Positions 1 to 64,000 of a stretch of 64,000 nucleotides of DNA are shown here, in pieces. Both the position numbers and the translations under genes were made by a program. The notes beneath the pieces were generated by a model. That model saw only the letters and a list, made by a program, of their open reading frames with translations. It did no database searches and was not told the origin of the DNA. Numbering within the stretch: the stretch's first letter is position 1; each line of letters starts with the position of its first letter. Source of the DNA: Pseudomonadota bacterium (GTDB taxonomy: Bacteria; Pseudomonadota; Gammaproteobacteria; Burkholderiales; SG8-39); assembly GCA_947455195.1 (NCBI GenBank), contig CANGMI010000001.1:372001-436000 (forward strand), read 5' to 3'.

Positions 1-263
1 ACACCGGCCTGCTCGAACACACGAAACAGACGCCACACGCCAACCCGCTGGCCATACTCGCGCCATGTGTAGTTGGGGAAGTCGGCGACATTGCCCGGGA
101 GCGGATCAGGCAGCATCGCGGGGCCGCCGGCGTAGTAGGGCTCGGTCGATTCCTTGAGCAGGTCCCAGTACTCGCAATTCACCGTCGCGATCACCGCGAG
201 CCGCTTGCCATTGGGGAAGCGCAAAGGCTTGCGCGCGATGATGGGCGACCAGTCGTAACTCAT
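1..263 (-). CDS. Polysaccharide deacetylase / allantoinase-like (PuuE-type) protein, N-terminal part, truncated by the window edge
   Basis: Reverse-strand reading from ATG at 263: MSYDWSPIIARKPLRFPNGKRLAVIATVNCEYWDLLKESTEPYYAGGPAMLPDPLPGNVADFPNYTWREYGQRVGVWRLFRVFEQAG, typical of this family's N-terminus. Confidence 0.6.
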   Translation of the reverse strand, partial: MSYDWSPIIARKPLRFPNGKRLAVIATVNCEYWDLLKESTEPYYAGGPAMLPDPLPGNVADFPNYTWREYGQRVGVWRLFRVFEQAG

Positions 264-303
264 GCAGATGCTCCTCTCGAATGATCAGGATACTGGAAAA
301 CAA

Positions 304-327
304 GAGGGCCGCGCGTGCGCGGCCCTC
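304..327 (-). terminator. Intrinsic terminator downstream of tctA
   Basis: Perfect 11-bp inverted repeat GAGGGCCGCGC-GT-GCGCGGCCCTC, followed on the minus strand by TTGTTTTCC. Confidence 0.75.
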
Positions 328-349
328 GGGGCATTCGAACCCTGTCGAG

Positions 350-1849
350 TTACTCGACGAAGGCTTCCTCGCGGGTCTTCTTGAACGCCGGTGCAAGCAT
401 CAGGCCCATCAGGAGCAGGGTCACCAGCAGCAGCCCGGCCGAGATCGGACGCGTTGCAAAGACCGTCGGATCACCGCGCGAGAGCAGCATGGCCCGGCGC
501 AGGTTCTCCTCCATCATCGGCCCGAGAATGAAGCCGAGGATCAACGGCGCCGGCTCGCACTCGAGTTTCACCGCGATGTAGCCGAAGAGGCCGAAGAGCG
601 AGGTGATGAGGATGTCGAAGTTGGAGTTGTTGATGCTGTACACGCCGATGCAGCAGAAGAGCAGGATCGCCGGGTAGAGCAGGCGGTACTGCACCGACAG
701 CAGTCGCACCCAGATGCCGATGAGCGGCAGGTTCAGGATGACGAGCATCAGGTTGCCCACCCACATCGAGGCGATCATGCCCCAGAAGAGTTCGGGACGC
801 TCGGTCATCACCTGCGGTCCGGGGGCGATGCCCTGGATCATCATGGCACCGATCATCAGCGCCATCACCGGGTTGGACGGAATGCCCAGCGTGAGGAGCG
901 GAATGAACGAGGTCTGGGCACCGGCATTGTTGGCAGCCTCAGGCGCGCAAACGCCGCGGATGTCACCCTTGCCGAACTGGGAGGCGTCCTTGACGATCTT
1001 CTTTTCCATCGCGTAAGCGGCAAACGACGCGAGCAGTGCGCCACCGCCCGGCAGGATCCCGAGGAAGGCACCCAGACCGGTTGCACGAACCATCGTCCAG
1101 GCACAGGTCTTGATGTCACCCCAGGTCGGCAGAAGGTTGGTGACCTTGGCGGTGAACACCTCGCGGTGCTCGGCCTGCTCGAGGTTGCCGATGATTTCGG
1201 CGAAACCGTACATGCCCATCGCCACGCCGACGAAGCCGATACCGTCCGAGAGTTCGGAGATCGAGAAGTTGAACCGTGCGATGCCCGAGTTGACGTCGGT
1301 GCCGACCAGACCGAAGAGCAGCCCGACGATGGTCATGGCGATCGCCTTGACGAGCGAGCCGTGCGCCAGCACGGTCGCCGCAACCAGGCCGAGAACCATC
1401 AGCGAGAAGTACTCGGCAGGGCCGAACTTCAGGGCCACTTCGGCCAGGGGCGGTGCGAACAGCGCGATGATGACCGTGCCGACGCAACCGGCAAAGAACG
1501 AACCGATGGCGGCGATGCCCAGTGCTGCACCCGCACGACCGTTGCGGGCCATCTGGTAGCCGTCGATGGTCGTCACCGCCGACGAGGACTCGCCGGGCAG
1601 ATTCACCAGGATGGCCGTGGTGGAGCCGCCATACTGCGCACCGTAATAGATACCGGCCAGCATGATGAGGGCCGAGATGGGCGGCAGGGTGAAGGTGACC
1701 GGGAGCAACATCGCGATCGTTGCCACCGGGCCGATGCCCGGCAGGACGCCGATCAGCGTACCAAGCAGCGCACCGAAGAAGCAGTACAGCATGTTGAGCG
1801 GCGAGAGTGCAACGCCGAACCCGATGCCAAGGTTGGTGAAGATATCCAT
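350..1849 (-). CDS. tctA: Tripartite tricarboxylate transporter, TctA-type permease
   Basis: 499-aa polytopic protein with GVLPGIGPVATIAMLLPVTF, YYGAQYGGSTTAILVNLPGE and GILPGGGALLASFAAYAMEKK motifs. Confidence 0.93.
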   Translation of the reverse strand: MDIFTNLGIGFGVALSPLNMLYCFFGALLGTLIGVLPGIGPVATIAMLLPVTFTLPPISALIMLAGIYYGAQYGGSTTAILVNLPGESSSAVTTIDGYQMARNGRAGAALGIAAIGSFFAGCVGTVIIALFAPPLAEVALKFGPAEYFSLMVLGLVAATVLAHGSLVKAIAMTIVGLLFGLVGTDVNSGIARFNFSISELSDGIGFVGVAMGMYGFAEIIGNLEQAEHREVFTAKVTNLLPTWGDIKTCAWTMVRATGLGAFLGILPGGGALLASFAAYAMEKKIVKDASQFGKGDIRGVCAPEAANNAGAQTSFIPLLTLGIPSNPVMALMIGAMMIQGIAPGPQVMTERPELFWGMIASMWVGNLMLVILNLPLIGIWVRLLSVQYRLLYPAILLFCCIGVYSINNSNFDILITSLFGLFGYIAVKLECEPAPLILGFILGPMMEENLRRAMLLSRGDPTVFATRPISAGLLLVTLLLMGLMLAPAFKKTREEAFVE

Positions 1850-1853
1850 CTTT

Positions 1854-2633
1854 CTAGCTCCCGAGACCGATCTTGCGGCAGGCTTCGTCCATCACTTCCG
1901 GACAGGCATTGAACGGCAGACCCAGCCCGTGACCGAAGATGACCACGGCGAAGACGCCGAGAATGGCAAACAGCGCGCCGATCTCGACACCCTTGATCTT
2001 GCGGCCAAGGCCGATGCCGAGCCCGATGATGATCAGGAGCGACAAGGCGCCCGACTTGCCATTGCCGATGAAGCCCGACAGGCTGGCCATCAAGGCGGCG
2101 AACACGCCATAGAGAGCAAGGCCGAACGCGATGCTCTTGGGCTGATCGGACCACTTGAAGTCTTCACTGCCAGCACGCGCGATGACGGTGAGCACCGCGG
2201 TCGCGAAGAGCAGGCCGATAGGCTTCATGAGGAAGGCGAACACGACAACCGCAGCCAGCACGATGTAGAGCGCCGGCGTGCCGAAGGAGGCCTGGATCAG
2301 CACATAGGTCACACCCATCGCGAGCTGGTACAGGAAGTCGTTCTGACCCTTCAACGCATAGGTCACGACACCGGCGATGATCGCAGCCACGAAGAGAAGC
2401 GGACGAAACTGCACCGCCCGCAAGCTGCTCTTCTCGCCACTGGCGAAGGACCTGAAGAACACCCAGGCACCCAGGAGGGCAAGCAGCCCGCCGAGCACGA
2501 CCGGGAAGTAAGCAGGCCCCATTCGAACCGCCGTGCCCATGTTGTAGTTCTTGAAGGCCACGCCGGAGAAGCCCAGGCCAAGAGCCAGAAACATCAGCCC
2601 CGCCCAGAAGTCCTTGCCGTTCCTGATTTGCAT
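1854..2633 (-). CDS. tctB: Tripartite tricarboxylate transporter, TctB-type small permease (start at MQIRNGKDFWAG)
   Basis: Four to six hydrophobic helices, MQIRNGKDFWAGLMFLALGLGFSGVAF N-terminus, directly upstream of tctA on the same strand. Confidence 0.85.
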   Translation of the reverse strand: MQIRNGKDFWAGLMFLALGLGFSGVAFKNYNMGTAVRMGPAYFPVVLGGLLALLGAWVFFRSFASGEKSSLRAVQFRPLLFVAAIIAGVVTYALKGQNDFLYQLAMGVTYVLIQASFGTPALYIVLAAVVVFAFLMKPIGLLFATAVLTVIARAGSEDFKWSDQPKSIAFGLALYGVFAALMASLSGFIGNGKSGALSLLIIIGLGIGLGRKIKGVEIGALFAILGVFAVVIFGHGLGLPFNACPEVMDEACRKIGLGS

Positions 2634-2893
2634 CAATCCCCCTTTGCTGCTCGATTCACGCTTGACTGGTCGCGATTGGTGGTTCACTTCGGATGGCGCA
2701 GTGTGCGCCAACAAGGCCCTGAGCAAGACGTCTGCGCACCCCATGAGAGAGCGTCAGGCAATCGACGGGCGGCGTATTCTGCCATAGGGTTTCGGCGAAA
2801 AGTACGTCTGCCCACGATGCCGCAGCGCACCAATGACTTGACATTCGTTACACGCCCGGACGCGCCCGCACCGTGCCGGCGCGACGCCCTCTT

Positions 2894-4735
2894 TCAGTGC
2901 CCCCGCATCGTCACCGCGCGGGCATCGGCACCGAAGTAGCGCTCGCAGAAGAAGCACCGCCCTTCAGGCAACCAGCCGGGCGCGCGATAGAACCGATCGC
3001 GGATGAGACGCAGCACCCCATCGCGGTACGAGTCAAACCGGAAGTGCTCGCCGCGAATGATGTGAAAGGTGACACCTCGCACGTCGACACTCGAGTACTC
3101 GACCGAGTCGAAGTACGGCTCATACTCGGCGGGGGGCGGCGGCGTCTTGCGCAACACGAGGATGTCACGACCGTCGAGCACGCGAAAGTCGTCGAACACG
3201 TCCTGCTGCCGGCCATGTGCCGAGCCGGCACCGAACACGAGAAAGTCGAGCGAACGCAGATCGAGCGGCGCCGGCGCGACAGGTCGGGCGTCCGGCGCCG
3301 TTCCCGCGACAGGCTCGGCGTGTCCCCCGGCACGCATCGCCGCGCGCCGCGCCTGGTAGCCGAGCGTGACCGAATTGGAGTAACCATCGGTGGCAAAGAC
3401 ATGGCTGCCTCTCCAGGGCGCCAGGGCCGCGAGCAGTTCGTCGGACTTCACGGTGAGCACGAGGCCATCGTAGATGCGGTAGCCCCTCCAGGTTTCGAGT
3501 GGCATCAGAGCCAGCACGGCGAATACGAGCGCGTGAACGCCCGACAGCACCGCGAGGTAACGGACATCGGTGCGCAGGGCACGCTCGGGCAGACAGAAAG
3601 CGGCGAGCACGAAGGCCAGCGGGGTGAACGCAAGGGGCCAGTGCAATCCGACCGAACGCACGGTCGATACCAGACCGAGCACGATCACGGGGACGAGGAA
3701 GGCACAGGCGGGCAACCAGCGGGCCGCATCATCGCGCAGGGTCGGGCTCGCAGGCGGTCGCGGGCCGGACGCAACTCGGCTGCGCACCGCCTCGCTCGCA
3801 CGACGTGCGAGGCGCCACAGTGCAAACGGACTGGTGAGATAGATGATGCACACCAGATAGGTCGCGACCAGCGAAGGCGACAGACGGACATTGTCGTGCC
3901 GGTTCTCGAAGTTGAACAGGACATTGAGCCAGCAGTGCTCGTAGTTGCCCCAGGCATTGGCGAGGGCCCATGGCAGGGCAGCCGCGGTCACGATGAAAAA
4001 GCCGGGCCAGGCCCGAGCGCGCCGCGCCGCGCTCAGGGCGAAGACAAGGTAAGCGAGCCCGAGGAGCACGGCGAAGTACTTCGACATGAACGCAGCGCCC
4101 AGCAACAGGCCAGCCACAGCGTGCCATCGATTGACCGCCGCACCGCCCGCCTCCACCCTTTGCACGGCCGTCTGGTAGGCAAGCAGGGACGCCATCGAAA
4201 ACAGTACCAGCGGCGTGTCGGTCGTGGTGAGCACGTTGAACAGTTCGGCCGGCACGAGCAGGACGCACAGCGCCGCCAGATCGGCCTGCACCGGTCCTGC
4301 GATTCGCGCCATGCGACGCACCATCCACGCCACGGCGAACACGAGCAGGAGCGCCGGCATGCGCAACCACCACTCGGCCATCCCGAGCGCCACCACCGGG
4401 GCCATGAGCCAGCCGACCATCGGCGGGTGATCATAGTAGGCAAGGGCCGGATAGGCCCCCCAGTAATAGTAGTAGGCCTCGTCGCCGGTAAACGGCAGGA
4501 AAAAGGCGACCAGCAGACGCAACGCCAGAACGATGACCAGCGTCCCGCGCAGCACGCGCGCCGTGGCAGCCGGCGATTCGGCGCCTGGCGCCGTGATCAC
4601 CGGGTCGTCCGCGATCGCTGCCTCGGACTCACCGGCCTCCCCGGATTGGCCGCGCTCACTCGACTGCGGCCGCGAGCGCAAGGCGCCGGGCACGCACCGA
4701 CTCGGCCAGCGCGTGGAGCGCCGGCACGGTGTCAT
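2894..4735 (-). CDS. GT39-like membrane glycosyltransferase (ArnT/PMT-type); start uncertain (GTG near 4600 also possible)
   Basis: Polytopic protein with LPFTGDEAYYYYWGAYPALAYYDHPPMVGWLM, the DE and YYDHPP motifs of ArnT/PMT-like enzymes. Confidence 0.8.
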   Translation of the reverse strand: MTPCRRSTRWPSRCVPGALRSRPQSSERGQSGEAGESEAAIADDPVITAPGAESPAATARVLRGTLVIVLALRLLVAFFLPFTGDEAYYYYWGAYPALAYYDHPPMVGWLMAPVVALGMAEWWLRMPALLLVFAVAWMVRRMARIAGPVQADLAALCVLLVPAELFNVLTTTDTPLVLFSMASLLAYQTAVQRVEAGGAAVNRWHAVAGLLLGAAFMSKYFAVLLGLAYLVFALSAARRARAWPGFFIVTAAALPWALANAWGNYEHCWLNVLFNFENRHDNVRLSPSLVATYLVCIIYLTSPFALWRLARRASEAVRSRVASGPRPPASPTLRDDAARWLPACAFLVPVIVLGLVSTVRSVGLHWPLAFTPLAFVLAAFCLPERALRTDVRYLAVLSGVHALVFAVLALMPLETWRGYRIYDGLVLTVKSDELLAALAPWRGSHVFATDGYSNSVTLGYQARRAAMRAGGHAEPVAGTAPDARPVAPAPLDLRSLDFLVFGAGSAHGRQQDVFDDFRVLDGRDILVLRKTPPPPAEYEPYFDSVEYSSVDVRGVTFHIIRGEHFRFDSYRDGVLRLIRDRFYRAPGWLPEGRCFFCERYFGADARAVTMRGH

Positions 4736-5741
4736 CCCAGCCGATGCAACCGTCGGTGATGCTCACCCCGTAGGCGAGGGGCTTGCCCGCCACGAGATCC
4801 TGGCGTCCCGGATTGATGTGCGATTCGAGCATCAGGCCAACGATACGCTCGTCGCCACCGGAGACCTGCCCTGAGATGTCGGCAACCACCTCGACCTGGC
4901 GCCGGTAGTCCTTGCGGCTGTTGGCGTGCGAGCAATCGATCATGAGGCGCTGTGCAAGGCCGGCACGGGCCAGATCGGCACACGCGGCCGCGATGCTTGC
5001 GGCGTCGTAATTGGGCTCCTTGCCACCGCGCAGGATGATGTGACAGTCCTCATTGCCCTGCGTGGCCACGATGGCCGAAATGCCATTCTTGTTGATCGAC
5101 AGGAAGTGGTGGGGCGAACTCGCCGCCTTGATCGCATCGACCGCGATCTTCGCGTTGCCGTCCGTGCCGTTCTTGAATCCCACGGGGCAGGACAGACCCG
5201 ACGCCAGTTCGCGGTGCACCTGTGACTCGGTGGTCCGTGCCCCGATGGCACCCCAGCTCACCAGATCGGCCAGATACTGCGGGGTCTGCGTGTCGAGATA
5301 CTCGACCCCGGCCGGAACGCCAGCCGCGTTGATGTCGAGCAGCAGGCGGCGGCCCAGCCGCAGGCCTCGGTTGATGTCGAAGCTGCCATCGAGGCCCGGA
5401 TCGTTGATGAGACCTTTCCAGCCGACGGTGGTGCGGGGCTTCTCGAAGTAAACCCGCATCACCACCTCGAGATCGGCCGCCAGTTCGCGACGCAGCGCAA
5501 GCAGACGCGAGGCGTACTCGAGCGCCGCCTGCGGATCATGAATCGAGCAGGGTCCCACCACGACCAGCAAACGGTCATCGGCACCATGGAGGATGCGGTG
5601 GATGGCCTGACGAGTGCCGAAGACCACATCGCGCACGGCCGCCGTTGCAGGCAACTCGCCGATGACGTGTGCGGGCGGCGACAGTTCCATGATGGCGCGG
5701 ATGCGCACGTCATCGACCGGGCGAAGGGAGGTATTCGACAT
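4656..5741 (-). CDS. aroG: 3-deoxy-7-phosphoheptulonate (DAHP) synthase, class I
   Basis: VGPCSIHDPQAALEYA, YFEKPRTTVGWKGLINDP, GVEYLDTQTPQYLADLVSWGAIGARTTESQ, DCSHANS motifs. Confidence 0.95.
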   Translation of the reverse strand: MSNTSLRPVDDVRIRAIMELSPPAHVIGELPATAAVRDVVFGTRQAIHRILHGADDRLLVVVGPCSIHDPQAALEYASRLLALRRELAADLEVVMRVYFEKPRTTVGWKGLINDPGLDGSFDINRGLRLGRRLLLDINAAGVPAGVEYLDTQTPQYLADLVSWGAIGARTTESQVHRELASGLSCPVGFKNGTDGNAKIAVDAIKAASSPHHFLSINKNGISAIVATQGNEDCHIILRGGKEPNYDAASIAAACADLARAGLAQRLMIDCSHANSRKDYRRQVEVVADISGQVSGGDERIVGLMLESHINPGRQDLVAGKPLAYGVSITDGCIGWDDTVPALHALAESVRARRLALAAAVE

Positions 5742-5809
5742 GGCACAGACTCCGATGAAGCCTGTCATTGTACTGAATCGGCGCGACGCTCGGCCTGCAC
5801 AGCCCCCAC

Positions 5810-8248
5810 TCAGGGCGTGACGAAACCCGCACGCTGGTAGGTCGGGGCACTGTCCGGCCCGGTCAGATGCTCGATGAGCTGTCGGGCCAGTGCCGGTTCG
5901 CCCGACGTGTTCGGTATCGCAGCCACGTAGGCCGTGTAGCGCTGCAACGCCGGCGGCAGTTCACCCGCAAGAACGACACCGGGCACCGGCAAAATCTCGG
6001 TGACCTGATGAATGCCCACCTCGACCTCACCGCGTCCGACCGGGGCGACCACGTACCCCCCTGTCCCCAGGGTCGTACGCGGCGCCATCTGGGCCGCGAT
6101 GCCCATCGTTTCAAAGGCCTCCACCACGAAACGACCACTGGTTCCGATGGCCGGGTCGATGTACACGACCGATTTCGATCGCAGCAGGAAATCGCGCAGC
6201 GCAGCGGGTGTGCTGATGTCAGGGCGTGCGGCCTTCTCGCTCACGGCAACGCCCACCCCGACCCGCGCGATCGGCACGGCACCTTCGGGGCGCAACCGCC
6301 CCTGGGCTGCCAGTGGCGCGAGTGCCTCGGGCGTCATGATGAGGAGGTCGAAGTTCTCGCCACGCCCCAACCGCTGGGCAATGGCACCCATCGGCGCAAA
6401 CTCGAGTTGCAAGGTGGCGCCGGTGCGCTTTGCCCACGCCTCGGCCAGCGGCGCTACAGCCGCCTTGGCCGCCCCGCCGCTCACCACCCGCAGCACGCGC
6501 GGCATGGCAATGCGTTCCAGATCGGCCCATGCCGCCACCGAACCATGGCCACCGGCAAAGCGCAGGGGCTGCAGGCCGTAGCGCTTGACGGCTGCCAGGA
6601 CAGCCGCCTGACCCGGGGTGGGCGTTGCACCCAGTGCATCGCGACCAGGACTCCAGATGTCACTGACGAACCCCAGACGCGCATGCGGAACCCAGGCCAT
6701 GAGCGTCGAAGCCGCGTGCGGATTGTCGATCAGGCAGAACGCCACTTCACGTCTCGTGTCGGAGAGGGTGAACCGCTCGGACACCTCGGTGACGCGCGGT
6801 TCCAGCAGCGCCGGGCTGGTCGGGCTGAGCCGGTGTGGACGGGCGATGCGGGTGCGCCAGTAATCGCCCGCGCCCGCGCCGACGAGCAACGTGGCACCAG
6901 CCTGAAGATACGGCCTCAGACCGGCCACATGATCCACATGATGATGCGTCAACGCCAGATAGCGTACCGGCTTGCCCGGAAAGCGTTGACGCAGCGCCTC
7001 CAGAAGCCAGAGCGAATAAGCGTCGGACACCGGCGCGTCAACCGCCACCAGGAAGTCATCCATCTCGACCACCAGCGTGTTGTGCGATGCCCCCTGGGTC
7101 ATGAAGACGCCCTCGGCGAGCGATTCGAGCCGAAGCCCTCCGGAGAGGGCCGGATCCCACGCCATTTCGTCGGTATCGAGGAGCGTGCCCATGTTGCCGC
7201 GGCGGATGAACCACTGCCACGGCACCTCATCGGCGCTCCCCCTCAACGAGGAGCCTGCCCGCCCGGCAGGCCTGGGCAGGTCGGACCGGCCAGCACCAGG
7301 CACGTCAGCAGCGGCAAAGAGTTCCTCTTTCACCGGTGCCCCCAGCACGACCGAATTCAACTGGATATCAGCCACAGTCAGGTCGTTCAAGCGATAGATG
7401 CGTCGATGGGCGACCTTGATCGCCCCGACCGTGCGCCAGTCGGACAGAAGCAGATCGAAGGCCGAGTCACCCTCGACCGGGTCGTCGTCATCGGTACGCA
7501 CACGAGCGGGCATACCGCTGGCACCCTCGAAGAACACGGTGAAATGACCATGGGGCGAGCGATAGCGCAGGCGCTCGAAGGCAACACCCTCGATGGTCTC
7601 GGGTGCCAGGACCACCACCTGCGCACGATCACGAGCCATCTCGGCCAGAAGCATGGGGCTCGCACGCAGGGCCTCGCGAGCGTAGGTTCGCAGACGTCGC
7701 TGGGCCATCGGATGGACCGGAGGCGATGACTTGAGCGCGGCACCGGTGAGGCCGGTGGAATCGATGCCCAGCACGACGCCTCGATCCCTGACGGTGACTT
7801 CGCTGAAGCGATATTCGCGCGGGCCGGGGTAGATCAGCTGGCGCACCCAGTCGGTACGCATCGCGTGGCGCTGGGGCAGCACGGTCTCGGTGAACGTGGA
7901 CTTGCCCACCGATCGGGGCTCGCCACCGGGCACGATGGCCTGCTGCGGCTCCCAATGCGCGGCCGATCCTGAAACGACCAGCGTCTGGGTCCGTGCCGAC
8001 TGCCAGGCGGTCGCTCCACCCGTCGCGTCAATCGCGCGATCGAGAATGCGATTGACCGACGCCGGGGCGCTTTCCCAGGGGGCCAGAGTCGTGGTGGCAA
8101 TTCCCTGCGGGGACAGCATGATCGAGCTCGCGGCGACGAGGCCTGCGACGAACCGGGCAAGCCGCGGCAGTCGAAGCGACCCGACAGGCGTCGCGGCGCC
8201 ATCGCCTGCCCCGTGCCCCGTGCAGCGTGCCACGACCTCGCAGCTCAC
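5810..8248 (-). CDS. Exported fusion protein: LolA-like N-terminal region, MBL-fold metallo-hydrolase domain, C-terminal ModA-like periplasmic substrate-binding domain
   Basis: 812-aa uninterrupted ORF. Signal-like N-terminus; MBL metal motifs LALTHHHVDHVAG (aa 431-443), NPHAASTLMAWVPHARLGFVSD and AGGHGS; then VLRVVSGGAAKAAVAPLAEAWAKRTGATLQLEFAPMGAIAQRLGRGENFDLLIMTPEAL...GTSGRFVVEAFETMGI, typical of ModA-type PBPs. GTG start overlaps the upstream stop. Confidence 0.75.
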   Translation of the reverse strand: MSCEVVARCTGHGAGDGAATPVGSLRLPRLARFVAGLVAASSIMLSPQGIATTTLAPWESAPASVNRILDRAIDATGGATAWQSARTQTLVVSGSAAHWEPQQAIVPGGEPRSVGKSTFTETVLPQRHAMRTDWVRQLIYPGPREYRFSEVTVRDRGVVLGIDSTGLTGAALKSSPPVHPMAQRRLRTYAREALRASPMLLAEMARDRAQVVVLAPETIEGVAFERLRYRSPHGHFTVFFEGASGMPARVRTDDDDPVEGDSAFDLLLSDWRTVGAIKVAHRRIYRLNDLTVADIQLNSVVLGAPVKEELFAAADVPGAGRSDLPRPAGRAGSSLRGSADEVPWQWFIRRGNMGTLLDTDEMAWDPALSGGLRLESLAEGVFMTQGASHNTLVVEMDDFLVAVDAPVSDAYSLWLLEALRQRFPGKPVRYLALTHHHVDHVAGLRPYLQAGATLLVGAGAGDYWRTRIARPHRLSPTSPALLEPRVTEVSERFTLSDTRREVAFCLIDNPHAASTLMAWVPHARLGFVSDIWSPGRDALGATPTPGQAAVLAAVKRYGLQPLRFAGGHGSVAAWADLERIAMPRVLRVVSGGAAKAAVAPLAEAWAKRTGATLQLEFAPMGAIAQRLGRGENFDLLIMTPEALAPLAAQGRLRPEGAVPIARVGVGVAVSEKAARPDISTPAALRDFLLRSKSVVYIDPAIGTSGRFVVEAFETMGIAAQMAPRTTLGTGGYVVAPVGRGEVEVGIHQVTEILPVPGVVLAGELPPALQRYTAYVAAIPNTSGEPALARQLIEHLTGPDSAPTYQRAGFVTP

Positions 8249-8745
8249 TTTGCCACCGCCGGCATGGTGGGTTCCGCGGGCGCCGCCCCGGGGGCGACGG
8301 CGCCCGTAGCGGGCGGTGTCGCCGGGGCGGGCCCGGGCAGTGGCGTTGCGTCATCGATGGCCCGCACGCCCGTCACGAAATAGGAGGTATCGCCAAAGCA
8401 GCTGCCGGGTACGCCGACCTTTTCCTCGTACATCAGACTCACCCGCCGCCCGCTCAGTCGGTTGATGGCATCGGCAATGGAGTCCTCACGCACCGTGAAG
8501 GCGAACTTGTCGGGCACGGTGCCGGGCACCGTCACCATCGCCATCTCGCCCTCCCAGGTCTTGCAGACCCAGCCCTTGCGCGAGAGCTTCTGGACCCAGC
8601 CGGCACGTTCTCCGACCGAGAAACTCCAGCTGAGCACCGCCCACGTGTAGGCCACCATGAGGACGACCAGAAACGAAACCCCGACGAGCAGCCAGCGCCG
8701 CAACCGCCAACCGATGGATTGCCCTGATGCCGAGACTTCACTCAT
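8245..8745 (-). CDS. Uncharacterised single-pass membrane protein with a Pro/Ala-rich C-terminus
   Basis: 166 aa, one N-terminal TM segment (WLLVGVSFLVVLMVAYTWAV), 11 nt downstream of alaS and overlapping the next gene's GTG. Confidence 0.7.
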   Translation of the reverse strand: MSEVSASGQSIGWRLRRWLLVGVSFLVVLMVAYTWAVLSWSFSVGERAGWVQKLSRKGWVCKTWEGEMAMVTVPGTVPDKFAFTVREDSIADAINRLSGRRVSLMYEEKVGVPGSCFGDTSYFVTGVRAIDDATPLPGPAPATPPATGAVAPGAAPAEPTMPAVAK

Positions 8746-8756
8746 GGTCTGCCCCC

Positions 8757-11372
8757 TCAGAGCCTGGACTCGACCCAGGCTGCCACACTCGCGAGCGCCG
8801 CCGGCAAGGCAGCGGCATCACTACCGCCGGCTTGCGCCATGTCAGGTCGCCCGCCGCCCTTGCCACCCACCTGGGTGGCCACCATGTTGACCAGTTCACC
8901 GGCCTTGACCCTGGCCGTGAGGTCGGCCGTGACACCTGCCACAAGGCTCACCCGCTCCCCCTCGACCGCAGCCAGCACCACGACCGCCGATTTCAGCTTG
9001 TCCTTCACCTTGTCGAGCGTCTCGCGCAGGACACGCGAGTCGGCACCGGCCAGCGTCGCGGCCAGCACGCGGACACCGCGCACGGTGAGCGCGGTATCGG
9101 CCAGATCATCGCCCTGTGCTGCCGCGAGCTTCGATTTCAGCCGCGCCAGTTCGCGCTCGAGCGTACGCATGCCCTCCATCAACTGCCCCAGGCGCTGCGG
9201 CATTTCGACCGGACTCGACTTGAGCAGTTGCGCCGCCTCGGCCAGCTGGCCGGCCTGGGACTGCACATGCACCAGAGCCCCTTCACCGGTCACCGCCTCG
9301 ACCCGACGAATGCCGGCCGCAACCCCCGATTCGGCCACGATCTTGAAAAGGCCGATGTCACCGGTACGACGCACGTGGGTACCACCGCACAGCTCGGTGG
9401 AATACTCGCCCATCTGGATCACCCGGACCTCGTCGCCATACTTCTCGCCAAAGAGCGCCATGGCGCCAGTACGAATGGCCTCGTCGTATTTCATGACCCG
9501 GCTGGAGACCTCGACATTGCGGCGGATTTCGCGATTGACCCTGGCCTCGACCGCCAGCAGTTCATCGGCGGTCAGTGCCTCGCCATGCGAGAAGTCGAAG
9601 CGCGTGCGCTGGGCATCGACCAGCGAACCGCGCTGATGAACATGGGTGCCCAGTACATCGCGCAACGCCGCATGCATGAGGTGCGTTGCCGAATGGTTCC
9701 AGGCGGCTCGGCTGCGAGCATCGAGATCGACCCGGGCCAGCACGCTCTGCCCCAGGCGCAGACGGCCCGAGCCGACGGTGCCGTGGTGCCCGAACACATC
9801 CGCTTGCAGCTTCTGGGTATCGACAACGACCAAGGACCCCTCGGGGCCACACAGTTCGCCGCGATCGCCCACCTGCCCGCCCGACTCGGCATAGAACGGT
9901 GTGCGTCCGAGCACGACGACACCGGCCTGACCGCTCAGCAGTTCCTCGACCGCCACCCCCTCATGGTAGAGCGCCACCACGGTGCCCTCGGACTCGAGAC
10001 TCTGGTAGCCGACGAACTCGGTCACGCTGCCAGCGTAGTCCAGCGCGGTTGCCATGCGGAACTTGCCGGCCGCGCGGGCCTGCTCGCGCTGCCGGTTCAT
10101 CGCCGCCTCGAACCCTGCCATGTCGATCGTCACGTTGCGCTCACGCGCAATGTCGGCGGTGAGATCAACCGGGAAACCGAAGGTGTCGTAGAGCTGAAAC
10201 ACCGTCTCGCCATCAAGCGTGTGATCTTCGCGCTGCAAGGCGGTCTCGAGAATCCGCATGCCGTTGTCGAGCGTCTCGGCAAAGCGCTCCTCCTCGGCCC
10301 GCAGCACCTGCTCGACGCGGCTGGCGGCCTCGACCAGTTCAGGATAGGCCGCGCCCATGACGCCGACCAGATCGGCCACCATGCGATGGAAGAAAGGCTT
10401 CTTCTGACCCAGCTTGTAGCCATGGCGGATCGCCCGCCGGATGATCCGGCGCAATACATAGCCACGGCCCTCGTTGCCGGGTATGACCCCATCGACGATG
10501 AGGAACGAGCAGGCACGAATGTGATCGGCCACAACCTTCAGGGAGTTGTCGCCCAGATCAGCCGCCCCGGTTTCACGCGCGGCCGCGCGAATGAGCGCCT
10601 GAAAGAGGTCGATGTCGTAATTCGAGTGGACATCCTGCAGGACAGCGGCGATACGCTCCAGGCCCATGCCGGTATCGACACAGGGGCGCGGCAGCGGGCT
10701 CATCACCCCCTGCTCGTCGCGATTGAACTGCATGAAGACGAGGTTCCAGATCTCGATATAGCGATCGCCATCGGCCTCAGGCGAGCCGGGCGGACCACCG
10801 ACAACATCGGGGCCATGGTCGTAGAAGATTTCCGAACAGGGTCCGCACGGGCCGGTGTCGGCCATCTGCCAGAAGTTGTCGCTCTGGTACGGCATGCCAC
10901 CGGGCTTGTCGCCAATGCGCACGCAGCGCTCGGGGGGCACGCCGATCTCGCGGGTCCAGATGTCGTAGGCCTCGTCGTCTTCGTGGTAGACGGTAGTCCA
11001 CAAGCGCTCGACCGGAATGCCGTAGACTCGGGTGAGCAGTTCCCACGCGAAGCGAATTGCATCGCGCTTGAAATAATCACCGAACGAAAAGTTGCCCAGC
11101 ATCTCGAAAAACGTATGATGGCGCGCGGTGTAGCCGACGTTTTCCAGATCGTTGTGCTTGCCACCCGCCCTGACACTGCGCTGAGCCGTCGTGGCCCGCC
11201 GGTAACCCCGTACTTCCTTGCCGAGAAATACCTCCTTGAACTGCACCATGCCCGAGTTGGTGAACAGAAGCGTCGGATCATTGCCCGGCACGAGCGGGCT
11301 CGAGGGCACGATCGTGTGTCCTCGCTCGGCGAAGAACTGGAGGAATTTCGAACGAATCTCGGCTGATGTCAT
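8757..11372 (-). CDS. alaS: Alanyl-tRNA synthetase
   Basis: [75 protein letters not shown] motifs. Confidence 0.98.
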
Positions 11373-11444
11373 GATGAAGGCAGGTTGATGGGCGCGCGAA
11401 CCAACTCGGGATTCTCGCCGAGAAGCAGGGCTCCCGCAAATGAA

Positions 11445-14399
11445 ATGAATACATCACTCGACAAGCCCGACGCTGCATTCGGCGAATTTCTCGATCACCT
11501 GAGCGCACTGGCCGAACGCGAGGAGCCCGCGGGTACCGATGCCGGTGACTGCCTGCTCTATATCCTGGGGGCCGATGACCTCACGCCCTTGCGCGCCGAA
11601 TTGCGCCTGGCCGTGGCACGCCGCACCGGTGCCGGTCGCTATGTCGGCGCCCAGCGCCTTGCCGACCCGAACGCTGCTGCCTCGGGCACCGGCGCGGCAC
11701 TGTCGGCGCACGATCGACGCCTGCTGCGCGCACTGCTGCTCGATGCCGAACCCACCGCCGAAGGCACCTTCGGCGTGGCACCCCGCATGCCCTCGCAGAT
11801 GATCGAACGGCTGATCGCCACCGGGCGCTGCCACTGGGACAGCCTGGAAGGGCCGGCATTGGCCGCCGGTCCCCGGCGCAAGGGAACGCTCGCCTGGTGC
11901 ATCGATGAATCGGGCGAACAGACCGTACAGGTGGTGGCAAGCCCGGCCGTGACAGCGATCGTGACCACCACGCCCCTGCTCTACATCGATGCCGAGACGG
12001 CCACGGCCGGCCCGCTCGATCTCGATCTGCCCGCCGGACGCGTACTCGCGTTGCTGGCCGCCCCCCCCGTACAGCCGCTGTCGGCCAGCGCCTCGCGCGC
12101 CGCGATGGCCGAAGTTGCGCCCGACCTGCCGCTGCCGGCAGCCATCCCGGAAGAAACCCTGGTGCGCATCGCGCCCCGTGCCCGGCTCACCCTGCACAGC
12201 GACCCGTACGCGGGCGGTTCGCTCGGCCGTTCGCTGGGTGGCCTGAGCATGCTGCACTACGCCAGGCTCGATTACGACTACGGCGGCTTGGTGGCACAAC
12301 TCGATGACCCCACGGTGCTGCGCGGCTACGCCCATGGCAGCATCCGACAGGTTCAGCGCGACCTGCGTGCCGAGCGCCTCGCGCTCGATCGACTGCGCAA
12401 CGAGGACATGCGCACGCTGCAGGAAATCGGCCCGCACGTCATCTGGCCACCCGGCCTGGCCGACGCCTGGTCGTTCGGCACCGAAGAGCAGTGGACGAAA
12501 TTCATGCTGCGCTTGCCTCAACTCACCGGAGAGGGCTGGATCATCCGGCGCGATCCGGGGTTCCTGTTCGAAGTGGAAGAAGCGCGCCAGTGGACCGCCC
12601 AGGTGAGTTCCACCGGCGATGGCTGGTATGACGTCGAACTGGGCATCGAGGTGGGTGGGGAGCGCGTCAACCTGTTGCCGCTGTTGCCTGAAATCCGGCG
12701 CGCGCTCTTCGAAGGCGGCCGGCGCGATACGGTGCTCGTGCGCGGCACCGGGGGACGCATGCTCGCCCTGCCCCGCGCGCGCCTCGAACGCATCTTCGGG
12801 GTCTTTGCCGAGTTGGGCGACGTACCGTCGGGTGGGCGGATCCGACTGCACGAGATGGATGGCGCACGACTCGCCGCGCTGGAGGATGTGCGTACCGATT
12901 GGGCCGGCAATGCCCGGCTGCTCGCCGTCACCAGCCGACTCGATGCCACGATAGACCCGGACACGGTCGAAGTACCCACCGGTCTGAAAACCGAATTGCG
13001 GCGCTACCAGCGAGCAGGCCTCGCCTGGCTGCAACTCATCCGTGAACTTGGCGCAGGCGGGGTACTGGCCGATGACATGGGGCTGGGCAAGACCGTCCAG
13101 ACCCTGGCCCACCTGCTGGTCGAGAAGGCCGCTGGCCGCCTGCGTCACCCGACGCTCGTGGTGGCACCGACCAGCGTCGTTCACAACTGGGAGAGCGAGC
13201 TCGTCCGCTTCGCGCCCGAGCTCACCTTTCTGACCTTGCAGGGGCCGCAGCGCAAGCGCGATTTCAGCCGGATGGCGCAGGTCGACGTGGTCATCACCAC
13301 CTACCCGCTGCTGGCCCGCGACCGTCGACCGCTGTCGGCAATCGAGTACAGTGCCATCGTCCTCGACGAAGCACAGAACATCAAGAACGCATCAACCCAG
13401 GCTGCGCGCGCGCTCGGTGAACTGCGAGCCCAGCATCGCCTGTGTCTCACCGGCACGCCGCTGGAGAACCACCTGGGCGAGCTGTGGTCGCTCTTTCGCT
13501 TCCTGCTGCCCGGATTTCTGGGTGAAGAAACAGCCTTCAGGCGCCTGTACCGCACACCCATCGAGAAGAATGGTGACGGTGAGCGACGCAACCAGCTTGC
13601 ACAGCGACTGCGTCCGTTCCTGCTCAGGCGTACCAAGGAAATGGTCACCCCGGAACTGCCACCCAAGACCGAAGTCATCCAGCGCATCACGCTCACGGGT
13701 GGGCAACGCGATCTGTACGAAGCGGTGCGTGCGGTCGTGGATCGCGAACTGCGGTCGACCCTCGAACGGGAAGGTCTCGCCGGCAGCCATGTGGCACTGC
13801 TCGACGCCCTCCTCAAGTTGCGCCAGACCTGTTGTGACCCGCGGCTGGTGCGTCTTGCCGGCGCGCGCGACATCACCGAATCGGCCAAGCTCGGCGCGCT
13901 CATGGAGCGACTGCCCTCGCTCATCGAGGAAGGCCGTCGCGTCCTCGTGTTTTCGCAGTTTGCCGAGATGATCAAGCTGATTGCGACTGCCGCCTCCGCA
14001 GCGAAGATTCCGCATGTGATCCTCACCGGCGAGACCAGCGACCGGCGCACGCCGGTCGAGCGATTCCAGGCAGGCGAGGTGCCGGTGTTTCTGATCAGCC
14101 TGCGAGCCGGCGGTGTCGGACTCAACCTCACCGCAGCCGACACGGTGATTCACTATGACCCGTGGTGGAACCCGGCGGTCGAACGCCAGGCGACTGACCG
14201 CGCGCACCGCATCGGACAGGACAAGCCCGTCTTCGTCTACAAGCTCATCGCTGCCGGCAGCGTGGAAGAACGCATTCTGGAATTGCAGCAACGCAAGGCG
14301 AACCTGGCCGCCTCGATCCTGTCGGGAGGTGCGCTCGAGGGCGAGAACCTCACGCTGCAGGACGTCGAGAACCTGCTCGGCCCGCTGCCACCGGACTGA
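11445..14399 (+). CDS. SNF2-family DEAD/DEAH helicase (start at MNTSLDK)
   Basis: [23 protein letters not shown] (Walker A), [77 protein letters not shown]. Confidence 0.95.
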
Positions 14400-15659
14400 T
14401 CAGGCGAGCAAGCCCGCAACACAACCGGCGATGAGGGTCGCGAGGGTACCGGCCACCACGGTACGCGGCGCGAGGTCGACGATGTCGTCGCGCCGCGTTG
14501 GTGCCATGCCCACCAGTCCGCCCACCATGATGCCCAGACTGCCGACGTTGGCAAAGCCGCACAGCGCATAGACCATGATGAGACGTGAACGCTCACCAAG
14601 GTCGGCCGGCGCCGTGTTGGCCAGATCGACATAGGCGATGAATTCGTTCAGCACCGTCTTGGTCCCCATCAGGCTCCCGGCAACGGTGGCCTCCTGCCAC
14701 GGAACGCCGGCGAGCCAGACCAGTGGCGCCATCACCCAACCGAGCATGCGCTGGAGGCTGAGCGGTACACCCGCAACCGGCGGCGCCAGGCCGATGAGGG
14801 CATTGACCAGCCAGACCAGGGCAATGAGCACGATCAGCATCGACACGATGCCGATCAGCAGCGCAGCGCCATCCTGCGTGCCGCGGGCAATGGCATCGAT
14901 CGCCGAGCGCGATTCCGCACCCGGCAGACGGTTGCCGCCAGTGGCTGGCCCCTGTGGCGGCACCATGAGGGTTGCCACCACGATGGCTGCAGGGGTCGAG
15001 ATGACCGACGCAATGAGGATATGGGCCAGCGCATCAGGCAGGATACGCCCCAGGAGGCTCGCGTAGATCACCATCACCGTGCCTGCGATGGTGGCCATGC
15101 CACAGGTCATCATCACCAGGAGCTCGCTGCGATTCATGGCTGCGATGTAGGGACGCACCACCAGCGGTGCCTCGACCATGCCGACAAACACGTTGGCAGC
15201 CGCCGACAGGCCGACTGCGCCCCCGACCCCCATCACGGCCTCGAGAAGCCGGGAGAACCCTCGCACAACGGCCTGGAGGATGCCCCAGTGAAAGAGCAGG
15301 CTCGAGAGCGCGCTGACCACGAGCGCCAGCGGCAAGGCCCGAAAAGCCAGCACGAAGCCCGCGCCGGGCTCCCGCGACTCGAAGGGCAGCGGTGCGCCGC
15401 CCAGGTAACCGAACACGAACGCCGTACCCTCGCCCGTCGCACGGTCGAGCAGACTCGCTGCCTCGTTGAAGGCAGCAAACACAAGACTCATGCCCGGCAA
15501 GTGAAACGCCGCCAGCGCAAGGAGCACGGTGAGTGCCATTCCCGGCGCCACGATGCGCCAGGCAACCCGCCCCCGTTCGCCCAATGCCCAGGCAAGCCCG
15601 TGCAGCACGATGAAACCGATGATCGATTGCGCGACGGGGGCTGCGGCTTCTACACTCAT
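14400..15659 (-). CDS. Concentrative (CNT/NupC-type) nucleoside transporter
   Basis: VFGYLGGAPLPFES, SLLFHWGILQAVVRGFSRLLEAVMGVGGAVGLSAAANVFVGMVEAPLVVRPY, GTKTVLNEFIAYVDL motifs. Confidence 0.9.
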   Translation of the reverse strand: MSVEAAAPVAQSIIGFIVLHGLAWALGERGRVAWRIVAPGMALTVLLALAAFHLPGMSLVFAAFNEAASLLDRATGEGTAFVFGYLGGAPLPFESREPGAGFVLAFRALPLALVVSALSSLLFHWGILQAVVRGFSRLLEAVMGVGGAVGLSAAANVFVGMVEAPLVVRPYIAAMNRSELLVMMTCGMATIAGTVMVIYASLLGRILPDALAHILIASVISTPAAIVVATLMVPPQGPATGGNRLPGAESRSAIDAIARGTQDGAALLIGIVSMLIVLIALVWLVNALIGLAPPVAGVPLSLQRMLGWVMAPLVWLAGVPWQEATVAGSLMGTKTVLNEFIAYVDLANTAPADLGERSRLIMVYALCGFANVGSLGIMVGGLVGMAPTRRDDIVDLAPRTVVAGTLATLIAGCVAGLLA

Positions 15660-15688
15660 CGGATACATCTCGACAACAGGCGGTTGCA

Positions 15689-16264
15689 ATGGCAATCGGT
15701 GAACAGGACACGAGCGCAGGCTCGGTCACGCGGTTGGCGCCACAACGATACACGAGGGTTGCAATCGCGCTGCACTGGCTCGTCGCCCTCGCGGTCTTCG
15801 GTCAGATCGGACTCGGCTGGTTTCTCGACACCGTACCGCGCGGAACGCCCGACCGCACGGTGTGGGTCAACCTGCACAAGTCAACCGGGCTCGTACTCGG
15901 CGTGCTGGTCCTGATTCGCCTCCTGTGGCGACTCACGCACCGCCCACCGCCCCTGCCGCTCGCGATGCCGCGCTGGGAACGCGTTGCTGCGAGCGCCAAC
16001 CACGCGCTGCTCTATGTCTGCCTGATCGGCATGCCGCTCGCCGGCTACATCGCATCGAACCACTCGCGATTCGGCATCCGATTCTTCGGCATTCCGCTCG
16101 CCCCCTGGGGCACCGACGACCGCGCTCTCTATGCGCTCTTCAACGGCATTCACGGCGCCCTGTCATGGCTCCTGGTGGCGCTCATCGCGCTGCACCTGGC
16201 GGCAACAGCCAAGCACGTCTTCATCGACCGCGATGCCATCCTGCAACGGATGTGGCGCGGCTGA
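15689..16264 (+). CDS. Cytochrome b561 family protein
   Basis: Four TM helices with the ALHWLVALAVFGQIGLGW...NLHKSTGLVLGVLVLIRLLWRLTHRPP pattern. Confidence 0.88.
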   Translation: MAIGEQDTSAGSVTRLAPQRYTRVAIALHWLVALAVFGQIGLGWFLDTVPRGTPDRTVWVNLHKSTGLVLGVLVLIRLLWRLTHRPPPLPLAMPRWERVAASANHALLYVCLIGMPLAGYIASNHSRFGIRFFGIPLAPWGTDDRALYALFNGIHGALSWLLVALIALHLAATAKHVFIDRDAILQRMWRG

Positions 16265-16286
16265 AGGGGCCGCGACCGGGGCTCGC

Positions 16287-16292
16287 TATAAT
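16287..16292 (+). promoter_or_regulatory. Candidate -10 element (TATAAT) upstream of the YVTN gene
   Basis: GCTCGCTATAATGGGG, 30 bp upstream of the ATG; no clear -35. Confidence 0.35.
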
Positions 16293-16321
16293 GGGGCGAC
16301 CCTCCTCCTGCAGGTGACGCC

Positions 16322-17407
16322 ATGCATGCCATCCCACCGGTCTTGCCCGACCGTCGCCGCTGCGGGGCACACTCGGAGTCGCCGATGGTGCACCGCGCGT
16401 TGCGCAGGCTGCATCTGCGCGCCGCGACGACGCCTGCGCGCAACCCGCTGATCAGCGTGTTCACTCACACCCTCACCGCTGCGGTGATGGCGGTCTTGAT
16501 CGGGGCGGGCCCGGCAACTTCCGCCCCCTTTGTGTACGTATCGAACGAGGGCAGCGGCACGATCGGCGTGATCGACACGGCGCTCGATCAGGTGGTGGCC
16601 ACGATTGCAACCGGTGGCAAACCGCGCGGCGCGGCCGTCAGCCCCGACGGCGGTACGCTCTACGTGAGTGACCAACCCGGAGCGCGCCTGCTCGTGATCG
16701 ACCTGGCAAGCCGGCGCGAAGTGTCGAGCATCGCGCTGGGTACCTCGCCGGAGGGCGTCGGCATATCGACCGATGGCCGCTGGGTCAGCGTGGCAAGCGA
16801 ACAGACCAACACGGTATCGCTCATCGACACCGCTCGAGGGGCGGTGGCCTTTCAGGTGAAGGTGGAAGGCCGCAACCCGGAACACGCCGTATTCACCCCG
16901 GATGGGCGTCTGCTCTTCGTCAGTGCCGAAGATGACGAGACGATCGACGTGATCGATCTGGCGCGACGGGCGGTGGTATCGCGCGTTCGTGTCGGTGACC
17001 GCCCGCGCGGCATCGGCTTCACCCCGGATGGACGGCGGGCCTATGTCGGGGTGGAGAATGCGAGCGTGGTGGCCGTCATCGATGTGCCAAACCTGACATT
17101 GCTGCGCACGATCAAGGCCGGCGTGCGCGCCAACGGCATCGCCGTGCGGCCGGATGGCGAACGGGTGTATGCCTCCAATGGCGCAGACGGGACAGTGTCG
17201 GTGATCGATACCGCAAGCGACACGGTGGTGGCCACGATCGCGACCGGCCGCCGTCCCTGGAACATGGCCATCACGCAGGACGGCCGGAAGCTGTATGTCG
17301 CCAACGGCAGGGCGAATACGGTGTCGGTGATCGACACCGCCACGAACACCAAGCGTTCCGACATTGCCGTGGGCGAAACCCCCTGGGGGGTCAGCGGCGC
17401 GCGCTGA
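16322..17407 (+). CDS. Secreted YVTN-type beta-propeller repeat protein
   Basis: Recurrent IDTA...VVATIATG.RP..xA...DGRxxYVxN repeats (about 42 aa), N-terminal hydrophobic signal region. Confidence 0.9.
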   Translation: MHAIPPVLPDRRRCGAHSESPMVHRALRRLHLRAATTPARNPLISVFTHTLTAAVMAVLIGAGPATSAPFVYVSNEGSGTIGVIDTALDQVVATIATGGKPRGAAVSPDGGTLYVSDQPGARLLVIDLASRREVSSIALGTSPEGVGISTDGRWVSVASEQTNTVSLIDTARGAVAFQVKVEGRNPEHAVFTPDGRLLFVSAEDDETIDVIDLARRAVVSRVRVGDRPRGIGFTPDGRRAYVGVENASVVAVIDVPNLTLLRTIKAGVRANGIAVRPDGERVYASNGADGTVSVIDTASDTVVATIATGRRPWNMAITQDGRKLYVANGRANTVSVIDTATNTKRSDIAVGETPWGVSGAR

Positions 17408-17488
17408 TCGCGCACACCGCGCACCACGCCCCCGCGTAGCACGACCCGGACCGAGAGCCGCCCGCGCGGCACCCGACCGGCCAGACGA

Positions 17489-17812
17489 TCAGAGCTTGCC
17501 GCGAGTCAGCACATACGCCCAGAGGTGATCGACTTCCTCGGGTGACACGACGCCGCGCCAGGCCGGCATGCCCTGCCCCTTGCCATTGGTGACCGAATTG
17601 ACGAAGCGTGCCTTCGCATCGACGGGGAACTTGCGCAGGTCGTAGCTCACGGTACCCGGGTTGATCATGTCCGGACCATGGCAGGTGAGGCAGTTCGTTT
17701 CATACAGATCACGACCCTGCTGGGCCGAGCTTGGGCGGGCGACCTGTGCACCCGCCTCGCTTGTGACCATGATGCTGGTGGCGAGCAGGAAAAGGATGGA
17801 AGCGTTTTTCAT
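17489..17812 (-). CDS. Periplasmic c-type cytochrome (class I)
   Basis: Signal peptide plus CLTCHGPDM haem motif and GMPAWRG axial-Met region; 11 nt downstream of the quinoprotein gene. Confidence 0.9.
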   Translation of the reverse strand: MKNASILFLLATSIMVTSEAGAQVARPSSAQQGRDLYETNCLTCHGPDMINPGTVSYDLRKFPVDAKARFVNSVTNGKGQGMPAWRGVVSPEEVDHLWAYVLTRGKL

Positions 17813-17823
17813 GAGGTTCCGGT

Positions 17824-19527
17824 TCACTTGCGAAAGAGGGCGAAAGTCCACAGCGAGCCACCGGCAGGCACGGTGCTCAGCCGTTCGTCACCGGAATTGA
17901 GCACGTAGACACCCCCCAGGCCGCTGGGCACGGTGATGTACTGGACACCATCGAGCTCCCAGCTGATCGGCTGGCCGATGATGCCGGAGCCGGTCTGGAA
18001 GCTCCAGAGCTTCTTGCCCTGCTCGGCGTCGTAGGCGCTGAATTCACCCATCATGTCGCCGCTGAAGACGAGCTTTCCCGCGGTGGTCATGGTGGTGGCG
18101 TAACTGGGCACCGCATAGGGCACCTTCCAGCGCGTCTTGCCCGTGAGCGGATCGATGGCGCGCAAGGCACCCCGGTTGCCATCTTCCGGCCACAGCCGCT
18201 TCAGCGCCACGCCGATATAGCGCGAGCCCTGCTGCTTGTAGTCGACCGGCGTGTGCCGGATCAGCATGCCCCCTTCCTGGGTATTGGCGTAGATGAGCCG
18301 GGTCTCCGGGTTGTAGGCCATCGGATTCCAGTTCTTGCCACCGGTAATGGCCGGCCACGACTCCACTTCGGCACCGGTCTCGATGAGCTTGCGGGTCGAC
18401 TCGGCCCAGATCGGCCGGAAGTTCTCGTCAAGACCGGTCGCCCAGGTGACCTTGACGAACGGGTTGGCCACGATCGGTTTGCCGGTGGCACGGTCGAGCA
18501 CATAGAAGTAGCCGTTCTTGTCGGCGTGCATCAGGGTCTTGCGCGGCTTGCCCTCGATGACCAGATCGCCCAGCACCGGCTGACTGATGCTGTCGAAATC
18601 GAACGGGTCACCCGGCGTGTTCTGGTAGGCCCAGACCATTTCACCGGTCTTGGGGCGAATGGCAATCGTGGAGGCTGCGTGCTTGTTGTCACCCTTGCGC
18701 ACGCCACCATTCCAGGGGCCTGCGTTGCCAGTCCCCCAGTAGGCGAGGTCGAGTTGCGGATCGTAGGCGCCGGCGCCCCAGGTCGCACCACCACCATGCT
18801 TCCAGAGTTCGCCCGGCCAGGTCTCGTTGCCAGGTTCGCCCGGCCCCGGAATGGTATGGGTGCGCCACAACTCGCGCCCCGTGGCCGGGTCGAGGCCCAC
18901 CAGGAAGCCGCGCGTGCCGTACTCACCGCCCGACATGCCCGAAATGAGCACCCCGTTGGCCACCATCGGCGCCCCGGTGATCGAATAGCCATCGCGCCAT
19001 TCAATGATCTTCGTCTTCCAGAGTTCCCGTCCGGTCTGGATGTCGATGGCCTGCACGTGCGCGTCGAGCGTTCCGCGGTACAAGCGTCCTTCGTAGATGG
19101 CTGCGCCCCGATTCACCTGACCGCAGCAGACCACGCGCGGCACCTCGGCATCGAACTCGAGATCGTTCTTCCAGCGCATGCGCCCGGTTCGGGCATCGAT
19201 GGCGTAGGTGGCTCGATGATTGGTGATGTAGATCGAACCGGCCCAGGCGAGCGCCTGCGACTCTTCGCCCAGATTGTTGTTGAGCGAGATGTTCCAGACC
19301 GGAACCAGCCGCTTCACGTTGGCCCGGTTGACCTGAGTCAGCCGGCTGTAACGCTGTGCATCGTAGGCAAATCCGTTGATGAGCACATCACCGGGAGTGC
19401 GCGTGGCGTTGGCCAGTTGCGCCGTGGTCTGGGCGTGACTGGTCGGGGCAGCGCCCAGCAGGGCAGCAAGCGCAAGGGCCGACGCAGCGGCACGTACAAG
19501 CCTGACAGGTGGGGCAATCATGAGCAT
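17824..19527 (-). CDS. PQQ-dependent (quinoprotein) alcohol dehydrogenase
   Basis: Vicinal cysteines VVCCGQVNRG, YWGTGNAGPWNGGVRKGDNKHAASTIAI, repeated W-docking blades, catalytic DFD; Sec signal peptide. Confidence 0.93.
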   Translation of the reverse strand: MLMIAPPVRLVRAAASALALAALLGAAPTSHAQTTAQLANATRTPGDVLINGFAYDAQRYSRLTQVNRANVKRLVPVWNISLNNNLGEESQALAWAGSIYITNHRATYAIDARTGRMRWKNDLEFDAEVPRVVCCGQVNRGAAIYEGRLYRGTLDAHVQAIDIQTGRELWKTKIIEWRDGYSITGAPMVANGVLISGMSGGEYGTRGFLVGLDPATGRELWRTHTIPGPGEPGNETWPGELWKHGGGATWGAGAYDPQLDLAYWGTGNAGPWNGGVRKGDNKHAASTIAIRPKTGEMVWAYQNTPGDPFDFDSISQPVLGDLVIEGKPRKTLMHADKNGYFYVLDRATGKPIVANPFVKVTWATGLDENFRPIWAESTRKLIETGAEVESWPAITGGKNWNPMAYNPETRLIYANTQEGGMLIRHTPVDYKQQGSRYIGVALKRLWPEDGNRGALRAIDPLTGKTRWKVPYAVPSYATTMTTAGKLVFSGDMMGEFSAYDAEQGKKLWSFQTGSGIIGQPISWELDGVQYITVPSGLGGVYVLNSGDERLSTVPAGGSLWTFALFRK

Positions 19528-19611
19528 TGTCTCCGGTGACTGGCCCCTCGAGGGGCTCGTTGGCTGCTGATCGCAGACGGGCCGGGCAGCCCATCGACGA
19601 CCCTGCCTCGC

Positions 19612-19617
19612 ATTATA
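19612..19617 (-). promoter_or_regulatory. Candidate -10 element (TATAAT) upstream of the quinoprotein gene
   Basis: Minus strand CTTGCCTATAATGCGAGG, about 85 bp upstream of the start codon. Confidence 0.35.
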
Positions 19618-19704
19618 GGCAAGTGAAAGACGCTGCGGCAGTGGCAGGCAGGGCGCAGCCCTCCTCGCGGGTGCCCAGCGGGCGCTCGGCGCCCGCCCTG
19701 TGGT

Positions 19705-20742
19705 TCAGGTCAGGGCGACGCCCAGCAGGTGTCCGATGAGCCAGGTGGCCGCACCGGCGCCGGCCCCGATGGCCAGCATCCGAACCCCGTTGGCCAGCAG
19801 GTCACGGCCGGTGAAGAGGCTGATGGCCGCGCCCAGCGCAAAGAGTGTGCAGGCGGTGAGCGCCAGGCTCGCCGGCAGCGCCTGCGCACCGCGCGACACG
19901 ATGAAGGGGACGAGCGGCACGAAGGCGCCCACGGCGAACGCCATGAACGACGATACGGCAGCGCCCCAGGGGGACCCGAGTTCGCCCGGATTCAGGCCGA
20001 GCTCTTCGCGCGCCAGGGTGTCGAGTGCGCGCTCCGGATCGGCGATGGTCTTGACGGCCAGCGCATGCGCTTCGTCACGCGACATGCCCCGCGCCGCATA
20101 GACCAGAGCCAGTTCCTCGGCTTCCTCGTCGGGATAGGTTTCGAGTTCCTTTCGTTCGAGGGCAATCTGGTACTCGAACATCTCGCGCTGGGCCCGCACC
20201 GAGACATATTCGCCCGATGCCATCGAAAAGGCACCCGCCAGGAGCCCGGCCACGCCAGACACCAGCACGGCGTCGGCGCCGGCGCCTGCACCGGCCACGC
20301 CCAGAATGAGACAGCAGTTGGACACCAGTCCGTCATTGGCACCGAACACGGCCGCACGCAGATTGCCGCCCGCCCCAACACCACCATGACGATCTTTCAT
20401 GTCGTCGATCGATGTCGGAAGCGGGTGCCCGGGTGCCCCGTGGCCGTATACCGACAGACCACGCACCTTCATCGCAGCCAGCACGGTACGCATCGAGCGC
20501 GGCCCGATACGGCGAATGAGGCAAGCCACGAGCCGGGTGCGCCGATCGGGCTCGTAGTCGAGCGTCAGCACACGACCGCGGGTGCGGGCACTCTCGGCCC
20601 AGATACGGGCCTGACCTTCCGATTCGGCAGCCAGCTGTTCGAAGAGGGTGCCACGAGCGTTCGCGCGCTCGGCCTCGGCCATCACGCGATACAGATAGGC
20701 GGCGCGCATTTCGTCGGCCCAGCCCTCGGCAGGATCACTCAC
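19705..20742 (-). CDS. VIT1/CCC1-family transporter with N-terminal ferritin-like region (MbfA-like)
   Basis: C-terminal AAVFGANDGLVSNCCLILGVAGAG...VLVSGVAGLLAGAFSMASGEYVSVRAQREM (CCC1/VIT1); N-terminal helical DEMRAAYLYRVMAEAERAN region. Confidence 0.88.
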   Translation of the reverse strand: MSDPAEGWADEMRAAYLYRVMAEAERANARGTLFEQLAAESEGQARIWAESARTRGRVLTLDYEPDRRTRLVACLIRRIGPRSMRTVLAAMKVRGLSVYGHGAPGHPLPTSIDDMKDRHGGVGAGGNLRAAVFGANDGLVSNCCLILGVAGAGAGADAVLVSGVAGLLAGAFSMASGEYVSVRAQREMFEYQIALERKELETYPDEEAEELALVYAARGMSRDEAHALAVKTIADPERALDTLAREELGLNPGELGSPWGAAVSSFMAFAVGAFVPLVPFIVSRGAQALPASLALTACTLFALGAAISLFTGRDLLANGVRMLAIGAGAGAATWLIGHLLGVALT

Positions 20743-21176
20743 GACTCCATCTCCTCATCGAGCGGTGCCGTCCCGGCACGTTGAAGTACTCGCCGAACGA
20801 CACCGTAGTCAAACCCGCGCGCCATGAGAAACCGCGTCTGCCGCGCCCGCCCCGACGCATCGACGGCAGGCTCGCCAAAGCGCTGCTGCCAGACCGCAAA
20901 AGCGCGTTCGAACTCGTCGACCTTCACGTCAAGCAGGGCCTGTGCCACCACCTGGGCATCGGCGCCCGACTGCTGCAGATCGTGGCGGATGCGCGCGACG
21001 CCAAACTTGCGGCCGAGCAAACGCGTGCGGGCCTCGACAAAGCGTTCATCCGACAGCAACCGTCGGGCCACCAGGTCATCGAGCAGCAGGGCCAACGCCT
21101 CGGGTGAATCGGCGTGGGGCGCGAGCTTGCGCTCGAGCTGCGCCCGACTGTGCTCGCGACGGGCGAGCAGCCCCAC
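20739..21176 (-). CDS. recX: Regulatory protein RecX
   Basis: MGLLARREHSRAQLERKL...LVARRLLSDERFVEARTR...ARQTRFLMARGFDYGVVRRVL, directly downstream of recA. Confidence 0.9.
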   Translation of the reverse strand: MGLLARREHSRAQLERKLAPHADSPEALALLLDDLVARRLLSDERFVEARTRLLGRKFGVARIRHDLQQSGADAQVVAQALLDVKVDEFERAFAVWQQRFGEPAVDASGRARQTRFLMARGFDYGVVRRVLQRAGTAPLDEEMES

Positions 21177-21214
21177 TGCCCGTGCACGCAGCGACAGTTC
21201 GCGCGGTACCTTGC

Positions 21215-22237
21215 TCAGTCCTCGGCTCCATCGGCCATGGTGCTAGGATTGTTCACGCCCAGTTTCTCGCGCACCTGACGTTCGATATCCTCGGCGATCT
21301 CGGGGTGATCACGCAGATATTCGCGCGCATTGTCCTTGCCCTGGCCGATGCGATCCTTGTGATAGGCATACCAGGCCCCTGACTTCTCGACGATATCGTG
21401 TGCAACGCCGAGTTCGAGAATCTCGCCTTCGCGCGAGATGCCTTCGCCGTACAGGATATCGAATTCGGCCTGCCGGAAAGGCGGGGCCACCTTGTTCTTC
21501 ACCACCTTCACGCGCGTCTCGCTGCCGATGACTTCCTCGGCCTTCTTGATCGCGCCGATGCGCCGGATGTCGAGGCGCACCGAGGAGTAGAACTTGAGGG
21601 CGTTTCCACCGGTGGTGGTCTCGGGGTTGCCGAACATCACGCCGATCTTCATCCGGATCTGGTTGATGAAGATCACCAGCGTATTGGTGCGCTTGATGGT
21701 TGCGGTGAGCTTGCGCAGCGCCTGGCTCATGAGGCGCGCCTGCAAGCCCGGCAGCGAGTCGCCCATCTCCCCTTCGATCTCGGCCTTGGGCACGAGGGCC
21801 GCAACCGAGTCGATGACGATGACATCGACCGAGCCTGAACGCACCAGCATCTCCGCGATCTCGAGCGCCTGCTCGCCGGTATCGGGTTGCGAAATCAGCA
21901 ACTCGTCGATATTGACACCGAGCTTGGCGGCGTACTGCGGGTCAAGCGCATTTTCGGCGTCGATGAAAGCCGCGGTCCCGCCGATCTTCTGGATCTGGGC
22001 GATGACCGACAAGGTGAGCGTGGTCTTTCCCGAAGACTCCGGGCCGTAGATCTCGACCACACGTCCGCGCGGCAGGCCACCGACGCCCAGCGCGATATCG
22101 AGCCCGAGCGACCCGGTTGACACGACCTGGACATCGGTCACGGCCGCCGAATCCATCCGCATGATGGAGCCCTTGCCAAACTGCTTTTCGATCTGCGCGA
22201 GGGCTGCGGCCAACGCTTTCGACTTGTTGTCGTCCAT
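21215..22237 (-). CDS. recA: Recombinase RecA
   Basis: [56 protein letters not shown]. Confidence 0.99.
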
Positions 22238-22306
22238 GGATTTCCTTGATTGATGGCCCCTGTCCGCGGGGAGCCTATTCTGTCATACCCGGGCCGCCCG
22301 CCCCGA

Positions 22307-22807
22307 TCAGGCCGGTGTCGGCGACAGCCGTGCGCAAACCCCCTCGAGCGCGATCGCCACTGCGGCGTGCCTGACGGCCGTACGGTCGCCCGGCAGGCGC
22401 AGCGTGACGCTCTCCACCCGGCCACCGCGCTGCTCGGCCCAGGCGAAACACACCGTGCCGACTGGCTTTTCGGCGCTGCCGCCGCCCGGACCTGCCACCC
22501 CTGAGATGGCCACCGCGATGGTCGCCGGACTGCGTGCGAGCGCCCCCTGCGCCATTTCGCACACCACCGGTTCACTCACCGCCCCATGGCGCTCGAGCGT
22601 CTGCGCCGACACCCCGACGAGATCGATCTTGGCCTGATTCGAGTAGGTGACATAGCCCCGATCGAACCAGGCCGAACTGCCCGCCACCGAGGTGACCACT
22701 TCGGCCACCCAGCCCCCGGTGCACGACTCCACCGTGGCCAGCACGGCATTGGCAGCAAGCAGGCACTGGCCGGTTCGGCTCCCCAGAACCTCCAGATCGG
22801 CATTCAT
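22307..22807 (-). CDS. pncC: CinA C-terminal domain protein / nicotinamide-nucleotide amidohydrolase
   Basis: TVESCTGGWVAEVVTSVAGSSAWFDRGYVTYSNQAK, AISGVAGPGGGSAEKPVGTVCFAW. Confidence 0.93.
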   Translation of the reverse strand: MNADLEVLGSRTGQCLLAANAVLATVESCTGGWVAEVVTSVAGSSAWFDRGYVTYSNQAKIDLVGVSAQTLERHGAVSEPVVCEMAQGALARSPATIAVAISGVAGPGGGSAEKPVGTVCFAWAEQRGGRVESVTLRLPGDRTAVRHAAVAIALEGVCARLSPTPA

Positions 22808-23340
22808 GCAAACCATCCCGAAACCTGCAGCGCACGCAGCACCAGTACGGTGCACAGCGCCGCCAATGCGTCATCGAGCATCACCCCCAGCCCACCCTTG
22901 ACATGGCGATCGGCGGCTCCCACCGGCGGTGGCTTCACGATATCGAAGAATCGAAAGAGCCCGAAGCCGATGGCCCCCCAGAGCCAGGAGTCACCCGTGA
23001 AGACGAGCACCCCGAGAAAGGCCACCGTCTCATCCCAGTTCATGCCGCCATGATCGGCCACGCCCAGATCGCGGCCGGTCCGCGCGCAGGCCCAGACCCC
23101 TGCGACAAAGAAGACGAACACCAGGCACCACGCGGTCGGCACCGACACCGCCTGCAGAAGCAGCGCATGAATCGGCACGGCAAGCGCGGTGCCGACCGTG
23201 CCCGGGGCCCAGGGCGAAAGACCGGTGCCGCCGCCCAGTGCGAGCAGGTGTGCCGGGTGTGACAGGGCAAACCGCAGCGTGAGAGGTACCGGGGCGGGCG
23301 CTGATTCAGTACTCGGCTGCGGGTGAACGAGAGACGGCAT
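22804..23340 (-). CDS. pgpA: Phosphatidylglycerophosphatase A
   Basis: ALGGGTGLSPWAPGTVGTALAVP, FFDIVKPPPV, HVKGGLGVMLDDALAAL; ATGA overlap with pncC. Confidence 0.93.
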   Translation of the reverse strand: MPSLVHPQPSTESAPAPVPLTLRFALSHPAHLLALGGGTGLSPWAPGTVGTALAVPIHALLLQAVSVPTAWCLVFVFFVAGVWACARTGRDLGVADHGGMNWDETVAFLGVLVFTGDSWLWGAIGFGLFRFFDIVKPPPVGAADRHVKGGLGVMLDDALAALCTVLVLRALQVSGWFA

Positions 23341-23347
23341 GACAACC

Positions 23348-24316
23348 TCAGGCAAAGTGATCGAAGCCCGTCGCACCCAGGGCCAGTGCGCCGCCGCGCT
23401 CGTCGAGCACCGTCACCCTTGCATGCTCGCCGACGAGCGGTGTCGGAATGATGACGCCGACACGCGTCACCGGCACATCGCAGACCAGACCGATGCGCGC
23501 GACCCGATCGCGCAGATCGGGCGGCGCAGTAAACAGCAGCTCGTAGTCATCGCCACCGGCGAGGAGCGCCGTCAGCCCGGCCTCGCCCTGATGACGCACG
23601 GCCGCCGCGCGCGGCAGATCGGCGGCGACCAGTTGCGCACCGACACCCGATCGCTCGCAGATGTGACCCAGGTCCTGCACCAGACCATCGGACACGTCGA
23701 TCGCACTCGAGGCGACCCCGCGCAGCGCCTTGCCCAGGGCGGTGCGCGGCTGTGGCCACTCGAGCCGCCGCGTGCAGGCCACACGATCGGCTTCCTCGAG
23801 CAGAACCGTGCCGCGCCGATGCGCGACGGCCAGTGCCGCCTCGCCCGTGGCGCCAGAGAGCCAGATATCGTCACCCGGACACGCACCATCGCGTCGCAGC
23901 GCCAGCCCGGTTGGCGACAGACCGATCAGGGTCATGCACAGGTTGAGCGGGCCGCGCGTGGTGTCGCCACCGATCAGTTCGACCCCCTCGCGCTCGGCCA
24001 GGGCAAACAGCCCCCGGGCGAACGCCGCCACCCAGACCTCGTCGATGGCAGGCAGCGCGAGCGCCAGCGTGGCCCAGCGCGGCTCGGCACCCATGGCCGC
24101 CAGATCCGACAGGTTCACGGCCAGCGTCTTGTGCCCGAGGCTCTCCGGATCGACATCGGGAAAGAAGTGAACCGACTCGACCAGCATGTCGGTCGTGATG
24201 GCCAGCGCAAGACCATCGGGCTGGCGTACGAGCGCGCAATCATCCCCGACCCCCAGCGCCGCCGTGCGCGACGGCCGGGTGAAGTACCGCCCGATCAGTT
24301 CGAATTCGCTCGGCAT
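23348..24316 (-). CDS. thiL: Thiamine-monophosphate kinase
   Basis: [62 protein letters not shown]. Confidence 0.95.
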   Translation of the reverse strand: MPSEFELIGRYFTRPSRTAALGVGDDCALVRQPDGLALAITTDMLVESVHFFPDVDPESLGHKTLAVNLSDLAAMGAEPRWATLALALPAIDEVWVAAFARGLFALAEREGVELIGGDTTRGPLNLCMTLIGLSPTGLALRRDGACPGDDIWLSGATGEAALAVAHRRGTVLLEEADRVACTRRLEWPQPRTALGKALRGVASSAIDVSDGLVQDLGHICERSGVGAQLVAADLPRAAAVRHQGEAGLTALLAGGDDYELLFTAPPDLRDRVARIGLVCDVPVTRVGVIIPTPLVGEHARVTVLDERGGALALGATGFDHFA

Positions 24317-24795
24317 GCCTCATCGGGCCGCACCGTGGCAGCCAGGCGCTCGAGTACGCCATTCACGAACTTGTGACCATCGGTGCCGCCAAAATCGCGC
24401 GCCAGATCGATGGCCTCGTTGACGATCACTCGCCAGGGCGTTTCAGGATGGGATTGCAGCTCGTGGCTGGCCAGCAGCAGGACGGCATGTTCGACCGGCG
24501 CCAGTTCGCCGAGCGGCCGATCGACATGGGCCGCGATGATCGGATCGAGCGTGCCGGCAGCCCCGATCGTGCCCGCCAGCAGGTGATGAAACATCTCGCT
24601 GTCGGCGCGTACGAAATCGGCATCGGCCGACAGGTGCGCCGCGATGTCGCGGATGGTGCCCCCGGCGACCAGCCACTGGTAGAGCCCCTGAATCGCGTAC
24701 TCGCGGGCGCGACGGCGGCCCGATCGGCGCTTGCCGGCCGCTGCGGCGCCTTGCCGGGCGCGCGAACCCGGCTGGACCGGATCGGCGTCGGTCAT
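24295..24795 (-). CDS. nusB: Transcription antitermination factor NusB
   Basis: [63 protein letters not shown]. Confidence 0.95.
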
Positions 24796-25256
24796 CGAGT
24801 CGGGCGACTGATGAGGGCGAGAAGTCGCGCCGCTTCGACCGCAGCATCCGCGCAGTCGCGACCCTTCGGGATTGCACGCACATCGGCCTGCTCGTCGGTG
24901 TAGGTCGTGAGAAGGCCGTTGGCCACCGGCAGGCCGGCATCGAGCGCCACACGCGTGATGCCGGCACCCGCCTCGTTTGACACCAGTTCGAAGTGATAGG
25001 TCTCGCCCTTGATGACCGCCCCCAGGGCAACGAGCGCATCAAACTGCCCTGTCGCCGCCAGGCGCTGCAGCACGAGCGGAATCTCGAGCGCACCGGGCAC
25101 CGACGCGACCGTGATGTCGGCTTCGGCCACACCGAGTTCGGCCAGACGTGAAAGGCAGGCATCGAGTTCGGCACGAACCACCGGCTCGTTGAAACGAGAC
25201 CAGACGATGCCGATCGCGAGCCCCCGGCCTTCGAGGGAACGTTGCAGGGTCTTCAT
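24792..25256 (-). CDS. ribH: 6,7-dimethyl-8-ribityllumazine synthase
   Basis: [55 protein letters not shown]. Confidence 0.96.
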
Positions 25257-26371
25257 GCGATGCGGGCTCCCGGAACTGGTGCATCAGGCGCAATGAAATC
25301 AAGCACTTCGAGCTGCCAGCCGGCCATGCTCGGAATCTTGCGAGGCTGCGTCATCAGGTTCATCCGCCGCACCCCCAGGTCGCGCAGGATCTGTGCGCCG
25401 ATGCCGTAGGAGAGCAGGTCCATCTTGACGGGAGGACGGCGTGGCTGGGTCGAGGCAACCCGCTCGATCAGATCGACGGCGCCCTGCTCGCAGTTGAGCA
25501 TGACCAGAACACCGCTGCCATTCGCCGCAATGCGACCAAGCGCCGACGCAATGCTCCAGGAGTGGGTGCTGAACCCGATCTCGAGAAGGTCGATGAGCGA
25601 GAGCGGCTCGTGCACGCGCACGAGCGAGATGTCTTCGGTCGACGGATCACCCAGGACCAGCGCAAGGTGCATCGCGCCCGAGAGCTTCTCGAGATAGACC
25701 ACGAGGCGAAAGCGGCCTTGTGCAGTCTCGATCTCGCGCTCGGTGACCCGGCGGATCAGACTCTCGTTTTCGCTGCGAAAGTGGATGAGGTCGGCGATCG
25801 TGCCGATCTTGAGCCCGTGCTCCCTGGCAAAGACCTCCAGATCGGGCAGTCGTGCCATCGTGCCGTCTTCCTTCAGCACTTCGCAGATCACCGAAGCCGG
25901 CGTCAGACCGGCCAACTGGGCCAGATCGCAGCCTGCCTCGGTGTGGCCAGCACGCATGAGCACACCGCCGCTCTGGGCCATGAGGGGGAAGATGTGGCCG
26001 GGTTGCACGATGTCCGAGGGGCGCGCATCGGCCGCGGCGGCAACCTGTACCGTCCGGGCGCGGTCCTGGGCCGAGATACCGGTCGTGACGCCGGTGGCCG
26101 CCTCGATCGACAGCGTGAAGTTGGTACCGTGAGGCGAACGGTTGTCGCGTACCATCAGGGGCAGGTTGAGCTGCCGACAGTGGTCTTCGGTGAGCGTGAG
26201 GCAGACGAGTCCGCGTGCATGACGAACCATGAAATTGATGATTTCAGGCGTGACATGCTCCGCGGCGACCACCAGGTCACCCTCGTTCTCCCGGTCTTCC
26301 TCGTCGACGAGTATGACCATCCTGCCGGCCTTGAAATCGGCCAGCAGTTCCGGAATGCTGCTGAGGCTCAT
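25253..26371 (-). CDS. ribBA: 3,4-dihydroxy-2-butanone 4-phosphate synthase with degenerate GTP cyclohydrolase II-like C-terminus (RibBX type)
   Basis: N-terminal [32 protein letters not shown] and [15 protein letters not shown] are intact; the C-terminal domain lacks the Cys motif. Confidence 0.92.
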
Positions 26372-26418
26372 GACGGGATTCCTGCGACTGCTGCCGCGCG
26401 AGTAAGGTCTGCCATTCT

Positions 26419-28050
26419 ATGACGATTGACCCCGGCCAGGGCGGCGCTGTCCGAACGATCTCGGTGTGGAGCCGCGCTCACCGCGGACTGTGCACGGCGT
26501 GTGCAGGCATCCTGGCGGCGGCCGTCGCCGGTGCCGCGATTCTCCCGGCACCGGCGCGCGCCCTGGAGCCTGCTCGCCCCCCCTTGCGCATCGGGCTCGC
26601 CGGTGAGCCAACCACGCTCGACCCGCACGCGGTGAACATCGCCCCCAACAACGCGCTTGCCTGGCATCTGTTCGAGGCGCTCACCCATGTCGATGCGAAG
26701 ACCCGCCTCGTGCCCGGACTGGCCCTGTCCTGGCAGGCCCTCAGCCCGACCGAATGGGAGTTCAGGCTGCGCCCGGGGGTGCGCTTTCACGATGGCAGCG
26801 CGTTCGACGCCGAGGACGTCGTTGCCTCGATCGAACGTGCACGGCGATTGCCGAACGGGCAATTCGGTTCGTTCGTGCAACGGATCAGCGACCTTCGCAT
26901 CATCGACCCCTACACGCTGCGCATCACCACGGCGCAGCCGCACGCCGCCTTGCCCCTCGATCTCGACTCGATCTTCATCATCTCCCGCCGCCATGCGAAG
27001 GCATCCAGCGACGCCTTCGATCGGGGCGAGGCAGCCGTGGGCACCGGCCCCTGGCGACTGCGCCGCTTCAGTCGCGGCGAGCGTGTCGAGCTCGACCGCA
27101 ACGACGATTTCCATGGCGTTCTGCCCGACTGGGCCAGCGCGGAACTGCGGGTCTACGGCGCCGAGCGCGCCCGCATGGCGGCCCTGCTCGGCGGTGATGT
27201 CGACCTGATCGAATCGGTACCCGGTGCCGACCTGGTTCGTCTGCGTACCAACCCGCGCTTCGCCATCGAACAGGCCGTGTCGTGGCGCACCCTCTTCTTC
27301 CACGCCGATGAACGCGTCCCGGAGAACGCCGCGCCACGCAGTCACCCGCTTGCCGACCCCAGGGTGCGGCAGGCCCTGTCGCTGGCCATCGATCGCCGCG
27401 CGATCGTCGGGCGTCTGCTCGACGGCGCCGGTCGGCCCGCAAGCAATCTGGTGGCGCCAGGGGTCTTTGGCCATGACAGCACCCTGGCAGTACCGCGTTT
27501 CGATCCAGCCCTTGCCCGCCAGTTGCTGGCCGAGGCCGGCTTTCCGGGGGGCTTTGACCTCACCCTGGCCGCACCCAACAACCGATATCCGGGCGATGCC
27601 CGTATCGCGCAGGCCGTGGCAGCGATGTTCGCACGCGTCGGCGTGCGGGTACGGCTGGTGACCCTGCCCGTCAACGTGTACCTGCCGCGCGCGCGCCGCG
27701 GCGAGTTTGCGCTGGCCCTGCTCGGCTGGGGATCGTTTTCGGCCGACCTTGCGCTGCGCTCGCTCGTTGCGACCCGCGACCCCAGTCGCGGCAACGGCGG
27801 CTGGAACTGGTCGTACTACAGTTCACCCGAGGTCGACCGGCTGCTCGACGCGGCGGCGGGTGAGTTCGATCCCGAACGGCGCGAGGCCACGGTAAGAAGG
27901 GCGATGCGCCAGGCCATGAACGACCTTGCCGTCATCCCGCTGCATCACACCATGGCCTCCTGGGCGATGACACGCGGACTGCGATACACGGCACGCACCG
28001 ATGAATTCACCTTTGCGCACGAGGTTCACCCCGCCACCGAACGTCGCTGA
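26419..28050 (+). CDS. ABC transporter substrate-binding protein, family 5 (peptide/dipeptide)
   Basis: EPTTLDPHAVNIAPNNALAWHLFEALTHVD, EWEFRLRPGVRFHDGSAFDAEDVV. Confidence 0.94.
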   Translation: MTIDPGQGGAVRTISVWSRAHRGLCTACAGILAAAVAGAAILPAPARALEPARPPLRIGLAGEPTTLDPHAVNIAPNNALAWHLFEALTHVDAKTRLVPGLALSWQALSPTEWEFRLRPGVRFHDGSAFDAEDVVASIERARRLPNGQFGSFVQRISDLRIIDPYTLRITTAQPHAALPLDLDSIFIISRRHAKASSDAFDRGEAAVGTGPWRLRRFSRGERVELDRNDDFHGVLPDWASAELRVYGAERARMAALLGGDVDLIESVPGADLVRLRTNPRFAIEQAVSWRTLFFHADERVPENAAPRSHPLADPRVRQALSLAIDRRAIVGRLLDGAGRPASNLVAPGVFGHDSTLAVPRFDPALARQLLAEAGFPGGFDLTLAAPNNRYPGDARIAQAVAAMFARVGVRVRLVTLPVNVYLPRARRGEFALALLGWGSFSADLALRSLVATRDPSRGNGGWNWSYYSSPEVDRLLDAAAGEFDPERREATVRRAMRQAMNDLAVIPLHHTMASWAMTRGLRYTARTDEFTFAHEVHPATERR

Positions 28051-28102
28051 GATCGTTGCCGGACATCGGGTGTCAGGCACGGTTGCCCTGCCGCCTGCTC
28101 GC

Positions 28103-28108
28103 TATACT
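28103..28108 (+). promoter_or_regulatory. Candidate -10 element (TATACT) ahead of the permease genes
   Basis: GCTCGCTATACTGTCT, 25 bp upstream of the first in-frame ATG. Confidence 0.3.
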
Positions 28109-28132
28109 GTCTTCAGGCTGACCCACGGAGGC

Positions 28133-29116
28133 ATGCCATCCATGGGCTACGGTGCCCTCGTCCGAATTGCGCAGAGTCTTCTCACGCTGCTCGCGATGTC
28201 GGTTCTCGTGTTCGTTGCCATCTATCTCATCGGCAACCCGATCGAACTGCTCGTGCCACCACAGGCGAACCAGGCCGAGATGGCCCGCGCCGCGCAGGCG
28301 CTCGGTCTCGATCAGCCACTGCCGGTGCAATATCTGCACTTCCTCGGCCAGGCCCTGAAAGGCGACCTCGGCCGCTCGTTCACCTCGAACGCCCCGGCCC
28401 TCACGGTCATCTTCGAGCGCATGCCGGCCACGCTCGAACTCGCACTGGCCGCCGCGCTGATCGCGGTCGGGCTGGGCATCCCGCTGGGCCTGTGGAGTGC
28501 CTTCGCGGACGGGCACCCCGCCAGTCGTGCCACGCTCGGGTTGGCAACACTCGGATTCTCGATGCCCACCTTCTGGATCGCGCTGCTGCTCGTGATGGTG
28601 TTTTCAGTGCAACTGGAATGGCTGCCGTCGGGCGGGCGCGATGCGAGCGCCACGCTGCTCGGATGGCGCACGAGCCTTGCCTCCTGGCAGGGTCTGGCCC
28701 ACCTGGCGATGCCCGCCTGCAGCCTGGCACTCTTCAAGCTGGCCCTGATCATTCGAGTGACCTACGCCGCCACGATCGACACGCTTCGCCTTGACCATGT
28801 GCGTCAGGCACGGGCCCGAGGCCTGTCGCCAGCACGCATCCTCTGGGCCCACGTGCTGAAAAACATCGGAGCGCCGCTTCTCAACGTCATCGGTCTCGAA
28901 TTTGGTGCGCTGGTGGCTTTTTCGGTGGTTACCGAAACCGTATTCGCCTGGCCCGGCATGGGCCGACTCCTGATCGACGCCATCAATACACTCGACAGGC
29001 CGGTGATCGTGGCCTACCTGCTCCTCACGGTCGTGCTCTTCACGCTCATCAACCTCGCGGTCGACATCGCCTGCCTCGCGATCGATCCGCGCCTTCGCGA
29101 GGCGCGTGGCCGATGA
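28133..29116 (+). CDS. ABC transporter permease, DppB type (start 28133 or 28142)
   Basis: LALAAALIAVGLGIPLGLWSAF, RVTYAATIDTLRLDHVRQARARGLSPARILWAHVLKN EAA-type loop. Confidence 0.94.
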   Translation: MPSMGYGALVRIAQSLLTLLAMSVLVFVAIYLIGNPIELLVPPQANQAEMARAAQALGLDQPLPVQYLHFLGQALKGDLGRSFTSNAPALTVIFERMPATLELALAAALIAVGLGIPLGLWSAFADGHPASRATLGLATLGFSMPTFWIALLLVMVFSVQLEWLPSGGRDASATLLGWRTSLASWQGLAHLAMPACSLALFKLALIIRVTYAATIDTLRLDHVRQARARGLSPARILWAHVLKNIGAPLLNVIGLEFGALVAFSVVTETVFAWPGMGRLLIDAINTLDRPVIVAYLLLTVVLFTLINLAVDIACLAIDPRLREARGR

Positions 29117-29991
29117 GTCCCGGCATGCGCGGGACCCCGCCCCGACAGGCTGCGCAGGCGCGATCGGCACCGGTGTTTGCCCTGGTCACCCTGACCCTCA
29201 TCGGCGCCGCACTTGCCGCGCCGTGGCTCGCCCCGCAAGACCCCTACGACCTCGCCAATCTGCTGCTCGATCACGCGCGGCTTTCCCCGTTGACCCGCGA
29301 CGAGGCCGGCATGCTGCATCTGCTCGGGAGCGATGATCAGGGACGGGACGTGCTGTCGGCCATTCTCTACGGGTTGCGCGTCTCCCTGGGCGTGGCCAGT
29401 GCCGGCACGACACTCGCACTGGCCGCGGGACTCACGGCCGGCTTGTGTGCGGCCTGGCATGGCGGCCGAACCGATGCAATGCTGATGCGACTGGTGGATC
29501 TGCAATTGTCCTTTCCAACCATCCTGGTGGCACTGATGCTCATGGCCGCCCTCGGCCAGGGTCCGGACAAGGTCGTCATCGCCATCGCCGTCTCGCAGTG
29601 GGCCTACTACGCACGCACGGTGCGTGGGAGTGCGCGCGTCGAACTGCAGCGCGACTACATCGCGGCGGCGCGTGGCCTCGCGCTGCCCACCCGGCGCATT
29701 GTCGTGCGTCACCTGCTGCCCAACTGCCTCGCTCCGGTCATCGTGCTGGCGACCGCCCAGATGGCTGCCGCCATTTCGCTTGAAGCGACCCTGTCCTTCC
29801 TCGGGCTCGGGGTGCCGGTGACCCGACCTTCGCTCGGCCTGCTCATTGCCAATGGCGCGCAATATGTCTTTGCCGGTCAGTACTGGATGAGCCTGTGGCC
29901 CGGCGTGGTGCTGCTGGCCACCATCGTCGCCATACAGCAGGCCGGACACTGGGCAGGGCGCAAGGCAGCGGGAGGCGGGGCCAGCCGATGA
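29113..29991 (+). CDS. ABC transporter permease, DppC type
   Basis: LLGSDDQGRDVLSAILYGLRVSLGVA, QRDYIAAARGLALPTRRIVVRHLLPNCLAPVIV; ATGA overlap with the preceding gene. Confidence 0.94.
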   Translation: MSPGMRGTPPRQAAQARSAPVFALVTLTLIGAALAAPWLAPQDPYDLANLLLDHARLSPLTRDEAGMLHLLGSDDQGRDVLSAILYGLRVSLGVASAGTTLALAAGLTAGLCAAWHGGRTDAMLMRLVDLQLSFPTILVALMLMAALGQGPDKVVIAIAVSQWAYYARTVRGSARVELQRDYIAAARGLALPTRRIVVRHLLPNCLAPVIVLATAQMAAAISLEATLSFLGLGVPVTRPSLGLLIANGAQYVFAGQYWMSLWPGVVLLATIVAIQQAGHWAGRKAAGGGASR

Positions 29992-30992
29992 ACGACGCGA
30001 GCATCACCGCTACACCACCGGCCCTGCAGGTGAGCAACCTGCACATCACCATCGAACGGGCAGCGGCCGCTCCGCTCACCGCGGTCGAGGGCGTGTCCTT
30101 CCGCGTCGGGGCCGGTGAAGTGCTCGCCATTGTCGGGGAGTCGGGGTCGGGCAAGTCGCTCACGGCGATGGCCCTCCCCGGGCTTCATCAGCACCCGGTT
30201 CGCATCAGCCACGGATCGGTCAGACTCGAAGGGGTCGAACTGATCGGTCAGCCCGAGTCCGCGCTGCGGCGAGTCCGTGGATCGCGCATCGCGATCGTGC
30301 TGCAGGATCCGCTGACCGCCCTCAATCCGGTATTGCGGGTAGAAACCCATCTCGTCGAGACCATCCGCGCGCACCGGGCGATCGACCGTGAGGCGGCTCG
30401 CTCGCTGGCGATGGCCGCTCTTGCCCGCGCCGGGATCCCGGAGCCCGCCCGACGACTGCGCGCCTGGCCGCATGAACTTTCGGGTGGCTTGCGTCAGCGC
30501 GTGGTAATCGCCATGGCCCTGGTGAACGAACCGGCGGTGATCGTCGCTGACGAGGCCACGACCGCACTCGACGTCACGGTACAGAGCGAGATACTGCGCG
30601 AGGTCGAGCGCCTGGCGCGCGGCACTCGAACCGCCTTCGTCTGGATCACGCATGACTTCAGCGTGGTCGATCGTATCGCCGACACGGTGTGCGTCATGTA
30701 CGCCGGTCAGGTGGTCGAGCAGGGTCCGGCCACCGAGGTGCTCGCGCACCCGGCGCATCCGTACACCCGAGCCCTGCTCGAATGCATACCGATACGCCAG
30801 CAACCGGGCCACCGGCTGCACCAGATTGCGGGCAGCCCGCCGCTCATCGGCGCATGGCCCGCAGGCTGCCGCTTTGCACCGCGCTGCCCGAGGGCAGTCG
30901 ATGTGTGTCGGCGCGACCCTCCACGGCTGTCGACCCCCGACGGCATGACCGACAGCCACGCGGTACGCTGCCATGATCCGGTGAGAGCATGA
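29988..30992 (+). CDS. Peptide ABC transporter ATP-binding protein (DppD type)
   Basis: GESGSGKSLTAMAL, HELSGGLRQRVVIAMAL, C-terminal GCRFAPRCPRAVDVC oligopeptide motif. Confidence 0.95.
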   Translation: MNDASITATPPALQVSNLHITIERAAAAPLTAVEGVSFRVGAGEVLAIVGESGSGKSLTAMALPGLHQHPVRISHGSVRLEGVELIGQPESALRRVRGSRIAIVLQDPLTALNPVLRVETHLVETIRAHRAIDREAARSLAMAALARAGIPEPARRLRAWPHELSGGLRQRVVIAMALVNEPAVIVADEATTALDVTVQSEILREVERLARGTRTAFVWITHDFSVVDRIADTVCVMYAGQVVEQGPATEVLAHPAHPYTRALLECIPIRQQPGHRLHQIAGSPPLIGAWPAGCRFAPRCPRAVDVCRRDPPRLSTPDGMTDSHAVRCHDPVRA

Positions 30993-32038
30993 GCGACACG
31001 CCCGATCGGAAGCCGCTCATCGAACTGCGCGATGCCAGCCGTACCTTCGCGACTCACACGACGCTTACCCTGGTGCGACGACTGTGGCCCGCCTGGAACG
31101 CCTCGCCGATCGTACAGGCGGTTCGTGGCACCGACCTCGCGCTCCATGCGGGTGAAATACTGGGCCTTGTCGGCGAGTCGGGATCCGGCAAGACCACCCT
31201 CGCACAACTGGTGGCCGGCATGCTCCCGCTCACGGGTGGCGAACGCCAATGGCTGGGCACCGACGTACGACAACTCTCGTCGGCCGAAACGCGTGCGGTG
31301 CGCCTTGCAGTGCAGATGGTTCATCAGGATGCGCAATCGGCACTGAACCCGCGCCTCACGGTCGAGACCCTGATCGGCGAGGCGCCTGTCGTACACCGAC
31401 TCATTACCCCCGCAGCACGCAGCGCGCGGGTGGCCGAACTGCTCGATCAGGTCGGACTCGAACCGGGTCTGGTGTCGCGGCGCCCGGCCGAACTTTCGGG
31501 TGGACAGCGCAGCCGGGTCAGTCTGGCGCGTGCGCTCGCGGTCAACCCGCGCGTGCTGGTGGCCGATGAACCGACGGCATCCCTCGACGTATCGGTTCAG
31601 GCGCAGGTGGCCAACCTGCTCCTCGACCTGCGCGAACGCCACCGGCTCGCCCTGCTCATCGTGAGCCACGATCTGGCTCTGGTGCGTCTGCTTGCCGATC
31701 GGCTCGCAGTGATGCATGAGGGCCGCATTGTGGAGGTCGGTGGCCGGGACGTGCTGGTGGACGCAGCCCATCACCCCTACACCCGCGCGCTGGTCGACGC
31801 AGCCTTCGCCACCCGATCGCGCCCTGCCCGGCGCAACGCGCAAACCGATGGACAAACCGACACCCGGCGGGCAGCCCCCATTCTCGGGGCGAGCATCGCG
31901 CGCCGCGCAGACGCACCCGGCTGCTACCTGGTCGAACGATGCGCATGGGCTCTGCCCCAGTGTAAGATCAGGGCGCCCCTGTTGCGGGAAGTTGCGCCCG
32001 GCCACCTTTCGGCCTGCCACCGGGACTCCATGTGCTGA
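30989..32038 (+). CDS. Peptide ABC transporter ATP-binding protein (DppF type)
   Basis: GESGSGKTTLAQLVAGML, ELSGGQRSRVSLARALAVNPRVLVADEPTASLDVSVQ. Confidence 0.95.
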   Translation: MSDTPDRKPLIELRDASRTFATHTTLTLVRRLWPAWNASPIVQAVRGTDLALHAGEILGLVGESGSGKTTLAQLVAGMLPLTGGERQWLGTDVRQLSSAETRAVRLAVQMVHQDAQSALNPRLTVETLIGEAPVVHRLITPAARSARVAELLDQVGLEPGLVSRRPAELSGGQRSRVSLARALAVNPRVLVADEPTASLDVSVQAQVANLLLDLRERHRLALLIVSHDLALVRLLADRLAVMHEGRIVEVGGRDVLVDAAHHPYTRALVDAAFATRSRPARRNAQTDGQTDTRRAAPILGASIARRADAPGCYLVERCAWALPQCKIRAPLLREVAPGHLSACHRDSMC

Positions 32039-33264
32039 TGAACTCGCCTGACGCCTTGCCGATACGCCCTGCCACGTGGGCCATGATCCAGCAGCTGGTG
32101 GCCTTCGACACCACGAGCCGAGAATCCAATCTGGGTCTGATCGAGTGGGTGCGCGACTGGCTGCAGCGTCAGGGGGTCGATTGCCATCTCACCTACGACC
32201 GCACCGGTACCAAAGCCAATCTCCTCGCAACGGTCGACCCCGAGCATCCGGGCCGTACCCGCAGTGGTGGTGTGATCCTGTCAGGCCACAGCGATGTGGT
32301 CCCGGTTGACGGACAGGCCTGGAGTACCTCGCCCTTCGTGGCAACCCTCATCGGCGATCGCATTCACGGCCGCGGCACGGCTGACATGAAGTGCTTCATC
32401 GCGGCAGCGCTCGCCCTCACCCCGCGACTGCTTGCGTCGCCGCTGCAGGTACCGGTTCACTTCGCACTGAGCTACGACGAGGAGGTGGGCTGCCTCGGTG
32501 TACGCAGCCTCATCGACGACATGGCTGCCCGCGCCCTGCGACCGGCCGCCTGCATCGTGGGCGAACCGACCGGCATGGATGTCGTGGTGGCCCACAAGGG
32601 CAAGCGGGCTTTCCGCTGCCGGATACACGGCCGCGAAGCGCATTCGGCACTGACGCCACTCGGGGTCAACGCCATCGAGTACGCCGCCCAACTGATCGTG
32701 CACATCCGCGCCATGGCCGATCGGCTGCGCAGCAACGGTCCCTTTCAGGCCGGATTCGATGTGCCCTTCACCACCCTGCAGACCGGCACGATTCGCGGTG
32801 GGGTCGCCACCAACATCGTGCCGAGAGAGTGCAGTTTCGAATTCGAGTTTCGCTACCTGCCAGGGGTTGATCCCGACCGCATCGAGCGGCAGATCCGTGA
32901 GTATGCCGAGCAGGTGCTGGTGCCGGAGATGCGACAGACCGAACCCGGGGCTCGCATCGATTTCGAGTCCATGTCGGACACACCCGGTCTCTCGATTGAC
33001 GAGACTCATCGGCTGACCACACTCACGCAGGCGCTGGCGCGCAGCGATCGCATCGGCCGTGTCGGCTACGCGACCGAGGCCGGGCTCTTTCAGGCCGCCG
33101 ATGTGCAGTCGATCGTGTGCGGGCCAGGCCATATCGAACAGGCCCACCGACCGAACGAGTTCGTCACGCTCGAGCAGGTGGCACGGTGCGAGGCCTTCCT
33201 CGACCGCCTGGTCACCCACCTCTGCGCGCATGGCCCCGACAGTGAGGCCATGCCGGAACGCTGA
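32038..33264 (+). CDS. argE: Acetylornithine deacetylase / M20 family amidohydrolase (ArgE-like)
   Basis: GHSDVVPVDGQAWSTSPF, GRGTADMKCFIAAAL, SYDEEVGCLGVRSLI, GEPTGMDVVVAHKGKR. Confidence 0.9.
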   Translation: MNSPDALPIRPATWAMIQQLVAFDTTSRESNLGLIEWVRDWLQRQGVDCHLTYDRTGTKANLLATVDPEHPGRTRSGGVILSGHSDVVPVDGQAWSTSPFVATLIGDRIHGRGTADMKCFIAAALALTPRLLASPLQVPVHFALSYDEEVGCLGVRSLIDDMAARALRPAACIVGEPTGMDVVVAHKGKRAFRCRIHGREAHSALTPLGVNAIEYAAQLIVHIRAMADRLRSNGPFQAGFDVPFTTLQTGTIRGGVATNIVPRECSFEFEFRYLPGVDPDRIERQIREYAEQVLVPEMRQTEPGARIDFESMSDTPGLSIDETHRLTTLTQALARSDRIGRVGYATEAGLFQAADVQSIVCGPGHIEQAHRPNEFVTLEQVARCEAFLDRLVTHLCAHGPDSEAMPER

Positions 33265-33672
33265 TCAGGCCTGCGGGGCCTCGGCAGCCGGGGCAGCCGC
33301 TGGCGCGGCAACGCGGCGACCCGTGAGCTTCTCGCGGATACGCGCCGACTTGCCCGAACGCTCACGCAGGTAGTAGAGCTTGGCCCGACGCACATCGCCC
33401 TTGCGCTTCACTTCGATCGAGGCAATGATCGGCGAGTAGGTCTGGAACGTCCGCTCGACACCCTCGCCCGAGGAGATCTTGCGCACGATGAACGAAGAGT
33501 TCAGACCGCGATTGCGGCGGGCAATCACGACGCCTTCGTAGGCCTGGACACGCTTCTTGTCGCCTTCGACGACATTCACGTTGACCACGACAGTGTCGCC
33601 GGGGGCGAAGACCGGAATCTTCTTGCCCAGGCGGGCGATCTCTTCCTGCTCGATAGTCTGGATGATGTTCAT
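33265..33672 (-). CDS. rplS: 50S ribosomal protein L19
   Basis: [32 protein letters not shown]...[43 protein letters not shown]. Confidence 0.98.
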
Positions 33673-33697
33673 TGATGCTGCTCCTTGCAATCGGTCA

Positions 33698-34513
33698 TCA
33701 CTGCCCGGTCGAACCCGAGTTGAGTTCGGCCCTGAATTCGTCCAGCAACACGGTTTCCCGTGCATCCATCCCCCGCGCCGCCAGCAGTTCGGGCCGCCGC
33801 AACCAGGTTCGCCCCAGCGACTGCTTCAGACGCCAGCGCTCGATCTGCGCATGGTTGCCCGACAACAGCACCGGCGGTACCGGTTCGCCCGCATACACCT
33901 CGGGCCGCGTGTAGTGAGGGCAGTCGAGCAATCCGCCATTGAACGAATCCTGCTCTGCCGAGCGCTCGTCACCCAGCACGCCGGGCAACTGCCTCACTAC
34001 CGCGTCGATGAGCACCATCGCCGCCAGTTCGCCTCCCGAGATGACATAGTCACCCAGAGAGATTTCCTCATCGACCGTCTGCCGGAGCAGGCGCTCGTCA
34101 ACCCCTTCATACCGACCGCACAACAGCACCATGCGATCGAGTGCCACCAGTTCACGCACCCGCGCATCATCGAGCGGGCGACCTTGCGGCGACAGGTAGA
34201 TGACCCGACTCGCCGCACCGGCTGCGCGCTTGCCCGCAGCGTCCTGCCTTGCGTTCCAGGCCGCTCCCGCCGCGTCGATCGCGCGCGCGAGCGGCTCGGG
34301 CCGCATCACCATTCCCGGTCCGCCCCCATACGGACGATCATCGATCGTCCGGTAGGCATCGAAGGCGAAATCCCGCGGATTCCACACCTCGAGCGACCAG
34401 CGTCCCTGCTCATGGGCACGACGAACCACGCCATGCTCGATGACTGCGGCAAACATGTCGGGAAAGAGCGATACGCAATCGACATGCACCGCATCCACTC
34501 CGTTGTCCGTCAC
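33698..34513 (-). CDS. trmD: tRNA (guanine-N1)-methyltransferase
   Basis: [66 protein letters not shown]. Confidence 0.97.
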
Positions 34514-34522
34514 CGGCGACGA

Positions 34523-35092
34523 TCACCAGTGTCGTTCCCACTGCACCCGGACCACGCCTGACTCGATCGACACCTGGGTGACGATCGCTGCCACGAACGG
34601 AATGAGCCGTTCGACTTCGCCATCCGCATCCTGCTCAACCACACGCAGGATTTCATGCGCACCGTTGGAGAACAACTCGGCAATCTTCCCGAGCGACTCA
34701 CCCGCTGCGTTCTGCACCTGCAACCCCACCAGATCCGTCCAGTAGAACTCGCCCGGACCTGGTGCCGGGAGCAACGATCGTTCGATCGCCACTTCGGCCC
34801 CACGCCAGGCAAAGGCCTGGTCGCGATCGGCGCAGCCCTGAAGCCTTGCCACCACATGCCGCCCGTGCACCAGCGCACGTTCGACCACCACTTGCGTCCA
34901 CTGTCCGCCCCGGCGCATCCACCACCGGGGATAACCGGCAACGGTCGACACCGACTCCGACCAGGGCTCTACCTTGACCCAGCCCTGAACGCCGTAGGGG
35001 CCTGACACCCGCCCCATCACCACCCGGTCGGGTTCCTCACCCATCGACGCGGGCGAGGTGCCCTGCCCGACGCCGCCCTCGGGCAGCGTCAC
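34523..35092 (-). CDS. rimM: 16S rRNA processing protein RimM
   Basis: VVMGRVSGPYGVQGWVKVEPWSE, EFYWTDLVGLQVQNAAGESLGKI. Confidence 0.95.
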   Translation of the reverse strand: MTLPEGGVGQGTSPASMGEEPDRVVMGRVSGPYGVQGWVKVEPWSESVSTVAGYPRWWMRRGGQWTQVVVERALVHGRHVVARLQGCADRDQAFAWRGAEVAIERSLLPAPGPGEFYWTDLVGLQVQNAAGESLGKIAELFSNGAHEILRVVEQDADGEVERLIPFVAAIVTQVSIESGVVRVQWERHW

Positions 35093-35094
35093 TC

Positions 35095-35352
35095 TCAGGC
35101 AGCGGCGGTGACGCGTGCAGCCTGCTTCACCAGGCGCGCGACGGTCGGGGAGAGTTGAGCACCCTTGTCGGTCCAGTAGGCGACTCGGTCGCCGTGAACA
35201 CGAAGCGCCTCACGGCCAGCCGGCGCCTTCGGGTCATAGAAACCCACGCGCTCGATGAAACGGCCATCACGCGCCATGCGCGAATCGGCAACCACCATGT
35301 TGTAGAAGGGCCGCTTCTTTGCACCGCCCCGTGCCAATCGGATCACTACCAT
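35095..35352 (-). CDS. rpsP: 30S ribosomal protein S16
   Basis: [41 protein letters not shown]. Confidence 0.98.
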
Positions 35353-35491
35353 GACTCTGCTCCAGTCGACCACCCGGGGTCGAATGCCGTCCCGGTGACG
35401 GCCAGATGCCGATCGCGGGAACCCGCCGGGACAGGCCGTACCGACGAGGCACGCCATCCCCGGACCAAGGGAAACCGCCGATTCTAAGCCA

Positions 35492-35516
35492 GAAAACGGG
35501 GGCGAGGCAAGCCCCG
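35492..35516 (-). terminator. Intrinsic terminator downstream of ffh
   Basis: Minus strand CGGGGC-TTGCCTC-GCCCCCG followed by TTTTC. Confidence 0.6.
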
Positions 35517-35521
35517 GCCAA

Positions 35522-36880
35522 TCAACGCCGCATGCCAGGCATCATGCCCTTCATGCCGCGCATCATCTTGGCCAGGCCACCCTTCTGCATCTGCTTCATC
35601 ATCTTCTGCATCTGCTCGAACTGATTGAGCAGCCGATTGACCTCCTGCACCTGCACACCCGCGCCGGTTGCGATGCGGCGCTTGCGCGAGGCCTTGATGA
35701 TGTCCGGGTTCGAGCGTTCCTGGCGGGTCATCGAGTTGATGATGCCCTCGATGCGTCGCAGGGTGCGGTCATCCATGGCGCCGGGCGCCTGCTGCGCTGC
35801 CTGGGCGAACTGCGCCGGCAGCTTGTCGATGAGGGAGGCCACGCCCCCCATCTTCTTCATCTGACCGATCTGCGCCTTGAAGTCCTCGAGATCGAACCCC
35901 TTGCCCTTGCGAAACTTGTCGGCGAGGCGCTCGGCCTCGACCTGATCGACGCCGCGTCGCGCCTCCTCGACCAGCGACAGGATGTCACCCATGCCGAGAA
36001 TGCGCGAGGCCATGCGCTCGGGGTGAAAGGGCTCCAGGCCAGTGAGCTTCTCACCCGTGCCGGCAAACTTGATCGGCTTGCCGGTTACCGCTCGCACGGA
36101 CAGCGCGGCACCACCGCGCGAGTCGCCGTCGAGCTTGCTCAGCACCACGCCTGTCAGCGGCAGCGCCTCGTTGAAGGCCCGCGCCACATTGACCGCATCC
36201 TGCCCCTGCATGGCATCCACCACGAACAGCGTCTCGATCGGACGCAGCGCCGCGTGCAGCGCGCTGATCTCGGCCATCATGGCCTCGTCGACCGCGAGCC
36301 GTCCGGCCGTATCGACGATGAGGACATCGGCGTACCGCGTGCGCGCATGCTCGAGCGCGCGACGCGCGATCTCGAGCGGCTGCTCGCCGGCCGACGAGGC
36401 AATCCATTCCACCTCGGCCTGGGCGGCCACGGCCTTCAACTGCTCGATCGCTGCAGGCCGATAGACGTCGCAGGACACCACCATCACCTTGCGGCGCAGG
36501 TCTTCGCGCAGCATGCGCGCGAGCTTGCCGGTGGTGGTGGTCTTGCCCGACCCCTGAAGGCCGGCCATCAGGATCACGGCCGGCGGCGTGGTCGCCAGAT
36601 CGAGACCCTGATTGGCCTCGCCCATCAGGCTGGTCAGCTCACGGTGAACGACACCGATGAGGGCCTGTCCCGGCGTCAGGCTGCCAATCACCTCCTCGCC
36701 CAGCGCGCGCTGGTTGACCCGCGCAATGAAATCGCGAACCACCGGCAAGGCCACATCGGCTTCAAGCATCGCCATGCGCACCTCGCGCAAGGCGTCCTGG
36801 ATGTTCGATTCGGTCAGGCGGGCCTCCCCGCGCACGGTCTTGATGACCCGCGAGAGGCGCTGGGTGAGGTTTTCGAGCAT
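35522..36880 (-). CDS. ffh: Signal recognition particle protein Ffh
   Basis: [47 protein letters not shown]-type N-terminus, [16 protein letters not shown]-domain [11 protein letters not shown] end. Confidence 0.98.
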
Positions 36881-36939
36881 TGTGGAGGTCCGTGAGGCAA
36901 GACTGCTAGACTGACGCGTCCGATCGAACGTGTCTGTTG

Positions 36940-37761
36940 ATGAACCTGATTCTAATCGAAGCACTGGCTGCTGCGACCTATCTGGGCCTGGCGATCCTGG
37001 TCTGGCGCATGCACGCCCCCGGCGCGGCCCCGCCTCGCGGCGCCAACTGGCTGCGCACCGCTCTCCTCCTGCCACTCTCCCTGCACGGTTCGGTGCTGAT
37101 CGAGACGACGATCGCGAGCGAGGTGATGCACTTTGGCTTCGCACAGGCGCTGTCGCTGACCCTGTGGCTCGCGGTTCTCATCTACTGGGTCGAGAGCTTC
37201 TACCTGAGGCTCGATGGGCTGCTTGCCCTCGCCCTGCCGCTGGCGGCGGTGACGGTGCTGCTGCCGGCCGCCTTTCCGGGATTCGAGTTTCCGCTCGGAC
37301 AGACCGCGCTCGCCTTGCGACTGCACCTGCTGAGCGCCATTGCCGCCTACAGTCTGTTTACCATCGCGGCGCTGCAAGCCCTCTTTCTCTCGCTGCTCGA
37401 GCGCCGCCTGCACCAGGGCAGCCTGCGCGGCATCTTTGCCCAGGTACCGCCGGTGCTCACGCTCGAACGGGTGCTCTTCCAGATGATCGCAGCGGGCCTC
37501 GCGCTCCTCACGCTGGTGATCGTCTCGGGCTTCACGTTCTCCGAAGAGATGTTCGGGCGCGCTTTCCGTGTCGACCACAAGACCCTCTTCGCGATGCTCT
37601 CCTGGGCCATCTTCGCTGCGCTTCTCTTCGGCCGGTGGCGCTGGGGCTGGCGCGGCCGCAAGGCACTGCGCTGGCTGCTCGCTGGCTTCGCCTGCCTGCT
37701 CCTTGCCTACGTCGGCAGCCGTTTCGTGTTCGAAGTCATTCTCGACCGGGCGCCCACCTGA
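36940..37761 (+). CDS. CcsA/CcmC-like cytochrome c assembly family membrane protein (YpjD type)
   Basis: Eight TM helices, VDHKTLFAMLSWAIFAALLFGRWRWGWRGRKALRWLLAGF; divergent from ffh, a common proteobacterial arrangement. Confidence 0.88.
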   Translation: MNLILIEALAAATYLGLAILVWRMHAPGAAPPRGANWLRTALLLPLSLHGSVLIETTIASEVMHFGFAQALSLTLWLAVLIYWVESFYLRLDGLLALALPLAAVTVLLPAAFPGFEFPLGQTALALRLHLLSAIAAYSLFTIAALQALFLSLLERRLHQGSLRGIFAQVPPVLTLERVLFQMIAAGLALLTLVIVSGFTFSEEMFGRAFRVDHKTLFAMLSWAIFAALLFGRWRWGWRGRKALRWLLAGFACLLLAYVGSRFVFEVILDRAPT

Positions 37762-37804
37762 TCAACAGGGCCGCTGGCTGATCGTCGAAGGCTCCGCATT
37801 GCGC

Positions 37805-37832
37805 GGCGCGGCTGGTGAGAGCCAGCCGCGCC
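37805..37832. terminator. Strong hairpin between the ccsA-like gene and the HlyC/CorC gene (terminator or leader structure)
   Basis: Perfect 11-bp stem GGCGCGGCTGG-TGAGAG-CCAGCCGCGCC; no T tract. Confidence 0.5.
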
Positions 37833-37835
37833 CGC

Positions 37836-37841
37836 TATACT
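37836..37841 (+). promoter_or_regulatory. Candidate -10 element (TATACT) upstream of the HlyC/CorC gene
   Basis: GCCCGCTATACTCGGT directly after the hairpin. Confidence 0.3.
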
Positions 37842-37872
37842 CGGTGCAGATGCACAGCCGCAACGAGACGCC

Positions 37873-39174
37873 TTGGACGACTGGTCCACCCGCTCCGAAC
37901 TCCTGACCCTGGTCGGGCTTCTGATTGCATCGGCCTTCTTCTCGATGGCCGAGACAAGCATGATGGCGCTCAACCGCTATCGCATCAAGGCGATGGCGCG
38001 GATGGGGAACCGCAGTGCCCGGCGCACCCTTGAACTGCTGTCGCAGACCGACCGCCTGCTCGGCGTGATCCTGCTCGGCAACAACCTGGTGAACGCGGCG
38101 GCGGCCACCCTCACGGGCGTGGTCACCGTGCAGTGGTTCGGCGAAGAGCGCTACGCCCTCGCCATCGGCACGCTCGCGGTCACCTTCGCGATCCTCGTCT
38201 TTTCCGAGATCACGCCCAAGGTGATCGGCGCCACCCATGCGGAGCGCATCGCACTGCCCTTGAGCCATGTCCTCGCGCCGCTGCTGCGCGTGCTCTACCC
38301 GGTGGTAAGCTTCATCAACCTCTTCGTCGGTGCACTCCTGTGGCTGCTGCGCGTCCGCGGCGGGCACGGCAGCGAGGAAACCCGACTCACCTCGGAAGAA
38401 CTGCGTGCCCTCGTGCTCGAGCACAGCCGCTATCTGCCCAAGAAACACCAGACCATCCTCGCCAACCTGTTCGATCTGGAGCACCTGCGCGTCAGCGACA
38501 TCATGGTGCCGCGCGCGCACATCGAGGCCATCGACATCGATGCCCCTGCCGACGAACTCACCCGTCAGGTGATGACCAGCTACCACACCCGTCTGGTGGC
38601 CTGTCATGGAAACCTCGACCATGTTGCCGGACTGGCCCATGTCCGTCGCGTGATCGCTGCGCTGCGTCAGGGTTCGATCCAGCGCGAGGCACTGCTGGAG
38701 GTGCTCACCCCGCCCTACTTCGTACCGGGCTCGACGCCGGTGCTGACCCAACTGCAGTTCTTCCAGGAACGTCGCGAGCGTGTCGCGCTGGTGGTCGACG
38801 AATACGGCGAACTGCAGGGGCTGGTTGCCCTGGAGGACATCGTCGAGGAGTTCATTGGCGAATTCACCACCGGGTCTCCGCTGCAAGCCGGCGGGCTGCG
38901 CTGGGGTGGAGCCGACAGCGTGCTGGCCGACGGCAGTGCGTCACTGCGCGACATCAACCGCGACCTCGGACTCGCCCTCCCGCTGGACGGGCCGCGCACG
39001 CTCAACGGGCTGATCCTGGAACACTTGCAGGACATTCCCGAATCGGGCGTATCCATCCGCATCCGGGGCGTGGTGATGGAAATCGTCCAGACCGAAGACC
39101 GCGCGGTACGGACGGTCAAGCTGATCCGCCCGCGCGAATCGAACCCTGCGACGACAGAGAACCGGCCCGGCTGA
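37873..39174 (+). CDS. HlyC/CorC (CNNM-CBS) family transporter, TTG start
   Basis: DUF21 region ASAFFSMAETSMMALNRYRIKAMARMGNRSARR, CBS pair, VVDEYGELQGLVALEDIVEEFIGEF. Confidence 0.93.
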   Translation: MDDWSTRSELLTLVGLLIASAFFSMAETSMMALNRYRIKAMARMGNRSARRTLELLSQTDRLLGVILLGNNLVNAAAATLTGVVTVQWFGEERYALAIGTLAVTFAILVFSEITPKVIGATHAERIALPLSHVLAPLLRVLYPVVSFINLFVGALLWLLRVRGGHGSEETRLTSEELRALVLEHSRYLPKKHQTILANLFDLEHLRVSDIMVPRAHIEAIDIDAPADELTRQVMTSYHTRLVACHGNLDHVAGLAHVRRVIAALRQGSIQREALLEVLTPPYFVPGSTPVLTQLQFFQERRERVALVVDEYGELQGLVALEDIVEEFIGEFTTGSPLQAGGLRWGGADSVLADGSASLRDINRDLGLALPLDGPRTLNGLILEHLQDIPESGVSIRIRGVVMEIVQTEDRAVRTVKLIRPRESNPATTENRPG

Positions 39175-39296
39175 TAGACTGTCGCAACAATGTCGCAATA
39201 CTCTGGCGAGTATCCCGTACCGCTGTGGCCCTCTCGCACCCGGCTCGAAAGGTCGGTCACGGCTGCCCGGGCGGCCGACCCATCGACGAGGGCTCA

Positions 39297-40541
39297 ATGG
39301 CAACTGCCGGCAGGCAAGTGGAAAAGCGTGCATCCGCGCCGCGGGTAACGAACGAGCGGATCTTCATCTACGATGGCAAGGACCGCAACGGCAAGATCGT
39401 GCGGGGCGAGATCCGGGCAGCCTCCGAAGCCGTGGCCAACGCCACCCTGCGGCGCCAGAACATCAAGGTATCGCGCCTGCGCACTCAAGCCAGATTGGGC
39501 CGCGGGGGGATCAAGGAGCGCGACATCACCTTCGTCACCCGTCAGCTGGCTACGATGATGCAAGCTGGCGTGCCGCTCATCCAGAGCTTCGACATCATCG
39601 GACGGGGACACGCCAATCCGGCCGTCTCGCGCCTGCTGACCGAACTGCGCATCGACGTGGAAACGGGTTCGAGTCTCGCGGCGGCGTTCGGGCGCCACCC
39701 GCGGCAATTCGATCCGCTCTACGTCAACATCATCAGTGCCGGCGAGCGTGGCGGCATTCTGGACACCCTGCTGCAGCGGCTTGCCCAGCACCGCGAGAAG
39801 ATCCTGACGATCAAGGGCAAGGTGAAGAAGGCCCTGTTCTACCCGGCTGCGGTGGTCGTGGTAGCCGTCGTGGTCGTGGCAATCATCCTGGTGTTCGTGA
39901 TTCCGCAATTCAAGAACATCTTTTCCTCGTTTGGCGCCGATCTGCCGGCCCCGACGCAACTGGTGATCGCCCTGTCGGAATTCATGACCGAGTGGTGGTA
40001 TGGCGTCACCGCCCTGGTGGCTGGCGCCGTCTTTGGCGTGATGCACCTGCTGAAGACATCGGCCCGCGCGCGATCGCTCTACGACCGCGCCAGCCTGCGC
40101 ATCCCGGTGGTCGGAGATCTGCTGCACAAGTCCTCGATCGCGCGCTGGACACGAACCCTCGCCACGATGTCGGCCGCCGGGGTACCTCTGGTCGACGCAC
40201 TCGATTCAGTCGCCGGCGCCTCGGGCAACACCCTCTATGAAGAGGCCACACGGCGGATACAGGCATCGGTGAGCACGGGCTCGAGTCTCACCCAGGCGAT
40301 GAACGACACGATGCTCTTCCCCAACATGGTCGTGCAGATGGTCTCGATCGGGGAAGAGTCGGGATCACTCGATGCAATGCTCTCGAAGGTGGCCGACATC
40401 TTCGACGAGGAAGTCGACAACCTGGTCGACGGACTGTCGAGCCTGCTCGAGCCGATGATCATGGCCGTGCTCGGCGTGCTGATCGGTGGCATCATCATCA
40501 GCGTGTACCTGCCCCTGTTCAAGCTCGGCAACGCAGTCTGA
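39297..40541 (+). CDS. pilC: Type IV pilus / type II secretion inner-membrane protein PilC
   Basis: RQLATMMQAGVPLIQSFDIIGRGHANPAV, two T2SSF domains, FPNMVVQMVSIGEESGSLDAMLSKVADIFDEEVD. Confidence 0.96.
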   Translation: MATAGRQVEKRASAPRVTNERIFIYDGKDRNGKIVRGEIRAASEAVANATLRRQNIKVSRLRTQARLGRGGIKERDITFVTRQLATMMQAGVPLIQSFDIIGRGHANPAVSRLLTELRIDVETGSSLAAAFGRHPRQFDPLYVNIISAGERGGILDTLLQRLAQHREKILTIKGKVKKALFYPAAVVVVAVVVVAIILVFVIPQFKNIFSSFGADLPAPTQLVIALSEFMTEWWYGVTALVAGAVFGVMHLLKTSARARSLYDRASLRIPVVGDLLHKSSIARWTRTLATMSAAGVPLVDALDSVAGASGNTLYEEATRRIQASVSTGSSLTQAMNDTMLFPNMVVQMVSIGEESGSLDAMLSKVADIFDEEVDNLVDGLSSLLEPMIMAVLGVLIGGIIISVYLPLFKLGNAV

Positions 40542-40551
40542 GCGCCTCCCG

Positions 40552-41499
40552 ATGACCACCGAAGTGCTCGCCTTGCCGTCCACGCTCATCATCGCCAGCG
40601 CGATGCTCGGACTCATCGTGGGCAGCTTTCTCAACGTCGTGATCCATCGCCTGCCGACCATGCTGGAGCGCGACTGGCGGGCCCAGTGCGACAGCCTGAT
40701 TCAGGCCGATGCCAGGGCGCAGAGCGCGCTCGAACCGGCCGCGAAAACACCGGCAACGAGCGCTCAGACCTCGGCGCAGACGTGCCCGGCGCCCATGGTC
40801 GAGGTCTCAGTAGCCCCCTACAACCTGATGGTGCCGAGGTCACAATGCCCGGCATGCCATCACCCGATCGGTGCGATCGAGAACATCCCCATCGTCTCAT
40901 GGCTCGCCTTGCGCGGACGCTGCTCGGCCTGCAAGACGCCGATCAGCGCACGTTACCCTCTGGTCGAGGCGTTGACGGCCGTGCTGTTCGGTCTGGCCGC
41001 TTGGCGCTTCGGTGCGAGCGCGGCCGGTCTTGGCGCACTATGCCTCATCGGTGCTCTGGTGGCCCTCACCTTCATCGACATCGACACGCAACTGCTGCCC
41101 GATGCGATCACCCTGCCCCTCCTGTGGGCCGGACTGGTCTTCAACCTGGGAGGAACCTTCATCGACCTGCACTCGGCGGTAATCGGTGCAGCGCTGGGGT
41201 ATCTGAGCCTGTGGAGCATCTACTGGCTCTTCAGGTTCGCCACCGGAAAGGAAGGGATGGGCTTTGGCGACTTCAAGCTGCTGGCAGCGCTTGGCGCCTG
41301 GCTCGGCTGGAAGATGCTGCCGTTCATCGTGCTGGCCTCCTCGGTCGTGGGCGCGGTCGTGGGCATCGTGCTCATCGTGCTGGCGCGGCACGGTCGCGAG
41401 GTACCGATTCCCTTTGGTCCGTATCTGGCCAGCGCAGGCGCCGTCGCCCTCTTTGCCGGCGAGGCGCTCATCGACCGCTACCTGATGCTCTTTCACTGA
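40552..41499 (+). CDS. pilD: Prepilin leader peptidase / N-methyltransferase PilD
   Basis: GSFLNVVIHRLP, zinc tetracysteine CPACHHPI...CSACKTPI, FIDIDTQLLPD, GMGFGDFKLLAALGAWLGW. Confidence 0.97.
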   Translation: MTTEVLALPSTLIIASAMLGLIVGSFLNVVIHRLPTMLERDWRAQCDSLIQADARAQSALEPAAKTPATSAQTSAQTCPAPMVEVSVAPYNLMVPRSQCPACHHPIGAIENIPIVSWLALRGRCSACKTPISARYPLVEALTAVLFGLAAWRFGASAAGLGALCLIGALVALTFIDIDTQLLPDAITLPLLWAGLVFNLGGTFIDLHSAVIGAALGYLSLWSIYWLFRFATGKEGMGFGDFKLLAALGAWLGWKMLPFIVLASSVVGAVVGIVLIVLARHGREVPIPFGPYLASAGAVALFAGEALIDRYLMLFH

Positions 41500-41500
41500 C

Positions 41501-42142
41501 ATGCCCCTGGTCATCGGTCTCACTGGCGGCATCGGCAGTGGCAAATCCCGTGCCGGAGCCCTTTTCGAGGCACTCGGCGCAACGCTCGTCGACGCCGACC
41601 TCGAGTCGCACCGCCTGACGGCACCCGGCGGCGCTGCCATGCCCTCGATCGAGGCCGCCTTCGGGCCCGAGGTGGTCACCGCCGAGGGCGCGCTCGATCG
41701 ACCGCGCATGCGCTCGATCGTCTACGGAGACCCCAGTGCACGCACGCGCCTGGAAGCGATCCTGCACCCCCTCATCCGGGCGGCATGCGATCGTCAGGTG
41801 CTGGCGGCTACCGGCACCTATGTCATCCTGATGATTCCGCTGCTGGTCGAAGGGGGCGAGCCGCATGCTCGAGCACACCGCGTGCTGGTCATCGATTGCA
41901 GCGAGGCGACCCAGGTCGCACGTGTCGTCGGACGCGACCGCCTGAGTGAAGAAACTGCCCGGCGGATCATCGCGGCGCAGGCGTCTCGCGCTCAGCGCCT
42001 TGCGGTCGCCGATGACATCATCGACAATGAAGGCACCGAGGTCGCGCTCACCCATCAGGTCGAAGCCCTGCATCGGCGCTATGCCCGTCTGGCTGCCAGG
42101 CCCTGGCCGTGGCCACCACGACCGGGCACGGCCCGAGACTAG
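41501..42142 (+). CDS. coaE: Dephospho-CoA kinase
   Basis: IGLTGGIGSGKSRAGALFEALGATLVDADLESH. Confidence 0.96.
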   Translation: MPLVIGLTGGIGSGKSRAGALFEALGATLVDADLESHRLTAPGGAAMPSIEAAFGPEVVTAEGALDRPRMRSIVYGDPSARTRLEAILHPLIRAACDRQVLAATGTYVILMIPLLVEGGEPHARAHRVLVIDCSEATQVARVVGRDRLSEETARRIIAAQASRAQRLAVADDIIDNEGTEVALTHQVEALHRRYARLAARPWPWPPRPGTARD

Positions 42143-42215
42143 CGAGTCGTGTGGTGTATCATCCGCCGCGACTGCGGGTCATCTGACCAAGGGGTCTGCA
42201 CATGCCCGGACTGGC

Positions 42216-42971
42216 ATGATCACCTACGAATACCCTCTGACCGAGCGGACCCGGACCCTTCTTCGACTCGAAGACCTGTTCGGTCGTGCGCGGCACTTTC
42301 TTGCGCGCACAGACCCGCGGGACCATCACGCGGCGCTGGTGACGCTGTTCGAGATCCTGGAAGTCTGTGGTCGTGGTGAACTGAAGTCCGAACTCTTGCA
42401 GGAACTCGAACGGCTGCGCCAGGCCATGCTCGGATTTCGCGGCAACGCGCGCATCGACCAGGGCAAGCTGGCCAGCGTGCTCGAGCGCATCGAACAGGCG
42501 CGCGCGGCCATCCACGGCTTGAGTGGCAAGATTGGCCAGCACCTGCGGGCCAATGAATGGCTGATGAGCATTCGTCAGCGCACCAGTATTCCCGGCGGGG
42601 TCTGCGAGTTCGATCTACCCACCTACCACCGCTGGCTGCACCACCCGGTGGTGCGGCGAAGCGCCGATCTGGCTGCCTGGATGCTGCCGCTGCAACCGAT
42701 CGAGGACGCAACGGCGGTGGCGCTCGGACTGCTGCGCGAGAGCGGGATGCCGGAGAACCAGGTGGCGACCCGGGGGCTCTTCCAGCAGATGATGACCGGG
42801 CGTGTCGCCCAGATGATCCGCATCGGACTCGATGACGAGTCGGTCGCCGTGCCCGAGGCCAGCGCCAACCGCTATGCCCTCAATATCCGGTTTGTCATCA
42901 CAGGCGACGAACCGAGGCCGCGCGCCATCGAAACCGACGTACCCTTCGACCTCACCTTCTGCAGCATCTGA
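42216..42971 (+). CDS. zapD: Cell division protein ZapD
   Basis: [48 protein letters not shown]-terminus; downstream of coaE. Confidence 0.96.
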
Positions 42972-43029
42972 CCGGGCGAACCGGCCGCGAGAGCGCTGCG
43001 CACGCGAGCACCAGGGACAACAGGCGAGC

Positions 43030-43275
43030 ATGTCCACCGATTCCTTCCCTCCCGGCGACGGCGAACACCCGCCGGCTTCGAGTACCCGTGTGCGCCGCGT
43101 GGCCTGCCCGAGTTGTCGCACCGAGGTCGAATGGAGCACCGACAATCCGTTCCGGCCGTTCTGCTCGAAGCGCTGCAAGCTCACCGACCTGGGTGCCTGG
43201 GCAAGTGGCGCCTACCGACTGCCGGTCCCCGATGACCCGCCCGGCGCCGAGTCCGACGACTTCAGCGAACGCTGA
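43030..43275 (+). CDS. yacG: DNA gyrase inhibitor YacG (zinc-binding)
   Basis: [42 protein letters not shown]. Confidence 0.95.
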
Positions 43276-44240
43276 CGCGGCAACCACGACGCGCTGATCA
43301 TCGCAACACCCTGTGCGCCCCTCGTGCGAGCGCGTTGAAGGTCGGCCGGACCCATGCCGCCGACGGCATACACCGGCATCGGCAGATCGCGCACCATCGA
43401 TTCGAAAGCCGCCCAACCGATGCCTGGCACACCCGGGTGCGATGGCGTCGGCGCGACCGGTCCGAGCACGGCGAAATCAACACCGATCCGTGCTGCATGG
43501 GCCAATTCGGTCGCATCGTGGCAGGAGGCCGCCACCCATGCGGCATCCGGACGACTCGCCAACGCCATGAGCACGCTGGCCTGCAGGTGGATGCCATCGC
43601 CCAATGACTGCGCCACCGCCGGGGCGCCGCTGTTCACCAGCACCCTTGCACCGACCGCATGGCAGCGTTCGATCACGGCCGGTGCCCATGCGAGCCATTG
43701 CGCCGCCGGCATCGCAGGCTCGCGCAACTGCAGCAGACGCAAGCCACGCGCAAGGCGCGCCTCGAGCACGGCCAGAAACGGCTCGAGGCCCATCGGCGTT
43801 GCAGCGGAAATCGCATATTCGTCGGGCAGCCCCAGGGACTCGAGCACCGGCGAGTTGGCCGGCAGCATGGGCTGGAGGTCGAACTGACCGGGCCACTGCC
43901 AGGCCAGCCCCTCGTGCTCGACCGCACGCGGCTCACCCGCCCAGGCACGCACCCTGAAGAACCGGATATGGACATCGGCATGCGGGTAGGTGAAGTGGCG
44001 GGTGATCCACGGATCGGCCGCGATCACCTCGATACCCAGTTCTTCTCGCAACTCGCGATCGAGCGCGGCGCGCATGGACTCACCCGGCTCGACCTTGCCG
44101 CCCGGAAACTCCCAATAGCCGGCATAGACCTTGGAAGCCGGCCGGCGGCCCAGGAGCACGCGCCCGTCGGGCGCGACCAGAATGCCGGCCGCAACCTGAA
44201 CCTCCTGCCGCTGGCCGGGCGCAACCGGGCTGTCAGCCAC
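43212..44240 (-). CDS. Nudix (MutT-type) hydrolase fused to a thiamine-phosphate synthase-like domain
   Basis: Nudix box [25 protein letters not shown]-terminal TIM-barrel [24 protein letters not shown]...[17 protein letters not shown]. Confidence 0.92.
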
Positions 44241-45207
44241 GGGCGATCCGCTTGCGCGTCGCCGGCTTCGCCGCGCCCCGGGTGTCGGGCACGTCCATCG
44301 TGCCGACACTGGCCAGAACTCGCGGGTGACGTCCAGCGTAGTCGCGGGCAAAGTGCCATGCCACACGCCCACTGCGGGAACCGCGCCCGAGTGCCCATTG
44401 GAGCGCTTCATCACGCGCACGCTCGATGCGCGCCTGATCGCAGCCAAAATGCTCGAGCCAGTAAGCAACGATGGCGAGATACTCGTCCTGATCGAACGGG
44501 TAGAACGACACCCACAGGCCGAACCGCTCCGAGAGCGAGATCTTTTCCTCGGCCGTCTCGCCCGGATGGATCTCGTCACCCACGGTGCGATATTCGAGGT
44601 TGTCGGTCATCGACTCGGGCATCAGATGCCGCCGATTCGAGGTGGCGTAGACGAGCACGTTGTCGGAGGGCGCCGCAATCGAGCCATCGAGCACGACCTT
44701 GAGCGCCTTGTACCCCGGTTCGGAGGCCTCGAACGAGAGGTCATCGCAGAACACCACGAAGCGCTCGGGGCGCCCCGCCACGATGTCGACGATATCGGGC
44801 AGATCGACCAGATCGAGCTTGTCAACCTCGATCAGGCGCAGGCCGCGTGCAGCAAACTGGTTCAGACAGGCCTTCACCAGCGACGATTTTCCGGTACCCC
44901 GCGCACCCGTGAGCAGCACGTTGTTGGCCGGACGTCCCGCCACGAACTGACGGGTATTGCGCTCGATGGCCTCGCGCTGACGCTCGACCCCCTGCAGGTC
45001 GGCGAGCGAGATCCGGTGCATGTTGGTCACCGGTTCGAGCCGCCCGCGCCCCTCGCGACGGCGCCAGCGAAAGGCCGAAGAGGCCTTCCAGTCGGTGGGG
45101 GGTACGGGTGGCGGAAAGAGACGCTCCAGTCGGTCGATGAGGGCATCGACGCGCGTGACGAGTCGCTCGGCGGCGGCGCCCGCCAGGTCAGGTACGGTAT
45201 TCGGCAT
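44233..45207 (-). CDS. DUF815-family AAA ATPase
   Basis: [47 protein letters not shown]. Confidence 0.93.
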
Positions 45208-46417
45208 TGATCTTCACGTAGTCGTAGGAAAAGTCGCAGGTCCAGACGGTGGTGTGCGCCTCGCCTCGCCCCAGATGGGCACGGATGAGGATTTCGTCGG
45301 GTTTCACCGCCGCGGCACCGGCTTCTTCGCGATAACTGGCTGCGCGCCCGCCACGCTCGATCACGAGCACGTCACCCAGGCGCAGGTTGACCTGGCGGAT
45401 ATCGAGGTCGGCGATGCCGGCGTTGCCGATCGCCATGATGAGACGGCCCAGATTCGGATCGGACGCAAAGAGCGCGGTCTTCACCAACGGCGAATTGGCG
45501 ATGGAACGGGCCACCCGCAGGGCTTCGGGCTCGTCGCGAGCACCCTCGACCGTCACGGTAATGAATTTGGTGGCGCCCTCGCCATCGCGGGCGATGGACT
45601 GCGCCAGCACCTGAGCCACCTCGGTGATGGCCGCCTCGAGCGCACCGCAGGCCGGCGTATCGTCGCGATCGATCAGCGCATGGCCCGCCTGGCCGCTGGC
45701 CGCAATGATGAAGGAGTCATTGGTCGAGGTGTCGCCATCCACCGTTACCCGATTGAAGGATCGATCGGCGACTGACCGTACGATGCGCCGGAGAACAGGG
45801 CCGGCAACGGCAGCATCGGTGGCAATGAAGGCCAGCATGGTGGCCATGTTCGGCTGCAGCATGCCCACGCCCTTCGCGATGCCAGTCACCGTCACCGGAT
45901 GACCGTCGATCTTCAGGGTGCGTGATGCACCCTTGGGCACGGTATCGGTGGTCATGATGGCTTCGGCTGCCTGCGCCCACTGCGGTGCAGCGAGTCCCGC
46001 GACACAGGTCGGCAGGGCCGCCTCGATGCGATCGACCGGCAGGTGTTCGAGAATGACCCCGGTCGAGAACGGCAATACCTCGCGTGCCTCGCACCCGAGC
46101 AGACGGGCAACCGCCTTGCAGGTATCACGCGCCGCACGCAGACCGATGTCGCCGGTGCCGCAGTTGGCGTTGCCGGCATTCACGACCAGCGCCCGCATCG
46201 GCACACCGGCCGCGAGGTGTTCACGACAGACCTGCACCGGGGCCGCCGCAAAGCTGTTCCGGGTGAACACCCCGGCCACCTGGGTACCGGGCACGAAGCG
46301 CATCAGCATGAGATCGAGCCGACCTGCCTTGCGGATCCCCGCCGCGGCAAAGCCAAGCTCGACACCTGCCACAGGATGCAGGTCGTCAGGGTGAGGCGGC
46401 AGCAGTCGAACAGCCAT
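45188..46417 (-). CDS. argJ: Glutamate N-acetyltransferase / amino-acid acetyltransferase
   Basis: [57 protein letters not shown]. Confidence 0.96.
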
Positions 46418-46568
46418 CGGAATCTCCGTCGGGAATGAGCAGGCGCAGGGCGCACGGCGCAGAGAGGGCGCCAGCGTCGGAACGCGCACCGGCACCGAAC
46501 GCTGCGCGGCACGCAGACCGGTCCGGCCTCTTCCCGCCCACCCCCGCCGGCGAAGCGCGATTGTACCC

Positions 46569-48725
46569 TCAGGGGCGCGTGGGGCCCGCTTCGGTGCCCG
46601 ACGTCGCGCTGCACGGGCCTGCCCCGCCCACTCGCTCAACGAAACTCACCAGATCGTCGGGAAAGAACGGTTTTCGCAGCACCGGCACGCCAGCAGGCTC
46701 GCGCGCAGGGTCGGGCGAATACCCGGTCATGAGGCCACATCTGAGGTTCGCGAACCGTCGCATCGACCACACCACCAGCGCGGGGCCGTTCATCGTGCCG
46801 GGCATCACGATGTCGGCCAGCAGCATGTCGAACGTTCCGCCCTTCAGGGCACTGCGCGCCTCGCGTACCGTGTCGCACACCTCGACCCGATGCCCGCGGC
46901 GCTCGAGAACCCGTTGCACGAGTCGGCCCAGCTGCGGTTCATCATCGACGACCAGAACCCGCAACGGAACCATGGCCATGGAAGTTGGCGTTGGCGTTGG
47001 CGTCGGCGTCTGGGCGGAGCTTTGCGCCAGGGTCAGGGTCGCAGTCTGCGTTGCCCCCGCCTCGGCCACGTCGACCGGGGCCGCCGGGAGATAGATCATC
47101 ACTCGCGTACCCTTCCCGGGCACTGACTCGATCTGCAGTCGGCCACCACTCGCGCGTGCCATCTGATCGACCTGCGCCAGACCGAGCCCGCTGCCACTGC
47201 CCACCGGCTTGGTCGTGAAATACGGCTCTGGCGCGCGCGCAAGCACATGCTCGCTCATGCCCTCGCCGTCGTCCTCGAGCTGGAGCCGCACATAGGGTCC
47301 GGCCGCCAACGCAAGGCGCACCGCTTCCTGCCCTCTGATCATGCGCGCCGCAAAAAGACTCAGGCTGAGGGTACCCTCGCCGTTCATCGCGTCGCGCGCA
47401 TTGGTCACCAGATTGAGCAAGGCACTGGCAAACTGCGTCGGATCGACGTGCGCGACCACGGGGACGCGGAGTACGTCGCTCTGCAGGACGATTGCGGGGC
47501 CGAGGACAAAACGGATCATCGGCAGGACGTTGGTGAGGTGGGTGTCAATCCGAAACACCGGCGCGGGCCGCCCGGGTGCCAATCCACTCGGCTGACGAGC
47601 AAACGCGAGGAGCGACGACACGAGTTCGGCGCCTCGCACCGCCGCTTCGAGCGCGGTACCCCAGGCCACCCGGCTCCGGGCGTCCTCCTCGAGGGCCGCA
47701 TCGATCTCCCGCAGGCTGCCGATGACGATCCCGAGCACGTTGTTGAGGTCATGCGCGAGCGCGCCCGACAACCGGTTCAGGGCTTCCATCTTCTGGTCAT
47801 GAGCCAGTGCCATCGTTTGCCGACGCTCTTCGGTGAGGTCGTAGCAGATCCCGGATGCCGTCGCGAAACGACCGTTGGCGTCGAGTGCGACAGCTTCTCT
47901 CAGCGCCACGATCCTCTGCGAACCATCGGGCATCTGAAGACGCACCTCGAGGGTTCGTCCGGCGAACCGGTGCTTCACTGCCTCCCGGACCCGAGGTCTG
48001 TCATCGGGGTGCACCCGCGCCAGAAATCGAGCCGTCCCCGCGGCCCGCGAATAGCGGTATCGGGCCGACTCCGGATCGGGTGGCAGGCCTGACCCGCTAC
48101 CTGCCTGCGCATCGGCCAGGGACGGCACCGGATATCCGAGCAGCAGATGGAATCGGCCATTCCATGTCACGCTGTCTGATGCGGCATCGACCGTCCAGAT
48201 ACCGAGGCTCGCCATCTGCACCGCGGCAGCAAAGAGGGCTTCACGCTGGCGACCCTGCTCTCGGGCGCGATGTCTCTCGGTGATGTCGATGTTGACCGTC
48301 ACCCAACCCAGGTGATTCGGCCCCGACCCGATCGGCGACACCTGCAGGCTGACCGGTGTCGGCCCGCGCCCGGGCGACTGGATCACCAGATCGACAGCCT
48401 GGTCGGCCTTGCTGCGAAACGCCTCCTCGAGCTTCGCGAAGACCTCGGGCGGCCAATGCGAGAGCGGGGCCTTGCGCCCGATGAGGTCCGACTCGGAGAG
48501 GCCGGTGAGCCGACAGAACGCCGGATTGACGAAGTGGAAGCGGCCTTGGGCATCGATGCCGGCGAGACCAACGGCCGCGTGCATCAGCAACTGGCGGTAG
48601 GTCTCGGCCGCCCTCGACGAGACCGCGCCGTCGGACGATGCCCGCCCCATCCCGGCATCGCTCGCAAGCACAGGCTCGCCGGCCGAGCACTTGCGACTGC
48701 CCTTCTTCAACGGTTCCACCCCCAT
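46569..48725 (-). CDS. PAS-domain hybrid sensor histidine kinase with C-terminal receiver
   Basis: [29 protein letters not shown]-box [31 protein letters not shown]; receiver [25 protein letters not shown]...LLADIVMPG. Confidence 0.93.
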
Positions 48726-48814
48726 GGCTCCCCTCGACCGTCTCGCCTCGCATTCTTTATACACAATAGTCCGGAAGCTGCAGCAGTCGTCGGAAAACAA
48801 TATTCACGGATGGC

Positions 48815-48919
48815 GCTCGAATGACCCGGATCGAGGATTCTGACACCCGTCTGGTGGATTTTGATACCCGTTTTTTGGTGTTGGATACCTTTCCTGGTTG
48901 TTTTGATACCCGCCATGGA
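48815..48919. repeat. Four (plus one degenerate) 21-bp tandem direct repeats, core TTGATACCCG
   Basis: Units at 48836-48856, 48857-48877, 48878-48898, 48899-48919; degenerate copy at 48815-48835. Confidence 0.75.
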
Positions 48920-48967
48920 CGCTACAACCCATCGGCACGCGGCGGGTGCTCATCGAGGCCTGTCGCC

Positions 48968-49975
48968 TCAGTCGACGGTGAGACCGGCATCGCGAACGCG
49001 CGTCTGCCAGCGTGGCGCATCCTGACGGATGAAGGTGGCAAACTCCGACGGACTCATCGAATCGACCGGCTCCAGCCCCGACGCCACCAGGCGGGTACGC
49101 ACCTGCGGATCCCGCAGCACGGCGCGCGCATCGGCATTGAGCCTCGCCACGACATCACGCGGCAGGCCGCGCGGGCCGGTCAGGGCCACCCAGATCGCCA
49201 CATCAAATCCCGGGATACCCAGTTCCTTGAGGGTAGGCACCTCGGGCAGCGTGCTCGACCGACGCGTCGTGGTCACCGCGAGGACGCGCAGGCGGCCATC
49301 ACGAATGAGCGGTGCCGAAGCACCCGGATCGATGAAACCCAGGTTCACCTCGCCGGTAGCCACCGCGAGCGCTGCCTGAACGCCGCCTTTGTACGGCACA
49401 TGCGAGAGCTTGATGCCGTACTCGCGGTGCAGTTCGGCCACTAGAAAGTGGCCGATCGAACCGCTGCCTGCCGAGGCCGTCGGCACTTCCCCGGGGCGCT
49501 GGCGCGCGTGATCGAGCAGGCCCTGCACCGAGGTGACGGGGAGCGCCGGATTGACGATGACGGCAACCGGCCCTTCGGCCACCAGCGCCACGGGTTCGAA
49601 GTCGGTCCAGTCGTACCCCAGCGACCGGTAGAGCCACGGGTTGGTCGTGAGCGGCGCATTGGTCGAGAGCATGAGCGTGTAGCCGTCGGGAGCGGCACGC
49701 GCGACGGTCTGCGCCGCCACCGAACCGGCAGCGCCGGCCCGGTTGTCGACGATCACCGGCTGGCCCCAGGTCTCCGAGAGCTTCTGCCCGAGCACGCGGG
49801 CGAAGATGTCGACCGCGCCACCGACCACGTGGGCGCAGACAAGCCGCACGGGTTTGGCCGGATAGCTGGCAGACGACTCGGCAGCCTGCGAAGGCACGGC
49901 GAGAAGTGCCGGCACCAGCACCCAGCCAACGAGGTGCAGGCGCAAGGACCACCAGGACTTGCAGGCAGATTGCAT
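48968..49975 (-). CDS. Bug/TctC-family tripartite tricarboxylate transporter substrate-binding protein
   Basis: YPAKPVRLVCAHVVGGAVDIFARVLGQKLSETWGQPVIVDNRAGAAGSVAAQTVARAAPDGYTLMLST. Confidence 0.95.
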   Translation of the reverse strand: MQSACKSWWSLRLHLVGWVLVPALLAVPSQAAESSASYPAKPVRLVCAHVVGGAVDIFARVLGQKLSETWGQPVIVDNRAGAAGSVAAQTVARAAPDGYTLMLSTNAPLTTNPWLYRSLGYDWTDFEPVALVAEGPVAVIVNPALPVTSVQGLLDHARQRPGEVPTASAGSGSIGHFLVAELHREYGIKLSHVPYKGGVQAALAVATGEVNLGFIDPGASAPLIRDGRLRVLAVTTTRRSSTLPEVPTLKELGIPGFDVAIWVALTGPRGLPRDVVARLNADARAVLRDPQVRTRLVASGLEPVDSMSPSEFATFIRQDAPRWQTRVRDAGLTVD

Positions 49976-50190
49976 GACACTTGTCTCCGTGCGTACCGGC
50001 ATTCTGGGGGCCGACACCACGCACCCGACCCGATCCGAGCCTTTCTCGTCACCGGAGTATGGTGGCCGCCCGGAGCCAGGTCAATCGGCTAAGATCGGAC
50101 GCGCCGGGTCGCCCTGGCACCCCAAGGTCGGCTGACCGACAAGCGCACGGACAGGCGCACACCGGGGCACACAACACATCAGGGAGACAC

Positions 50191-50985
50191 ATGGACCTCA
50201 ATCTCACGGGCCGCACGGCGCTCGTCACCGGCGCATCGATGGGCATCGGCCTTGCCATCGCGCGCGTGCTGGCCGCCGAAGGCTGCACCCTGCATCTGGC
50301 CGCGCGCAACCCCGAGCGCCTCGCGGCAGCCGCCACCGACCTCGAGCGCGAATTCAGCGTGTCCGTCACGCCCCACCCATGCGACCTCTCGCAGACCGAG
50401 CAGGTGCTGGCACTCGCCCAGGCAGTGCCCGAGCCCGACATCCTGGTGAACAACGCCGGTGGCATCCCGCGTGGCACCCTGCAAGCGGTCGACGGCACCA
50501 CCTGGCGGCGTGCCTGGGATCTGAAGGTGTTCGGCTACATCGATCTCACGCGTGCACTTATCGCCCGCATGTACCAGCGACGACGGGGCGTGATCGTCAA
50601 CGTGATCGGTGCCGCCGCCGAGCGGCTCGACCCCAACTACATCGCCGGTTGCACTGGCAACGCCGCACTCAACGCGTTTACCCAGTGCCTGGGGTCCGAA
50701 AGCATCGCTCATGGCGTACGGGTCGTCGCGGTCAACCCGGGCCCGGTGATGACCGAACGCTTCATGCAGGGCCTGCACTGGCGCGCGGAGACCCGCTTCG
50801 GGGATCGCAACCGCTGGCAGGAGATCCTGACCCGCGACATCCCGATCGGACGTGCCGGCACGCCGGAAGAGGTGGCACACGCCGTCGCCTTTCTCGCTTC
50901 GGATCTGGCCGCCTACATCAGCGGCGAGGGTCTGCGCATCGACGCGGGCTTCAGCGGCAGCCTGAAGGTGAAAGCCGGTGAGTGA
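50191..50985 (+). CDS. SDR-family oxidoreductase
   Basis: ALVTGASMGIGLAIARVLAAEGC, NNAGGIPRG, C-terminal GFSGSLKV. The usual YxxxK is replaced by NYIAGCTGNAA. Confidence 0.9.
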   Translation: MDLNLTGRTALVTGASMGIGLAIARVLAAEGCTLHLAARNPERLAAAATDLEREFSVSVTPHPCDLSQTEQVLALAQAVPEPDILVNNAGGIPRGTLQAVDGTTWRRAWDLKVFGYIDLTRALIARMYQRRRGVIVNVIGAAAERLDPNYIAGCTGNAALNAFTQCLGSESIAHGVRVVAVNPGPVMTERFMQGLHWRAETRFGDRNRWQEILTRDIPIGRAGTPEEVAHAVAFLASDLAAYISGEGLRIDAGFSGSLKVKAGE

Positions 50986-51808
50986 CGCGCGCGCGAGCCA
51001 GGCACAGACCCTGAACCCGCCCCAACCCGGGCAACGTGCCGACGCGATTCTCACCCGGCAGGAAGGCGCCGTGGCCACGGTGGTCATCTCCAACATCGCG
51101 CGGCACAACGCGATGACCCCGGCGATGTGGGGCGCCCTGGCAGAGACCCTCGATCGGCTCGATGCCGACCCTGCAGTGCGCGTGATCGTGCTCGCCGGGG
51201 ACGGCGAGCGCGCCTTCGTATCGGGCGCCGACATTGGCGCCTTTGGCGCGAAAAAGCCCGAGGGTCCGCCGATGCCGACGGCCGATGCGCCCTACCTCCT
51301 GCCGCTGCGCTGCACAAAGCCCGTGATCGCGTCGATTCGCGGGTTCTGCATGGGCGGGGGCCTGGGCCTTGCGGCCTCCTGCGATGTCCGTCTGTGTGCC
51401 GACGACGCAATCTTTCGCATGCCCGCCGCACGACTGGGCATCGGCTACAGCACAGCAGGCATCGAGCGTCTGATGCAGGTCATCGGCACGGCCAACACAC
51501 TCGACATCTTCCTCTCGGCGGAGCGGTTCGGTGCTGCCGAGGCCCAACGCATGGGCTTCGTGCAACGCGTCGTGCCGGCCGCGGAACTGGCTGCGGTAAC
51601 TGCCCGCTATGCGCAGGGCGTTGCGCTCAACGCACCGCTCTCCCTCGCGACCGCCAAGGGCACCGTGCGCGAACTGCTCAAGGACCCGGCACGGCGTGAC
51701 TTCACTGCGGTCGATGCCCTGCGCGCGGCTTGCAGCGCGAGCGAAGACTTTCGCGAGGGCCGTCAGGCCTTCATGGAAAAACGCGATCCGGTGTTCAAGG
51801 GGTATTGA
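50978..51808 (+). CDS. Enoyl-CoA hydratase/isomerase family protein (GTG start)
   Basis: RAFVSGADIGAFGAK, KPVIASIRGFCMGGGLGLAASCDVRLCADDAIFRMPAARLGIGY. Confidence 0.94.
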   Translation: MSDARASQAQTLNPPQPGQRADAILTRQEGAVATVVISNIARHNAMTPAMWGALAETLDRLDADPAVRVIVLAGDGERAFVSGADIGAFGAKKPEGPPMPTADAPYLLPLRCTKPVIASIRGFCMGGGLGLAASCDVRLCADDAIFRMPAARLGIGYSTAGIERLMQVIGTANTLDIFLSAERFGAAEAQRMGFVQRVVPAAELAAVTARYAQGVALNAPLSLATAKGTVRELLKDPARRDFTAVDALRAACSASEDFREGRQAFMEKRDPVFKGY

Positions 51809-52018
51809 ACTCGAGGCTTGCCCCGCCTCATCGAGTTCGAGACGTCGGCAACTTATTGAATGTTCATGTCCAGCCGATGCCGCCTCATGCCGGGACGCGT
51901 TAGTCTTGACGATTGCAACCTGCATGGCTGGTACCGAGCTTGCGCTCGCTCCGCTCCGCTCTGTCGACGACCACAGGCAGAAGCAGGCCGGACGCCCGCG
52001 AGGCCGCCAGCACTCGTG

Positions 52019-52939
52019 ATGGACAGCCACGCCAACCACGCTCTGCCGGTCAGCCACCTCGACTGGCTCGAATCAGAATCGATCCACATCCTGCGCGAAG
52101 TGGCTGCCGAGTGCGCCAATCCGGTGCTGCTCTTCTCGGGCGGCAAGGACTCGGCCGTGTTGCTGCGACTGGCCGAGAAGGCGTTCAGGCCCGGGCGCTT
52201 TCCGTTCCCGCTGCTCCACGTGGATACCGGACACAACTTTCCCGAGGTCATCGCGTTTCGCGATCGCCGGGCAGCAGAACTCGGCGAGCGCCTGATCGTA
52301 CGCTCGGTGGAGGATTCGATCGCCCGAGGGCGCGTGACACTGCGCGCGGCCGATGAATCACGCAACAGGCACCAGAGCACGACGCTGCTCGATGCGATCA
52401 CCGAGTTCGGCTTCGATGCCTGTTTTGGCGGTGCCCGTCGCGACGAGGAAAAGGCCCGCGCCAAGGAGCGCATCTTCTCGTTTCGCGATGAATTTGGTCA
52501 GTGGGACCCGCGCAACCAGCGACCCGAACTGTGGAATCTCTACAACACGCGTGTGCATCCCGGCGAGCACATGCGCGTGTTTCCCATTTCCAACTGGACG
52601 GAACTCGACGTGTGGCAGTACATCGCGCGCGAACGACTCGACGTGCCGAGCATCTACTTTGCCCACCCGCGCGCGGTGATTCCTCGCCGTGGTGGCCTGA
52701 TGCCGGTCTCGTGGCTCATATCTCCGGGCGCGGGCGAGCACGTCGAAACCCGAATGGTGCGCTTTCGCACCGTGGGCGACATGACCTGCACCGCCCCGGT
52801 CGAATCGACTGCGATCGAAGTCGCCACCATCATCGACGAAACAGCCGTGAGCCGCATGACCGAGCGCGGCGCAACCCGCCTGGACGATCAGACCTCGGAA
52901 GCGTCGATGGAACTGCGCAAGCGTGAGGGATATTTCTGA
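52019..52939 (+). CDS. cysD: Sulfate adenylyltransferase subunit 2
   Basis: HLDWLESESIHILREVAAECANPVLLFSGGKDSAVLLRLAEKAF, LHVDTGHNFPEVIAFRD, VESTA, RMTERGATRLDDQTSEASMELRKREGYF. Confidence 0.97.
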   Translation: MDSHANHALPVSHLDWLESESIHILREVAAECANPVLLFSGGKDSAVLLRLAEKAFRPGRFPFPLLHVDTGHNFPEVIAFRDRRAAELGERLIVRSVEDSIARGRVTLRAADESRNRHQSTTLLDAITEFGFDACFGGARRDEEKARAKERIFSFRDEFGQWDPRNQRPELWNLYNTRVHPGEHMRVFPISNWTELDVWQYIARERLDVPSIYFAHPRAVIPRRGGLMPVSWLISPGAGEHVETRMVRFRTVGDMTCTAPVESTAIEVATIIDETAVSRMTERGATRLDDQTSEASMELRKREGYF

Positions 52940-54207
52940 TGACGACCTCGGGCGTACTGCGCATCGCCACCGCTGGCAGCGTCGATGACGGCAAGAGCAC
53001 GCTCATCGGACGACTGCTGCATGACGCGAAGGCCATTCTCGAAGACCAGCTCGCTGCCATCGAACGCGCGACCACCAGGCGCGGCGGCGAAGGGCTCGAC
53101 CTGTCGCTCCTCACCGACGGACTGATCGCCGAGCGCGATCAGGGCATCACCATCGATGTGGCCTACCGCTACTTCTCGACACCGCAGCGCAAGTTCATCA
53201 TCGCCGACACCCCTGGCCACGAACAGTACACGCGCAACATGGCCACCGGCGCCTCGACCGCCGATGCCTCGATCCTTCTGGTCGATGCACGCAAGGGCCT
53301 GGTCGTGCAATCGCGCCGTCACGCGATCATTGCAGGCCTGCTCGGCCTCCGCCATGTCATCGTGGCGGTCAACAAGATGGATCTGGTCGGCCATGACGAG
53401 GCGGTCTTCCGATCCATCGAAGGCGAGTTCAACGCCTTTCTCGAACGCATCGGCATCACGCGGATTCACGTCATTCCCGTATCGGCTCTGAACGGCGACA
53501 ATGTGGTGGATCGCAGCCGGGCGATGCCCTGGTACCGGGGCCCTGCGCTGCTCGAACTGCTCGAGACCCTTGACGCAGAGGACACCAGCACCCGGCCGTT
53601 TCGTTTTCCCGTGCAAGGCGTGAGTCGGTCGCGCGCTCGCGATCAGAGCGACCGCCGCGCGTGCATGGGGCGCATCGAGGCGGGCACGATTGCGCGTGGC
53701 GATGCGGTGACTGTCTTGCCCGGTGGCCAACGCACGACAGTGCGCGACATCATTGCCTGGCATGACAACGCCAGCGCATCCTTCGCAACAGCCAGCGCCG
53801 GGCAGTCAGTCAACCTCGTCTTCACCGACGAGATCGACATCAGCCGCGGTGATCTGATCGCCGCCGCCGACACCGAGCCGGGCGATGCACCTCGCGTCCT
53901 GCGAGCCTTCGATGCGGTCGTCTGCTGGATGAGTCAGAACGCACTCGATACCTCACGCCGCTATCTGGTCAAGCACACTTCGCGTACCGTGCGAGCACGC
54001 TTCCTCGAGGTACGCGCTCAGATCGACGTGAATACCGGATCGACACGACCTGCGGCCAGACTCGCGCTGAACGACATCGGCGAGGTTCGCATCGCGACGC
54101 AATCGCCTCTGGTCGTCGACGCCTATACGACCCTTCGCCCGACCGGCGCCTTCATCGTCATCGACGAGGACAGCAACGAGACCGCCGCAGCGGGGATGAT
54201 CCGGTGA
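52939..54207 (+). CDS. cysN: Sulfate adenylyltransferase subunit 1 (GTPase)
   Basis: TAGSVDDGKSTLIGRLLHDAK, ITIDVAYRYFSTPQRKFIIADTPGHEQYTRNMATGAS, VNKMDLV. Confidence 0.97.
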   Translation: MTTSGVLRIATAGSVDDGKSTLIGRLLHDAKAILEDQLAAIERATTRRGGEGLDLSLLTDGLIAERDQGITIDVAYRYFSTPQRKFIIADTPGHEQYTRNMATGASTADASILLVDARKGLVVQSRRHAIIAGLLGLRHVIVAVNKMDLVGHDEAVFRSIEGEFNAFLERIGITRIHVIPVSALNGDNVVDRSRAMPWYRGPALLELLETLDAEDTSTRPFRFPVQGVSRSRARDQSDRRACMGRIEAGTIARGDAVTVLPGGQRTTVRDIIAWHDNASASFATASAGQSVNLVFTDEIDISRGDLIAAADTEPGDAPRVLRAFDAVVCWMSQNALDTSRRYLVKHTSRTVRARFLEVRAQIDVNTGSTRPAARLALNDIGEVRIATQSPLVVDAYTTLRPTGAFIVIDEDSNETAAAGMIR

Positions 54208-54237
54208 AGCGCCGGAACAACCCCGCACCCTGCCTGA

Positions 54238-54876
54238 TCAGCGACCCGGTTGAGGCGTGAGGCGCAAGTAGGGTTTCAGGGCACGAAAGCCCCGTGGAAA
54301 CTTCTCGGCCAGAACCGCCGGATCCTGCAGCGAGGGGAGAATCACCACGTCTTCGCCAGGTTTCCAGTTGCCCGGCGTCGCCACGCTGTGGTTGTCGGTG
54401 AGCTGCAGCGAATCGATCACCCGCAGGATCTCGTCGAAGTTGCGACCGGTGCTGGCCGGATAGGTAATGATCAGGCGCACCCGTTTTTGCGGGTCGATGA
54501 CGAAGAGCGATCGAACCGTATGCGTTGCACTCGCATTCGGATGAATCATGTCGTAGAGCGTGGCCACCCGACGATCGGGGTCGGCAATGATCGGAAAGTC
54601 GACATGGGTCGACTGTGTCTCGTCGATGTCGGCAATCCAGCGCTCATGCGACTCGACCGGATCCACCGACAGCGCAATCACCTTCACGTTGCGACGGGCA
54701 AATTCGGCCTTGAGCCTGGCGGTGAGGCCCAGTTCGGTCGTGCAGACCGGTGTGAAATCCGCAGGGTGCGAGAAGAGCACCCCCCAGCTCGTCCCCAGCC
54801 ATTCATGGAACAGGATCGGGCCGGCACTCGAATCCTGACGGAAATCAGGGGCGGTATCGCCCAGTCGCAAGGTCAT
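54238..54876 (-). CDS. 1-Cys (Prx6-type) peroxiredoxin
   Basis: LFSHPADFTPVCTTELGLTARL, LSVDPVESHERWIADI, NWKPGEDVVILPS. Confidence 0.94.
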   Translation of the reverse strand: MTLRLGDTAPDFRQDSSAGPILFHEWLGTSWGVLFSHPADFTPVCTTELGLTARLKAEFARRNVKVIALSVDPVESHERWIADIDETQSTHVDFPIIADPDRRVATLYDMIHPNASATHTVRSLFVIDPQKRVRLIITYPASTGRNFDEILRVIDSLQLTDNHSVATPGNWKPGEDVVILPSLQDPAVLAEKFPRGFRALKPYLRLTPQPGR

Positions 54877-54996
54877 GACATTCTCCTCTGATGGGGTAGC
54901 CACGGATCGGCACCCGACAGAGGACATTGTCCCCGTGCCTCAACGGCACAGGAACGATTGATTGGTCATTACCTTATGCCGCGAGGGCGCGTAGGC

Positions 54997-57777
54997 TCAG
55001 GTGAGCTTCCCGTGGCATGCCTTGTATTTCTTGCCCGAACCACAGGGACAGGGGTCGTTGCGCCCGATCTTGGCACCCGCATTCACGATCTGCTGGGGCG
55101 CACGCGGACGCTCCTGGGTCATGGCTGCGAACCCTTCCTGGGCCATCGCTGCAGCCGCTGCCGCCTCGGCGGCCGCTGCATCCTCAACCCCCGGATGGCG
55201 GTATTCGAGGTTCTGCGGCGCCGCCTGCTGCGCCTCGACCTGATCGACCTCTTCCTGCGTACGCACCTGAACCCGCATGAGCGTCCGCGTGGCCTCGAGC
55301 TTCACCCGCTCGATGAGGGCAGCAAAGAGCTCGAACCCTTCACGCTTGTACTCCTGGCGCGGGTTCTTCTGGGCATAGCCCCGCAAGTGGATGCCCTGAC
55401 GCAGATGGTCGAGCATGCCCAGATGCTCGCGCCACTCGTGATCGATGAGTTGCAGCAGGATGAGGCGTTTGTACTGACTGAGGGTCTCGGCGGGCGCAAG
55501 GCCGGTGCGCGCTGCGAAGGCCTCATCGGCAGCGGCCTGCAGGCGCTCGAGCAAGGCGCCCTCGTCGACGCCTTCCTTCGCCCAATCGGCGAGCGGCACT
55601 TCAACCAGAATCTCGGCGCTCAGGGTGCGCGCGAGGCCCTCGAGGTCCCACTGTTCCTCGACACTGTCGGCCGGCACGTGCTGGCGCAGCAGGTCCTCGA
55701 CCACGCTGTCCCGCAGCCGCTTCACCAGTTCGTCGATATCGGAATCGGTGCCATCGAGAACGAGGTTGCGCTGCTCGTAGATGGTCTTGCGCTGGTCATT
55801 GGCGACGTTGTCGTACTCGAGCAGCTGCTTGCGAATGTCGAAGTTGTGCGCTTCGACCTTGCGCTGCGCCGACTCGATCGATCGGGTGACCATGCCGGCC
55901 TCGATCGGCTCGTCTTCGGGCATCTTGAGCATCTGCATGATGCGCTGGATGCGCTCGCCGGCAAAGATGCGCAGCAACGGGTCCTCGAGCGAAAGAAAGA
56001 ACCGGCTGGAACCCGGATCGCCCTGCCGCCCGGCACGACCCCGCAGCTGGTTGTCGATGCGGCGCGATTCGTGCCGCTCGGTACCGATGATGTGCAGGCC
56101 ACCCGCTGCCAGCACCTGCTCATGCAGGCCCTGCCACTCGGCCTGCAGCACCGCGATACGCGCCGCCTTGTCGTCCTCGGAGAGCGAGGCATCGTCGGTG
56201 ATGTGCTCGGACTGCTTCTCGACATTGCCCCCGAGCACGATGTCAGTCCCGCGTCCGGCCATGTTGGTGGCGATGGTGATCATGCCCGGCCGGCCGGCCT
56301 GAGCGACGATCTGGGCCTCGCGGTCGTGCTCCTTGGCGTTGAGCACCTGATGCGCGATGCCCTTCCTGAGACCCGCTGCGTCGAGCAGTCGCGAGAAGTG
56401 CTCGGAGGCTTCCACCGAAGTCGTCCCCACCAGCACCGGCTGACCGCGGCCGTTGCACTCGACAATGTCACGAATGACCGCATTGTCGCGCTCGTGCGCG
56501 GTGCGAAACACCTGATCGAGCCGGTCGTCGCGCACCATCGGGTGGTGGGTTGGAATCACCACCGTCTCGAGGCTGTAGATTTCCTGGAACTCGAAAGCCT
56601 CGGTATCGGCCGTTCCGGTCATGCCGGCCAGCTTCTCGTACATCCGGAAGTAGTTCTGGAACGTGATCGAGGCGAGCGTCTGGTTCTCGCTCTGGATGTC
56701 AACCCGCTCCTTGGCCTCGACGGCCTGGTGCAAGCCATCGGACCAGCGGCGGCCCGACATCAAGCGCCCGGTGAACTCGTCGACAATGACCACTTCGCGG
56801 TTCTGCACCACATAGTGCCGGTCGCGGAAGAACAGATGATGGGCCCGCAGACTGCTGTACAGGTGATGAATGAGGCTGATGTTCTCGGGCGCGTAGAGGC
56901 TCGAACCCTCGGCCAGCAGACCTGCCTCGGCGAGGATGGCTTCCGCATGCTCGTGACCCGACTCGGTGAGCAGCACCTGATGGTTCTTCTCGTCGACGGT
57001 GAAATCACCATCGGCCGCCTCGAGCGTGCTGCTGTTCTTGAGCAGCGGCACCACACGGTCGATCTTCTGGTAGATGTCGGTGCGGTCTTCGGCCTGCCCC
57101 GAGATGATGAGCGGGGTACGCGCCTCGTCGATGAGAATCGAGTCGACCTCATCGACGATGGCGTAGTGCAGGGGCCGCTGCAGTCGCTCCTCGGGGGCCA
57201 TCACCATGTTGTTGCGCAGGTAATCGAAGCCGAATTCGTTGTTGGTGCCGTAGGTGATGTCAGCCGCGTAGGCGGCCTGCTTCTGCTCGCGTGGCAGATT
57301 GGCCAGATTCACGCCCACCGTCATGCCGAGAAAGTGGAATACCCGCCCCATCCACTGGGCATCGCGCTGCGCCAGGTACTCGTTGACCGTGACCACGTGG
57401 ACGCCCTTGCCGGGCAGGGCATTCAGATAGGCGGGCAGCGTCGCCACCAGCGTCTTGCCCTCACCGGTCCGCATCTCGGCGATCTTGCCCCCGTGCAGCA
57501 CCATGCCGCCAATGAGTTGCACGTCGAAATGCCGCATGTTCAGCACACGCCAGGCGGCTTCACGAACGGTGGCAAAGGCTTCAGGCAACAGCGCATCGAG
57601 CGTCTCGCCCGCCGCATGTCGCGCTCGCAAGCGCTCCGTCTGGGCCGCCAGTTCGGTGTCTGAAAGGGCCTTCATCTGCGGCTCGAGCGCGTTGACCGCG
57701 CGCACCGTCCGACGGTAACCCTTGAGGAGCCGGTCGTTACGGCTGCCAAAAATCTTCCTGAGAACTTTGTCTATCAT
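54997..57777 (-). CDS. secA: Preprotein translocase ATPase SecA
   Basis: [46 protein letters not shown]-terminal zinc motif [20 protein letters not shown]. Confidence 0.99.
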
Positions 57778-57968
57778 GCTCGCGCCGTCGCGGCCCCATC
57801 AGAAATCATTGAATGGAAAGGCTATTTCATGGTGCGGGGGTCAACCTGCAATGATAGCATGGTACGGTTTCAAGGGTCTGTGCCCTCCCCGGGCTCCCGC
57901 GCCTGCGCCATGCCTGCATGGCGATGGCTTCATGATTGCCCTGTTGCCAGCACCCACCCCAGCGCCCG

Positions 57969-58442
57969 ATGCGACGTCACCCCTCCGCCCTGCAGCGCCC
58001 CACCCCCCCGACCATCGGGCGGGTGCTGCACGCCGGGGCGCTCGGCCCCCTGATGCACAAGGCTGACCTCCTCGCCCGCCTCGGGACCACGCTCGCCGGC
58101 AACCTGCCCCGGCCTCTCGCCACGCGCTGCCAGGTCGCCAATCTGCAGGATGACGCCACGCTGGTGATCGTGGCCGCCTCGAGTGCAGTGGCGGCCAAGA
58201 TCCGCGCCCTTGCCCCGCGCCTGGAGCGCAGTCTGGCGAGCGTGCATCCGGACATCCGCGCGCTCCTCGTTCAGGTTCGACCCGAGAGCATCGCGCCCGC
58301 CGCCGCGCCCGCACAACCGCGGCTGCTGGCGCCCGAGGCCGCCGGCCACCTCGACCGGCTCGCGGCCAGCCTGCCCGACTCTCCCCTTAAGCGTGCAATC
58401 GATCGACTCGCCCGCAAGCGGACCCCCTCAGTCAGCGACTGA
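57969..58442 (+). CDS. DUF721/DciA-like protein
   Basis: VLHAGALGPLMHKADLLARLGTTLAGNLPRPLATRCQVANLQDDATLVIVAASSAVAAKIRALAPRL; divergent from secA. Confidence 0.78.
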   Translation: MRRHPSALQRPTPPTIGRVLHAGALGPLMHKADLLARLGTTLAGNLPRPLATRCQVANLQDDATLVIVAASSAVAAKIRALAPRLERSLASVHPDIRALLVQVRPESIAPAAAPAQPRLLAPEAAGHLDRLAASLPDSPLKRAIDRLARKRTPSVSD

Positions 58443-59468
58443 AATGGTCTCGAGGAAGGCGTCAAGCACGGCATTGAACCGCTGCGCTTCATCGACAAAG
58501 AGGGCATGCCCGGCCTGCGCGAAGACTTCGGTCCGGATATCCGGGCGCCTCCGAGCCACGCTGGCGGCCTGGGCTGCGAAGGCCGGCGTCACCACATAGA
58601 GAACGGGCTTGCTCGTGGCGTAGAGCGCATCGCGCCAGCGGGTCCGGGGCCAGGTCCAGGACAGGAGCGCCACACTGGCCTCGAGCGGCGTCCGCAGCGC
58701 TGCCTGCTCGATCGACTGGAGATAGGCTTCGGTTTGCGGCGAGCGGTACATCGACCGCACGAAAGCGCGCACGGTCTGTTCGCGATCGGTCCGCAACCGG
58801 CTGGTGAACGAGGGACCCTTGCCACCCCGCGGCGCGGGTTCCTCGCCCACCGAGTTGTCGACCAGCACGAGCCCCGCGTGGGCCTTGTCGCCCTGCGCTT
58901 CGACATAGGCCAGCGTCTCCAGCACACCGAGTGACCACCCGACGATGACCGGGCGCTGCAGGCCGGCTGCGACGATCAGTTCGGCGATGTCCCGCGCACG
59001 CCGTTCAGGGCTGTATCCGGCCGGCGCAATCGCCGACTTGCCCTGACCTCGCGGGTCGAGCGCCACCACCCGATGCTGTTGCGCGAAGTGCGCCAGCTGC
59101 GGCTCCCAGATGGCAGCAGGCATGCTCCAGCCGGGTACGAACACGATGGGTGCACGCCTCCCCTCGGTTCGCTCCTGGCCGCGCTCCTCGTAATGCAGTT
59201 GCACGCCATCGGAGGTCCGGAAATGATGCGACTCGGCCCTCGTCATGTCACTCGCCAGACCCAGGCCCGCGATGCCCACGAGGACGACCGCGCGCGACAC
59301 CCCCACGGACCGGAAGACGCCCGAGGCCTGGAGCGCCGTGGAGCCGTTCGATGGCCGGCAAACACACGGTGCTCCGGGTGCCCGAAGCAAGGACGACCGC
59401 CGACGGCCTGCACCGGTCCCTCGGCGCCGGAAGAGGGTGCGAATCGCCTCAGGCAACAGCGAGCGCAA
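58428..59468 (-). CDS. Alpha/beta-fold hydrolase with N-terminal signal/anchor (start uncertain)
   Basis: [42 protein letters not shown] nucleophile elbow, [13 protein letters not shown]. Confidence 0.9.
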
Positions 59469-60372
59469 ACTGTCGGGTCACCGCTCGCGGCACCGGATCG
59501 GCATCCCCGAAGGACACGCGCTCGAAGGCCGTTTGGTCGGCCAGCAGCGCCCGCAGCAGCCGGTTGTTCAGTTCATGACCCGACTTGTGGGCGGTAAATG
59601 ACCCGAGAATCGGCAGGCCGGCCATGTAGAGGTCGCCGATCGCATCGAGCACCTTGTGCTTCACGAACTCGTCGGCATAGCGCAACCCCTCCGGATTGAG
59701 CACCCTGAATTCATCCATCACCACCGCATTGTCAAGACTGCCCCCGAGCGCGAGACCGTGCGCGCGCATCGCTTCCACATCCTGGGCAAAGCCGAAGGTC
59801 CGGGCACGTGCGATGTCCTTCCGGTAGGGCGTCTCACCGAGATCGAAGGTCACCGACTGGCCGGTGCGATCGATGGCCGGATGATCGAAGGCAATGCTGA
59901 AACTCAGGCGAAAGCCCTCATGAGGCTCGAGTCGGGCCCACTTGTCGCCTTCGGCGACGTCGATGGTCTTCAGTACGCGCAGAAAGCGCTTCGGGGCATC
60001 GAGTTCCTCGATGCCCACCGACTGGATGAGAAACACGAAGGGGGCAGCACTGCCATCGAGAATCGGCACTTCCGGCCCCGTCAGTTCGACGCGCAGGTTG
60101 TCGATGCCCAGGCCCGCCAGCGCCGACATCAGGTGCTCGACGGTGGAGACCTTGAAGTCGCCCTGGCGCAGCGAGGTACACATGCGCGTGTCGGTCACGC
60201 GCGCCGGATCGGCTTCAAGCCAGGGCAGACCGGGCAGGTCGACGCGCTGGAACACGATGCCGGTATCAGGCCCGGCAGGCTTGAGCGTCATGTCGACGCG
60301 TGCGCCGGTATGCAGCCCGACCCCGGTCGTGGTCACTGGCGACTTGAGCGTGCGCTGACGAAGCATGAGCAT
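59449..60372 (-). CDS. lpxC: UDP-3-O-acyl-N-acetylglucosamine deacetylase
   Basis: [79 protein letters not shown]. Confidence 0.98.
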
Positions 60373-60595
60373 GACCCGTTGTGGAGAGACGATCGCTCGG
60401 GCACGGACGGCACCGGGCGAATGCCGATGGTGCGCCGGTTGCCCCGCGCCAGAGGCCCCTATGATACTGCCATAACGCAGTGCAGCATCCGCGGTTGACC
60501 GCCCCCCTCGAGGTGCGCTCTCCCACTGAAGGTGATACCGTTCGCGCGGGCATCGGATCGGCCGAGGCCTTTCACGATACGCGCTGCGAGCTGAC

Positions 60596-61531
60596 ATGGC
60601 ACGACACCCTTCCTACCTGCCGCACGGAGTGATCCCGGCGGTTCTTCTGCCCTTTCACGAAGACTTCTCGATCGACGAGACATCCTACCGCTCGCACCTG
60701 CGCGACGTGTGCGCGGTCAAGGGGGTGACCGCCATCACGATCAACGCGCACTCCACCGAAGCGGCCTCCTGCACCTTCGAGGAACAGCGTCGGGTGCTGG
60801 CAATCACCCAGGACGAAGTGGGCGCCCGCATGCCGATCGTGCATGGGGTCTACGCCGAGGGCAGCCTCGAGGCGGCGCGCATCGCGCGCATGGCTACCGA
60901 AGGCGGCGCTTCGGCGCTGCTGGTCTTTCCGCCGGGTCCGTTCACGCTGGGTCATCGCCCAGCCAATGTGATCACCCACTTCAAGCACATCGCCGACGCC
61001 TCCGACCTGCCGCTCATCGTCTTCCAGTATCCCCTGGCGGGTGGCCAGGGCTATCCGATGGCGACGTTGCTGGCACTGCTCGATGCGGTGCCCGGCATCA
61101 CCGCCATCAAGGACTGGTGCTCGAACCCGGCCCAGCACGAGCGTCATGTCCGTGCCCTGCAGTCGCGCCAGCCGGCGGTAAACGTGCTCAGCACCCACAG
61201 CGCGTGGCTGATGAGTTCGCTGGTACTGGGGTGCAACGGCCTGCTGTCGGGGAGCGGTTCGGTCATCGCCGACCTGCAGTCACAACTGTTCGAGGCGGTG
61301 CAGGCCGGGGACCTCAAGGCCGCCCAGGCCATCAATGACCGCATCAACCCGACCGCCGAGATCTTCTACAGCGAGCCGTGGATCGACATGCACAATCGCA
61401 TGAAGGAAGCCCTGGTGCTGATGGGTCGCCTGCCGCGCGCCGTGGTGCGCCCGCCCCTCACACGCCTGCCAGCCGACGAGATCGAACGCATTCGCAAGGC
61501 GCTGGTCGCGGCCGGACTGCTGCCGGCCTGA
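60596..61531 (+). CDS. Dihydrodipicolinate synthase/N-acetylneuraminate lyase family protein
   Basis: [63 protein letters not shown] (Schiff-base Lys). Confidence 0.9.
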
Positions 61532-61583
61532 CACCGACGGCAGACACTCACCCGCGACGACCCGCGCGGGCGAGAGTCACGGT

Positions 61584-61606
61584 GCCGGAACCCGCCGGGT
61601 TCCGGC
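61584..61606. terminator. Strong hairpin between convergent DHDPS-like and ftsZ genes
   Basis: Perfect 10-bp stem GCCGGAACCC-GCC-GGGTTCCGGC; no T tract on either side. Confidence 0.5.
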
Positions 61607-61616
61607 CTCCGGACAC

Positions 61617-62762
61617 TCAGTCGGCCTGCTTGCGCAGAAACGCCGGAATGTCGAACTTGTCCATACCGCTCATCTGCAGTGCCTCGACCGTCGCGGCCCG
61701 ATTGCGCCGGATGACGTTGGGCGTGTCAGACGCTTCATACTGACGCTCGACGAAGGGCTGGTTGTCGGTGCCGGTACGGCTGATCACCTGCAGCGGCTTG
61801 CTCATCTTCTGCTGCTGCGTGCCGAGCCCGGTGGCGACCACGGTGACGCGCAGGTTCTCGCCCATCTCCTCGTCGTGAACCGCACCGAAGATGATCGTGG
61901 CCTCTTCGGCCGCAAACCCGCGCACGGTATTCATCACCTCGTTCACTTCCCGCATCTTGAGCGAGTGGCTGGCCGTGATGTTCACGAGCACGCCGCGCGC
62001 GCCCGAGAGGTTGACACCCTCGAGGAGCGGACTGGCCACGGCCTGCTCGGCGGCGAGGCGCGCACGATCGACACCGCTCGCGAAGGCCGAACCCATCATG
62101 GCCATGCCCATCTCGGACATCACGGTACGCACGTCCTCGAAGTCGACGTTGACCAGACCCGGGCAGTTGATGATCTCGGCGATACCAGCCACCGCGTTGT
62201 GGAGCACATCGTCGGCCGCCTTGAAGGCATCGCGCATGCTCACGTCATCGCCCAGCACCTCCATCAGGCGCTCGTTGAGGATGACGATCAGTGAATCGAC
62301 GTTCTGCGACAACAGTTCCAGGCCCGCTTCGGCCACGCGAATGCGCTTGCCTTCGAACTGGAAGGGCTTGGTGACCACGGCCACCGTAAGGATGCCCATT
62401 TCCTTGGCAACCTCGGCCACGACAGGCGCTGCGCCGGTCCCGGTGCCGCCCCCCATGCCGGCCGTGATGAAGACCATGTTGGCACCCGCGAGCGCAGCCC
62501 GGATGGCATCGCGCTGTTCGATCGCGGCAGCCTGACCCGCCTCGGGCTTGGCGCCTGCACCCAGACCGGTGGTACCCAACTGCAGGCGCGTGCTGGCCGT
62601 GCATCGTGCGAGCGACTGAGCGTCGGTATTGGCAACGACGAACTCGACGCCCTTCACACCGCTGTTGATCATGTGCTCGACGGCATTGCCCCCTGCGCCA
62701 CCGACGCCGACCACCTTGATGACCGTTCCAGCGGCCGGGTTGTCCACGATTTCAAACTTCAT
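61617..62762 (-). CDS. ftsZ: Cell division protein FtsZ
   Basis: GVGGAGGNAVEHMINSGVKGVEFVVANTDAQSL, GGGTGTGAAPVVAEVAKE, C-terminal FDIPAFLRKQAD peptide. Confidence 0.99.
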   Translation of the reverse strand: MKFEIVDNPAAGTVIKVVGVGGAGGNAVEHMINSGVKGVEFVVANTDAQSLARCTASTRLQLGTTGLGAGAKPEAGQAAAIEQRDAIRAALAGANMVFITAGMGGGTGTGAAPVVAEVAKEMGILTVAVVTKPFQFEGKRIRVAEAGLELLSQNVDSLIVILNERLMEVLGDDVSMRDAFKAADDVLHNAVAGIAEIINCPGLVNVDFEDVRTVMSEMGMAMMGSAFASGVDRARLAAEQAVASPLLEGVNLSGARGVLVNITASHSLKMREVNEVMNTVRGFAAEEATIIFGAVHDEEMGENLRVTVVATGLGTQQQKMSKPLQVISRTGTDNQPFVERQYEASDTPNVIRRNRAATVEALQMSGMDKFDIPAFLRKQAD

Positions 62763-62885
62763 TGGAACCTCCAGGTTAGAGACTTTACGCACCGTTTGCC
62801 TGATCTTTCAGGTCCTGCACCTGCCTGGTCGAACCACCGATCTGCCCTGCCGTTCGCCTGCACGCGCCAGCAAGGCAGCACTGCA

Positions 62886-64000
62886 TCAGAAGTTCTTCCG
62901 AAACCAATCCCTCATTCGCGCCAGCGTCTGGCGGAACGACCCGCTCTGCCGCGCCGCGAGCCCACGTCGGGTCTGGCTCTGTCCTTCGAGGAGCAGCCCC
63001 ATGACCGTGGCAAATCGCGGCTGACAGATCATGCCAGCAAGTCCACCCGTGTAGCGCGGCGTACCGATCCGCACTGGCAGATCGAAGATCTCCATCCCCA
63101 GATCAGTCATGCCTTGCATCGCCGCACAACCGCCGGTGAGCACCACCCCCGAGGATATGAGTTCTTCATACCCGGATTGTCGCAGGACTTGCTGCACCAT
63201 CGAAAAAAGTTCTTCGACGCGGGGCTCGATGACCTCGGCCAGCATCTGTCGCGACAGCGTGCGCGGCCCGCGGTCACCCAGGCCGGGCACTTCGATCAGT
63301 TCATCGGCAGCCGCCAGCGAGCGCAGGGCACACCCGAAGTTGACCTTGATGTCTTCGGCCTCAGGGGTGGGCGTGCGCAGTGCCATCGCGATGTCGGCCG
63401 TGATCTGGTCGCCGGCCACGGGCAGCACGGCGGTATGCCGGATGGCACCGTGGGTAAAGACCGCGATGTCGGTCGTGCCACCACCGATGTCGACCAGACA
63501 GACACCGAGGTCCTTCTCGTCGTCGGTCAGCACCGCCTGACTGGAGGCAAGGGGTTGCAGGATCAGGTCGGCCACTTCGAGGCCGCAGCGGCGCACGCAC
63601 TTGATGATGTTCTGCGCGGCCGAGACCGCACCGGTCACGATGTGGACCTTCACCTCGAGCCGTACGCCACTCATGCCAACCGGTTCGCGAATGCCGTCCT
63701 GGCCGTCGATCACGAACTCCTGGGGCAGGATGTGCAGCACCTGCTGATCGGTCGGAATCGCAATGGCGCGGGCCGTCTCGACCACGCGCTCGACATCGAG
63801 CGGCGTCACCTCGCGGTCACGCAAAGGCAGCATGCCGGTGGAGTTGAAACTGCGGATATGACTGCCGGCAATGCCGGTATAGACCGACTGCACCTTCACG
63901 CCGGACATCAGTTCGGCTTCCTCGAGCGCCTTCTGGATCGCACCGACCGTGGCCTCGATGTTGACGACCACGCCCTTGCGCAGTCCTTTCGACTCGGCCG
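62886..64000 (-). CDS. ftsA: Cell division protein FtsA, truncated by the window edge
   Basis: AESKGLRKGVVVNIEATVGAIQKALEEAELMSGVKVQSVYTGIAGSHIRSFNSTG, VDIGGGTTDIAVF; upstream of ftsZ. Confidence 0.97.
   Translation of the reverse strand, partial: AESKGLRKGVVVNIEATVGAIQKALEEAELMSGVKVQSVYTGIAGSHIRSFNSTGMLPLRDREVTPLDVERVVETARAIAIPTDQQVLHILPQEFVIDGQDGIREPVGMSGVRLEVKVHIVTGAVSAAQNIIKCVRRCGLEVADLILQPLASSQAVLTDDEKDLGVCLVDIGGGTTDIAVFTHGAIRHTAVLPVAGDQITADIAMALRTPTPEAEDIKVNFGCALRSLAAADELIEVPGLGDRGPRTLSRQMLAEVIEPRVEELFSMVQQVLRQSGYEELISSGVVLTGGCAAMQGMTDLGMEIFDLPVRIGTPRYTGGLAGMICQPRFATVMGLLLEGQSQTRRGLAARQSGSFRQTLARMRDWFRKNF

Follow-up and report, generated by a model that had tools for sequence, protein, structure and literature searches.

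The open reading frame considered here appears to join an exported hydrolase to a periplasmic binding protein, which raises the questions of whether it is a real gene and what the joined parts might do together. In the window, by which we mean the whole stretch of 64,000 nucleotides of DNA that was analysed, the frame runs uninterrupted on the minus strand from 8248 to 5810 (812 codons), beginning with GTG at 8248 and ending in a stop codon at 5812-5810. An initial annotation had reported an open frame at 5810-8248 with no strand given; the frame was recovered, on the minus strand. The start and the stop of the 166-codon gene upstream share 4 bases (GTGA), and the start is supported by the presence of the same 4-base overlap (ATGA) in G001, a second species of the genus. 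The upstream gene (8245..8745, minus strand) encodes a 166-aa probable membrane-anchored protein, for which a family search gave nothing above cut-off; it travels with the MBL (metallo-beta-lactamase) gene in both fused genomes and in G118, lying between alaS and the MBL gene. Two syntenic anchors flank the locus on the minus strand: alaS upstream (8757..11372) and a DAHP synthase gene downstream (4656..5768; Pfam DAHP_synth_1 E 3.5e-96), about 40 bases past the fusion. Two adjacent genes at 350-2744 (minus strand), judged by eye to encode TctA- and TctB-like transporter subunits, are kept in downstream synteny in G001, G002, G024 and G012.

Because relatives carry two separate genes and the two fused genomes are apparently drafts, an assembly or sequencing artefact joining two genes, a worry raised by the initial annotation, had to be weighed. 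G001, an independent assembly, contains the entire fusion, 85% identical and free of internal stops, and the two alleles align without indels over residues 60-812; for practical purposes the G001 fusion refutes this reading. The ratio dN/dS between the two fused species (Nei-Gojobori) was 0.13 for the LolA-like domain, 0.067 for the MBL domain and 0.083 for the SBP (substrate-binding protein) domain, below 0.14 in each and thus also against an artefact, compared to 0.74 for a fast-evolving linker at aa 316-340 (7229..7303, minus strand; 40% identity). All three domains are under purifying selection. The junction at aa 582-585 (6494..6505, minus strand), where comparison with the separate genes places the MBL end against the start of the mature SBP, reads DLERIA-MPR-VLRVVSGG in the window and DLERIA-ASR-LLRVVSGG in G001, with no remnant of an SBP signal peptide in either species. 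Separate MBL proteins stop within a few residues of position 581, the Acidobacterial ones extending somewhat beyond, and separate SBPs start with a signal peptide. A one-base error could not delete that signal peptide and is therefore ruled out as the source of the fusion, since loss of the leader takes more than a frameshift. A separate translation start at the junction was rejected as well: the ATG at codon 583 in the window is GCG in G001, and the product would be leaderless. Homologues split into two ORFs, named beforehand as a possible sign of local error, do occur in relatives; as these are full separate genes, with their own leaders on the separate SBPs, they are no sign of an artefact. 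We regard such an artefact as extremely improbable.

Pfam searches with the fusion protein recovered SBP_bac_11 at residues 586-809 (E 1e-34) and Lactamase_B at 410-510 (E 3e-7), with no match in residues 1-375. The protein opens with a signal-like hydrophobic segment at about aa 25-53 (8090..8176, minus strand), read by eye; its N-terminal counterpart in G001 begins MKYWAAAAGVVLAAAALAPASGA. The segment has no lipobox, unlike that of separate lipoprotein-type MBL relatives in genus g5. Behind it lies a predicted LolA-like half-barrel domain at about aa 62-311 (7316..8065, minus strand), delimited with an AlphaFold2 model and Foldseek. The model, built from five sequences, had a pLDDT of 60 overall and 70-90 across most of the core (a full-length model from 4 sequences, at pLDDT 40, was too poor for use). 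Foldseek matched it to LolA3 (E 1.3e-8, probability 1.00) and the LolA superfamily structure 3buu (E 7e-7), and the matches, which also include VioE, LolA and RseB, span E 1e-8 to 1e-4. The domain thereby shows the half-barrel match to solved LolA-type structures that marks the LolA superfamily fold. The TM-scores were low (0.34-0.55 in the four best matches, from a medium-confidence model), and the LolA-like label is therefore a statement of fold class only. Assignment to LolA, the lipoprotein carrier, by sequence failed: hhalign gave a probability of 5% over 20 columns and no Pfam family matched, so that the likeness was recovered by fold alone. The LolA-type call in the initial annotation is thus upheld by fold comparison, though sequence profiles could not confirm it.

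The MBL domain occupies about aa 374-581 (6506..7129, minus strand), as indicated by Pfam Lactamase_B and by profile matches to the PDB. The Lactamase_B profile scored 30.9 bits against a cut-off of 22.7 and was matched by 9 of 9 aligned sequences. In this alignment, which includes two Acidobacteria, all metal ligands are invariant: H435, H437, D439 and H440 of the HHHVDH motif (HxHxDH; aa 435-440, 6929..6946), H511 of NPH (6716-6718), D530 of VSD (6659-6661) and H568 of GGHGS (6545-6547), all on the minus strand. The four motifs had been named, with HHHVDH at 435-440, before this analysis and were found in place; together they supply the HxHxDH plus His, Asp and His ligands by which the MBL superfamily is recognised. 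The domain is probably a two-metal hydrolase, presumably zinc-dependent. A profile search of the PDB with the MBL domain returned B1 MBLs and alkylsulfatases; because these matches mostly span the region around the HxHxDH motif, the substrate cannot be read from them. A true subclass B1 or B3 beta-lactamase conferring antibiotic resistance was not supported, with 26.9 and 11.1 bits against NCBIfam cut-offs of 200 and 240. Another multi-part exported MBL architecture was observed in a Pseudomonadales MAG (L024, 3128-6097, plus strand), where a frame of 989 codons encodes an MBL domain, a second domain that is MBL-like and, at its N-terminus, a domain that may be related.

The remainder of the protein, aa 586-812 (5813..6493, minus strand), is an SBP_bac_11 periplasmic binding domain. 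PF13531 scored 120.6 bits against a cut-off of 25 and was covered from position 1 to 226 of 227, and the domain, which retains full SBP length and the conserved core, shares 63% identity with the stand-alone SBP that G002 encodes at this locus. The initial annotation had called this region ModA-like. As a description of fold the term stands, ModA being of the same fold class, and the SBP family profile matches solved ModA structures at E 5e-17. Molybdate binding does not stand: the ModA equivalog TIGR01256 gave 24.5-28.9 bits against a cut-off of 62.5, whereas the real ModA of the same genome, encoded elsewhere (G000:C7), scored 220 bits. The molybdate ligands of ModA are S12, S39 and Y170 (PMC8895017), which in the fusion are replaced by A, M and Q. 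Given the score below cut-off, the genome's own ModA at another locus and the replaced ligand residues, we assign the domain to SBP_bac_11 and not to ModA.

SBP_bac_11 proteins usually serve ABC transporters. Together with the intact length and core of the domain, this partnership would suit a sensor or scavenger whose binding domain hands the product of hydrolysis to a distant transporter of the ABC or another type. The loci examined, where neighbours were mostly judged by eye, showed no recognisable gene for an ABC permease or ATPase next to either the SBP or the fusion, and the tether to a 570-aa enzyme could hinder docking. We consider this role quite unlikely.

The separate relatives of each part suggest how the fusion arose. 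Three genomes (G002 from the same genus, G024 and G012 from other genera) have the SBP as a gene of its own, flanked by alaS and DAHP synthase, and in three genomes of family f3 (G192, G231 and G148) it follows alaS. A stand-alone LolA-like/MBL gene neighbours alaS in G118, from the same family as the fused genomes; in G226 and G436, which belong to other families, it is encoded on the alaS strand, less than about 2.5 kb downstream. As the separate parts each lie repeatedly beside alaS, the fusion probably joined neighbours in place. Within the SBP tree, the fused domain is sister to the G002 SBP (SH-aLRT 99), and no further close copy of either part was found in the fused genomes. The simplest history would be an ancestral order alaS - MBL - SBP - DAHP synthase, followed by differential loss and by in-place fusion in one lineage; its intermediate is one that we infer, since no genome searched contained the two genes adjacent and unfused. 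In several of the order's families, the region after alaS repeatedly houses either the MBL gene or the SBP gene (L061, L091, L092, L067, L069, L070). In G118 (L061, 624-1730, plus strand), a convergent gene judged by eye to be AAA+ ATPase-like sits between the MBL gene and DAHP synthase, in the slot held by the SBP in other genomes.

This distribution also bears on whether the two functions are coupled. Genus g5 has the MBL and the SBP gene on different contigs, which means that the two are not bound to act together; in family f46 separate copies of both are numerous, again apart. An accidental, tolerated fusion, in which tethered domains keep separate and unrelated jobs, could account for this, and would fit the MBL-SBP linker, which is just a few residues long. 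Against it speak the repeated, independent occurrence of each gene next to alaS in different families and the strong constraint under which the fusion has persisted since the two species diverged. We hold a tolerated fusion to be somewhat unlikely.

Two of about 1,036 genomes searched contained the fusion, the two being related species. The total is made up of 98 genomes from the family, 399 from the order, 369 from the class and additional sets, which partly overlap; wider searches through the order and class, and through the families to which G226, G436 and G192 belong, yielded no further fusion. Because the sets are samples, searched at sensitivity limits chosen search by search, the fusion may occur elsewhere. 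No relevant description of an MBL + SBP_bac_11 architecture emerged from literature searches. The architecture had been flagged as unusual, and the counts agree; relatives keep separate genes, in line with the statement that the two parts are normally separate polypeptides, and profile matches and fold comparison bear out one exported protein that comprises LolA-like, MBL and periplasmic-binding modules. The fusion is genuine and rare, and newly combines families that are known but uncharacterised.

Overall, we favour, with a probability of roughly 60%, a real in-place fusion yielding a secreted polypeptide in which a putative two-metal hydrolase is joined to a binding module that captures its substrate or product. 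On this account, in a single lineage of the genus an exported LolA-like/MBL hydrolase gene would have been fused in frame to its neighbour, an orphan SBP_bac_11 gene, in the interval from alaS to DAHP synthase, with loss of a stop codon and of the second signal peptide. The resulting protein, in which one secreted chain unites a probable two-metal hydrolase with a binding module, would act in the periplasm, where the LolA-like half-barrel may hold a substrate that is lipophilic or bulky, or position it for the MBL site, and the binding domain may capture the substrate or the released product. Since the hydrolase and binding functions are joined into one gene in two related species, they probably work together, and the anatomy and gene-neighbour history support a functional link between MBL and SBP. 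A more specific version, self-contained hydrolysis and capture in which the LolA-like groove presents a lipophilic substrate and the fused orphan binding domain retains the product, is tentative and in our estimate doubtful; if true, the separate MBL and SBP families beside alaS would form one uncharacterised pathway. Natural fusions are strong hints of two proteins acting on the same thing. This one links two uncharacterised exported families, each recurrently encoded beside alaS in this order, and supplies a concrete pair for assay, with the SBP ligand as candidate hydrolase substrate or product.

Several known systems resemble the fusion in part. Separate LolA-like + MBL exported proteins of about 530 aa, found in the same order and in Acidobacteria (e.g. 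L063, L064, L003 and L022), share all metal ligands and 42-45% identity (Acidobacteria 37%) over its first 580 residues, but they end before the SBP domain and several are lipoproteins with a lipobox, which the fusion is not. Separate orphan SBP_bac_11 proteins (G002, G024, G012 and G192) are 50-63% identical to the binding domain and hold the same position after alaS, but have their own signal peptide and no enzyme domain. The N-terminal domain shares its fold with LolA, LolA3, RseB and VioE, but differs from LolA in that its half-barrel is attached to an enzyme and shows no match at the sequence level. Lastly, the exported chorismate mutase-cyclohexadienyl dehydratase fusions of beta- and gamma-proteobacteria are likewise very rare, and genes for a transporter and a substrate-binding protein adjoin them, but their domains are unrelated to those described here and both are demonstrated enzymes (PMC10520331).
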